A stretch of DNA of 35,277 nt, taken from contig NZ_AZUY01000002.1 in assembly GCF_000513935.1 (NCBI RefSeq), positions 206,828 through 242,104 on the forward strand. The letters run 5' to 3'. Positions 1 to 35,277 of this stretch are shown here, one piece after another. The first letter of the stretch is position 1; every line of letters starts with the position of its first letter. The translations under genes and the position numbers were made by a program. The DNA is from Mesorhizobium sp. WSM3626. Its GTDB lineage: Bacteria; Pseudomonadota; Alphaproteobacteria; Rhizobiales; Rhizobiaceae. The notes below the pieces were generated by a model that worked only from the letters and a program-made list of their open reading frames with translations, had not been told where the DNA came from and ran no database searches.

Positions 1-623
1 GGGTCGCGCCAGCGCAGCGCCACCGCCATCATGTTGCAGTCGTTCTCCATGGTGGCGGGGATGCCGAACTCGGCTTCAAGTATGTCGGCGAAGGGAATGT
101 CCGTCTGCGGCGTGATCGGCGACCACAGCATCGCACGCGCCTCGGTGTCGGTGATGCCCTGGATCGCCAGCGCGATGCGGGCAATACTGCGGACGTCGAG
201 ATCGGGGTCCTCGAGGCGCCGCCGCACTATTGCCGTGCATTCGCCGATCAGCGCCTCGCGCGACATGGTCAGCGTGTCCAGCCGGCGCTGTTCCTCGGCG
301 ACCACCTGGCCGGAATAATCGATGACGGCGACGGACAGGAAATTCAGCGACAGCACCACGGTCATGATAGCCGCGGCCTCGGGGTTGAGGCCAAGGCCAA
401 CCTGCGGCCGGCCGCGTTTCAGTGAACCGGCTTCGTTCGGCTTGCCTTCGGTCAGGATACCCTCGTCGATCAGGTCGGCTGATATCGCCGATATGGTCGA
501 GTGGCTGAGGCCGGTGGTGGCGGCGATCTCGGTGCGCGAGGGCTGACCACCCTGACGCACGGCTGCAATCACCATGGCGCGGTTGCGCCGGCGCAGATCG
601 TCGTGGCGGATTCCGACCGACAT
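1..623 (-). CDS. ROK-family transcriptional repressor, 3' end cut by window edge
   Basis: The visible 207 codons begin at ATG 623, preceded by GGAGG about 9 bases upstream, and run off the left edge. Residues ~1-60 form a winged helix-turn-helix (TRTEIAATTGLSHSTISAIS). Residues ~75 onward begin the ROK/actin-like fold, ending in a MENDCNMMA stretch that corresponds to the ROK N-D-x-N sugar-binding region. ROK repressors bind sugars through the C-terminal domain and release DNA. The gene diverges from xylFHG, the usual position for a XylR-type repressor of xylose uptake, so control of that operon is a strong inference. The C-terminal part, including any zinc-binding motif, is outside the window. 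Confidence 0.9.
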   Translation of the reverse strand, partial: MSVGIRHDDLRRRNRAMVIAAVRQGGQPSRTEIAATTGLSHSTISAISADLIDEGILTEGKPNEAGSLKRGRPQVGLGLNPEAAAIMTVVLSLNFLSVAVIDYSGQVVAEEQRRLDTLTMSREALIGECTAIVRRRLEDPDLDVRSIARIALAIQGITDTEARAMLWSPITPQTDIPFADILEAEFGIPATMENDCNMMAVALRWRD

Positions 624-723
624 GCTTCCCACATCCTCCCCGTCGCCGTGGTTCTTGACACCCCCTCGAACATCTCCGGCAACGGGCCGAATACTGGCAG
701 AAGCGGCAGGAGCTGTCATTTAT

Positions 724-744
724 TTATTGCGGGACTCGAAAAAA
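724..744. promoter_or_regulatory. Imperfect palindrome, second candidate ROK operator
   Basis: The right half (735-744) is CTCGAAAAAA, identical to the right arm of the perfect palindrome at 808-828. The left half (724-733) matches the expected arm at 7 of 10 positions. Its centre, 734, is 84 bp from the centre of the other site. It lies in the divergent region between the ROK gene and xylF and may serve the ROK gene's own promoter or cooperate with the second site. Assignment as an operator is inference. Confidence 0.5.
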
Positions 745-779
745 GGTTCCCGGCACCTCAAAATCCATCAGAATCGATG

Positions 780-808
780 TTGACAGTGTTCCGACGATGG
801 ATCAGTGT
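780..808 (+). promoter_or_regulatory. Candidate sigma-70 promoter of xylF
   Basis: A perfect -35 hexamer TTGACA lies at 780-785. After a 17-bp spacer, a weak -10 (CAGTGT) lies at 803-808, and it runs into the palindrome at 808-828. A repressor bound there would cover the transcription start. The predicted leader to the xylF ATG at 895 is about 80 nt. Confidence 0.5.
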
Positions 809-828
809 TTTTTCGAGGCTCGAAAAAA
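808..828. promoter_or_regulatory. Perfect 21-bp palindrome, candidate ROK/XylR operator
   Basis: Arms TTTTTTCGAG (808-817) and CTCGAAAAAA (819-828) are exact inverted copies around a single central G at 818. An A/T-flanked palindrome of this kind is typical of ROK regulator operators such as those of NagC, Mlc and XylR. It sits just downstream of the predicted -10 of xylF and 67 bp before its ATG, a classical repressor position. Confidence 0.75.
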
Positions 829-894
829 TAGGGTCTTTATGCCGGCCTTCGGGCCAGTTTGGTCGCGCCATACGCGGCGCAGGGAGGATATATC

Positions 895-1935
895 ATGAAG
901 AGATTCACAGTCGCCATCCTGGCGGGTGTCGCCATGTCGCTGACGCTGGCGTCGGTGGCGCAGGCGAAGGACAAGGTCATCGGCGTTTCGTGGTCGAATT
1001 TCCAGGAAGAGCGCTGGAAGACCGACGAGGCCGCCATGAAGAAGGCGATCGAGGCCGCGGGCGACAAGTACATTTCCGCCGATGCGCAGTCCAATCCCGG
1101 CAAGCAGCTGACCGATGTCGAAAGCCTGATTTCGCAGGGCGCCAATTCGCTGATCATCCTGGCGCAGGATGCTTCGGCCATCGGCCCGGCGGTGCAGAAG
1201 GCGCTCGACGAGGGCATTCCGGTCGTCGGCTATGACCGCCTGATCGAGAACAAGGATGTCTTCTACCTGACCTTCGACAACAAGGAAGTCGGCCGCATGC
1301 AGGCCCGCGAGGTGTTCAAGGTGAAGCCTGAAGGCAATTACGTTTTCATCAAGGGCTCGGGTGCCGATCCGAATGCCGACTTCCTGTTCTCGGGCTCGAT
1401 GGAAGTGCTGAAGGAAGCCATCGACAGCGGCAAGATCAAGAATGTCGGCGAAGCCTATACGGACGGCTGGCTGCCCGCCAACGCCCAAAAGAACATGGAG
1501 CAGTTCCTCACCGCCAACGACAATAAGGTCGACGCCGTGGTCGCGGCCAATGACGGCACCGCCGGCGGCGTCGTCGCGGCGCTGACGGCGCAGGGCCTCG
1601 CCGGCACCGTGCCAGTCTCTGGCCAGGACGGCGACCACGCCGCGCTCAACCGCATCGCGCTCGGCACCCAGACCGTGTCGGTGTGGAAGGATGCGCGTGA
1701 ACTCGGCAAGAACGCCGCCGAGATCGCCTCGCAGCTCGCCGACGGCAAGAAGATGACCGACATCGCCGGCGCGAAGGACTTCACGACGCCTGGCGGCAAC
1801 ACCGTCAAGTCGCTGTTCCTGACCCCGGTCGCCATCACCAAGGACAATCTCAACCTCGTCATCGACGCCGGCTGGATCAAGAAGGACGAAGTCTGCGCGG
1901 GCGTCGCCGCCGGCAGCGTCGCGGCCTGCAACTGA
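895..1935 (+). CDS. xylF: Xylose ABC transporter, periplasmic substrate-binding protein XylF
   Basis: This is a 346-aa CUT2-family periplasmic binding protein. ATG 895 is chosen because AGGGAGG lies 8-9 bases upstream and the product starts with a clear Sec signal ([15 protein letters not shown], cleavage likely after AQA), giving the mature start KDKVIGVSW. Xylose-binding landmarks follow: [42 protein letters not shown] and SGQDGDHA, all in the same order as in E. coli XylF. It delivers the sugar to XylH. It is first in the operon, followed by a hairpin at 1961-1987 that may lower expression of the membrane genes. Related sugars cannot be excluded as ligands. Confidence 0.92.
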
Positions 1936-1960
1936 GTTTGACCGCTTGCAGAAATGAAGG

Positions 1961-1987
1961 CGCCGCGGCCCCAAGCCGCGGCGTTTT
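1961..1987 (+). terminator. Intercistronic hairpin between xylF and xylH
   Basis: CGCCGCGG (1961-1968) pairs perfectly with CCGCGGCG (1976-1983) around a 7-nt loop and is followed by TTTT (1984-1987). It looks like a partial terminator or an mRNA-stabilising hairpin. Such elements after a binding-protein gene commonly make it more abundant than the permease genes. Confidence 0.7.
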
Positions 1988-2077
1988 CTCAAAAAGATTT
2001 GTGTTTCCGCATCACGCGGATAGCTTCTAGGCTGGGTTCGGCATCCGCGTCAGACGGCCAGCCGGTTGGAGGAAATC

Positions 2078-3430
2078 ATGACCGATACGACGTCCAACCT
2101 GCAGGCCGATACCGCGCGCGCCTCGGAACTCGGCGCGGTCGCCCGGTTCCTGAAAGCGACCGAGATCGACACCCGTATGCTCGGCATGATCGGCGCCCTG
2201 CTGCTGATCTGGGTCGCGCTGCATGTGATTTCGAGCTTGCGTCTTGGCGTCAATCCGTTCGATTTCGACAGCCGCACGTTTCTGACGCCGCGCAATCTGT
2301 GGAATCTGTCGGTGCAGACGTCCGCGGTCGCAATCATGGCCTGCGGCATGGTGCTGGTCATCGTCATGCGCAACATCGACCTCTCCGTTGGTTCCGCCGA
2401 GGGCCTGATCGGCATGGTCATGGGCTTTGCCCAGGTGCACTTCCTGGTCCGGTTCGTGGGGCTTGAACTCGGCAATCCATGGATCTGGGTGCTGGCACTG
2501 GTCATCGGCCTGGCGCTCGGCCTGTTGATCGGCGCCTTCCAAGGCTTCGTCATCGCCTATCTCGACGTGCCGGCCTTCATCGTCACGCTGGGCGGCCTGC
2601 TGGTCTGGCGCGGTGCCGCCTGGTGGGTCACCAGCGGCCAGACGGTGGCACCGCTCGACGCCACCTTCCAGCTGATGGGCGGCGGACCGGCCGGATCGAT
2701 CGGCGCGACCTGGAGCTGGGTCGTAGGCATCGTCGCCTGCCTGGCCGTCGTGTTTGCGGTGTTCAACGGGCGGGTGCAACGAAAGCGGTTCCGCTTCCCG
2801 CTGCGGCCGATCTGGGCCGAGACGCTGCTCGGCGTCGTCACCTGTGCCGTCATCATGGGCGCGGTGTGGCTGGCCAACTCCTATCCGTGGCCGATCGGCA
2901 TCGTGAACCGGTACGCGGCCGCCAACAACATCACCGTGCCGGAGGGCGGGCTATTCATCGCCCACGGCATCGCCATACCGGTATTGATGGCCGTCGCCGT
3001 CGGGCTGGTCATGACCTTCATCACGAAACGCACCCGTTTCGGCCGTTATGTCTTTGCCATCGGCGGCAATCCGGAAGCGGCCAACCTCGCCGGCATCAAC
3101 ACGCGCTGGATCACCATGAAGGTGTTCATGATCATGGGCGTGCTGGCCACGATCGCCGCCGCCATTTCGTCGGCCCGGCAGAACTCGGCCACCAATGTGC
3201 TTGGAACATTGGATGAGCTGCTCGTCATTGCCGCGGCCGTTATCGGCGGCACGTCGCTTGCCGGCGGCTCGGGAACGATCATCGGCGCCATGCTCGGCGC
3301 GTTGCTTATGCAGTCGCTGCAGTCGGGCATGGTGCTGCTCGGCGTCGATTCGCCTCTGCAGAGCATCGTCGTCGGCGCCGTGCTGGTCATCGCGGTGTGG
3401 CTCGACACCGTTTACCGCAAGCGCGTTTAG
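2078..3430 (+). CDS. xylH: Xylose-type ABC transporter permease XylH
   Basis: This is a 450-aa CUT2/BPD_transp_2 inner-membrane permease with about ten hydrophobic segments. ATG 2078 is preferred over an in-frame upstream start at 2066 because GGAGG at 2067-2071 is correctly spaced for it. Family signatures are RNIDLSVGS (~residue 105), IVTLGGLLVWRG (~170), IGGNPEAANLAGIN (~330) and AAAVIGGTSLAGGSGTI (~385). A longer loop around residues 225-290 contains a basic stretch (VQRKRFRF) and an extra segment, making it longer than typical ~390-aa permeases. It is expected to form a homodimeric channel with XylG. Only 12 bp separate it from xylG. Confidence 0.9.
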   Translation: MTDTTSNLQADTARASELGAVARFLKATEIDTRMLGMIGALLLIWVALHVISSLRLGVNPFDFDSRTFLTPRNLWNLSVQTSAVAIMACGMVLVIVMRNIDLSVGSAEGLIGMVMGFAQVHFLVRFVGLELGNPWIWVLALVIGLALGLLIGAFQGFVIAYLDVPAFIVTLGGLLVWRGAAWWVTSGQTVAPLDATFQLMGGGPAGSIGATWSWVVGIVACLAVVFAVFNGRVQRKRFRFPLRPIWAETLLGVVTCAVIMGAVWLANSYPWPIGIVNRYAAANNITVPEGGLFIAHGIAIPVLMAVAVGLVMTFITKRTRFGRYVFAIGGNPEAANLAGINTRWITMKVFMIMGVLATIAAAISSARQNSATNVLGTLDELLVIAAAVIGGTSLAGGSGTIIGAMLGALLMQSLQSGMVLLGVDSPLQSIVVGAVLVIAVWLDTVYRKRV

Positions 3431-3442
3431 GGAGGTATCGCC

Positions 3443-4243
<801 letters not shown>

Positions 4244-4380
4244 GGCCGGCCAGGCTGCTCGGGCACGCCCCGTTGCCGTTCACATGATATGCCAGTGATC
4301 ACGATGGCTTGGCCTGACCATTGTGTTGGCCCGGCGACTTGCCCATAAAGGTCCTGTTTGATCGTGGACCGCATCATCCG

Positions 4381-6021
4381 TTGAAGAAGCTTTTTCCAAT
4401 CGTCGCGTTCATTGCCGTTGCATTGATCAGCATGACCATGGCGGGATTCGCTTATTTCGCGACGCAGGAAGCCGCCCGTATCAAGTTCGAAGGGGCGGCC
4501 GATGACGCCCTCAATCGGATCGAGAGCCGCATCGACCTGCATCTGTCGCTGCTGCGCTCGACGCAGGCCCTGTTCGACGCGCGCAACGGCGATATTTCCC
4601 AGAACGAGTTCAAGGCCTTCTTCAAGGCGCTGGATGTCGACAGCAATTTCGGCGGCCTGCGCGGCATCGGCTTCCTGCGGCTGGTCAAGACGGGCGACGA
4701 GGAAACGGTCGAACGCGACATCCTCCACGATTTCGGCGCCAGCCATTCGGTCTATCCGGATACGACGCAGCCCTGGCGCACGCCGGTTGCGCTTTTCGAG
4801 CCGCTGGATCCGTCCAACCAGGCCAGCATCGGCTACGACATGTTCAGCGAGCCGGTGCGGCGCGCGGCGATCGAAAAGGCGATGGCCGACGACCAACAGC
4901 ATGCAAGCGGGCTGGTGCAGCTCGGCCAGGGCACGGGTGCCGCGCAGACCTTCACCGGCTTCCTGGTCTTCGTGCGGCTCAACGTCGAAACGGCGCCGGA
5001 GGTCATCAACGCATCGCGCTCCTCGACCGCCGGCTTTCTCTATGCCGCCTTCCGCGCCCGGGATCTGTTCCAGATCGCGCTGAGCCGCGCGCCGCTGCTG
5101 CCGGTCAACACAGAGATCTATGACGGAACGGCAAACAGCGACAATCTGTTGTTCCGCTCGGAGACGCCACCGGCTTCATCCTTGGGAGACCGGCTGCTGG
5201 TCACCCGCAAGATGACCGTGGCTGGGCGCCCGTGGACCGTGTTGTTCAGGCCGACCAGTGCCTTCTCGCAACCCTCGTCGCGCGCCATCCCTGTGATGCT
5301 GGGCCTGTTCGGCCTGCTCCTGGCCGGCGCCATCGCGCTGGTGGCGCGCTATCAGGAGCGGGCCTATGACGCGGTGTCGGCCTTGCATGAAACAACGGAA
5401 AAGAGCCTGCTCGAAAAGGACCTGATGCTGCAGGAGATGAAGCATCGCATCAAGAACTCGATCACCAGGGTGCTGGCGATCGCCCGGCAGACGGCGTCGC
5501 GGGCAACCGACGTCAATGAGTTCTCCGCTTCCTTCTCGGCCAGGCTGCAGGCGATGGCCGCCTCGCAGGACATGTTGACGCGCTCGCGCTGGCAGAAAGC
5601 CGACCTTGCCGACCTGCTGCGCATCGAACTCGGCCAGGTGTTCGGCAAGGAGCTGCCGGAGGGGCTCCTCTCAGGCCCGGAGGTGCTGCTCGATGAAACC
5701 ACGACGCAGGCGCTTGGCCTGACCTTTCATGAACTCGCCACCAATGCGCTGAAATATGGTGAAGCCGGCAATTCCGCGAATTCGTTCAAGGGGGATTGGG
5801 CGCTGAAAGTGGAATGGTCGCTGGAAGGCCGTGGACGCGAGCGGATCCTGGCGCTGAACTGGCGGGAAGCTGGAAAAAACAAGATCGAGGCGCCGGCCGT
5901 GACCGGATTCGGTACGAAACTGATCGACCTCAACGTCACCCGCGAATTGCGCGGCACGATCAAGCGCGATTTCCAGGCTGACGGCCTGAAGGTGGAAATC
6001 AGAATTCCGTTGGTCGGCTGA
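4381..6021 (+). CDS. CHASE-domain HWE-family sensor histidine kinase
   Basis: This is a membrane sensor of ~546 aa. The first helix (KKLFPIVAFIAVALISM) anchors an extracellular CHASE domain (~residues 50-250, with GLRGIGFLRL). A second helix (AIPVMLGLFGLLLAGAIAL, ~305) and a short coiled linker lead to the HWE/HisKA_2 kinase core. Visible motifs are phospho-acceptor His355 in MKHRIKN, N-box FHELATNALKYG, the diagnostic WxE motif (NWREAG), and GFGTKLI. TTG 4381 is chosen since the product then starts at the first helix; TTG 4321 is an alternative, and no strong ribosome site is seen for either. No receiver gene is adjacent. The ligand is unknown. Its position after xylG does not prove a link to xylose. 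Confidence 0.85.
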   Translation: MKKLFPIVAFIAVALISMTMAGFAYFATQEAARIKFEGAADDALNRIESRIDLHLSLLRSTQALFDARNGDISQNEFKAFFKALDVDSNFGGLRGIGFLRLVKTGDEETVERDILHDFGASHSVYPDTTQPWRTPVALFEPLDPSNQASIGYDMFSEPVRRAAIEKAMADDQQHASGLVQLGQGTGAAQTFTGFLVFVRLNVETAPEVINASRSSTAGFLYAAFRARDLFQIALSRAPLLPVNTEIYDGTANSDNLLFRSETPPASSLGDRLLVTRKMTVAGRPWTVLFRPTSAFSQPSSRAIPVMLGLFGLLLAGAIALVARYQERAYDAVSALHETTEKSLLEKDLMLQEMKHRIKNSITRVLAIARQTASRATDVNEFSASFSARLQAMAASQDMLTRSRWQKADLADLLRIELGQVFGKELPEGLLSGPEVLLDETTTQALGLTFHELATNALKYGEAGNSANSFKGDWALKVEWSLEGRGRERILALNWREAGKNKIEAPAVTGFGTKLIDLNVTRELRGTIKRDFQADGLKVEIRIPLVG

Positions 6022-6047
6022 AATCCTGCCGATCGGCAACGGCCAAG

Positions 6048-6079
6048 AAAATCCGGAGGCCGACATGGCCCCCGGTTTT
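6048..6079 (+). terminator. Intrinsic terminator after the CHASE-HWE kinase
   Basis: CCGGAGGCC (6053-6061) pairs with GGCCCCCGG (6067-6075), with one mismatch and a 5-nt loop. It is followed by TTTTG and preceded by AAAA, so it could work in both directions. Confidence 0.7.
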
Positions 6080-6090
6080 GTATTCCCTTA

Positions 6091-6127
6091 GAGCGGTTCA
6101 GCGTTTGATAGAAATCGCCGAGCCGCT
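6091..6127. repeat. Imperfect palindromic hairpin element
   Basis: GAGCGGTTCAGCG (6091-6103) and CGCCGAGCCGCTC (6115-6127) form an imperfect inverted repeat around a short AT-richer loop. It lies between the kinase terminator and the convergent lipoprotein gene. It resembles the small palindromic intergenic repeats scattered in Mesorhizobium genomes. Only one copy is in this window, so repeat status rests on recollection. Confidence 0.4.
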
Positions 6128-6149
6128 CCTGATTGCTCTAATCGCTGAA

Positions 6150-6395
6150 TTAGTTGCAGCGGGCCGTGTAGATCCGGCCGCGATGATCGCGATACTGGCA
6201 GTAGCCGTTGCGCAGGTTGCGAACCAGCAGGCCGGACCCGGCACCGACGGCCGCGCCGATCAGCGCGCCCTTGCCGCCGCCGACCAACCCGCCTACGCCC
6301 GCACCGATCAAGCCGCCGCCGACGACGTCCTGCTCGGTCGTGGTGCAGCCGCTGACGGCGACCACCGCAACCATGGCAATAAGTATTTTCCGCAT
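6150..6395 (-). CDS. Small glycine-zipper lipoprotein
   Basis: This is an 81-aa protein. ATG 6395 is preceded by AGGAG (7-8 bases) and begins a lipoprotein signal (MRKILIAMVAVVAVSGC) with lipobox VSGC, so Cys17 would be lipidated. The mature part has glycine-zipper repeats (GGGLIGAGVGGLVGGGKGALIG), typical of outer-membrane or envelope-associated small lipoproteins. The C-terminus (GYCQYRDHRGRIYTARC) carries two Cys, suggesting a disulfide. Exact function is unknown. A longer in-frame start exists upstream but would bury the signal peptide. No EcfG-type promoter was seen upstream. Confidence 0.85.
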   Translation of the reverse strand: MRKILIAMVAVVAVSGCTTTEQDVVGGGLIGAGVGGLVGGGKGALIGAAVGAGSGLLVRNLRNGYCQYRDHRGRIYTARCN

Positions 6396-6477
6396 AGAGT
6401 CACTCCTCACTTGTGTCCACACTTTAGTAAGCTCCAACCGCCGTTTAGCACGAAACGACGGCCTTTGCTGCTGCAAT

Positions 6478-6774
6478 TTATTGTTGATTAACGTCGTCTT
6501 TTTCTGGGCGGATCGTGTTCGACGCCATCACGAGGCCGGATATGGTCAACGAAGCGTCAAGGCTACCGTCTGGCCGCATCTTCCAGACAAGTTGATCGTA
6601 CTCGTCCTCCAACGCGGGATCGACCGCGAGGCATTTGGTGACGACATGCTGCGCCTGCCCCTGTACGTCGCCCATCGCGAAGGGGCGCTCAGCGTTGCAT
6701 TCGTCAGCAGTCGCAAAAACACTGACAGGGACCTGCAATTCCCGGCATTCGGCCAACGCGGTTATGTGTTGCAT
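6478..6774 (-). CDS. Hypothetical 98-aa protein, EcfG-promoter controlled
   Basis: I do not recognise the family. The start at ATG 6774 (MQHITALAECREL) is chosen because GAGGAA lies ~9 bases upstream and the promoter at 6799-6824 would lie inside a longer reading frame beginning at 6816. The protein has no signal peptide or membrane helix, and contains three Cys (~10, 25, 47) and an acidic, charged C-terminal half. The promoter predicts a short ~18-nt leader. By regulation it is a general stress response output; molecular role unknown. Confidence 0.65.
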   Translation of the reverse strand: MQHITALAECRELQVPVSVFATADECNAERPFAMGDVQGQAQHVVTKCLAVDPALEDEYDQLVWKMRPDGSLDASLTISGLVMASNTIRPEKDDVNQQ

Positions 6775-6798
6775 GACAGATGTTCCTCTAGCCGCAAT

Positions 6799-6824
6799 AA
6801 CGATCAACATCATCAAAAAGTTCC
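6799..6824 (-). promoter_or_regulatory. EcfG-type promoter upstream of the 98-aa gene
   Basis: On the minus strand GGAAC (6824-6820) and CGTT (6802-6799) are separated by 17 bp, within the accepted EcfG spacing. It is the only one of the nine with N17. ATG is 24 bp downstream of the -10. Confidence 0.75.
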
Positions 6825-6919
6825 TGTCATTCCAACGGGGCTCTCACGGTCGAAGGTGCCCCCGCGTTGATCGATCGGCGATTTCAACAGCGCGCACGGT
6901 GAGGAGAGCAGGAGCTAAG

Positions 6920-7096
6920 TCAGGTCAACTGCCAAAGAACGGCCAGCGACATTTTCGCGGCCAGCGCAAGAACGAGCCCCTTCATCAAACCCTTGCCTGC
7001 TTCAGGGAGTGTTCTTGCGGAGGATTCGGATTCCTGAAATTCGCCCATCGAAATCCGGGCGGCTTGTTCCAGTCTGTTCATGTCGGCAACCGTCAA
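6920..7096 (-). CDS. Small 58-aa hypothetical protein with C-terminal hydrophobic helix
   Basis: TTG 7096 is preceded by GGGAGGAA at ideal spacing. ATG 7081 is an alternative, giving 53 aa. The product starts MTVADMNRLEQAARISMGEF, continues with a polar linker, and ends with a hydrophobic helix (LMKGLVLALAAKMSLAVLW), suggesting a tail-anchored or membrane-surface peptide. No family is recognised. It lies between the HWE kinase and the 98-aa gene on the same strand. GGAAC and CGTT occur upstream at 7130-7157, but 19 bp apart, so EcfG control is doubtful. Confidence 0.5.
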   Translation of the reverse strand: MTVADMNRLEQAARISMGEFQESESSARTLPEAGKGLMKGLVLALAAKMSLAVLWQLT

Positions 7097-7229
7097 GACG
7101 TTCCTCCCGTACCGCGCTGCAAGCCTGCCAACGATGTCCGAAAAAGGGGTGGGTTCCGGCGATGTCTGGGAAAAACAGTATTCGCTCTTATGGTGAACAG
7201 CCGGTTAAGAATCGCTGCTTGCCGGGCTC

Positions 7230-8264
7230 TCACTGCGTCTCGAAATTGCTGTGCGGAACGACCAGGCGGTATTCGAGGTGGCCGTCGCCGATATCGAGGT
7301 TCGCGGTTCCGTTCAGGGACGCTGGCACCACACGCTCCAACGCGACGCTGCCGAATCGCTTTTGACCGCTCCCATCGTCGTCGGTCCCTATCGTTTCGGC
7401 CCATGTCAAAGACAAGGCCACGTCCCCCGTGGCGGCGGCGTTGAGGTCGGCGGTGACCTCGACGAAACCGTCCGGCCGGGACAGGGCGCCGTAGCTGACG
7501 GAGTTGACGGCGAGTTCATGCATCGCCAGGCCAATATGCAGCGCGGCGTTGGGATTGAGGTAGGGATTGGCGCCACGGAAGCGAAGGCTGTGCGATGGGT
7601 TCGCTCCGTAGCGGCCGACCTGGCTCGCCACCAGTTCATGAAGGGCTGCCCCTCGCCAGTTGGAGGATGTCACCAGATCCTGGGAGGAGGCCAGCGACTG
7701 CAGCCGGCCGCGGAAGCGCGTCAGGAAGTCGCCGACGCCGTCGGAATAACGACCGGTCTGGGTCGCGATGCTCTGGATGATCGCCAGCAGGTTCTTCGAG
7801 CGGTGGCTGACTTCACGCAGCAACGTCGTCAATGTCTGTTCGCGCCGCTTCTGCTCGGTCGTCTCAACCATGGTGGTGACGACGCCTTGTACATTGCCAT
7901 CATCGCCTCGGTCGGCATCGACCCAGATCTGAAACCAGCGAACGCCGTTCTCGACCGGGACACTGATTTCAAGGCGCTGAGCATCGCCGGTTGCGACCAC
8001 CTCGCGCTTGGCGGCGGCGATGCGGTCGGTATGCGCCATCGGCAGGATGCCATTCCCCTCGACCTCATCGGAGGCCCAGGGCGCGCGCATGTTGCGGGCC
8101 CATACGGTCTTCATCTCGCGATCCTGATAAAGAACGGAAATGCCGGCATTGTGCAGGGCGTGAAGAAGGGCACGGCCAAGCTGCATGCCGCTTTCAGCGG
8201 GGTGCATGGCGATGACTTCATCGCTCCGTGCGCCTTCCGTCTTATCTGAAGTCCTGGAGCGCAT
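7230..8264 (-). CDS. Soluble PAS-like/HWE-family histidine kinase
   Basis: This is a 344-aa cytoplasmic kinase. A PAS-like input domain (~30-140, ISVLYQDREMKTVWARN ending TMVETTEQKRREQ) precedes the HWE core: phospho-acceptor His154 in EVSHRSKNLLAI, RLQSLASSQDLV, N-box MHELAVNSVSYGALS and WxE in LTWAET. The GSR kinases of Rhizobiales that phosphorylate PhyR belong to the HWE/HisKA_2 group. This gene has its own EcfG promoter (8294-8318) and lies ~530 bp from phyR, so a PhyR kinase/phosphatase role is a good inference. Start 8264 has a weak ribosome site, and in-frame ATG 8207 is possible. The PAS ligand is unknown. Confidence 0.85.
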   Translation of the reverse strand: MRSRTSDKTEGARSDEVIAMHPAESGMQLGRALLHALHNAGISVLYQDREMKTVWARNMRAPWASDEVEGNGILPMAHTDRIAAAKREVVATGDAQRLEISVPVENGVRWFQIWVDADRGDDGNVQGVVTTMVETTEQKRREQTLTTLLREVSHRSKNLLAIIQSIATQTGRYSDGVGDFLTRFRGRLQSLASSQDLVTSSNWRGAALHELVASQVGRYGANPSHSLRFRGANPYLNPNAALHIGLAMHELAVNSVSYGALSRPDGFVEVTADLNAAATGDVALSLTWAETIGTDDDGSGQKRFGSVALERVVPASLNGTANLDIGDGHLEYRLVVPHSNFETQ

Positions 8265-8293
8265 AGGTCAATCTGTTCACCCAACTCAGGCTG

Positions 8294-8318
8294 AACGGCT
8301 CACTGTCGAATGAGTTCC
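8294..8318 (-). promoter_or_regulatory. EcfG-type promoter upstream of the HWE kinase
   Basis: Minus-strand GGAAC (8318-8314), N16, CGTT (8297-8294). The -10 lies 29 bp before the kinase start at 8264. Confidence 0.85.
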
Positions 8319-8425
8319 CTAAAAGCGGTCCGCCGGACGGTATCCATTGAAGGACGCCGCCCGGCGGTGGCTGGAAACCGTTTGAGGGGTGCGGCTTCCA
8401 GTGTTCGCCTGATAGCTCGCCAGGC

Positions 8426-8590
8426 TCACGCCCGCCTGAACAGGCCGGCCAGAAGCGAAATGATCAGGAAAGCCAGGAAGATGAAGAACAATATCTGCGC
8501 GATACCGGCGGAGGTGCCGGCAATGCCGCCGAAACCAAGCGCGCCGGCGATAATCGCCACGACGAGAAATACGAGCGCCCAGTAAAGCAT
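8426..8590 (-). CDS. DUF1328 (UPF0391) small membrane protein
   Basis: This 54-aa protein starts at ATG 8590 with AGGAG at good spacing. It begins [20 protein letters not shown] and ends [13 protein letters not shown], the complete DUF1328 signature: two hydrophobic helices joined by [12 protein letters not shown]. The family is common in proteobacteria and often stress induced, with no defined biochemical role. An exact EcfG promoter lies 29 bp upstream, making it a direct GSR target. Confidence 0.92.
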
Positions 8591-8619
8591 GGCTCATCTC
8601 CTTCCAATGATGCGACAAA

Positions 8620-8644
8620 AACGTGGGTGGATGCGGTTTGTTCC
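8620..8644 (-). promoter_or_regulatory. EcfG-type promoter of the DUF1328 gene
   Basis: Minus-strand GGAAC (8644-8640), N16, CGTT (8623-8620). The -10 is 29 bp before ATG 8590. Confidence 0.88.
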
Positions 8645-8795
8645 ACCCTTCGCCGAAAAAGACGGTGCTTGCAAATCGTTCCGGGCGGCGCGGGCCGGAA
8701 AGTCGCCGGTGGCCGATCCGGCTTGTCAAAAAGACCGCCGGAAACAATCGCATCCAGCGGCCTTGATGTCTCTGTCCTGCGTCCGAGGCAGCGAT

Positions 8796-9590
8796 CTATG
8801 CGGCAGCCTTGGCCTGCCGGTCGAAGAACAGCGCCTGGCTGATCAGCGCCTTGACCATGTCGGGATTGAACGGTTTGGTCACGAGGAAGGCGGGTTCGGG
8901 GCGCTCTCCGGTCAGGAGACGTTCGGGAAAGGCGGTGATGAAGATCACCGGCACCGATGTCGAAGAGAGGATTTCGTTCACGGCCTCGATGCCTGAACTG
9001 CCGTCGGCGAGCTGGATATCGGCCAGGACCATCTTCGGTCGGGTCTTGCCGAACATCGTCACCGCTTCGGCATGGGTGCGCGCCGTTCCCACGACCCGAT
9101 GACCGAGGCTTTCGACCATCTCCTCTATGTCCATGGCGATCAGCGGCTCATCCTCGATAATCAGCACGTCGGTCGCTACCTGACGGGAAATCTCGTTGCT
9201 TGCCTGGGCGAGCAGCTCGGAGAACTGCTGGTCGCTGACATCGAGGATTTCGGCCGCCTCGTCCTCGCTGAAACCTTCGACGGCAACCAACAGGAAGGCC
9301 TGGCGGGGAAGCGGCGCGATCGCATTGAGATTGGCGGCCGCGCGCTGCTCCCAGGCCGACTGTGACTGCTCCTGCGGAACGCGGATGGCAACGGATGTGA
9401 AGAGCTTGGCAAAAACCTTGTACAAGGCGATCCGGTCACTCGACGCCTCCGGGAAGATGTCGACATCGGCAATGATGGCCTCAAGCATCGCGGCGACCAG
9501 CGCGTCGCCGCTCTCCTGCGAACCCGAGACGGCACGCGAGAAGCGCCGCAGGAACGGCAGATGCGGAGCGATGGTGGCGGACAAGCTCAT
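8796..9590 (-). CDS. phyR: General stress response regulator PhyR (anti-anti-sigma response regulator)
   Basis: This 264-aa protein has the PhyR architecture: an EcfG-like sigma domain without DNA-binding competence (~1-137) fused to a C-terminal receiver (~140-260). Receiver residues are the acidic pair Glu146/Asp147, phospho-acceptor Asp191 (MVLADIQLADG), Thr in FITAFPE and Lys in LVTKPF. Phosphorylated PhyR binds NepR and frees EcfG. ATG 9590 is chosen because MSLSATIAPHLPFLRRFSRA is the normal N-terminus and GGGAGA precedes it; a longer frame extends upstream through the promoter and is not credible. Divergent from nepR-ecfG, with its own EcfG promoter giving positive feedback. Confidence 0.97.
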   Translation of the reverse strand: MSLSATIAPHLPFLRRFSRAVSGSQESGDALVAAMLEAIIADVDIFPEASSDRIALYKVFAKLFTSVAIRVPQEQSQSAWEQRAAANLNAIAPLPRQAFLLVAVEGFSEDEAAEILDVSDQQFSELLAQASNEISRQVATDVLIIEDEPLIAMDIEEMVESLGHRVVGTARTHAEAVTMFGKTRPKMVLADIQLADGSSGIEAVNEILSSTSVPVIFITAFPERLLTGERPEPAFLVTKPFNPDMVKALISQALFFDRQAKAAA

Positions 9591-9661
9591 GATGGACGTC
9601 TCCCTCAAATGACGCGGTTGGATGCATTGCAGGTCAAGCTGATTGCAAGCCCAGTGAAAAT

Positions 9662-9686
9662 AACGCCGCTTTTCCGAAAAAGTTCC
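9662..9686 (-). promoter_or_regulatory. EcfG-type promoter of phyR
   Basis: Minus-strand GGAAC (9686-9682), N16, CGTT (9665-9662). The -10 is 71 bp before ATG 9590. It is separated by only 8 bp from the oppositely directed promoter at 9695. Confidence 0.9.
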
Positions 9687-9694
9687 GCTGATGT

Positions 9695-9719
9695 GGAACG
9701 AATCAGTGGCAATGGCGTT
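9695..9719 (+). promoter_or_regulatory. EcfG-type promoter of nepR-ecfG
   Basis: GGAAC (9695-9699), N16, CGTT (9716-9719). The -10 is 88 bp before the nepR start, indicating autoregulation of the sigma factor operon. Confidence 0.9.
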
Positions 9720-9807
9720 TTGACGCTGGGTTGGGCAAACCAGACGAGGGCAGCGCTTGTCTTGTGTTGTGTGTGAGCGGCTTGAGCTCTGGGAATAAAA
9801 GGGCGAA

Positions 9808-10011
9808 ATGAAGGATATGACGAAAGATATTCTGGCTGGCGCCGCGGGCAGGCGCCGGAACGGCGTCGGCGACCCTCTTGGGCCGAACTCCGAAATCGGG
9901 CGCAAACTCAAACAATATTATGACGAGCTGGTCTCCGACAATGTGCCGGATCGCTTCGCCCGGTTGCTCAGCCAACTGGAACAGGCCGAACCCGCACAGA
10001 AGAAGGACTGA
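9808..10011 (+). CDS. nepR: Anti-sigma factor NepR
   Basis: This 67-aa protein has the conserved NepR core (GPNSEIGRKLKQYYDELVSD followed by VPDRFARLLSQL), which forms the two helices that clamp either EcfG or phosphorylated PhyR. The N-terminal ~28 residues are basic and variable, as usual in the family. ATG 9808 is used; in-frame ATG 9817 is also possible. The stop lies 3 bp before the ecfG start, so the two are co-transcribed and probably translationally coupled, which keeps the anti-sigma and sigma in balance. Confidence 0.95.
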   Translation: MKDMTKDILAGAAGRRRNGVGDPLGPNSEIGRKLKQYYDELVSDNVPDRFARLLSQLEQAEPAQKKD

Positions 10012-10014
10012 GGC

Positions 10015-10566
10015 ATGGCAGCGGTCTCCCAAGGCTTCAAGACCGATTTGCTTGGGGCAATCCCAAGCTTGCGGGCTTTTGCCGTGTCGCTGACTCAGAA
10101 TGCCGACAAGGCCGACGATCTCGTTCAGGAAACGCTGGTCAAGGCCTGGGACAAGCATGAGAGCTTTCAGCCCGGCACCAACCTCAAGGCGTGGCTTTTC
10201 ACGATCTTGCGCAATGAATTCTATTCGCAAATGCGCAAGCGCGGCCGCGAGGTGCAGGACAGCGACGGCATCATGACGGCCCGGCTTGCAGTACACCCTG
10301 CCCAGCACGGCCAACTCGACCTCAAGGATTTTCGCGGCGCTCTCGAGCAATTGCCGGAGGACCAGCGCGAAGCCATCATCCTGATCGGCGCTTCGGGCTT
10401 CTCCTATGAGGAGGCCGCTGAAATTTGCGGTTGCGCGGTCGGAACGATCAAGAGCCGCGTCAGCAGGGCCCGCACGCGCCTGCAGGAAATCCTGAAAATC
10501 TCCGGGGAGGACGAGTATGGTCCCGATGCGATCTCGGCTCAGGTCACGGGGACGGCGGCGCATTGA
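10015..10566 (+). CDS. ecfG: General stress ECF sigma factor EcfG
   Basis: This 183-aa ECF sigma factor shows region 2 (~10-80: AFAVSLTQNADKADDLVQET, then LKAWLFTILRNEFYSQMRK) and region 4 (~115-165: LPEDQREAIILIGASGFSYE, then GTIKSRVSRAR). The start ATG 10015 immediately follows the nepR stop. Together with phyR and nepR it defines the alphaproteobacterial GSR core. It directs polymerase to GGAAC-N16/17-CGTT promoters, of which nine are found nearby. The C-terminal extension (~168-183) is not recognised. Confidence 0.96.
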   Translation: MAAVSQGFKTDLLGAIPSLRAFAVSLTQNADKADDLVQETLVKAWDKHESFQPGTNLKAWLFTILRNEFYSQMRKRGREVQDSDGIMTARLAVHPAQHGQLDLKDFRGALEQLPEDQREAIILIGASGFSYEEAAEICGCAVGTIKSRVSRARTRLQEILKISGEDEYGPDAISAQVTGTAAH

Positions 10567-10600
10567 ATGCGGGCCGAATAACGGCGATTTGGACGTCGCG

Positions 10601-10987
10601 TCAGTCTCTGCCAGGGGAGCCGCGACCGTAGGCCAGCGCCACGGCTTCGACGAGGTCTTCGCCTGAATAGGGCTTGGTGACCAGCCTCACCCCGGGGAAC
10701 GACGCCTTGATCTCGTCCGCATCCGAATAGCCGGACGCGAAAACGAACGGGACGCCGGTTTCACGCAGGCCCGCGGCGAATTCGAGCGTCGAGGCACCGC
10801 CCAGCACTAGATCGACAATGGCCGCGTCGAAATCCGTCGCGACCTTCCGGCCATCGACCTCGGACAGGTCGCGGGCAACCACCACCTCGCTGGCACCGTG
10901 GTCGCGGCAGAGTTGCTCGACATCCATGGCTATGAGGTATTCATCCTCCAGGACAAGAATGCGCAATCCGTCAAGTAATTGAGGCAC
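10601..10987 (-). CDS. Single-domain response regulator, FAT GUY-like
   Basis: GTG 10987, preceded by AAGGAG with a 9-base spacer, gives a 128-aa receiver with no output domain. Key residues are acidic Glu14/Asp15, phospho-acceptor Asp59 (IVDLVLGG), Ser85 and Lys105 (LVTKPY). The motif PFVFASGY (~80-87) resembles the PFxFATGY signature of FAT GUY regulators (SdrG, MrrA), which relay phosphate in the alphaproteobacterial general stress network. It converges on ecfG with 34 bp between them. A longer frame starting at 11293 lacks receiver content upstream. The partner kinase is unknown; the two HWE kinases here are candidates. Confidence 0.85.
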   Translation of the reverse strand: MPQLLDGLRILVLEDEYLIAMDVEQLCRDHGASEVVVARDLSEVDGRKVATDFDAAIVDLVLGGASTLEFAAGLRETGVPFVFASGYSDADEIKASFPGVRLVTKPYSGEDLVEAVALAYGRGSPGRD

Positions 10988-11274
10988 AGGCAATTGCTCC
11001 TTGAAACGTCGGGAGTCATGATCGCAATTCGGTGTGTTGTCATTTAAAAAAGATATGCGCCGCCGATGAAAGGGCAATCTCAGGCAGGCGCGTGGAACGG
11101 ACCTGCTGGCGGCAGGCATTTGCAAATGCCAAGCAAGACCGAGCGCGTTTTTCAAGCCGGCAATATCCTTGCGAGGAATGGCCGTTACGGCCGCTGATCT
11201 GACGCAGCGCTTCTTGCCAGAGTTGGGGGATCGGGTGCGCATGACCTGGTTTTCGCCTAGTTTGCCCCGGCATC
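10988..11274. other. Intergenic stretch without a supported gene
   Basis: No reading frame here has a convincing start and protein character. It holds the leader of the minus-strand response regulator, a perfect 16-bp palindrome (11115-11130), and sequence leading to the EcfG promoter at 11275. A GGAAC at ~11091 has no CGTT at the right distance. Confidence 0.6.
11115..11130. repeat. Perfect 16-bp palindrome
   Basis: GGCATTTGCAAATGCC is identical to its reverse complement. It lies 128 bp upstream of the response-regulator start (10987) and 145 bp before the EcfG promoter at 11275. It could be a regulator binding site. No second copy was noticed. Confidence 0.5.
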
Positions 11275-11299
11275 GGAACCTTGAGACGCGCATCGCGTT
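11275..11299 (+). promoter_or_regulatory. EcfG-type promoter of the DUF883 operon
   Basis: GGAAC (11275-11279), N16, CGTT (11296-11299). The -10 is 30 bp before ATG 11330. Confidence 0.88.
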
Positions 11300-11329
11300 T
11301 GAAATCGAGCAATCACAAGGAGTTAAGCA

Positions 11330-11656
11330 ATGGCAACCGCCGCAGGGAAAACCGCCAACGAAGCGCGGACGAATTCAGATCTTGAAGCCGACATCAGGCA
11401 GTTGAAGGCCGATATCGACAAGCTCACCAAACAGTTGGCCCAGATCGGTGAACACGGCTACGGCACGGCCCGCCGGGCGGCGGCCGAAGGCGTCGAGCAG
11501 TTGCGCGCCCAAGGGGAGGCCGCCTTCGACAGCCTGCGCGGCAACGCCAGGGATATCGAGGCGCAAATGGTGGCAAGCGTACGCGAAAAGCCGGTAACGT
11601 CGCTGGCAATCGCCGCTGGCATCGGCTTCCTGTTCGCGCTGCTCGCGCGTCGCTAG
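11330..11656 (+). CDS. DUF883 (ElaB/YqjD-like) inner-membrane anchored protein
   Basis: This 108-aa protein starts at ATG 11330, preceded by AAGGAG. Residues ~18-80 are a charged coiled coil (LEADIRQLKADIDKLTKQL). The C-terminus is one membrane helix with a twin-Arg end (LAIAAGIGFLFALLARR). This layout is that of ElaB/YqjD, tail-anchored proteins induced in stationary phase and, in E. coli, able to associate with ribosomes. Here an exact EcfG promoter makes it a GSR target. It is followed 10 bp later by a membrane protein gene, matching the yqjD-yqjE order. Confidence 0.9.
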   Translation: MATAAGKTANEARTNSDLEADIRQLKADIDKLTKQLAQIGEHGYGTARRAAAEGVEQLRAQGEAAFDSLRGNARDIEAQMVASVREKPVTSLAIAAGIGFLFALLARR

Positions 11657-11666
11657 TTTCGCCGAG

Positions 11667-12146
11667 ATGGGACTGCTGGCTTCCCTGCTCTCGGGTTTCG
11701 CTTCGGGTGAAACAATGGCTGTGGTGCGCCGCGCGCGCACGGCGGCCATCGTCTATGCGCTTGCAGCGCTGGCGGCATTCTGCGGCCTCGGCTTCCTGGT
11801 CGGGGCGGCTTACATCTGGACATCGGCGCGCTATGGATCGCTGGCTGCCGCGGTTGGTTTCGGTGTCGGCTTCCTGGTGATCGCGGGCCTTATTGTTCTG
11901 ATCCATCGGCTGGTGTCGGACGCCCAGGTCCGCCGCGAAGCAAGGCGGCGCAAGGCCGACATGAAGGCGATCGGCATTACGGCCGCGCTCGCGGTGCTAC
12001 CGACATTGCTCAAGGGAAAAAGTGGGCTCAAGGGAAAAGGGGGGCTCGGGATTATTCTTGGTCCGGCCGTGGCACTCGCGGCCTATGCCATCTACCGCGA
12101 GAACGTGAAGTCCGACGCCGATCGTCCGGATGCCGGCGAGGGATAG
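11667..12146 (+). CDS. Membrane protein, phage_holin_3_6/YqjE-like
   Basis: This is a 159-aa integral membrane protein. Two strong helices lie at ~27-50 (IVYALAALAAFCGLGFLVG) and ~60-83 (AAAVGFGVGFLVIAGLIVL). A basic cytoplasmic stretch follows (VRREARRRKADMK), then a weaker hydrophobic C-terminal part. This fits the YqjE/holin-superfamily proteins encoded next to DUF883 genes. ATG 11667 has a poor ribosome site, so translation may be coupled to the preceding gene; in-frame ATG 11715 is an alternative. Role unknown; probably envelope remodelling under stress. Confidence 0.75.
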   Translation: MGLLASLLSGFASGETMAVVRRARTAAIVYALAALAAFCGLGFLVGAAYIWTSARYGSLAAAVGFGVGFLVIAGLIVLIHRLVSDAQVRREARRRKADMKAIGITAALAVLPTLLKGKSGLKGKGGLGIILGPAVALAAYAIYRENVKSDADRPDAGEG

Positions 12147-12316
12147 CAGCGCCGGCCGGCCCGCCTCGTGTCACTTCGACAGATATTCCAGCGCCATCGA
12201 TATCTCGGCGAAGACGCCGTCGCGCTGGACACAGTTTCCACCCTGCTATCCAACCAGGTCTCCAACGGCTTGCCGTGATGTCCTTGCCCCCGCCGGCCCG
12301 AGACAGCCTTGCAGCC

Positions 12317-12341
12317 GGAACCATCCTTGCGAGGGACCGTT
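12317..12341 (+). promoter_or_regulatory. EcfG-type promoter of the 66-aa membrane protein
   Basis: GGAAC (12317-12321), N16, CGTT (12338-12341). The -10 is 57 bp before ATG 12399. Confidence 0.85.
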
Positions 12342-12398
12342 ACCCGAGCGTGATTTGCCGATCGGGCCAGCCAACGCGAAGCCAGATGAGGAACCGCC

Positions 12399-12599
12399 AT
12401 GACCAAGAACATTCCCGAAAACAAAGCGCGTCAGGGGCGATGGGGTTGGCATGGGTTCCAAATCCTGATCGCCGGACTGCTCCTTGCGCTCATCGCGTGG
12501 GGTGTCGTCGAGATTTACGGCGAGCTGATCAAAGCACCGAACACAGGCGAACAACACGTCCCCGCTCCGCCGGATTCCGGCCCGGCGCCCTCCGGCTAA
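12399..12599 (+). CDS. 66-aa single-pass membrane protein, unknown function
   Basis: ATG 12399 follows a GAGGAA-containing leader. The product has a basic N-terminus (MTKNIPENKARQGRWGWHG), one helix (FQILIAGLLLALIAWGVVEI), and a Pro-rich tail likely on the periplasmic side. I know no family. The dedicated EcfG promoter makes it a GSR output. It converges on the lipid kinase gene with 28 bp between them. Confidence 0.75.
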   Translation: MTKNIPENKARQGRWGWHGFQILIAGLLLALIAWGVVEIYGELIKAPNTGEQHVPAPPDSGPAPSG

Positions 12600-12627
12600 A
12601 TCGCGGCTCCCGTGGCTTCACACCGCA

Positions 12628-13548
12628 TTAGGCGGCCTTCGCCTGGGCCACGCTGGCCGGCACCAGGACATTGAGCGCTCCGGGTTTGATTTCGATTGTC
12701 GTCTCACGATCGAGCCTGACCAGTTCGCCATCCATCACGGCGCGAAATTTTCTGCCGCCGGAATGGATTTTCAGCACTGCACGGTCGGCCTGATGGATTT
12801 CGACGTGCTCGTTGTCGCGCCATTTGCCGCGCGCCATGTTGAAGAAGAACTTGACCAGTTCAGCGCGCTGTTGCGCCACCGTGACGTAGATGCCAAGCAC
12901 GCCGCCCGCAGGGTTGTCGGCATAAGGCAAATGGCCTTCGCCGAACAGATTGTTGGTGACGCCGATGCCCGATATGCGCGCCGTCATCTCGGCGTCGCCA
13001 ATGCCGAGCGTAACGTTCATTGCCGGGGGGTTCTTGATCGTCGCCCAGGCGGCCTTGGCTGAAGCACCGATCTTACCCAGGCGCGACCCGAATTCCATCT
13101 TCTGGCGCAGTTGCACCATCTTGGCATGCATGCCGATCGAGAACTGATGAACGAATGGCTGGCCATTGGCCGTGGCCATGTCGACCGCAATGATTTCGCC
13201 GTCGGCGAAGGTTTCCAGGGCGGCATCGAGCGACTGCGGAATGCCGAGACCGCGCGCGAACAGGTTCATCGTGCCGGCCGGCAATATGGCGAGCGCCTTT
13301 TTCTTGCCCATCAGCCTGGCAGCCGCGGCTGAGATGGTTCCGTCGCCGCCGCCGGCGAGCACGACGTCGATGGTGCGGCGCGAGACGGCGCTGTCGAGGG
13401 TTTCCGCGATATCCCGGCCGGCAACGATGTCGATGCTGAGAGAATGGCCCGCCGATTCCAGCGTCTGACGCATCCGGTCGGAAAAGGCCATGAGATCGGT
13501 GGTGCGCAAGGTGCCGCCGTCCCGGTTCAGCACCGCTGCAAAATTCAT
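12628..13548 (-). CDS. Diacylglycerol kinase-family lipid kinase (YegS/DgkB-like)
   Basis: This 306-aa soluble protein has the DAGK catalytic domain: the ATP-binding GGGDGTIS motif (~66-73), then LPAGTMNLFARGLGIP (~90-105), and a C-terminal beta-sandwich with FRAVMDGELV, where the family's second conserved motif lies. Such enzymes phosphorylate diacylglycerol or related lipids using ATP. ATG 13548 gives the normal N-terminus (MNFAAVLNRDGG). The EcfG promoter at 13603-13627 places it in the GSR, suggesting membrane-lipid turnover as a stress output. The actual substrate (diacylglycerol, ceramide or phosphatidylglycerol) cannot be told from sequence. Confidence 0.88.
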   Translation of the reverse strand: MNFAAVLNRDGGTLRTTDLMAFSDRMRQTLESAGHSLSIDIVAGRDIAETLDSAVSRRTIDVVLAGGGDGTISAAAARLMGKKKALAILPAGTMNLFARGLGIPQSLDAALETFADGEIIAVDMATANGQPFVHQFSIGMHAKMVQLRQKMEFGSRLGKIGASAKAAWATIKNPPAMNVTLGIGDAEMTARISGIGVTNNLFGEGHLPYADNPAGGVLGIYVTVAQQRAELVKFFFNMARGKWRDNEHVEIHQADRAVLKIHSGGRKFRAVMDGELVRLDRETTIEIKPGALNVLVPASVAQAKAA

Positions 13549-13602
13549 GCCCGGCTCCGCTGTTCAATCAAAACTGGCCCAGGCCTGCCTAGCCGGAGTC
13601 GA

Positions 13603-13627
13603 AACGCAGTGGACCAGGAAAGGTTCC
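13603..13627 (-). promoter_or_regulatory. EcfG-type promoter of the lipid kinase gene
   Basis: Minus-strand GGAAC (13627-13623), N16, CGTT (13606-13603). The -10 is 54 bp before ATG 13548. The 285-bp gap 13549-13833 contains this promoter and the divergent one at 13740, and no gene. Confidence 0.87.
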
Positions 13628-13739
13628 GGTTGTGCTGGAATCCAGGCCAGTATCCAAGGTCGGAATTCAGGGGTTGCGTCGGCTGGCGGTTACGCATCCA
13701 CTTGGTGGTTTTGGTCTCGGATGCCGCGGTTTTTTTGTC

Positions 13740-13764
13740 GGAACAACAGCATGGTCACGACGTT
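13740..13764 (+). promoter_or_regulatory. EcfG-type promoter of the PRC-barrel gene
   Basis: GGAAC (13740-13744), N16, CGTT (13761-13764). The -10 is 69 bp before ATG 13834. Confidence 0.87.
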
Positions 13765-13833
13765 GTGAACCTGTAGAGATGCCGCGCCCGATCTACGCGG
13801 CGTGCACGAAATCAGGCACGAGGAGAGATTATC

Positions 13834-15135
13834 ATGATCCGCACCCTTTTAGCGACAACCGCCCTTGCAACAATGGTTGCAACCGGTGCCTTCGCGCAAA
13901 ACGCAACCCCAGCCCCCGCGAACCCACCGGCCGCTCAGGAGCCGGCAGCGCCAGTGATCCGGGCGGAAGGCAGCATCGTCACCAATATCATCGGCGAAAC
14001 CGTCTACAACGGCACTGGTGACAATGCCGAGAATATCGGCAAGGTCACTGACGTGGTGTTTGACAAGGACGGCATGGCGAAGTCGGTCGTCATCGGTGTC
14101 GGCGGTTTCCTTGGCGTCGGAACCAAGAACGTCGCCTTCGACTATGACAAGCTGCAATGGGCCGAGAAGAACGGCGACCGCTGGCTCGTGGCCCAGACAA
14201 CCAAGGACGAGCTGAAGGCGCATCCGGAGTTCGACAGCAAAGCTTATGCGCCGGCCCCGGCCGCACCGACGACTGCCCAGGCGCCGGCTACGTCGACCGA
14301 CGCAGCACAGAAGCCCGCAGAGGCGAACGCGCAACCGGTGAAACAGGCTGATGGCAACCTGGCCACAAACATCATTGGCGAAAATGTCTACAACGGCACA
14401 GGCGATGACGCGCAGAAGATCGGCGACGTCAACGACATCGTACTGACCAAGGAAGGCAAGGCGCAGTCGCTGATCATTGGCGTGGGCGGCTTCCTCGGCA
14501 TAGGCGAAAAGAACGTCGCCTATGATTTCGCCAAGGCGCAGTGGGCGCAAAAGAATGGCGACCGCTGGCTGGTGGCGCAGACCACCAAGGAAGAGCTGCA
14601 GGCCCAGCCGGACTTCAACCGCAAGGCCTATGATCCGGCGCCGGCCACGACGGCATCGAACGCGCCGGCGGCAACCGCGCCGGCAACGGCGCCTGCTGTC
14701 ACGACAGCCCCCGCTGCCGCTCCGGCGAACAAGACAGCGGCGGCGCCGGCTGACGCCACGGCTCCTGACCAGACGAAGACCGCGGCCATCGACAAGTCGA
14801 AGCTGACGGAGATGCCGATCGGCGAGATCAGGGCTGACGATCTGAAGGGCACGACGGTCTATGGCGCCAACGACGCCAAGGTCGGCGAGATCGGCGATGT
14901 CGTGCTGACGCCCGACAAGAAAACCGATGCCGTGATCGTCGATGTCGGCGGCTTCCTCGGCATCGGCTCGAAGGAGGTCGCGGTCGGCATGGATAATTTG
15001 AAGTTCATGACCGACAAGAACGGCAAGAAGTACCTTTATACGACCTTCACCAAGGAGCAGCTTGAGAAGCAAGCGGCTTACAATAAGGGCTCCTACGCCC
15101 AGAAGCGCGACGAGCAGCGCCTCGTCGTCCGGTAG
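13834..15135 (+). CDS. Exported protein with three PRC-barrel domains
   Basis: This is a 433-aa protein. ATG 13834 follows GAGGAGAG and starts a Sec signal (MIRTLLATTALATMVATGAFA, cut before QN). Three PRC-barrel repeats follow at ~48-138, ~174-264 and ~335-420. Each carries the GVGGFLG(V/I)G or DVGGFLGIG signature, and the first two share NGDRWLVAQTTK. Long Ala/Pro/Thr-rich linkers separate them, as in other periplasmic stress proteins. PRC barrels usually mediate protein or ligand contacts; no enzyme motif is visible. Repeats 1 and 2 are closer to each other than to 3, indicating an internal duplication. EcfG-controlled. Confidence 0.9.
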   Translation: MIRTLLATTALATMVATGAFAQNATPAPANPPAAQEPAAPVIRAEGSIVTNIIGETVYNGTGDNAENIGKVTDVVFDKDGMAKSVVIGVGGFLGVGTKNVAFDYDKLQWAEKNGDRWLVAQTTKDELKAHPEFDSKAYAPAPAAPTTAQAPATSTDAAQKPAEANAQPVKQADGNLATNIIGENVYNGTGDDAQKIGDVNDIVLTKEGKAQSLIIGVGGFLGIGEKNVAYDFAKAQWAQKNGDRWLVAQTTKEELQAQPDFNRKAYDPAPATTASNAPAATAPATAPAVTTAPAAAPANKTAAAPADATAPDQTKTAAIDKSKLTEMPIGEIRADDLKGTTVYGANDAKVGEIGDVVLTPDKKTDAVIVDVGGFLGIGSKEVAVGMDNLKFMTDKNGKKYLYTTFTKEQLEKQAAYNKGSYAQKRDEQRLVVR

Positions 15136-15145
15136 GCAAGGATGC

Positions 15146-15173
15146 GGGCGGTAGGGGAAATCCCTTACCGCCC
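15146..15173. terminator. Hairpin between convergent genes, candidate bidirectional terminator
   Basis: A 12-bp stem (15146-15157 with 15162-15173, one G-T pair) closes a 4-nt AAAT loop. It fills the 44-bp gap between the PRC-barrel gene and the convergent sulfatase. There is no good T tract, so it may act with Rho or as an RNA stabiliser. Confidence 0.6.
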
Positions 15174-15179
15174 TGCTTG

Positions 15180-16724
15180 CTACCTGGCATATCCAGCCAC
15201 CCCGTTTTCCGTCAGTTCCCAGAGTGCAAGCGACTGGTCGAGATGTTCGGCCCGCCAGGCAAGCAGCCTTTCGGCGAATTCCAGCCGGGTGGAACGGTGT
15301 GCCGGACTGCTGGCGAGGTTCTTCAGTTCGCCAGGGTCGTCCTCCATATCGAAAAGCAGGGGCGGCAAGCCGCCACTAAAATGCACATATTTGAATTTCT
15401 GTGTGCGGATGACAGCGAGGTTGCACTGGCGCGAGGTAATACCGAAGTGCTGTTCGGCTTCACCGTCCGCGACCGAGCGGAAGTCGAACTCCCAGTGCGC
15501 GGCGTCGCGCCAAACGGCTGGAGTTCCACCGCTCAAGAAGGGTTTCAGCGAGCACCCGTCAAGATGCGGCTCGGGAGCCACGCCGAGCAGGTCGATGAGC
15601 GTAGGCAAAATGTCCACCGCTTCGGTGAAGCGATCGATCTTGCTGGCGGCGGCCTTACGGTGGCGTGGATCGCGGATGATCAGCGGGATATGGTAGCTGC
15701 CGTCGAAATAGCCGCCCTTGCCCAGCATGAAATGGTCGCCCATCATTTCGGCGTGGTCGGAGGTGAGCACGATGATGGTGTTGTCCCACGCGCCTTCGGT
15801 TTTCAGCGCTTGCCATAGGCGGCCGAGCTGCGCGTCGACCTCCGAGATCATGCCGTAATAGATTGCCCGGATACGGCGGAAATCGTCCTCGCTCCAGTCG
15901 TGTACCTTGCCCGTGGCGCCGGGGCGGAACTTCGCGCGTTCTTGCCGGCCAAGATCATAGGCGATGTAGGGGTGGCCCTGAGATTCGGCACGCCAACTTT
16001 CCGCGCGGTGAAAAGCGGGGCCGGCCGCCGGATCGTATTGGATGTTGTACGGTTCCGGCACGATGAAGGGCGGATGCGGGCTGATAAAGGAAAGATGCGC
16101 AAACCATGGCGTGGCTTCCTCTTGCTCGCTCAGCCAGCGGATGAATTCGCCGGCGAGGAAGGCCGTTGGCGTCTGATCCTTCGAGTAGATGGGTGGCGCC
16201 TCAGTCACCTCGCCGTCCGCCTCGCCAACGGAGCGATGGATATCAGGACTTCCAGCGCTGGCATCGATGCCCTGCTGCTTCAGCCAGGACAACCACTGCT
16301 TCTGATGTTCGGGCAGCAATTGGCGCACAGTGAAGCCGGGCAGCACGCCTTCGTAGCTGTGCGACCGCGGATCGGCCGGTGCAAGCTGGCGCGGATCGAG
16401 CGACACATCGGTATAGCCGAACAAGGTCGGATCGTAACCGACGCTGCGCGCGGCAAGCGCAATATTGCCGTGGCGGGCATCGAGCGGTGTGCCGTTGCGA
16501 CAGACACGGTTGTTCATCTGGTAGAGGCCCGTGTAGAGGCAGGCACGCGCGGGCGAGCACGGAGCCGCACCGCCGTAATGGTGCTTGAACAGCACACCTT
16601 CGGCGGCCAGCGCATCGGCATTCGGTGTCTTCACCTGGGCATGGCCGGCAGCCGACAGGCAATCACCGCGCCACTGGTCGCAAGTGATGAGGAGGACATT
16701 CGGCCGCCTGCCTTTTCCAGTCAC
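15180..16724 (-). CDS. Sulfatase/phosphonate monoester hydrolase family enzyme
   Basis: This is a 514-aa alkaline-phosphatase-superfamily hydrolase. GTG 16724 has AAGGG upstream. Metal and nucleophile residues visible are Asp16 in CDQWRGD, Cys56 in CSPAR (the C-x-P-x-R motif converted to formylglycine), HPPF, and TSDHAEMMGDH for the second metal-binding Asp/His pair. Length and the C-terminal motifs (EFDFR, FKYVHF) match rhizobial phosphonate monoester hydrolases, promiscuous towards sulfate, phosphate-diester and phosphonate esters. Choline sulfatase is less likely. There is no signal peptide, so it is cytoplasmic. It would need a formylglycine-generating route, not encoded here. The divergent region to 16950 holds an inverted repeat. 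Confidence 0.88.
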   Translation of the reverse strand: MTGKGRRPNVLLITCDQWRGDCLSAAGHAQVKTPNADALAAEGVLFKHHYGGAAPCSPARACLYTGLYQMNNRVCRNGTPLDARHGNIALAARSVGYDPTLFGYTDVSLDPRQLAPADPRSHSYEGVLPGFTVRQLLPEHQKQWLSWLKQQGIDASAGSPDIHRSVGEADGEVTEAPPIYSKDQTPTAFLAGEFIRWLSEQEEATPWFAHLSFISPHPPFIVPEPYNIQYDPAAGPAFHRAESWRAESQGHPYIAYDLGRQERAKFRPGATGKVHDWSEDDFRRIRAIYYGMISEVDAQLGRLWQALKTEGAWDNTIIVLTSDHAEMMGDHFMLGKGGYFDGSYHIPLIIRDPRHRKAAASKIDRFTEAVDILPTLIDLLGVAPEPHLDGCSLKPFLSGGTPAVWRDAAHWEFDFRSVADGEAEQHFGITSRQCNLAVIRTQKFKYVHFSGGLPPLLFDMEDDPGELKNLASSPAHRSTRLEFAERLLAWRAEHLDQSLALWELTENGVAGYAR

Positions 16725-16809
16725 TTGCGCTACCCTTCCCAGTATATTCGAATGCGCACATGCAACCGATTTCCATCAATCGCGCAAGACCAAGGCTGTT
16801 GGCCGGATG

Positions 16810-16836
16810 GTGAACAAGCACCTTCTCATTGTTCAC
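16810..16836. promoter_or_regulatory. Inverted repeat in the sulfatase/dioxygenase divergent region
   Basis: GTGAACAA (16810-16817) and TTGTTCAC (16829-16836) are perfect 8-bp arms around an 11-bp spacer. A second, shorter dyad CACAG-N6-CTGTG lies at 16845-16860. Either may bind a regulator of the plus-strand operon starting at 16950. No regulator gene is adjacent. Confidence 0.45.
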
Positions 16837-16949
16837 TTTTGAAGCACAGTCCATTCTGTGTTTGCCGCCTTTGCCACAATCGATCGCGTCCTCATATTGG
16901 CGTGGACAGCGGCGAGGCCGCACAAGCACCAAGGGAAGGAGCAAAGACC

Positions 16950-17882
16950 ATGCTCGACCAGATCAAGGGCCTGCATCACGTCACCTCGATGGCCAGGGAT
17001 GCACGGCAGAACAATGATTTCTTCACCCACAAGCTTGGCCTGCGCCGGGTCAAGAAGACGGTCAATTTCGATGCGCCCGACGTCTACCATCTCTACTATG
17101 CCGACGAGGTCGGAACGCCGGGTTCGGTGATGACCTATTTCCCGTTTCCCAATATTGGCAAAGGCCGCCATGGCGTCGGCGAAGTCGGCACCACGGTCTA
17201 CTCCGTGCCGGAAGGCACGCTCGCCTATTGGGAAAAACGCTTCACCGACGAAGGCGTAACCAATGTTGCCCGCGAGGATAGCTTTGGCGAGAAGCGGCTC
17301 GGATTTGCCGGCCCGGACGGCGATGGCTTTGCCCTCGTCGAGGACAAGGCCGACAGCAGAGCGCCCTGGGTGAAAGGCGGCATTGCCGCGGACGAGGCGA
17401 TCCGCGGCTTTCACTCGGTTTCGCTCAGGCTGAAGGATGGCGGCGCCACCGAGGAGCTGTTGAAGTTCATGGGCTACGAGGAGGTCGACAAGTCAGGCAA
17501 TGTCAGGCGGCTCGCCATCAGGAACGGCAACGGCGCCGATGTCGTCGACATCGAATCGCTGCCGACTGCCCCTTTCGCCGACCTCGGCGCGGGCTCCGTC
17601 CATCATGTCGCCTTCTCCGTCGAGAACCGCGCCAAGCAGCTCGAAGTGCGCAAAGCGCTGATGGATACCGGTTATGGCGTGACGCCGGTGATCGATCGCG
17701 ACTATTTCTGGGCGATCTATTTCCGCACGCCAGGCGGCGTGCTGTTCGAAGTCGCCACCAACGAGCCGGGCTTCGACCGTGATGAGGACACCGCCCATCT
17801 CGGCGAGGCGCTGAAGCTGCCCACCCAGCATCAGCACCTGCGGCTCTATCTCGAACAGCATCTGCAGAAGCTGGAGGGCTGA
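16950..17882 (+). CDS. Ring-cleaving dioxygenase / glyoxalase-fold protein (MhqO-like)
   Basis: This 310-aa protein starts at ATG 16950 after GGAAGGAG; a much longer upstream frame is the antisense of the sulfatase. Two vicinal-oxygen-chelate modules lie at ~5-140 and ~150-290. Likely metal ligands are the His of GLHHVTSM, the His of VHHVAFSVE and the Glu of VLFEVATNE. The pair with the next gene mirrors MhqO/MhqD-type sets that detoxify hydroquinones and quinones in other bacteria, so quinone or electrophile resistance is the inferred role. First gene of a three-gene operon with 4- and 2-bp gaps. Confidence 0.88.
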   Translation: MLDQIKGLHHVTSMARDARQNNDFFTHKLGLRRVKKTVNFDAPDVYHLYYADEVGTPGSVMTYFPFPNIGKGRHGVGEVGTTVYSVPEGTLAYWEKRFTDEGVTNVAREDSFGEKRLGFAGPDGDGFALVEDKADSRAPWVKGGIAADEAIRGFHSVSLRLKDGGATEELLKFMGYEEVDKSGNVRRLAIRNGNGADVVDIESLPTAPFADLGAGSVHHVAFSVENRAKQLEVRKALMDTGYGVTPVIDRDYFWAIYFRTPGGVLFEVATNEPGFDRDEDTAHLGEALKLPTQHQHLRLYLEQHLQKLEG

Positions 17883-17886
17883 GACG

Positions 17887-18507
17887 ATGAGCAAGGACGC
17901 TTTCATCCACAAGGTGCTGCCCGGTTCGCCGGGCGGTTCGCTGCTCTTCGTCTTCCATGGCACGGGCGGCGACGAGAGCCAGCTTGTTTCGCTGGGGCGT
18001 GATCTCGCGCCCCAGGCCACCATCATCTCGCCGCGCGGCGATGTTTCCGAACAAGGTGCGGCGCGTTTCTTCCGCCGCACCGGCGAGGGCGTCTATGACA
18101 TGGACGACCTGGCGCGGGCGACGGGCAAGATGGCTGAATTCGTCAAGGCCCATGTCGAGGCTGCGAAGCCGTCGGCCGTGCTGGGCCTCGGCTATTCCAA
18201 CGGCGCCAACATCCTGGCCTCGCTGGTGTTCGAAGCCCCTGACCTGTTCGACGCTTCGGTGCTGATGCATCCGCTGATCCCGTTCGAACCGGAGGTGAAA
18301 GGCAGCCTTGCCGGCCGTCACATCCTGGTGACCGCCGGCAGGCGCGATCCGATCTGCCCGCCGAACCTGACGGCGCGGCTGGAAGCCTATTTGCGTGCCG
18401 ATGGCGCCGATGTCACAGTGGAGTGGCACGACGGCGGGCATGAGGTGCGGCCAAACGAAATCGAGGCGGCGCGGCGGCTTTTTGCCGGTGTCGTCCAAGG
18501 AGTGTAG
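17887..18507 (+). CDS. Alpha/beta hydrolase, phospholipase/carboxylesterase family (MhqD-like)
   Basis: This is a 206-aa cytoplasmic esterase-like hydrolase. Oxyanion region FHGTGGDE (~23-30), nucleophile Ser in GLGYSNGAN (~98-106), Asp in GRRDPIC (~154) and His in DGGHEV (~185) make a complete Ser-Asp-His triad. The length is normal for the family. It follows the dioxygenase by 4 bp and probably shares its promoter. Its expected substrate is a small ester linked to the dioxygenase product or an electrophile adduct, which is inference. Confidence 0.88.
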   Translation: MSKDAFIHKVLPGSPGGSLLFVFHGTGGDESQLVSLGRDLAPQATIISPRGDVSEQGAARFFRRTGEGVYDMDDLARATGKMAEFVKAHVEAAKPSAVLGLGYSNGANILASLVFEAPDLFDASVLMHPLIPFEPEVKGSLAGRHILVTAGRRDPICPPNLTARLEAYLRADGADVTVEWHDGGHEVRPNEIEAARRLFAGVVQGV

Positions 18508-18509
18508 AG

Positions 18510-18809
18510 ATGCCCGATCAATTGCCAGAGATCGAACTTGAAGATCGCGGATCCAAGGGTCGCTACTTCCTGCGCGGCCCCGGCGGCGCCGAGGCCGAGA
18601 TGACCTTCACCAAGATCGGCGAGCACCAGCTCATCATCGACCACACCGAAGTGCCGGACGCCTTTCGCGGCCAGGGCGCCGGGCTTCGGCTCGTCACCCG
18701 CGCCGTCGAGGACGCGCGGGCAGCGGGCAAGAAGATCATTCCGCTCTGCCCGTTCGCCAACGCCCAGTTCCGCCGCCATCCGGAATGGGCCGACGTGCTG
18801 AAGCAGTAG
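18510..18809 (+). CDS. Small GNAT-like acetyltransferase (COG2388 type)
   Basis: This 99-aa protein starts 2 bp after the hydrolase stop, with AAGGAG upstream. Its acetyl-CoA-binding loop PDAFRGQGAGLRLV (~50-63) and C-terminal CPFANAQFRRHPEW are hallmarks of the short YidJ/COG2388 group, which contains only the CoA-binding half of a GNAT fold. The acceptor substrate is unknown for the family. Its place in the operon suggests a protective role with the dioxygenase and hydrolase. Confidence 0.88.
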   Translation: MPDQLPEIELEDRGSKGRYFLRGPGGAEAEMTFTKIGEHQLIIDHTEVPDAFRGQGAGLRLVTRAVEDARAAGKKIIPLCPFANAQFRRHPEWADVLKQ

Positions 18810-18905
18810 GTCGGACAGGCTTTGTCATTTGCGCGGGTAGCACATCGTGCCTAAGTGGGTATGATATATCGCTCCCGCGCCGATGAACGAACCGAATGAC
18901 CCCCT

Positions 18906-19964
18906 ATGACAGACTCCGACTTCGTCCCCGTCTTCGACGGCCATAACGACACGCTGCTGAGGCTCTATCAGTCCAAGGACAGCGACGTCGAAAAGCTGTT
19001 CATCGACGGGAAATCGGGCGGCCATATCGACCTGCCGCGCGCGAAGGCCGGCGGATTCGCCGGCGGCATGTTCGCCATCTTCCCGCCGCCGGTCGAGAAA
19101 GCGCGGCGCAGCGCCGTGCCTTCGGCGCCGAGCGACAGCGAGCCGCTGCCGCCCGAGGTTCCGCGCGCCGATGCGCTCAACTCGACGATCGCCATGGCGT
19201 CCATCCTGTTCCGGCTTGAGCGCGCCGGCGCATTGGCGATCTGCCGCAGTGCCGGCGACGTGCGCAACGCCATGGCACAAGGCACGATTGCCGCGGTGTT
19301 CCACATCGAGGGCGTCGAGGCGATCGATCCCGAACTCACCATGCTCGACGTTCTGCATGCCGCGGGCCTGCGTTCGCTCGGCATCGTCTGGAGCCGGCCG
19401 AATGCGTTCGGTAATGGCGTGCCGTTCCGCTTTCCGTCCTCGCCCGATACCGGACCTGGCCTGACCGATGCCGGCAAGGCGCTGGTCAAGGCCTGCAATG
19501 AACTGAAGATCATGATCGACCTCTCGCATCTCAACGAGAAGGGCTTCCGCGATGTTGCAGCACTTAGCGATGCGCCGCTGGTCGCCACCCACTCCAACGT
19601 GCACGCGATCTGCGGCCATTCGCGCAATCTGACGGACTGGCAGCTCGGAGCGATCCGCGAGTCCGGCGGCATGGTCGGCCTCAACTTCGCCACCGGCTTC
19701 CTGCGCGAGGACGGCCGCATGAATGCCGACACCAGCCTCGACATCATGGTGCGCCATATCGATTCCCTGCTGCAGGCTTTGGGCGAGGACGGCGTCGGTC
19801 TCGGCTCGGATTTCGACGGTGCCATGATCCCGGCCGTCATCGGCGACGTCGCTGGCCTGCCGAAACTCATCGATGCGCTGGCGGCACGCGGTTTCGGCCG
19901 CGCGCTGATCGAAAAGATCGCCTACCGCAACTGGCTGAGCATGCTGGAAAGAACGATAGGTTAG
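18906..19964 (+). CDS. Membrane dipeptidase family M19 (renal dipeptidase-like)
   Basis: This is a 352-aa zinc hydrolase. Metal-binding signatures appear in order: DGHND (~11-15), HIEGVEA (~133), IDLSHLNEKG (~201), ATHSNVHA (~222) and GLGSDFDG (~298). There is no signal peptide. M19 enzymes cleave dipeptides or related amide and lactam bonds. An M19 gene also sits in the Pseudomonas glycine-betaine/dimethylglycine demethylation locus, which fits the amine genes that begin just downstream on the other strand. ATG 18906 lacks a strong ribosome site. Convergent with the 86-aa gene. Confidence 0.9.
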   Translation: MTDSDFVPVFDGHNDTLLRLYQSKDSDVEKLFIDGKSGGHIDLPRAKAGGFAGGMFAIFPPPVEKARRSAVPSAPSDSEPLPPEVPRADALNSTIAMASILFRLERAGALAICRSAGDVRNAMAQGTIAAVFHIEGVEAIDPELTMLDVLHAAGLRSLGIVWSRPNAFGNGVPFRFPSSPDTGPGLTDAGKALVKACNELKIMIDLSHLNEKGFRDVAALSDAPLVATHSNVHAICGHSRNLTDWQLGAIRESGGMVGLNFATGFLREDGRMNADTSLDIMVRHIDSLLQALGEDGVGLGSDFDGAMIPAVIGDVAGLPKLIDALAARGFGRALIEKIAYRNWLSMLERTIG

Positions 19965-19970
19965 AGTGGC

Positions 19971-20231
19971 TTATTCGAAGCCCATGCGCTTCAGCCAGTC
20001 CTTGCCGACGCCACGATCGCGAATGATCGGCAAGGGGTTTTCCGCATCCAACCGCGCGCAGATGCGGTAGACTTCGAGGGTCTCGGCGCTCATCTCGCCC
20101 TGCTTGTAGAAGAACATGGCGGCGGCATAGCGCGTGCGGCCGGACCATTTCTCGCCGAGCGGCGTGTTGACCAGCTCCCACTGCTCGGCGGCTTCGCCTT
20201 CTTCCTGGTGCTTGCCCGCTTCCTCGGTCAT
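19971..20231 (-). CDS. Hypothetical 86-aa protein, last gene of the GcvT operon
   Basis: I do not recognise the family. It is a soluble, charged protein beginning MTEEAGKHQEEGEAAEQWEL, with a central aromatic segment (RYAAAMFFYKQGEMS) and ending GKDWLKRMGFE. ATG 20231 lies 2 bp past the stop of the GcvT-like gene, with no strong ribosome site, so translational coupling is likely. Codon use and position support a real gene. It may be a small accessory subunit of the upstream enzyme; that is inference from operon position only. Confidence 0.75.
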   Translation of the reverse strand: MTEEAGKHQEEGEAAEQWELVNTPLGEKWSGRTRYAAAMFFYKQGEMSAETLEVYRICARLDAENPLPIIRDRGVGKDWLKRMGFE

Positions 20232-20233
20232 GG

Positions 20234-21460
20234 TCAGAAATCCGATGGCGGGTTGGCGGTGCGGCGGTCGAGCTTTATGAAGGGCCGCGCCACGACCTTG
20301 GCCCGTTTCATCAGCTTCTGGTACTGCAGCTCGCGCATGGCGTAGATCTCGACCCAGAGGTCCTCCACGACAGTATCACCATAGGGCCGCGTCAGCGAGG
20401 CGATGGCGATGTTGCGCTTGGCCATCGGCGACCACATGGCGGCGCTGACCAGGCCGACGTCCTTTGACTTCTTGTGGTAGACGATCGCGTGTTCGGCCGG
20501 GATGTTGCCCTCGATCTCCAGCCCGACCAGGACATGGCGCAGCTTGCGTTTCGCCCTCGCTTCGAGGATGGCACGACGGCCGTTGAAATGGCCTTTTTCC
20601 AGATCGATCATGAAGCCGAGCCCGATCTCATCGGGCATGCGCCGGCGGTCGGCGCGAATGGCGTGTTCGGCGGTGGTGAAATCGGCATTGGCGACGATCA
20701 GCCCGGCTTCGAGCCTAGCCCGATTGAGCGCGGTGTAGCCGATGGCGCGGATGCCGCGAAGTTCGCCCGCGGCCATCGACCGGTCCCACAGGCTGAGCGC
20801 CTTGTCGGCGGGCACGAACAGCTCGTAGCCGAGATCACCGGTAAAGCCGGTGCGCGAGATGGTGGCCGTGCCGTCGTCGTGCGGGAACTCGGCAAGGTCG
20901 AATATTTTCAGCTTCTCGACACCGGCGAAACCGGCATCGCGCAGCACGGCGAAGGCGGTTGGGCCCTGCAAGGCGAGCCCGGCGACGGCCTCGGTTTCTT
21001 CCTCGACAATGACGTCGAAGCCAAGGGCACTGTCCAGCAGCCACGGCAGATGCCGCTCCTGCGAACACAGCCGGAAGCGTGTCGGCGACAAGCGAAAAAG
21101 CGTACCATCATCCAGGACAAAACCTTCGTCGTCACACCACGCGGTGTAATGAACACGGCCGGGCCTGAGCTTGGTGACATCGCGCAAGGTGACGTGGTCG
21201 AGGAAGGCTTCGGCATCCGGTCCCTCGATCCGGTATTTGGTCATCGGCGAGATGTCGAACAGTGCTGCCTGGCTGCGGACGGCGAAATATTCGAGCTCCT
21301 CGTCCCAAAGCGAATGCGGCGCGCGGTAGCCGGCCCAATTGTACCAGTCCTGGGTCTTGGCTAGGGCGTCGATACGCGGTTGGAACGGCGTGCCAATGCG
21401 CAGCGTGCGGAAGTGGGATTGCGCCAGGGTGCGGACCGCGTTGTCGAGCTGACTGGTCAT
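20234..21460 (-). CDS. GcvT-family (aminomethyltransferase/demethylase-like) protein
   Basis: This 408-aa folate-dependent family protein starts at ATG 21460, preceded by AAGGA. Visible are LFDISPMTKYRIEGPDAEAF (~67-86), the GFTGDLGYELFV motif (~206-217), conserved in GcvT and in dimethylglycine/sarcosine oxidase C-terminal domains, and a C-terminal barrel region (~310-370, SAAMWSPMAKRNIAIA). Such proteins transfer a C1 unit from an N- or S-methyl compound to tetrahydrofolate. No other glycine-cleavage genes are present, so it is probably a dedicated demethylase of the amine pathway. It is ~40 residues longer than classic GcvT. Confidence 0.85.
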   Translation of the reverse strand: MTSQLDNAVRTLAQSHFRTLRIGTPFQPRIDALAKTQDWYNWAGYRAPHSLWDEELEYFAVRSQAALFDISPMTKYRIEGPDAEAFLDHVTLRDVTKLRPGRVHYTAWCDDEGFVLDDGTLFRLSPTRFRLCSQERHLPWLLDSALGFDVIVEEETEAVAGLALQGPTAFAVLRDAGFAGVEKLKIFDLAEFPHDDGTATISRTGFTGDLGYELFVPADKALSLWDRSMAAGELRGIRAIGYTALNRARLEAGLIVANADFTTAEHAIRADRRRMPDEIGLGFMIDLEKGHFNGRRAILEARAKRKLRHVLVGLEIEGNIPAEHAIVYHKKSKDVGLVSAAMWSPMAKRNIAIASLTRPYGDTVVEDLWVEIYAMRELQYQKLMKRAKVVARPFIKLDRRTANPPSDF

Positions 21461-21511
21461 GGCAGCGTTCCTTCGCAGTGGAAGGCGGTGTTGGCCAACT
21501 GAGACATCCCG

Positions 21512-23092
21512 TCACCCTTTCATCGCGATGATGTGCCGTGCCGCGTTCAAGCCGGGCGCACCCGAAACACCACCACCGGGATGCGAACCCACACCGGCCA
21601 GGAACAGCCCGTCGAGCGGCGTGTCGTAGCCCGACCAGCCGGAGACGGGGCGCGAGATCAGCATCTGATCGGCCTGCAGTTCACCATGGTGCCAGTGGCC
21701 GCCCGGCATGCGGAAGCGCTTCTCGATGTCGGCAGGGGTGAGCAGTTCGGCCTGAACCACCGTCTTGCCTATGCCAGGCGCGTAGGCTTCCAACTGAGCC
21801 TTGATAGCCTCGAGGAATTTCGGCTTGCCGGCATCCCAGCCTTCCTTCAGTGCATAAGGCGCATATTGCACCACGGCCGACAGCACGCAGGCACCGCCTG
21901 GCGCCAGCGATGGGTCCGCAAGGCTGGGCAAGGTGATTTCCATCACCGGCTCGGGCGAGAACTCGCCATATTTGGATGGATTGAAGGCACGCTCGACATG
22001 GTCTGGGGAGGGCGCAATGACCATCCGCCCCTTGCTGCCGGCAGCATCGACCCCGGAAAATTGCGGCGGCCGGTCGAGCGCCAAATGGAGCTTGGCGGTA
22101 TTGCCCTTCATGCGGATATTTCTGACCTTGCGCATGAAGCCGGTGTCGATCCCGCGCGGCCCGACAAGATCGAGGAAGGTGGTCGCCGGATTGATGGCGG
22201 AGACGATCGTCCTGGCGCGAAGCTCCTCGCTATTGTCGAGGACGACGCCGACGGCGCGGCCTTTCTCGACAATGATCCTTGCGACGGGCACCGACGTGCG
22301 GATCGTGACGCCAGCCTTTTCGGCGGCAGCGCGGAGGGCGGCGACCACCGCGCCCATGCCGCCCTGTGGCAGTATCTGCGCTCCGGCCGCACCGCCGATC
22401 TCTCCGGCCAGACGATAATAGAGGCCGAGCAGCGAGGTCGGCGAGCGCGGGCCAAGATGGCTGCCGAGCGTGGCATCGAAGGCGAGCAGGCCTTTCAGCC
22501 TGTCGTCGGTGAGCTGCTCGTCAAGCAGGTCGGCAACGTTCATCAAAAGCACGCGCAGGAAGTCGCGCATGTCTTCCTTGCCAAGTTTCTTCAGCGCCAG
22601 CGCGGTCTGGCCAAGTGCCGCGCCTTCGAGCAGCGACATGCCGCCGAGATCGGGCGGGCGTCGAGAGAGGAAGGGCTTCAGGATGCCGGCGTAGCGCAGC
22701 AGTTGCGCGCGCAATTCCTTCCAGGGGGACTGTTCCGACGAACTGGCGCCGGTCAGCACCTCGCCATAGGCGCCATGCAGGACAAGCGGCGGTCCGTCTT
22801 TCGACAAAACGGCCGACGGGGCGAAGTCGGCGCGGGCGATTTGCAGCCCGTGTTGTTCCAGCTCCAGCGTCTTCACCACATCGGGATGCAGCCGGTTCAG
22901 CACATGCGCGACCGACGAGATGCGAAAGCCGGGCGCGAATTCCTCGGTGCGCGCGCCGCCGCCGAGCTCGGTTCCGGCTTCCAGCACCAGCACCTTGCGG
23001 CCGGCCTTCGCCAGCGTGGCCGCGGCGACAAGCCCGTTGTGGCCGCCGCCAATGACAAGCACATCCCATTTTGGCGCATCAAATGACGTCAT
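21512..23092 (-). CDS. PYROXD2/phytoene-desaturase-like FAD oxidoreductase (second copy)
   Basis: This is a 526-aa flavoprotein. The N-terminal dinucleotide fold VLVIGGGHNGLVAAATLAKAG (~11-31) is followed by VLEAGTELGGG. The C-terminal FAD motif is LFLAGVGSHPGGGVSGAPGL (~490-510). It aligns along its length with the upstream gene, and both are of the CrtI-like PYROXD2 group rather than carotenoid desaturases; no carotenoid genes occur here. It overlaps the upstream stop by 14 bp, indicating coupling. Its role is probably dehydrogenation of an amine-pathway intermediate; the substrate is unknown. The N-terminal fold binds FAD, and NAD(P) use is unclear. Confidence 0.85.
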   Translation of the reverse strand: MTSFDAPKWDVLVIGGGHNGLVAAATLAKAGRKVLVLEAGTELGGGARTEEFAPGFRISSVAHVLNRLHPDVVKTLELEQHGLQIARADFAPSAVLSKDGPPLVLHGAYGEVLTGASSSEQSPWKELRAQLLRYAGILKPFLSRRPPDLGGMSLLEGAALGQTALALKKLGKEDMRDFLRVLLMNVADLLDEQLTDDRLKGLLAFDATLGSHLGPRSPTSLLGLYYRLAGEIGGAAGAQILPQGGMGAVVAALRAAAEKAGVTIRTSVPVARIIVEKGRAVGVVLDNSEELRARTIVSAINPATTFLDLVGPRGIDTGFMRKVRNIRMKGNTAKLHLALDRPPQFSGVDAAGSKGRMVIAPSPDHVERAFNPSKYGEFSPEPVMEITLPSLADPSLAPGGACVLSAVVQYAPYALKEGWDAGKPKFLEAIKAQLEAYAPGIGKTVVQAELLTPADIEKRFRMPGGHWHHGELQADQMLISRPVSGWSGYDTPLDGLFLAGVGSHPGGGVSGAPGLNAARHIIAMKG

Positions 23093-24698
23093 GGGCCGGG
23101 CTCATATGCGAGGTGGATTTTGCGAGATCGCGCAGAATTTCGGCCGCGGCATTGCGTCCGGGCGCGCCCATGACGCCGCCGCCGGGATGGGTCGAGGAAC
23201 CGCACATATAGAGCCCGCTGAGCGGTGAACGATACTGCGCGTAGCCTGGCACTGGGCGGTTGAACAGCAGCTGGTCGAAGGTGAGTTCGCCCTGAAAGAT
23301 GTTGCCTTCGGTGAGGCCGACCTCGGCTTCGATCTCGCGCGGCGTGCGCACCTCGATGTGGACGATGCGCTCGCGAAAACCCGGCGAATACTCAGCGATC
23401 TGCGCGACCACGCTTTCGGCAAAACCGTCGCGATCGGCGTCCGTCCACTCGCGACCCGCGATCTTGGGCGGCGCGTACTGCACGAAGCAGCTCATGAAAT
23501 GCTTGCCAGGCGGCGCCATGGTCGGGTCGAGCGTCGTCGGTATGACCATGTCGAGGAAGGGATCGGCGGACCAGCGGCCGGCCTTCCAGTCGTCATAGGC
23601 GCGCTCCATGCGCTCCATCGAATCGGTGAAATGCATGTCGCCGCGGTAGACCGGCGAGTCCTTCGGAAGTGCGGGAAATTCCGGCAGCGAATCGAGTGCG
23701 ATGTTGACCTTGCCTGAGGAGCCCCGGATCTTGAAATTCTTGACCCGGCGCAGGAAGATGTCGGGCAGTTCCTTCTCCTCGACCAGCTTCAGGAAGGTGC
23801 GCTTCACGTCGGCATTGGAGACGACCAGCTTGCCGTAAATCTCCTCGCCGCCGGCCAGAACGACGCCTTTCGCCTTGCCTCTGTTCACCAGCACGTGGTC
23901 GACTTCGGCGCCGGTGCGGATGGTTCCACCCGAGGCCTTGAAGGAAGCGGCCAGTGCCTTGGTGACCGCGCCCATGCCGCCGCGCGCATAGCCCCAGGCA
24001 CCGACCGAACCGTCGACCTCGCCCATATAGTGGTGCAGCAGGACGTAAGCCGTGCCGGGCGACATCGGCCCGAGTGCCGTGCCAATGATGCCGGACAGCG
24101 CGAAGTTCGCCTTGATGACATCGGTCTCGAAATATTCGTCGAGGAAGTCCGAGATCGACATGGTCCAGAAGCGCAGGGTCAGCGCCATTTCCTCGGCGGA
24201 GAGACCGGCGAATTTCTTGCCGAGATAGAGCAGTTCGCCGAGATCGCGCGGGCGCAGGCTGGTCGGATCCGGCGCGGTGCGCATCAGCAGCGGCTGGATG
24301 AAGCGGCATTGTCGCGTCACGTCGCGGGCGTAGCGGTCATAGGCCTCGGCATCCCTTTTGGAGAAGCGGGCGAATTCGCGCCGGTGCGCGTCGTGGTCGC
24401 GGTAGTTGGCGAGATAATCGCCATCCCGGGTGAAGACCGCGCCGCCTTCATAGGAAATCACCTGCAGGCCGAAACGCGGCAGCCCGAGATCACGCATGAT
24501 CTCGGGCCGGAACAGCGAGCAGACATAAGAGCAGTTGGAATAGAGAAAGCCCGGCGTCAGCTCGCGGCTGGTGGCGGCACCGCCGACCCAGTCGTTCTTC
24601 TCCACCACCAGTACGTCAAGACCGGCGCGCTGCAGGTAACAGGCGTTGACCAGGCCGTTGTGTCCGCCGCCGATGATGATCGCGTCCCAAGCTTTCAT
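23079..24698 (-). CDS. PYROXD2/phytoene-desaturase-like FAD oxidoreductase (first copy)
   Basis: This 539-aa flavoprotein is first in the minus-strand operon. Rossmann motif AIIIGGGHNGLVNACYLQRAG (~6-26) and VVEKNDWVGGAAT bind FAD; the C-terminal motif is MCGSSTHPGGGVMGAPGRNA. The central part (TLDPTMAPPGKHFMSCFVQY) matches the paralogue downstream. Two diverged copies in tandem suggest two successive oxidations or a heterodimer. ATG 24698 has no clear ribosome site. The 16-bp palindrome at 24799-24814 lies 100 bp upstream and probably controls the whole operon down to the 86-aa gene. Confidence 0.87.
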   Translation of the reverse strand: MKAWDAIIIGGGHNGLVNACYLQRAGLDVLVVEKNDWVGGAATSRELTPGFLYSNCSYVCSLFRPEIMRDLGLPRFGLQVISYEGGAVFTRDGDYLANYRDHDAHRREFARFSKRDAEAYDRYARDVTRQCRFIQPLLMRTAPDPTSLRPRDLGELLYLGKKFAGLSAEEMALTLRFWTMSISDFLDEYFETDVIKANFALSGIIGTALGPMSPGTAYVLLHHYMGEVDGSVGAWGYARGGMGAVTKALAASFKASGGTIRTGAEVDHVLVNRGKAKGVVLAGGEEIYGKLVVSNADVKRTFLKLVEEKELPDIFLRRVKNFKIRGSSGKVNIALDSLPEFPALPKDSPVYRGDMHFTDSMERMERAYDDWKAGRWSADPFLDMVIPTTLDPTMAPPGKHFMSCFVQYAPPKIAGREWTDADRDGFAESVVAQIAEYSPGFRERIVHIEVRTPREIEAEVGLTEGNIFQGELTFDQLLFNRPVPGYAQYRSPLSGLYMCGSSTHPGGGVMGAPGRNAAAEILRDLAKSTSHMSPAHDVI

Positions 24699-25146
24699 TT
24701 TGGCCCAGTTCTCATCTGCGACCCGCTCTTCATTTTCGCGTGATCTGTTCCCGAATACGAGGAATTTGGCATGGTGTCAGCCATTCTGTCCAGCCATTCT
24801 GAATGAATGTTCAACAAATGATGTTGCGTTTTTCCAGACATGGATTACGCTTTGCCGGCGTTCGAAACAGGCATTCGTCCATTGGGGACCGGGGGCTGAT
24901 GATCGAAACGGCGGAGGCCGAGCCGGAGTATGACTACACCGCCACCCGCTCCTGGAGGCGCTATGGGGTTGAAGGGATCGCTATTCGGCCGTTGCTGCCG
25001 TGGTCGGTCGGCCTGTGTCGACAACATTCGAACCTGGGAAGCCATGCAGAAGGTGCTTGACAGTGGCGAGCACCGTCCCACTCATCTTCGCGGGTGGAAG
25101 CCGGACGCAAAGGGATAGCCGGCGATGCTGGAGACCATCCATACGC
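24699..25146. other. 448-bp divergent control region without a supported gene
   Basis: This gap lies between the flavoprotein operon (-) and the TetR gene (+). It contains the palindrome 24799-24814. Short frames at 24803-25118 lack good starts and protein-like composition. A TTGACA at 25057-25062 could be a -35 for the TetR gene, but no good -10 follows. Promoters on the minus side were not resolved. Confidence 0.5.
24799..24814. promoter_or_regulatory. 16-bp palindrome, candidate BetI-like TetR operator (copy 1)
   Basis: CTGAATGAATGTTCAA: half-sites CTGAAT and GTTCAA around 4 bp. It has the same 6-4-6 layout as the sites at 32430-32445 and 35209-35224 and deviates from a perfect dyad at two positions. 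Located between the flavoprotein operon and the TetR gene. Confidence 0.6.
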
Positions 25147-25839
25147 ATGAAGACGCCAGACGCCAGGGACGCGCTCCTTGAACCCGTACGAAAGGCTGAA
25201 TCCGAAAAGCGCGGGCGCAAGGCCGCGAAGGAGGTCAGGCAGCTTCAGCTTATCGAGGCGACGATCGATTCGCTGGCCAAGCGCGGCTATTCGGAAACGA
25301 CGATGGCCGATGTCGCCGATGGCGCCGGTCTGTCGCGCGGCATCGTCAATTTCCATTTCGAGAGCAAGGAAAAGCTGCTCGTCGCGACCTTGCAGTACAT
25401 GTATGACGAATACTCGGCGCATTGGCGCAATGCGCTGCACAAGGCAGGCGACGATCCTGCCGACCAGCTCCAGGCGCTGGTCGCGGCCGATTTCGACCGC
25501 TCGATCTGCAACAAGCGCAAGCTTGCCGCCTGGTGCGCCTTCTGGGGCGAGGCCAAATCGCGGCCGACCTACCAGGCGCTGAGCAGCGCGCGGGATGCCG
25601 TTTACCAGAATATTTTCATCGACCTCTGCACGGCGCTCAAGCAAAACAGCGGCTATGCCTACGAGCCGCAGGTCATGGCGCTGGCTCTAAGCGCCATGCT
25701 GGAAGGCTTGTGGCTGCGGTTGATGATGGGCACCGAGGACACGACCCGCGAGACGGCCTTGCAGGCGGCCAATGAATTCCTGTCGGCGGCTTTCCCGAAA
25801 CATTACCCGCGGAAGGCGGCCGGCCCAACGAAATCATAA
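25147..25839 (+). CDS. TetR-family regulator, BetI-like
   Basis: Start ATG 25147 (MKTPDARDALLEPVRKAESE) gives 230 aa; the frame is open from 25000 but the extra part is not protein-like. An N-terminal basic extension (~10-33) precedes the helix-turn-helix: IEATIDSLAKRGYSETTMAD then DGAGLSRGIVNFHFESKEKL. BetI-type features are GIVNFHFESKEKLL and the C-terminal ligand domain with WCAFWGEAKSRP. BetI senses choline and represses its own catabolic genes. It precedes two binding-protein genes by 25 bp, so it is probably the local repressor responding to the imported amine. Confidence 0.85.
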   Translation: MKTPDARDALLEPVRKAESEKRGRKAAKEVRQLQLIEATIDSLAKRGYSETTMADVADGAGLSRGIVNFHFESKEKLLVATLQYMYDEYSAHWRNALHKAGDDPADQLQALVAADFDRSICNKRKLAAWCAFWGEAKSRPTYQALSSARDAVYQNIFIDLCTALKQNSGYAYEPQVMALALSAMLEGLWLRLMMGTEDTTRETALQAANEFLSAAFPKHYPRKAAGPTKS

Positions 25840-25864
25840 GAAAACCACAGAGGATGGAGCAGCA

Positions 25865-26947
25865 ATGAAGACACTGACAAGACGCCTGACACTGACGCTT
25901 GCACTGGCCGGTGCACTGGCGGCTTCCGCCGCCGCCCTGGCGATCGCCGCCGACAAGGATCTTATCGTGTTCGACTGGTCCGGCTACGAGGCCCCGGGCT
26001 TCCACCCGAAATACGTCGAGAAGAACGGCGATTCGCCGACCTTCGCCTTCTTCGGCGATGAGGACGAGGCGTTCGAGAAGGTCCGTTCCGGCTTCAAGGC
26101 CGACCTTGGCCATCCCTGCTCGCAGAGCGTGGTGAAGTGGCGCGAGGCTGGCCTGCTGCAGCCGCTCGACACCTCTAGGATCACGGGCTGGAAGGACCTC
26201 AATCCCGGCATCATGGCGATGAAGAATCTCGCCACGACCGATGACGGAAAAGCCTGGTTCATGCCCTGGGACTGGGGCAATACGCAGCTTACCTACAATT
26301 CCTCCAAGATCGACGAGAAGGACGTGCAGTCGCTGAAGGCGTTTGCCGATCCGAAGTTCAAGGGCCGGGTCTCGATCGGCGACAATGTCGACGATGCCTA
26401 TGCGCTGGCGAGCCTCGCCATCGGCCTGAGGGACTGGACCAAGATGACCGACGACCAGTTCAAGCAGGCCTCCGACTTCCTGCGCCAAGTACACAAGAAC
26501 GTGCGCTCCTACTGGACCGACACCACCGACGTCGTCCAGCTTCTGAGCGGCGGCGAGGTCGATCTCGCCTGGGCCTGGAACGATGCGACCGTGCAGTCGG
26601 CCGCCGCCGGCGTGCCGATCAAGTCGAAGAAGGACACGGCGGAAGGCATCTCGACCTGGGTCTGCGGCTATGTGCTGTTCAAGGACTCACCCGGCAATAC
26701 CGACAAGGCCTATGATTATCTCAACGCAGTCAACGATCCGGAGATCGCCAAGGTGCTGGTCAAGGATTGGGGCTACGGCCAGGCCAATGCCAAGGGCATG
26801 GCCGGCGTCGATCAGGCCGTCCTGAAGGAAAAGGGCTATGACGACGTGCAGAAATTCGTCGACAAGACGCTGTTCCAGCAGCCGCTGCCGTCAGATCTCA
26901 AGCTCAAGATGATCGCCGAGTTCGAGAAGATCAAAGCGGGCTATTAA
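25865..26947 (+). CDS. Polyamine-type ABC transporter binding protein, copy 1
   Basis: This is a 360-aa periplasmic binding protein of the PotD class. ATG 25865 follows GGATGGAGCAGCA. The N-terminal Sec signal (TRRLTLTLALAGALAASAAA) is followed by mature DKDLIVFDWSGYEAPGFHP. Conserved PotD-like features include the FFGDEDEAFEKVRSGFKADL block, GKAWFMPWDWGNT and EGISTWVCGYVL. Ligand unknown: polyamine-like or quaternary amine. The permease and ATPase genes are on the other strand at 29413-32274. A close paralogue follows 118 bp later. Confidence 0.88.
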   Translation: MKTLTRRLTLTLALAGALAASAAALAIAADKDLIVFDWSGYEAPGFHPKYVEKNGDSPTFAFFGDEDEAFEKVRSGFKADLGHPCSQSVVKWREAGLLQPLDTSRITGWKDLNPGIMAMKNLATTDDGKAWFMPWDWGNTQLTYNSSKIDEKDVQSLKAFADPKFKGRVSIGDNVDDAYALASLAIGLRDWTKMTDDQFKQASDFLRQVHKNVRSYWTDTTDVVQLLSGGEVDLAWAWNDATVQSAAAGVPIKSKKDTAEGISTWVCGYVLFKDSPGNTDKAYDYLNAVNDPEIAKVLVKDWGYGQANAKGMAGVDQAVLKEKGYDDVQKFVDKTLFQQPLPSDLKLKMIAEFEKIKAGY

Positions 26948-27065
26948 GCCTTTGACTGCGGACCCGTCCGTGCGCCGGCAGGAGCGGCCGATGGGCTCGC
27001 CAAAGCGCTTGAATTTGCCTAACCTCGCTCTCGGCATATTTCGCGATGGGGGAGTTTTTCGCACC

Positions 27066-28142
27066 ATGAATTCCGTGCTTCGCCGCCTTGTCATCGCCGC
27101 TGCCTGCACGTTCGGTGCCGGCGCGGTTTATGCGCTCGCCGAAGGCGGCGGCGACCTCGTCGTGTTCGACTGGTCGGGCTATGAGGACCCGCTGCTACAC
27201 CCGGCCTACACGACCAAATACGGCGCCGAGCCGACCTTTGCTTTCTTCGGTGACGAGGACGAGGCCTTCGAGAAGATGCGGGCGGGTTTCAAGGCCGATA
27301 TCGCGCATCCCTGCTCGCAAAGCGTGGTGAAGTGGCGCGAAGCCGGCATGCTGCGGCCGCTCGACACGTCCAGGATAGAAGGCTGGAAAGACCTCAATCC
27401 CGGTATCATGGCGATGAAGGATCTCGCCGTCACCGCCGACGGCAAGGCCTGGTTCATGCCATTCGACTGGGGCAACACCTCGCTGCTCTACCGCACCGAC
27501 AAGGTGACGGCCGAACAGGCACAGTCGCTCAAGATCTTCGCCGATCCGCGGTTCAAGGGCCGCGTCACCATCGGCGACAATGTCGATGACGCCTATGCCT
27601 TGGCGAGTTTGGTCATCGGTCTCAAGGACTGGACCAAGATGACCGACGACCAGTTCAAGCAGGCGTCCGCTTTCCTACGCGACGTGCACAAGAACATCCG
27701 TTTCTACTGGACCGACGACACCGACCTCAACCAGGCCTTTATCGGCAACGAAGTCGATCTTGTGTGGGGCTGGAACGAGACCTTCGTGACGCTGAAGGGA
27801 CAGGGCCTGCCGATCGCCATGAACCGAGAGACCAAGGAAGGGATTTCGACCTGGGTATGCGGCTATGTGCTGATGAAGGATGCGCCAGGCAAGCTCGACG
27901 AGGCCTATGATTTCCTCAGCGCCGTCAACGCGCCCGGCGTGTCGGACTATTTGGTCAAGACCTTCGGCTACGGCCACGGCAATGGCGCCGGGATGGCTGA
28001 AATCGACCACAAGGTGCTGGCCGACCGCGGCTTCGACAATCTCGACAAGTTCCTCGACAAGACCCTGTTCCAGCAGCCGGTACCGCCGGAGCTGAAGAAG
28101 CGCATGATCGACGAGTTCGAGAAGATCAAGGCTGGCTATTGA
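27066..28142 (+). CDS. Polyamine-type ABC transporter binding protein, copy 2
   Basis: This 358-aa tandem paralogue of the preceding gene starts at ATG 27066 (GGGGGAG upstream). It has its own signal peptide (MNSVLRRLVIAAACTFGAGA). Long stretches are shared with copy 1 (FFGDEDEAFEK, TIGDNVDDAYALASL, TDDQFKQAS, EGISTWVCGYVL), while the probable pocket differs: copy 1 has AWAWNDATVQSAAAG where this has VWGWNETFVTLKGQG. It likely gives the same transporter a second ligand. Its stop overlaps the TTG start of the amine oxidase. Confidence 0.88.
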   Translation: MNSVLRRLVIAAACTFGAGAVYALAEGGGDLVVFDWSGYEDPLLHPAYTTKYGAEPTFAFFGDEDEAFEKMRAGFKADIAHPCSQSVVKWREAGMLRPLDTSRIEGWKDLNPGIMAMKDLAVTADGKAWFMPFDWGNTSLLYRTDKVTAEQAQSLKIFADPRFKGRVTIGDNVDDAYALASLVIGLKDWTKMTDDQFKQASAFLRDVHKNIRFYWTDDTDLNQAFIGNEVDLVWGWNETFVTLKGQGLPIAMNRETKEGISTWVCGYVLMKDAPGKLDEAYDFLSAVNAPGVSDYLVKTFGYGHGNGAGMAEIDHKVLADRGFDNLDKFLDKTLFQQPVPPELKKRMIDEFEKIKAGY

Positions 28143-29449
28143 ACGACAAGATCAAAAGAACCGACGTCGTTATCGTCGGCGCCGGCTTCACCGGCCTATC
28201 GGCCGCGATTGAATTGAAGCGCGCCGGCGTCGACTTCGTGCTGGTGGAGGCCCGCGATCGTGTCGGCGGCCGCGTCGAGACCGTGCGAAACGGACTTGGC
28301 GAGCGCATCGACAGCGGCGGCCAATTCCTGTGCGAGGACATGCCGCAACTGATGGAACTGGCCCGGGCTCGCGGCAAGACATTCGTCGAGACTTACGTCG
28401 AGGGTGATTTCATCACCCACCCGTCAATGTCGGTCGACCAGGCCGAGCGGACCTATCACGCCGCTATGGCAATCCGCGAGCGCATGAACAGGATCGAGCC
28501 CAACGATCCTGCCATTGCGGGATTGACCGTTGCCAGGTGGCTGGAGACGCAGGATGACGCGGGCGAGGCCAAGGCGGCCTTCCGGTCGATGATCGAAGGC
28601 TTGTGGTGCCTGGCATTGGAGAAGGTGCCACTGTGGTATCTCATCGACAATGACCGGCGCATCACCAACGAGGTGCCGGAGCTGCAATATTCCCTGCGCG
28701 AGACCATGCAGTCGATGGCCGATGATCTGGCCGAGGACCTCGGCGGCTGTGTGAGGCTCGGTGAACCGGTGACCCGCATCGAATACGGTCCGCCAGGGGT
28801 TCGGGTTGTCTCGATCAATGGCGTGGTCGAAGCGCGCGAAGTTCTGGTCGCCGTGCCGCCGGCGACAGCCGCGAGGCTCGATTTTACGCCAGCCTTGCCA
28901 GCAGCCCTGGAAACGGCGCTCGGCGCCTGGGAAAGCGGCGCGGTGATCAAGATCCTGGTGCGCTATCCCAAGCCATTCTGGCGCGAACGGAATTTGAGCG
29001 GGATGGTGATGTGGCGGGATCTGCCGGGGCTGTTTGCCTGCGACGCCAGCAGGGATTCCGAGCATGCGGCGCTAGTCGTCTTCGTTGGCGGGCCGCTGGC
29101 GCTGCGCTGGCACGAACTCGGCGAGGCGGACCTGCGGGCGCAGGTGACGACGAAGCTTGTGGAGGCTCTCGGTTCCGATGCCGCCGATAGTCTCGATTTC
29201 AACCGCCGCGACTGGACGCATGATGGTTGGAGCGGCGGTGCCTATAGCGACCTGATCGTCGATGTGACGGCGAGGGATGCCGAGCGCACCATTCTTGCCG
29301 GTGCGCCGCCGGTGCATTTCGCTTCGTCGGAACTGTCGCCGTCATTCCCGGGCTATGTCGAAGGCGCGATCGTGGCCGGGCGCATCGCGGCGCGCAGGAT
29401 CATCGCCGATGTTCAGTCGGCCATCGCGACCAGGGCTTCGGGATCGTAG
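28139..29449 (+). CDS. FAD-dependent amine oxidase
   Basis: This 436-aa flavin amine oxidase starts at TTG 28139, overlapping the previous TGA (TATTGA), so translation is coupled. FAD motifs: VVIVGAGFTGLSAAIELKRAG (~10-30), EARDRVGGRVET (~37-48), a central LIDNDRR region, and the C-terminal FPGYVEGAIVAGRIAA. The substrate is presumably the amine carried by the two binding proteins. There is no signal peptide, so the oxidation is cytoplasmic and would use O2 or a quinone acceptor. Its last 37 bp overlap the end of the convergent ATPase gene. Confidence 0.87.
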   Translation: MNDKIKRTDVVIVGAGFTGLSAAIELKRAGVDFVLVEARDRVGGRVETVRNGLGERIDSGGQFLCEDMPQLMELARARGKTFVETYVEGDFITHPSMSVDQAERTYHAAMAIRERMNRIEPNDPAIAGLTVARWLETQDDAGEAKAAFRSMIEGLWCLALEKVPLWYLIDNDRRITNEVPELQYSLRETMQSMADDLAEDLGGCVRLGEPVTRIEYGPPGVRVVSINGVVEAREVLVAVPPATAARLDFTPALPAALETALGAWESGAVIKILVRYPKPFWRERNLSGMVMWRDLPGLFACDASRDSEHAALVVFVGGPLALRWHELGEADLRAQVTTKLVEALGSDAADSLDFNRRDWTHDGWSGGAYSDLIVDVTARDAERTILAGAPPVHFASSELSPSFPGYVEGAIVAGRIAARRIIADVQSAIATRASGS

Positions 29450-30546
29450 GCGAGGCGGATGGAGGTGCCGACCGGGATATCATCGGCACCGAAATCGTTG
29501 GTCTCGGTCACCGATAGCGGCTTTTCCAGCCCGGGGATCTCGACGATCAGATGGGTGATCTCGCCGAAATAATGGCGCTCGACCACCTTGCCGGCGACCT
29601 CGAACTTGGCTGTCGCATTGTCCCATAGCACGCGCAGGCGCTCCGGCCTGATGCCGAGCGTGGCGCCGCCGCCGTTGCGCACGAAAGCCTTGGGCTTGTC
29701 GGTCTTGATGCGGCCGAAACCCAGCGTGTCGACGATCAGCGAGGCGCCGTTCTCCTCGACGATCTCGGCCTTGACGAAGTTCATGCCGCCAAGGAAGTCG
29801 GCGACCTGGCGGTTGACCGGGCGCTGGTAGATTTCCTTCGGCGAGGCGACCTGGGCGATCTTGCCGCCGAACATCACGGCGATGCGGTCGGACATGGCGA
29901 GCGCCTCGTACTGGTCGTGGGTGACCAATACGAAGGTGATGCCGACGGCCTGCTGCAGGCGGCGCAGTTCGACCTGCATCTGCTCGCGCAGCTTCTTGTC
30001 GAGCGCCGAGAGCGGCTCGTCGAGCAAAAGCACCTTGGGCCGCATCACCAGGGCGCGGGCAAGCGCGACGCGCTGGCGTTGGCCGCCGGAAAGCTCCGTG
30101 GCAAGCCGTTTGCCGAGGCCGGTGAGCGAGACCTGCGCCAACGCTTCCTCGACGCGGCGCTTCTCCTCGCCGCCCCGCAGCTTCAGCCGCTTCAGTCCGT
30201 AGGCGACGTTCTGCTCGACATTGAGGTGCGGGAAGATCGCATAGCTCTGGAACACCATGTTGGTCGGCCGGCGGTTGGCCGGGATGCCTTCCATGGACTG
30301 GCCGCCAACCGCGATCGAACCGCTGGTCGGATTGTCGAATCCGGCGATCATGCGCAAAAGCGTGGTCTTGCCGCAGCCGGACGGACCAAGCAGCGAGAAG
30401 AACTCGCCTTCCCTGATGGTCAGGGAGGCGTCGTCCAGCGCCCTGAAGGCTCCGTAGCTGCGGGTGACGCTGCGGATCTCGATCATCGGTCTTTCGGATT
30501 GGATCCTGTCCGCGTGAGTGCGCTCGATCCGCGGCTGCTCAGGCAT
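29413..30546 (-). CDS. Polyamine-type ABC transporter ATP-binding protein (PotA-like)
   Basis: This is a 377-aa ATPase. Walker A GPSGCGKTT (~53-61), Q-loop FQSYAIFPHLN, signature LSGGQRQRVALARAL (~154), Walker B LLLDEPLSALD and H-loop THDQ form a complete domain (~21-255). A C-terminal TOBE region (~290-375) is typical of PotA/CUT1 ATPases and may regulate activity. ATG 30546 follows GGGAGG and overlaps the permease stop by 8 bp (ATGCCTGA). It is the last gene of the transporter operon. Its tail overlaps the convergent amine oxidase gene by 37 bp. Confidence 0.92.
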   Translation of the reverse strand: MPEQPRIERTHADRIQSERPMIEIRSVTRSYGAFRALDDASLTIREGEFFSLLGPSGCGKTTLLRMIAGFDNPTSGSIAVGGQSMEGIPANRRPTNMVFQSYAIFPHLNVEQNVAYGLKRLKLRGGEEKRRVEEALAQVSLTGLGKRLATELSGGQRQRVALARALVMRPKVLLLDEPLSALDKKLREQMQVELRRLQQAVGITFVLVTHDQYEALAMSDRIAVMFGGKIAQVASPKEIYQRPVNRQVADFLGGMNFVKAEIVEENGASLIVDTLGFGRIKTDKPKAFVRNGGGATLGIRPERLRVLWDNATAKFEVAGKVVERHYFGEITHLIVEIPGLEKPLSVTETNDFGADDIPVGTSIRLAYDPEALVAMAD

Positions 30547-31360
30547 AGAGGCCTCCCTCGTTCTGGGTGCGTCTGGCCGCGCGGCGACGCAGCATTTCGG
30601 CGATCGTCATCAGCAGCAAGGAGGCGACTAGCAGCAGCGTGCCCAGCGCCAGCACGCCGGGCAGTTTCGATGCGAAACGCAACTGGCCCCAGATGTAGAT
30701 CGGCAGCGTCGCCTCGGTGCCGGTGAGGAAGAAGGCGATGATGAATTCATCCAGAGAGATGGTGAAGCAGACCAGCAGGCTGGAAATGATCGCCGGCGCC
30801 ACCATCGGCAACGTCACGCGCCGGAAAGTGCCGAAGGCGCTCTCGCCGAGATCGGCGGAGGCTTCCTCGAGGCTGCGGTCGAAACCTTCGAAGCCGGAGG
30901 TCAGCACTGTCATCGAATAGGGAATGCAGATCAGCACGTGGCCGAGCACGACGGTGAACAGCGACAGGCTCAAGCCAAGCTGCAGCATCACCAGCAGCAT
31001 GGAGATGGCAACGATCACTTCAGGCAGCACAAGCGGCGCCATGATCAGGCCATTGATGGCACGGCGGCCGGGATAGCGGTAGCGGGTGATCGAGCGGGCG
31101 GCGAGGATGCCGAGTACGGTGGAGAGGATGGCCGCCGAGACGCCGACGATCAGGCTGTTCCAGGCGGCGTCGAGCAGCGCCGGTGTGCGCGGCAGGTCCT
31201 CGTACCATTGCAGAGTGAAGCCGGTCAGCGGGAATTTCGGCGTCGCCGCCGTGTTGATCGAGAAGACCGGCAGGAAGATGACGGGCAGATAGAGGAAGAC
31301 GATATAGAGGAACGCGTAAGTGGACAGCCAGCCGCCCGGCAGGAAGCGCCGCGCCCTCAT
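30539..31360 (-). CDS. ABC transporter permease, PotC-like
   Basis: This 273-aa integral membrane protein has about six helices, with the cytoplasmic EAA loop EEASADLGESAFGTFRRVTLP (~165-185) that contacts the ATPase. Motifs IISSLLVCFTISLDEFIIAFFLTG are characteristic of PotC. It starts with an ATGA overlap with the upstream permease, so the genes are coupled. It pairs with the PotB-like subunit at 31357-32274 and the ATPase. Confidence 0.92.
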   Translation of the reverse strand: MRARRFLPGGWLSTYAFLYIVFLYLPVIFLPVFSINTAATPKFPLTGFTLQWYEDLPRTPALLDAAWNSLIVGVSAAILSTVLGILAARSITRYRYPGRRAINGLIMAPLVLPEVIVAISMLLVMLQLGLSLSLFTVVLGHVLICIPYSMTVLTSGFEGFDRSLEEASADLGESAFGTFRRVTLPMVAPAIISSLLVCFTISLDEFIIAFFLTGTEATLPIYIWGQLRFASKLPGVLALGTLLLVASLLLMTIAEMLRRRAARRTQNEGGLYA

Positions 31361-32274
31361 CGCGCCATCCTTTGCAAAGTGCGGATGATCAGCACCGTGG
31401 CGCCGGCCATCAGGGAGACGATCAGCATGGTGGTGACGGAAAGTGCGGCACCGAGCGGCCAGTTGGCTGCCTTGCCGAACTGTGCCTGGATGGTGTTGGC
31501 GATCATGACGCCGTCCTTGCCGCCGACGAGCTTTGGCGTGACGTAGTCGCCGACCGTCGGGATCATGACGATCAGCGCCGCGGAAATGATGCCAGGCGCC
31601 GACAGCGGCAAGGTCACGCGCAGGAACGAGCGCAAGGGGTCATCGCCAAGATCGGTGGCCGCTTCGACCAGCGTGCGGTCGACCTTCTCCAGGGACACGA
31701 AGATCGGCAGAATGGCGAAGGCCGCCCAGGCATGGGTAAGGGTGATGATGACGGCGCTCGAATTGTAGAGCAGGGCTGTCGACGGTTCGTCGATGATGCC
31801 CAGACCCATCAGGCCGGAATTCAAGACGCCGTTATAGCCCAGGATGACCTTCCACGACATCACGCGCAAGAGATAGCTGGTCCAGAACGGGATGGTGATG
31901 AGGAACAGCCACAGGCTCTTGTGACGGCCGCCGTGGAAGGAAATGAAGTAAGCGATCGGGTAGGCGAGGACGACGGTGAACAGGCTGACCGTCAGCGAGA
32001 TATAGAGCGAGCGCCACAACAGATCGCGGTAAATCGGCTCGGTCAGCGCGACGCGGTAATTCTCCAGCGTGAAGGTGCGGTCGATGGTCAGGTAGTGCTG
32101 CGTCCAGAAGGAGTGGGCGATGACCACCAGTATCGGCAGGACCAGTAGGATGAGCGCGTAGAGCAAGGTCGGGCTGATCAGTGCAAAGCCCTGTACGGGC
32201 TCGGATTGCAGAAGGGCATTTCGTCTGGCCCGCGTCGTGCGCAACGGAGGCAACCCTTCCGCAGCCACCGTCAT
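31357..32274 (-). CDS. ABC transporter permease, PotB-like
   Basis: Start ATG 32274 is preferred over in-frame ATG 32331 because GGAGCG precedes it and the N-terminus becomes a normal cytosolic tail (MTVAAEGLPPLRTTRARRN). The 305-aa protein has about six helices, with EAA loop EAATDLGDDPLRSFLRVTLP (~195-215) and MIPTVGDYVTPKLVGG typical of PotB. It is the first gene of the transporter operon and divergent from the aminotransferase; the 16-bp palindrome at 32430-32445 lies between their starts. Confidence 0.9.
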   Translation of the reverse strand: MTVAAEGLPPLRTTRARRNALLQSEPVQGFALISPTLLYALILLVLPILVVIAHSFWTQHYLTIDRTFTLENYRVALTEPIYRDLLWRSLYISLTVSLFTVVLAYPIAYFISFHGGRHKSLWLFLITIPFWTSYLLRVMSWKVILGYNGVLNSGLMGLGIIDEPSTALLYNSSAVIITLTHAWAAFAILPIFVSLEKVDRTLVEAATDLGDDPLRSFLRVTLPLSAPGIISAALIVMIPTVGDYVTPKLVGGKDGVMIANTIQAQFGKAANWPLGAALSVTTMLIVSLMAGATVLIIRTLQRMAR

Positions 32275-32429
32275 TGGAGCGCTCCGGGTGTGATCTCGGT
32301 TGCTGGCCTGGACTGTCCCGCCATACGGCATCCCATTGGGCTGGTGCCGGCTTTTGTTCCCCTTGCCGGCTTTCTTTCATCATGCGCGCATCCGCGGATT
32401 GAAATCAAGCGCCATTTCTGCAATATTGA

Positions 32430-32445
32430 TTGAACGGACATTCAA
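32430..32445. promoter_or_regulatory. 16-bp palindrome, candidate BetI-like TetR operator (copy 2)
   Basis: TTGAACGGACATTCAA: half-sites TTGAAC and ATTCAA around 4 bp. It lies between the divergent permease operon (start 32274) and aminotransferase gene (start 32526), so one bound regulator could control both. The 252-bp gap contains no gene. Confidence 0.65.
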
Positions 32446-32525
32446 AATCGTGTGAGCGGGGCGATGATTTCGGCCATAGCGAACCGGATTGATGCCCGCG
32501 AAAATTCGGTGATGTGGAGGCGATG

Positions 32526-33947
32526 ATGGCCGCGGTGAGAGATCTGAAGGCAGGCGAAACGGCTGGCCCTGGCGACGACGATGCGGTCGAGCTGGCGAAG
32601 CGTCATCTCATCCAGCCCTGGCCTTATGCCGGTTCCGTCGGTTCGGAGGCGCGTGCGCTGATCGGCGAGGGCGATGGCATCTACATCACCGACAACACCG
32701 GCAAGCGGCTCATCGACGGCCCGGCCGGCATGTGGTGCGTCAATGTCGGCCATCGTCGCGAGGAACTCGCCAGGGTGATGTACGACCAGGCGATGGCGCT
32801 GTCCTACAACACGCCCTGGTACACGATGAACGCGCCATCGGCGGAGCTTGCCAAACGTATCGCCGGCCATGCCCCAGGCGACCTCAGCCATGTCTTCTAC
32901 ACCACGGGCGGCTCATCCGCGGTCGAGACGGCGTTGCGCTTCATGCAGTTCTACAACAATGTACGTGGCCGGCCGGAAAAGAAGCTGATCCTGAGCCGTG
33001 GCGGCGCCTACCATGGCTCGACCTATCTGTCGGCCTCGCTCAATGGCCGCCCGCGCGATCGCGACTGGATGGACGGCGCCGACGACATGGTAGTCAAGCT
33101 CTCCTCGCCCGACCCGTTCCGGCGTCCGCAAGGCATGAGCATCGCCGCCTTCACCGATCTCCTCGTCGACCAGTTCCGCGACACGGTCGCGCGCGTCGGA
33201 GCCGACAGAATAGGCGCGTTCGTCGGCGAACCGGTGCAGGCGTCCGGCGGCGTCGTCGTGCCGCCCGACGGCTATCTCAAGCGCATCCGCGAGATCTGCC
33301 GTGACAACGACATTCTCTATGTTTCCGACGAGGTGGTGACGGGCTTCGGCCGGCTTGGCCATGTCTTTGCCTCCGGCGACGTCTTCGGCATTGACCCCGA
33401 CATGATCACCTTTGCCAAGGGCGTCACGTCAGGCTATTTCCCGCTCGGCGGCGTCATCATCTCGGAACGGCTGCTGGAGGAGCTGCGCCGCTCGAACCAT
33501 CCCGACGCGATGTTCGGCCACGGGCTGACCTACACCAGCCATCCCGTCGGCTGCGCGGTTGCCTTGAAGAACCTCGACCTGCTGGAGGAAAGCGTGCTTG
33601 CCCACGCGCAGGCGGTCGCCCCCTATTTCCAGGCGCAGCTGAAGACGCTGGAAGAGCTGCCGCTGGTCGGCGAAGTGCGCGGCGTGGGGCTGATGGGTTG
33701 TGTCGAATGCGTCGCCGACCGCGAAAGCAAGGATCCGCTGCAACTCGACAAGAATGTCGGAAAACGCATCGACGCCCACTGCCATGAGCTTGGCCTGCTG
33801 GTGCGGCCACTGATCAACATGTGCGTGATGTCGCCGCCGCTCATCATCACGCGCGAGCAGATCGACGACATGGTCGGCATCCTGCGCGAAGGCATTTCGC
33901 GCACCATGGACGATCTCAGGAAAGAGGGTGTCTGGCGGGGGTGGTAG
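32526..33947 (+). CDS. Class III PLP-dependent aminotransferase (omega-transaminase type)
   Basis: ATG 32526 is chosen because GGAGG ends five bases upstream, whereas GTG 32514 and ATG 32523 are poorly spaced. The 473-aa enzyme has the PLP landmarks: TTGGSSAVETALR (~120), YHGSTY (~160), cofactor Asp in VSDEVVTGFGRLG (~260) and catalytic Lys298 in ITFAKGVTSGYFPLGG. It resembles polyamine-pyruvate transaminases (SpuC-like), which turn a terminal amine into an aldehyde. Divergent from the transporter operon; probably acts on the imported amine or a later intermediate. Amino acceptor unknown. Confidence 0.9.
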   Translation: MAAVRDLKAGETAGPGDDDAVELAKRHLIQPWPYAGSVGSEARALIGEGDGIYITDNTGKRLIDGPAGMWCVNVGHRREELARVMYDQAMALSYNTPWYTMNAPSAELAKRIAGHAPGDLSHVFYTTGGSSAVETALRFMQFYNNVRGRPEKKLILSRGGAYHGSTYLSASLNGRPRDRDWMDGADDMVVKLSSPDPFRRPQGMSIAAFTDLLVDQFRDTVARVGADRIGAFVGEPVQASGGVVVPPDGYLKRIREICRDNDILYVSDEVVTGFGRLGHVFASGDVFGIDPDMITFAKGVTSGYFPLGGVIISERLLEELRRSNHPDAMFGHGLTYTSHPVGCAVALKNLDLLEESVLAHAQAVAPYFQAQLKTLEELPLVGEVRGVGLMGCVECVADRESKDPLQLDKNVGKRIDAHCHELGLLVRPLINMCVMSPPLIITREQIDDMVGILREGISRTMDDLRKEGVWRGW

Positions 33948-33952
33948 CCAAT

Positions 33953-33969
33953 CTCCCTCTTGTGGGGAG
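33953..33969. terminator. Short hairpin between convergent genes, repeat-like
   Basis: CTCCC (33953-33957) pairs with GGGAG (33965-33969). The surrounding sequence (AATCTCCCTCTTGTGGGGAG) looks like a degenerate member of the common palindromic intergenic repeats of Mesorhizobium and relatives. It sits in the 39-bp gap between the convergent aminotransferase and Rieske genes. Confidence 0.4.
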
Positions 33970-33986
33970 CTTCGCGGCTTGCGCCG

Positions 33987-35189
33987 CTACCCTTGCGATC
34001 TCAGCGCATCGTTTAGGTTCCACATGTCCTTTTCTTCCGGCGCTGTTTCCAGGCCGAGCACCGGAAGCTGCTTGCGCAGATGGTCGTGGTGGGTGCGCAC
34101 GCCATATTCGAGGTCGGAGAAGTAAAAACCCTCGAAGGACTCGGACAGCATGGATTCGTTCGACCAGACCGAAAGCTGCACGTCTTCCGACATGGTGTCG
34201 CGATCGATGCGGAAGGAGAGATAGCGGGCGGCGGCCTGCTCGCGACTTTCGTCGCGGTAGCGATAGATGGCGCCACGCAGCAGCGTCTCACCCGTCGACA
34301 GTGGGAACTCCTGATAGAATTGCACCGATTCCGGCATCACCGACAGGACGGCGTTCGGGAAGATGCCGTAATAGACCCAGGCCTTCCTGAGATGGTCCGG
34401 CAGATGCGTCGGCTCAGGCGCGATCTTGACGTAGTTCCTGACGCTCCAGCGGCGGCCGGCATGCGGGTTATAGGTGGCGAAGGAGCGCGAGACGCCGTTG
34501 ACGAAAGGTTCGTCGAAATAGGTGGCGCCGTAGAGATCCTGCAGGGCCGGATGCGCCATGGCGACGTGATAGCCTTCATTGTCGACGTCGCGCACCGACT
34601 TCCAGTTGACCGGTGTTTTCTGGGTCCAGATGCCCCAGGAGGGCACCATGTCGGCGGCATTGTAATGCGCGAATTCGGGTTCGATCGGCTTCAACAACTC
34701 GGCGACGGATGGCTGTGGCCCGCCATTGCGGAAGCGGATGAAGATGAAGCCCATCCAGATTTCGAGATCGAGCGGCATCAAGCCGAACTCGGTCTTGTCG
34801 AGGTCGGGGAAGGAGCGCGGGCGGGCGGCGCCGCGCAGCGTACCGTCAAGATTGTAGACCCAGCCATGGAATGGGCAGACCAGCGCGTTCTTGCAATTGC
34901 CCTGGCTGTCGGCCACGACGCGGCTGCCGCGGTGGCGGCACATGTTGTTGAAGCCGCGCACGACGCCGTCCTTGCCGCGTACGATCAGAGCGCGCTCGCC
35001 AATGACATCCAGGGTGAGGTAGTCGCCGGCATTGGGTATGTCGCAGACATGCCCGGCGATCTGCCAATGATTGCGGAAGACATGCTCCTTTTCCAGTTCG
35101 AGAAGGGCTGTGGAATGGTAACTCCAGCCCGGCAATCCCCGCCGGTCCCAATCGTTCGGGATTGCCACGTCACGGAGGTGCGGGTTCAT
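33987..35189 (-). CDS. Rieske non-heme iron oxygenase, quaternary-ammonium type
   Basis: This is a 400-aa oxygenase alpha subunit. ATG 35189 (MNPHLRDVAIPND) is chosen because an upstream in-frame ATG at 35252 would run through the operator at 35209-35224. The Rieske [2Fe-2S] ligands are Cys84/His86 (MCRHRG) and Cys105/His108 (CPFHGW). Mononuclear iron ligands His208 and His213 lie in EGYHVAMAH. Residue 205, which bridges the subunits, is Glu instead of the more usual Asp, as in carnitine and glycine-betaine type oxygenases. It should demethylate or cleave a quaternary amine. No reductase partner gene lies inside the window. Confidence 0.88.
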   Translation of the reverse strand: MNPHLRDVAIPNDWDRRGLPGWSYHSTALLELEKEHVFRNHWQIAGHVCDIPNAGDYLTLDVIGERALIVRGKDGVVRGFNNMCRHRGSRVVADSQGNCKNALVCPFHGWVYNLDGTLRGAARPRSFPDLDKTEFGLMPLDLEIWMGFIFIRFRNGGPQPSVAELLKPIEPEFAHYNAADMVPSWGIWTQKTPVNWKSVRDVDNEGYHVAMAHPALQDLYGATYFDEPFVNGVSRSFATYNPHAGRRWSVRNYVKIAPEPTHLPDHLRKAWVYYGIFPNAVLSVMPESVQFYQEFPLSTGETLLRGAIYRYRDESREQAAARYLSFRIDRDTMSEDVQLSVWSNESMLSESFEGFYFSDLEYGVRTHHDHLRKQLPVLGLETAPEEKDMWNLNDALRSQG

Positions 35190-35208
35190 GAAACGTCTCT
35201 TCTTTTTA

Positions 35209-35224
35209 TTGAATATACATTCAA
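35209..35224. promoter_or_regulatory. 16-bp palindrome, candidate BetI-like TetR operator (copy 3)
   Basis: TTGAATATACATTCAA: half-sites TTGAAT and ATTCAA, a perfect dyad around 4 bp. It lies 20-35 bp before the Rieske start and immediately downstream (minus strand) of a TATGAT hexamer at 35234-35229 that could be the -10. A bound repressor would cover the transcription start. Confidence 0.7.
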
Positions 35225-35277
35225 TATAATCATATTTTGCGTTGAAATGCAATGATTTGTGGAAATGCGCAGGTTTC

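Follow-up and report, generated by a model that had tools for sequence, protein, structure and literature searches.

An extended general stress response locus with nine clustered EcfG-type promoters in Mesorhizobium sp. WSM3626

Introduction

Are the core regulators of the general stress response (GSR) in Mesorhizobium physically clustered with their targets, and if so, does the closeness matter? The question is raised by a 35,277 bp stretch of the genome of the soil bacterium Mesorhizobium sp. WSM3626 (hereafter the window), in which an initial annotation had marked EcfG-type promoters packed around the core regulator genes. We found that the clustering is supported by the protein families encoded, by the density of sites across the genome, and by conservation in the genus. 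We read the locus as a GSR core locus in which nine exact promoters precede three regulatory and six output units, likely co-induced when stress frees EcfG (probability roughly 0.9).

Nine EcfG-type sites in the window

The pattern GGAAC-N14..19-CGTT was scanned on both strands of the window, with 100 dinucleotide shuffles as the control. Twelve matches were found vs. 1.43 expected by shuffling (largest shuffle, 4): eight with an N16 spacer, one with N17, and three with N19. All of the N16/17 sites fall at 6799-13764, at the coordinates given in the initial annotation:

6799..6824, minus strand, EcfG-type promoter, N17, 24 bp before C98
8294..8318, minus strand, EcfG-type promoter, N16, 29 bp before the HWE kinase gene
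8620..8644, minus strand, EcfG-type promoter, N16, 29 bp before the DUF1328 gene
9662..9686, minus strand, EcfG-type promoter, N16, 71 bp before phyR
9695..9719, plus strand, EcfG-type promoter, N16, 88 bp before nepR-ecfG
11275..11299, plus strand, EcfG-type promoter, N16, 30 bp before the DUF883-like gene
12317..12341, plus strand, EcfG-type promoter, N16, 57 bp before S66
13603..13627, minus strand, EcfG-type promoter, N16, 54 bp before the lipid kinase gene
13740..13764, plus strand, EcfG-type promoter, N16, 69 bp before the PRC gene

The sequence signature of the EcfG regulon, GGAAC-N16/17-CGTT at promoter distance, is thus present before nine of nine units. The annotation had also described the sites as correctly oriented and 24-88 bp from a start codon, and each does precede an ATG (24, 29, 29, 71, 88, 30, 57, 54, and 69 bases, by position). 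Its chance expectation of 0.27 holds as 2 x 35277 / 4^9, and its remark that none were noticed outside this stretch is correct for N16/17 on both strands of the window. Two of the three N19 matches lie outside 6799-13764. The N19 match at 7130-7157 was considered as a tenth promoter, for a 58-aa ORF, and is not counted, because relatives rarely have an N16/17 site before this ORF (2/47) and never an N19 site. The window contains no tRNA and, at gathering score, no known RNA family.

The -35 boxes of the divergent phyR and nepR promoters are 8 bp apart. Helical phasing of the two promoters is no more than suggested. An order-wide search for the divergent-promoter pattern gave a match in 70/297 genomes, and pairs occur at many other distances too. 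Some of the pairs from this search resemble chance palindromes.

Regulator genes of the locus

The following genes of the window encode signaling or sigma-factor proteins:

4321..6021, CHASE kinase with an HWE_HK domain and the motif HRIKN (Pfam and translation)
7230..8264, minus strand, HWE histidine kinase with the HRXXN motif (HRSKN), an HWE_HK domain, and a weak PAS match
8796..9590, minus strand, phyR, anti-anti-sigma response regulator (Pfam PhyR_sigma2, PhyR_sigma-like, Response_reg)
9808..10011, plus strand, nepR, anti-sigma factor (Pfam NepR, 56.4 bits, cut-off 25.7)
10015..10566, plus strand, ecfG, ECF sigma factor (NF009199, 356.6 bits, cut-off 219), 3 bp after nepR
10601..10987, minus strand, single-domain response regulator with a probable GTG start, without an EcfG-type site

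PhyR combines a sigma-like domain with a receiver domain, scores 390 bits against the NCBIfam PhyR family (cut-off 240), and matches, over its full length, solved chains labeled as PhyR or as response regulator. NepR is matched by two solved NepR chains over 40 residues; the NCBIfam NepR equivalog model gives 25.1 bits, under its cut-off of 100. The sigma factor is co-encoded with nepR and is of the EcfG type (ECF15), a label taken from its counterparts in Rhizobium etli and Sinorhizobium meliloti, which carry it (PMC3892343; PMC3616915; PMC6180224).

Two HRXXN (HWE) kinases, at 7230-8264 and 4321-6021, are encoded near phyR-nepR-ecfG, and the closest solved structures to the former are blue-light-activated histidine kinases. 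SdrG/MrrA-type single-domain response regulators have an FATG[Y/G] motif. The regulator at 10601-10987 reads FASGY, and SdrG is the second of its three solved matches, after 2lpm. The presence of PhyR, NepR, EcfG, and an HRXXN kinase supports the identification of this locus as that of the alphaproteobacterial GSR.

Predicted output genes and lost regulators

Three of the promoters serve regulatory units and six serve output units, whose products look mostly membrane- or envelope-related:

6478..6774, minus strand, C98, 98-aa protein without a Pfam family
8426..8590, minus strand, DUF1328 small membrane protein, 54 aa (58.1 bits, cut-off 27)
11330..11656, plus strand, DUF883-like membrane protein (Pfam 23.6 bits, below the cut-off of 27)
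11667..12146, plus strand, holin-like membrane protein, 10 bp after the DUF883-like gene
12399..12599, plus strand, S66, 66-aa protein with one hydrophobic segment, without a Pfam family
12628..13548, minus strand, YegS-like lipid kinase (DAGK_cat, 76.7 bits, cut-off 23.6)
13834..15135, plus strand, PRC gene, three PRC-barrel domains (130.6 bits over three stretches) and, by eye, a signal-peptide-like start

C98 has 131 relatives. Among the 120 listed, most are 108 aa long, and those inspected have a lipobox-like start; the named ones are hypothetical or uncharacterized, except for one 'Lipoprotein' and one 'conserved exported hypothetical'. The DUF883-like protein scores 16.6 bits against the NCBIfam ElaB model (cut-off 139), and of five orthologs scanned, one is over the Pfam cut-off, three are under it, and one has no DUF883 match. 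The holin-like protein of the window does not match PF07332 (Holin superfamily III); three of five orthologs do so, under the cut-off (best score 24.2 bits vs. 28.4). Its gene probably shares an operon with the DUF883-like gene, given the 10-bp gap and the lack of a site of its own in 60/60 genus loci.

Remnants of two further regulator genes were found:

11152..11196, plus strand, Crp/Fnr regulator gene remnant (13/15 residues match)
12174..12221, minus strand, 3' end remnant of a third HWE kinase gene (13/16 residues match)

Both genes are deleted here and kept by most genus loci, and in relatives the Crp/Fnr regulator gene often has its own site.

Site density across the genome

The genome (6,283,661 bp, 106 contigs) was scanned with N18/19 and N14/15 as control spacing pairs. 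There are 136 N16/17 sites, 93 N18/19 sites, and 77 N14/15 sites, an N16/17 excess over background of about 51 sites, 9 of which are at 6799-13764. The reversed pattern outnumbers the real one for all three spacing pairs (185 for N16/17, 204 for N18/19, 223 for N14/15), so its count tracks base composition and does not serve as a matched control. The whole-genome comparison of density, proposed with the original claim, gave 1.29 sites/kb in the stretch vs. 0.020/kb in the remaining genome (about 64-fold). For N16 alone, 8 of 99 genome sites are in the stretch. The next densest 7-kb stretch, by eye, is at 56.1-59.4 kb on contig C24 and has four N16 sites, two of them a single palindrome read twice. 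The regulon is partly located elsewhere in the genome.

Conservation in the genus

An ecfG ortholog is present in 117/119 genus genomes, and 60 loci that we selected from these 117 were compared. They contain 474 N16 and 48 N17 sites vs. 3-27 for each control spacing. The nine-site island is not unique to this genome, as between eight and ten sites occur in 49/60 loci. In 5/60 loci the number is down to three or four, and the output part is therefore dispensable.

The sites are specific to particular genes. A site is found upstream of the DUF1328 gene in 60/60 loci, nepR in 59/60, phyR in 58/60, the DUF883-like gene in 55/60, the PRC gene in 52/53, the lipid kinase gene in 52/53, and S66 in 49/52. 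The N17 site of C98 (gene in 50/60 loci, site in 46/50) and the site of the HWE kinase at 7230-8264 (44/60) are less constant. Sites are nearly missing before adjoining genes: 0/60 each for the response regulator, holin-like, and CHASE kinase genes, 0/58 for a glycine-zipper gene, 0/49 for a sulfatase gene, and the 2/47 given above for the 58-aa ORF. A start codon with an RBS-like sequence follows 498/522 N16/17 sites vs. 38/140 sites of other spacings. At the second position after GGAAC, G occurs in 2/458 distinct sites vs. 1126/2379 other GGAACs of the same loci, and this avoidance points to a constraint beyond the bases used in the search. A weaker enrichment near ecfG extends beyond the genus, to 34 genomes from the family's other genera and to 40 from the order's other families. 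A plasmid relative was rejected: 72,556 plasmid records (possibly omitting this genome or very near ones) gave one 384-bp match at 80%.

Proposed mechanism

From these genes and sites we infer the following scheme. PhyR would be phosphorylated by the HRXXN kinase at 7230-8264, and possibly also by the CHASE kinase at 4321-6021. Phosphorylated PhyR would bind NepR and release EcfG, and EcfG-RNA polymerase would then read the nine promoters. Three of these (kinase, phyR, nepR-ecfG) would feed back on the switch. The other six would drive C98, DUF1328, the DUF883-like/holin-like pair, S66, the YegS-like lipid kinase, and the PRC-barrel protein, an output set seemingly directed at the cell envelope.

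Comparison with known systems

The canonical GSR locus likewise has divergent phyR and nepR-ecfG, GSR-dependent promoters, and a kinase close by; the published description consulted covers regulators only, whereas the window adds six output units with promoters of their own (PMC8103513). The ecfG1-phyR-tcrY locus of R. etli is like the window in its motif, GGAAC-N16-CGTT, found in 19/56 EcfG1 units, and the EcfG1-dependent ncRNA ReC64 lies just past phyR-tcrY (PMC3892343). The output described there is this RNA, in contrast to six protein-coding output units in the window. In S. meliloti, transcription of rsiB1 and rsiA1 depends on RpoE2 and their starts have been mapped; SMc01508/SMc01509, with locus tags soon after rsiA1 (SMc01505), are further RpoE2 targets. 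In this the locus resembles the window. A PRC-barrel gene with a GGAAC-N16-CGTT promoter is located away from the rpoE2 locus, for which, unlike the window, the portions of these studies consulted describe no nine-promoter cluster (PMC3616915; PMC6180224).

Published heat-shock data for M. loti MAFF303099 agree with the clustered GSR reading (PMC3989490). The ecfG gene (mll3697) is induced by heat, and its neighborhood has four genes in the top 50 heat-induced, with the PRC gene third. The region mll3685-mlr3707 is very likely the same island, with counterparts in mll3697 (ecfG), mll3685 (PRC-barrel), and mll3694 (a regulator of COG T, which fits Crp/Fnr); strands agree, and tags were assigned from gene order, strand, and a pair of product names rather than from sequence. 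MAFF303099 seems to retain the Crp/Fnr gene missing from the window. The passages of that report on these genes do not present them as a single cluster (PMC3989490). Among the papers found in searches of the open-licence literature, none describes, in its title or abstract opening, a GSR island of Mesorhizobium in which outputs are clustered. The core GSR locus is already known, and the extended island belongs to a known type of locus, among which its size is unusual.

Does closeness matter?

Proximity may have no function and reflect the slow decay of old gene neighborhoods, with each output working through its own promoter anywhere in the genome; we consider the odds of this about even. As each unit has its own promoter, closeness is unnecessary for co-regulation, and N16/17 sites do exist far from the island, e.g., ahead of a gene on contig C36 that is PRC-like judging by its sequence. 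On the other hand, island genes reorder and flip strand between genera and in most still lie inside roughly 7 kb and keep a site, which hints at selection and does not prove it. In most Mesorhizobium loci the DUF883-like gene is on the plus strand at roughly 1-2 kb, and Phyllobacterium and Devosia loci have it on the minus strand at roughly 4-7 kb. A tentative reading, to which we give about one chance in three, is an order-wide regulon island: the sigma-factor neighborhood would gather and retain EcfG outputs with their own exact promoters while content, order, and strand turn over, with selection on closeness itself.

It is improbable that some of these sites, though genuine ECF promoters, are recognized chiefly by a sigma-factor paralog instead of the local EcfG. 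The genome does encode an EcfG-like protein at 46% identity, and a further 14 matches are weaker (22-38%); in Escherichia coli, EcfG2 of R. etli turns on the ReC64 promoter (PMC3892343), and 27/40 targets of S. meliloti RpoE6 are common to RpoE2 (PMC3616915; PMC6180224). Yet the sites accompany the nepR-ecfG locus across much of the order, and only 1/19 EcfG2-dependent units of R. etli has the motif (PMC3892343).

Although exact nine-base matches number about 40 per spacing in the genome and the reversed pattern is commoner than the real one, an origin by chance or composition is ruled out by the shuffles, by the genome density (0.14 sites expected in 7 kb at the rest-of-genome rate vs. nine found), and by conservation specific to spacing and gene.

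Significance

In Mesorhizobium, the nine promoters of the GSR core locus make likely GSR outputs of at least three small genes that have no assigned role (C98, DUF1328, S66). The locus also offers a compact, easily deleted gene set for probing GSR effects on the cell envelope. Operon logic is silent on the value of closeness, because each unit has its own promoter. Since the promoters are exact, tightly packed, and conserved, the locus is suited to testing if closeness to the sigma-factor gene matters. If the order-wide island reading is true, being close to the sigma-factor gene would itself be under selection, and not merely possession of a promoter.

Promoter clustering in the window and the genome

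The reading of this stretch as the core of the general stress response (GSR) with clustered promoters is right in substance, as sites, density, protein families and conservation agree. The initial annotation claimed nine exact EcfG promoters at 6.8-13.8 kb (the island), all correctly oriented and 24-88 bp before a start codon, and noticed none elsewhere. A pattern search of the window for GGAAC-N16-CGTT or its N17 variant (N16/17 sites) finds exactly these nine, with that orientation and at those distances from an ATG, and none outside the island, 15180-35277 included. The annotation's chance estimate for an exact nine-base match was correct when recomputed. Three N19 matches in the window were left out of the site count. 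The scanned genes to the right of the island (15180-35277) belong to ordinary metabolism and transport: a sulfatase, an M19 dipeptidase, a GCV_T-like protein, three amine oxidase family proteins and ABC transporter parts.

The genome-wide density comparison that the annotation proposed was run, and the island is far denser than the remaining genome, with nine sites found against 0.14 expected by arithmetic from the remaining genome's rate. The whole genome (6,283,661 bp, 106 contigs) holds 136 N16/17 matches, compared with 93 at N18/19 and 77 at N14/15. Against this background the excess is therefore about 51 sites, nine of them within 7 kb. A control using the backwards pattern gives more matches than the true pattern at each spacing pair (185 at N16/17, 204 at N18/19 and 223 at N14/15), which we read as base composition with no bearing on clustering. 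At N16 alone there are 99 sites in the genome and eight in the island; the next densest 7-kb stretch, judged by eye, has four, two being one palindrome on both strands. N16/17 totals range from 79 to 166 among 41 Mesorhizobium genomes. A second, smaller N16/17 group lies on contig C24 of the same genome (48000-63000, L208), next to a paralogous ECF sigma factor (C24:57059-57520); one of its sites is upstream of a small exported-looking protein.

Proteins of the island

Searches against Pfam and NCBIfam recognise PhyR, NepR and an ECF sigma factor, together with an HWE kinase, DUF1328, a YegS-like lipid kinase and a protein that has three PRC-barrel domains. Among solved structures, PhyR matches PhyR chains from end to end and NepR matches NepR chains across 40 residues. 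A CHASE-domain HWE kinase (4321-6021), without an upstream EcfG-type site, adjoins the island and is a candidate second input to PhyR. Both kinases of the locus carry HRXXN, as HRSKN and, in the CHASE kinase, HRIKN; PMC8103513 gives this motif for GSR kinases.

The single-domain response regulator at 10601-10987 faces ecfG and reads FASGY. SdrG-type regulators read FATG. Its closest solved chains are 2lpm, an S. meliloti regulator, and then SdrG 5ieb.

Two assignments, DUF883 and holin, are less secure than the others. The DUF883-like protein scores below the Pfam cut-off (one of five orthologs is above its own), and the holin-like protein does not match the holin family, which three of five orthologs match below cut-off. 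The arrangement of these genes (11330-12146), DUF883-like first and holin-like second, resembles the E. coli yqjD-yqjE pair. ElaB is RpoS-regulated, going by the title of PMC6389858, so membrane proteins of this kind may answer to two unrelated general stress sigma factors.

No Pfam family was found for C98 (98 aa, 6478..6774, minus strand) or S66 (66 aa, 12399..12599, plus strand). C98 in the window lacks about 10 residues near its start that are present in relatives, where they form a lipobox-like stretch (e.g., LLVIGCS) in six of the eight read. This lineage may thus have lost the anchor of a probable lipoprotein.

Conservation within Mesorhizobium

An EcfG ortholog is present in 117/119 Mesorhizobium genomes. 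We fetched 60 loci, 48 with EcfG identity of at least 95% and 12 of the 13 below 95%. These hold 474 sites at N16 and 48 at N17, and 3-27 at every other spacing from 10 to 23. Forty-nine loci have 8-10 sites, six have 6-7 and five have 3-4. The last five retain the sites around DUF1328, phyR and nepR, which makes these the core that stays constant. Enrichment extends from about -4 kb to about +6 kb of ecfG.

Within 200 bp upstream of the regulator genes, N16/17 sites were counted for nepR in 59/60 loci, phyR in 58/60 and the kinase in 44/60. For the outputs the counts are DUF1328 (60/60), DUF883-like (55/60), PRC (52/53), lipid kinase (52/53), S66 (49/52) and C98 (46/50). Neighboring genes serve as internal controls. 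The single-domain regulator, holin-like gene, CHASE kinase and ecfG itself each have 0/60, some matches to the first and third being just 30% identical and possibly other proteins; a glycine-zipper lipoprotein has 0/58, the sulfatase 0/49 and a 58-aa ORF 2/47. For each unit the enrichment falls on N16 and N17; other spacings give stray matches, six at most (DUF1328 at N21). At the second base after GGAAC, a position outside the search pattern, G occurs in 2/458 distinct N16 sites vs. 1126/2379 other GGAACs of the same loci. An RBS-like stretch and start codon follow 498/522 N16/17 sites, compared with 38/140 at other spacings.

Compared with relatives, the island in the window has lost two regulators kept by most of the Mesorhizobium loci examined, and only scars remain:

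11152-11196: scar of a Crp/Fnr gene, 15 codons
12174-12221: scar of a third HWE kinase gene, last 16 codons

The Crp/Fnr gene, often with its own EcfG-type site, lies between the single-domain regulator and the DUF883-like gene in 45/60 loci, and the kinase gene between the holin-like gene and S66 in 42/60. Relative to one fetched locus (L068), the missing pieces are about 0.68 kb (Crp/Fnr) and 1.45 kb (kinase).

Conservation beyond Mesorhizobium

A set of named loci, the best 80 of 565 encoding a relative, includes Mesorhizobium, Aminobacter, Phyllobacterium, Devosia, Chelativorans, Nitratireductor, Brucella/Ochrobactrum and others; some genomes are shared with the 60 loci, so the two sets are not independent. 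Many of the same units recur, with order and strand differing in Phyllobacterium and Devosia, and most of them stay inside about 7 kb.

Across 34 loci representing 33 other genera of Rhizobiaceae, drawn from 176 matching genomes, 177 N16/17 sites were counted, where the mean of 12 control spacings predicts 14.5. The corresponding figures for 40 loci in 20 other families of Rhizobiales, drawn from 77 matching genomes (five of them Rhizobiaceae), are 188 observed and 13 expected. Some loci (L241, L275, L284, L285) have no site, and 43/120 genomes of the order search have no EcfG match at threshold. Beyond the genus an RBS-like start follows a smaller share of the sites (family 151/177, order 141/188), though one still above the controls (24/87 and 27/79).

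The -35 boxes of the divergent phyR and nepR promoters (9662-9719) are nearly fixed relative to each other, their 5' ends being 8-11 bp apart in 57/57 Mesorhizobium pairs. Another 23 core pairs, from the family and order sets, show distances of 7-11, 20, 28-33, 40 and 55 bp. A Rayleigh p of 0.02-0.06 (periods 9.5-11, nine pairs >15 bp, relatedness uncorrected) hints that they step by one helical turn.

Regulation and function

R. etli EcfG1 uses GGAAC-N16-CGTT, carried by 19/56 units down in the ecfG1 mutant, and the EcfG1-dependent RNA ReC64 is located in the same region (PMC3892343). The S. meliloti genes rsiB1 and rsiA1 depend on rpoE2 and have mapped starts following RpoE2 promoters (PMC3616915), and SMc01508/SMc01509 respond to RpoE2 (PMC6180224). 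In M. loti MAFF303099 heat induces ecfG (mll3697, M 2.4), and mll3685 (PRC-barrel, in third place), mll3694 (transcriptional regulator), mll3692 and mlr3707 are among the 50 genes most strongly induced by heat (PMC3989490). The strands fit the island, mll being the strand of ecfG and mlr the opposite. From order, strand and two product names we infer that they belong to the island.

The probable course is that stress leads an HRXXN kinase to phosphorylate PhyR. PhyR~P would then bind NepR, releasing EcfG to transcribe all nine units. This switch is described for the family in PMC8103513. Three units are the switch itself (kinase, phyR and nepR-ecfG), giving feedback, and the remaining six its outputs. 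By sequence reading and families, most outputs look membrane, lipid-related or exported, so an envelope role is likely. The core is an already known kind of locus; an output cluster of this size, conserved and extending across the order, was not found described as such in the open-licence papers searched. The most interesting possibility is that selection acts on closeness to ecfG itself, and the present evidence is compatible with this and with its absence.
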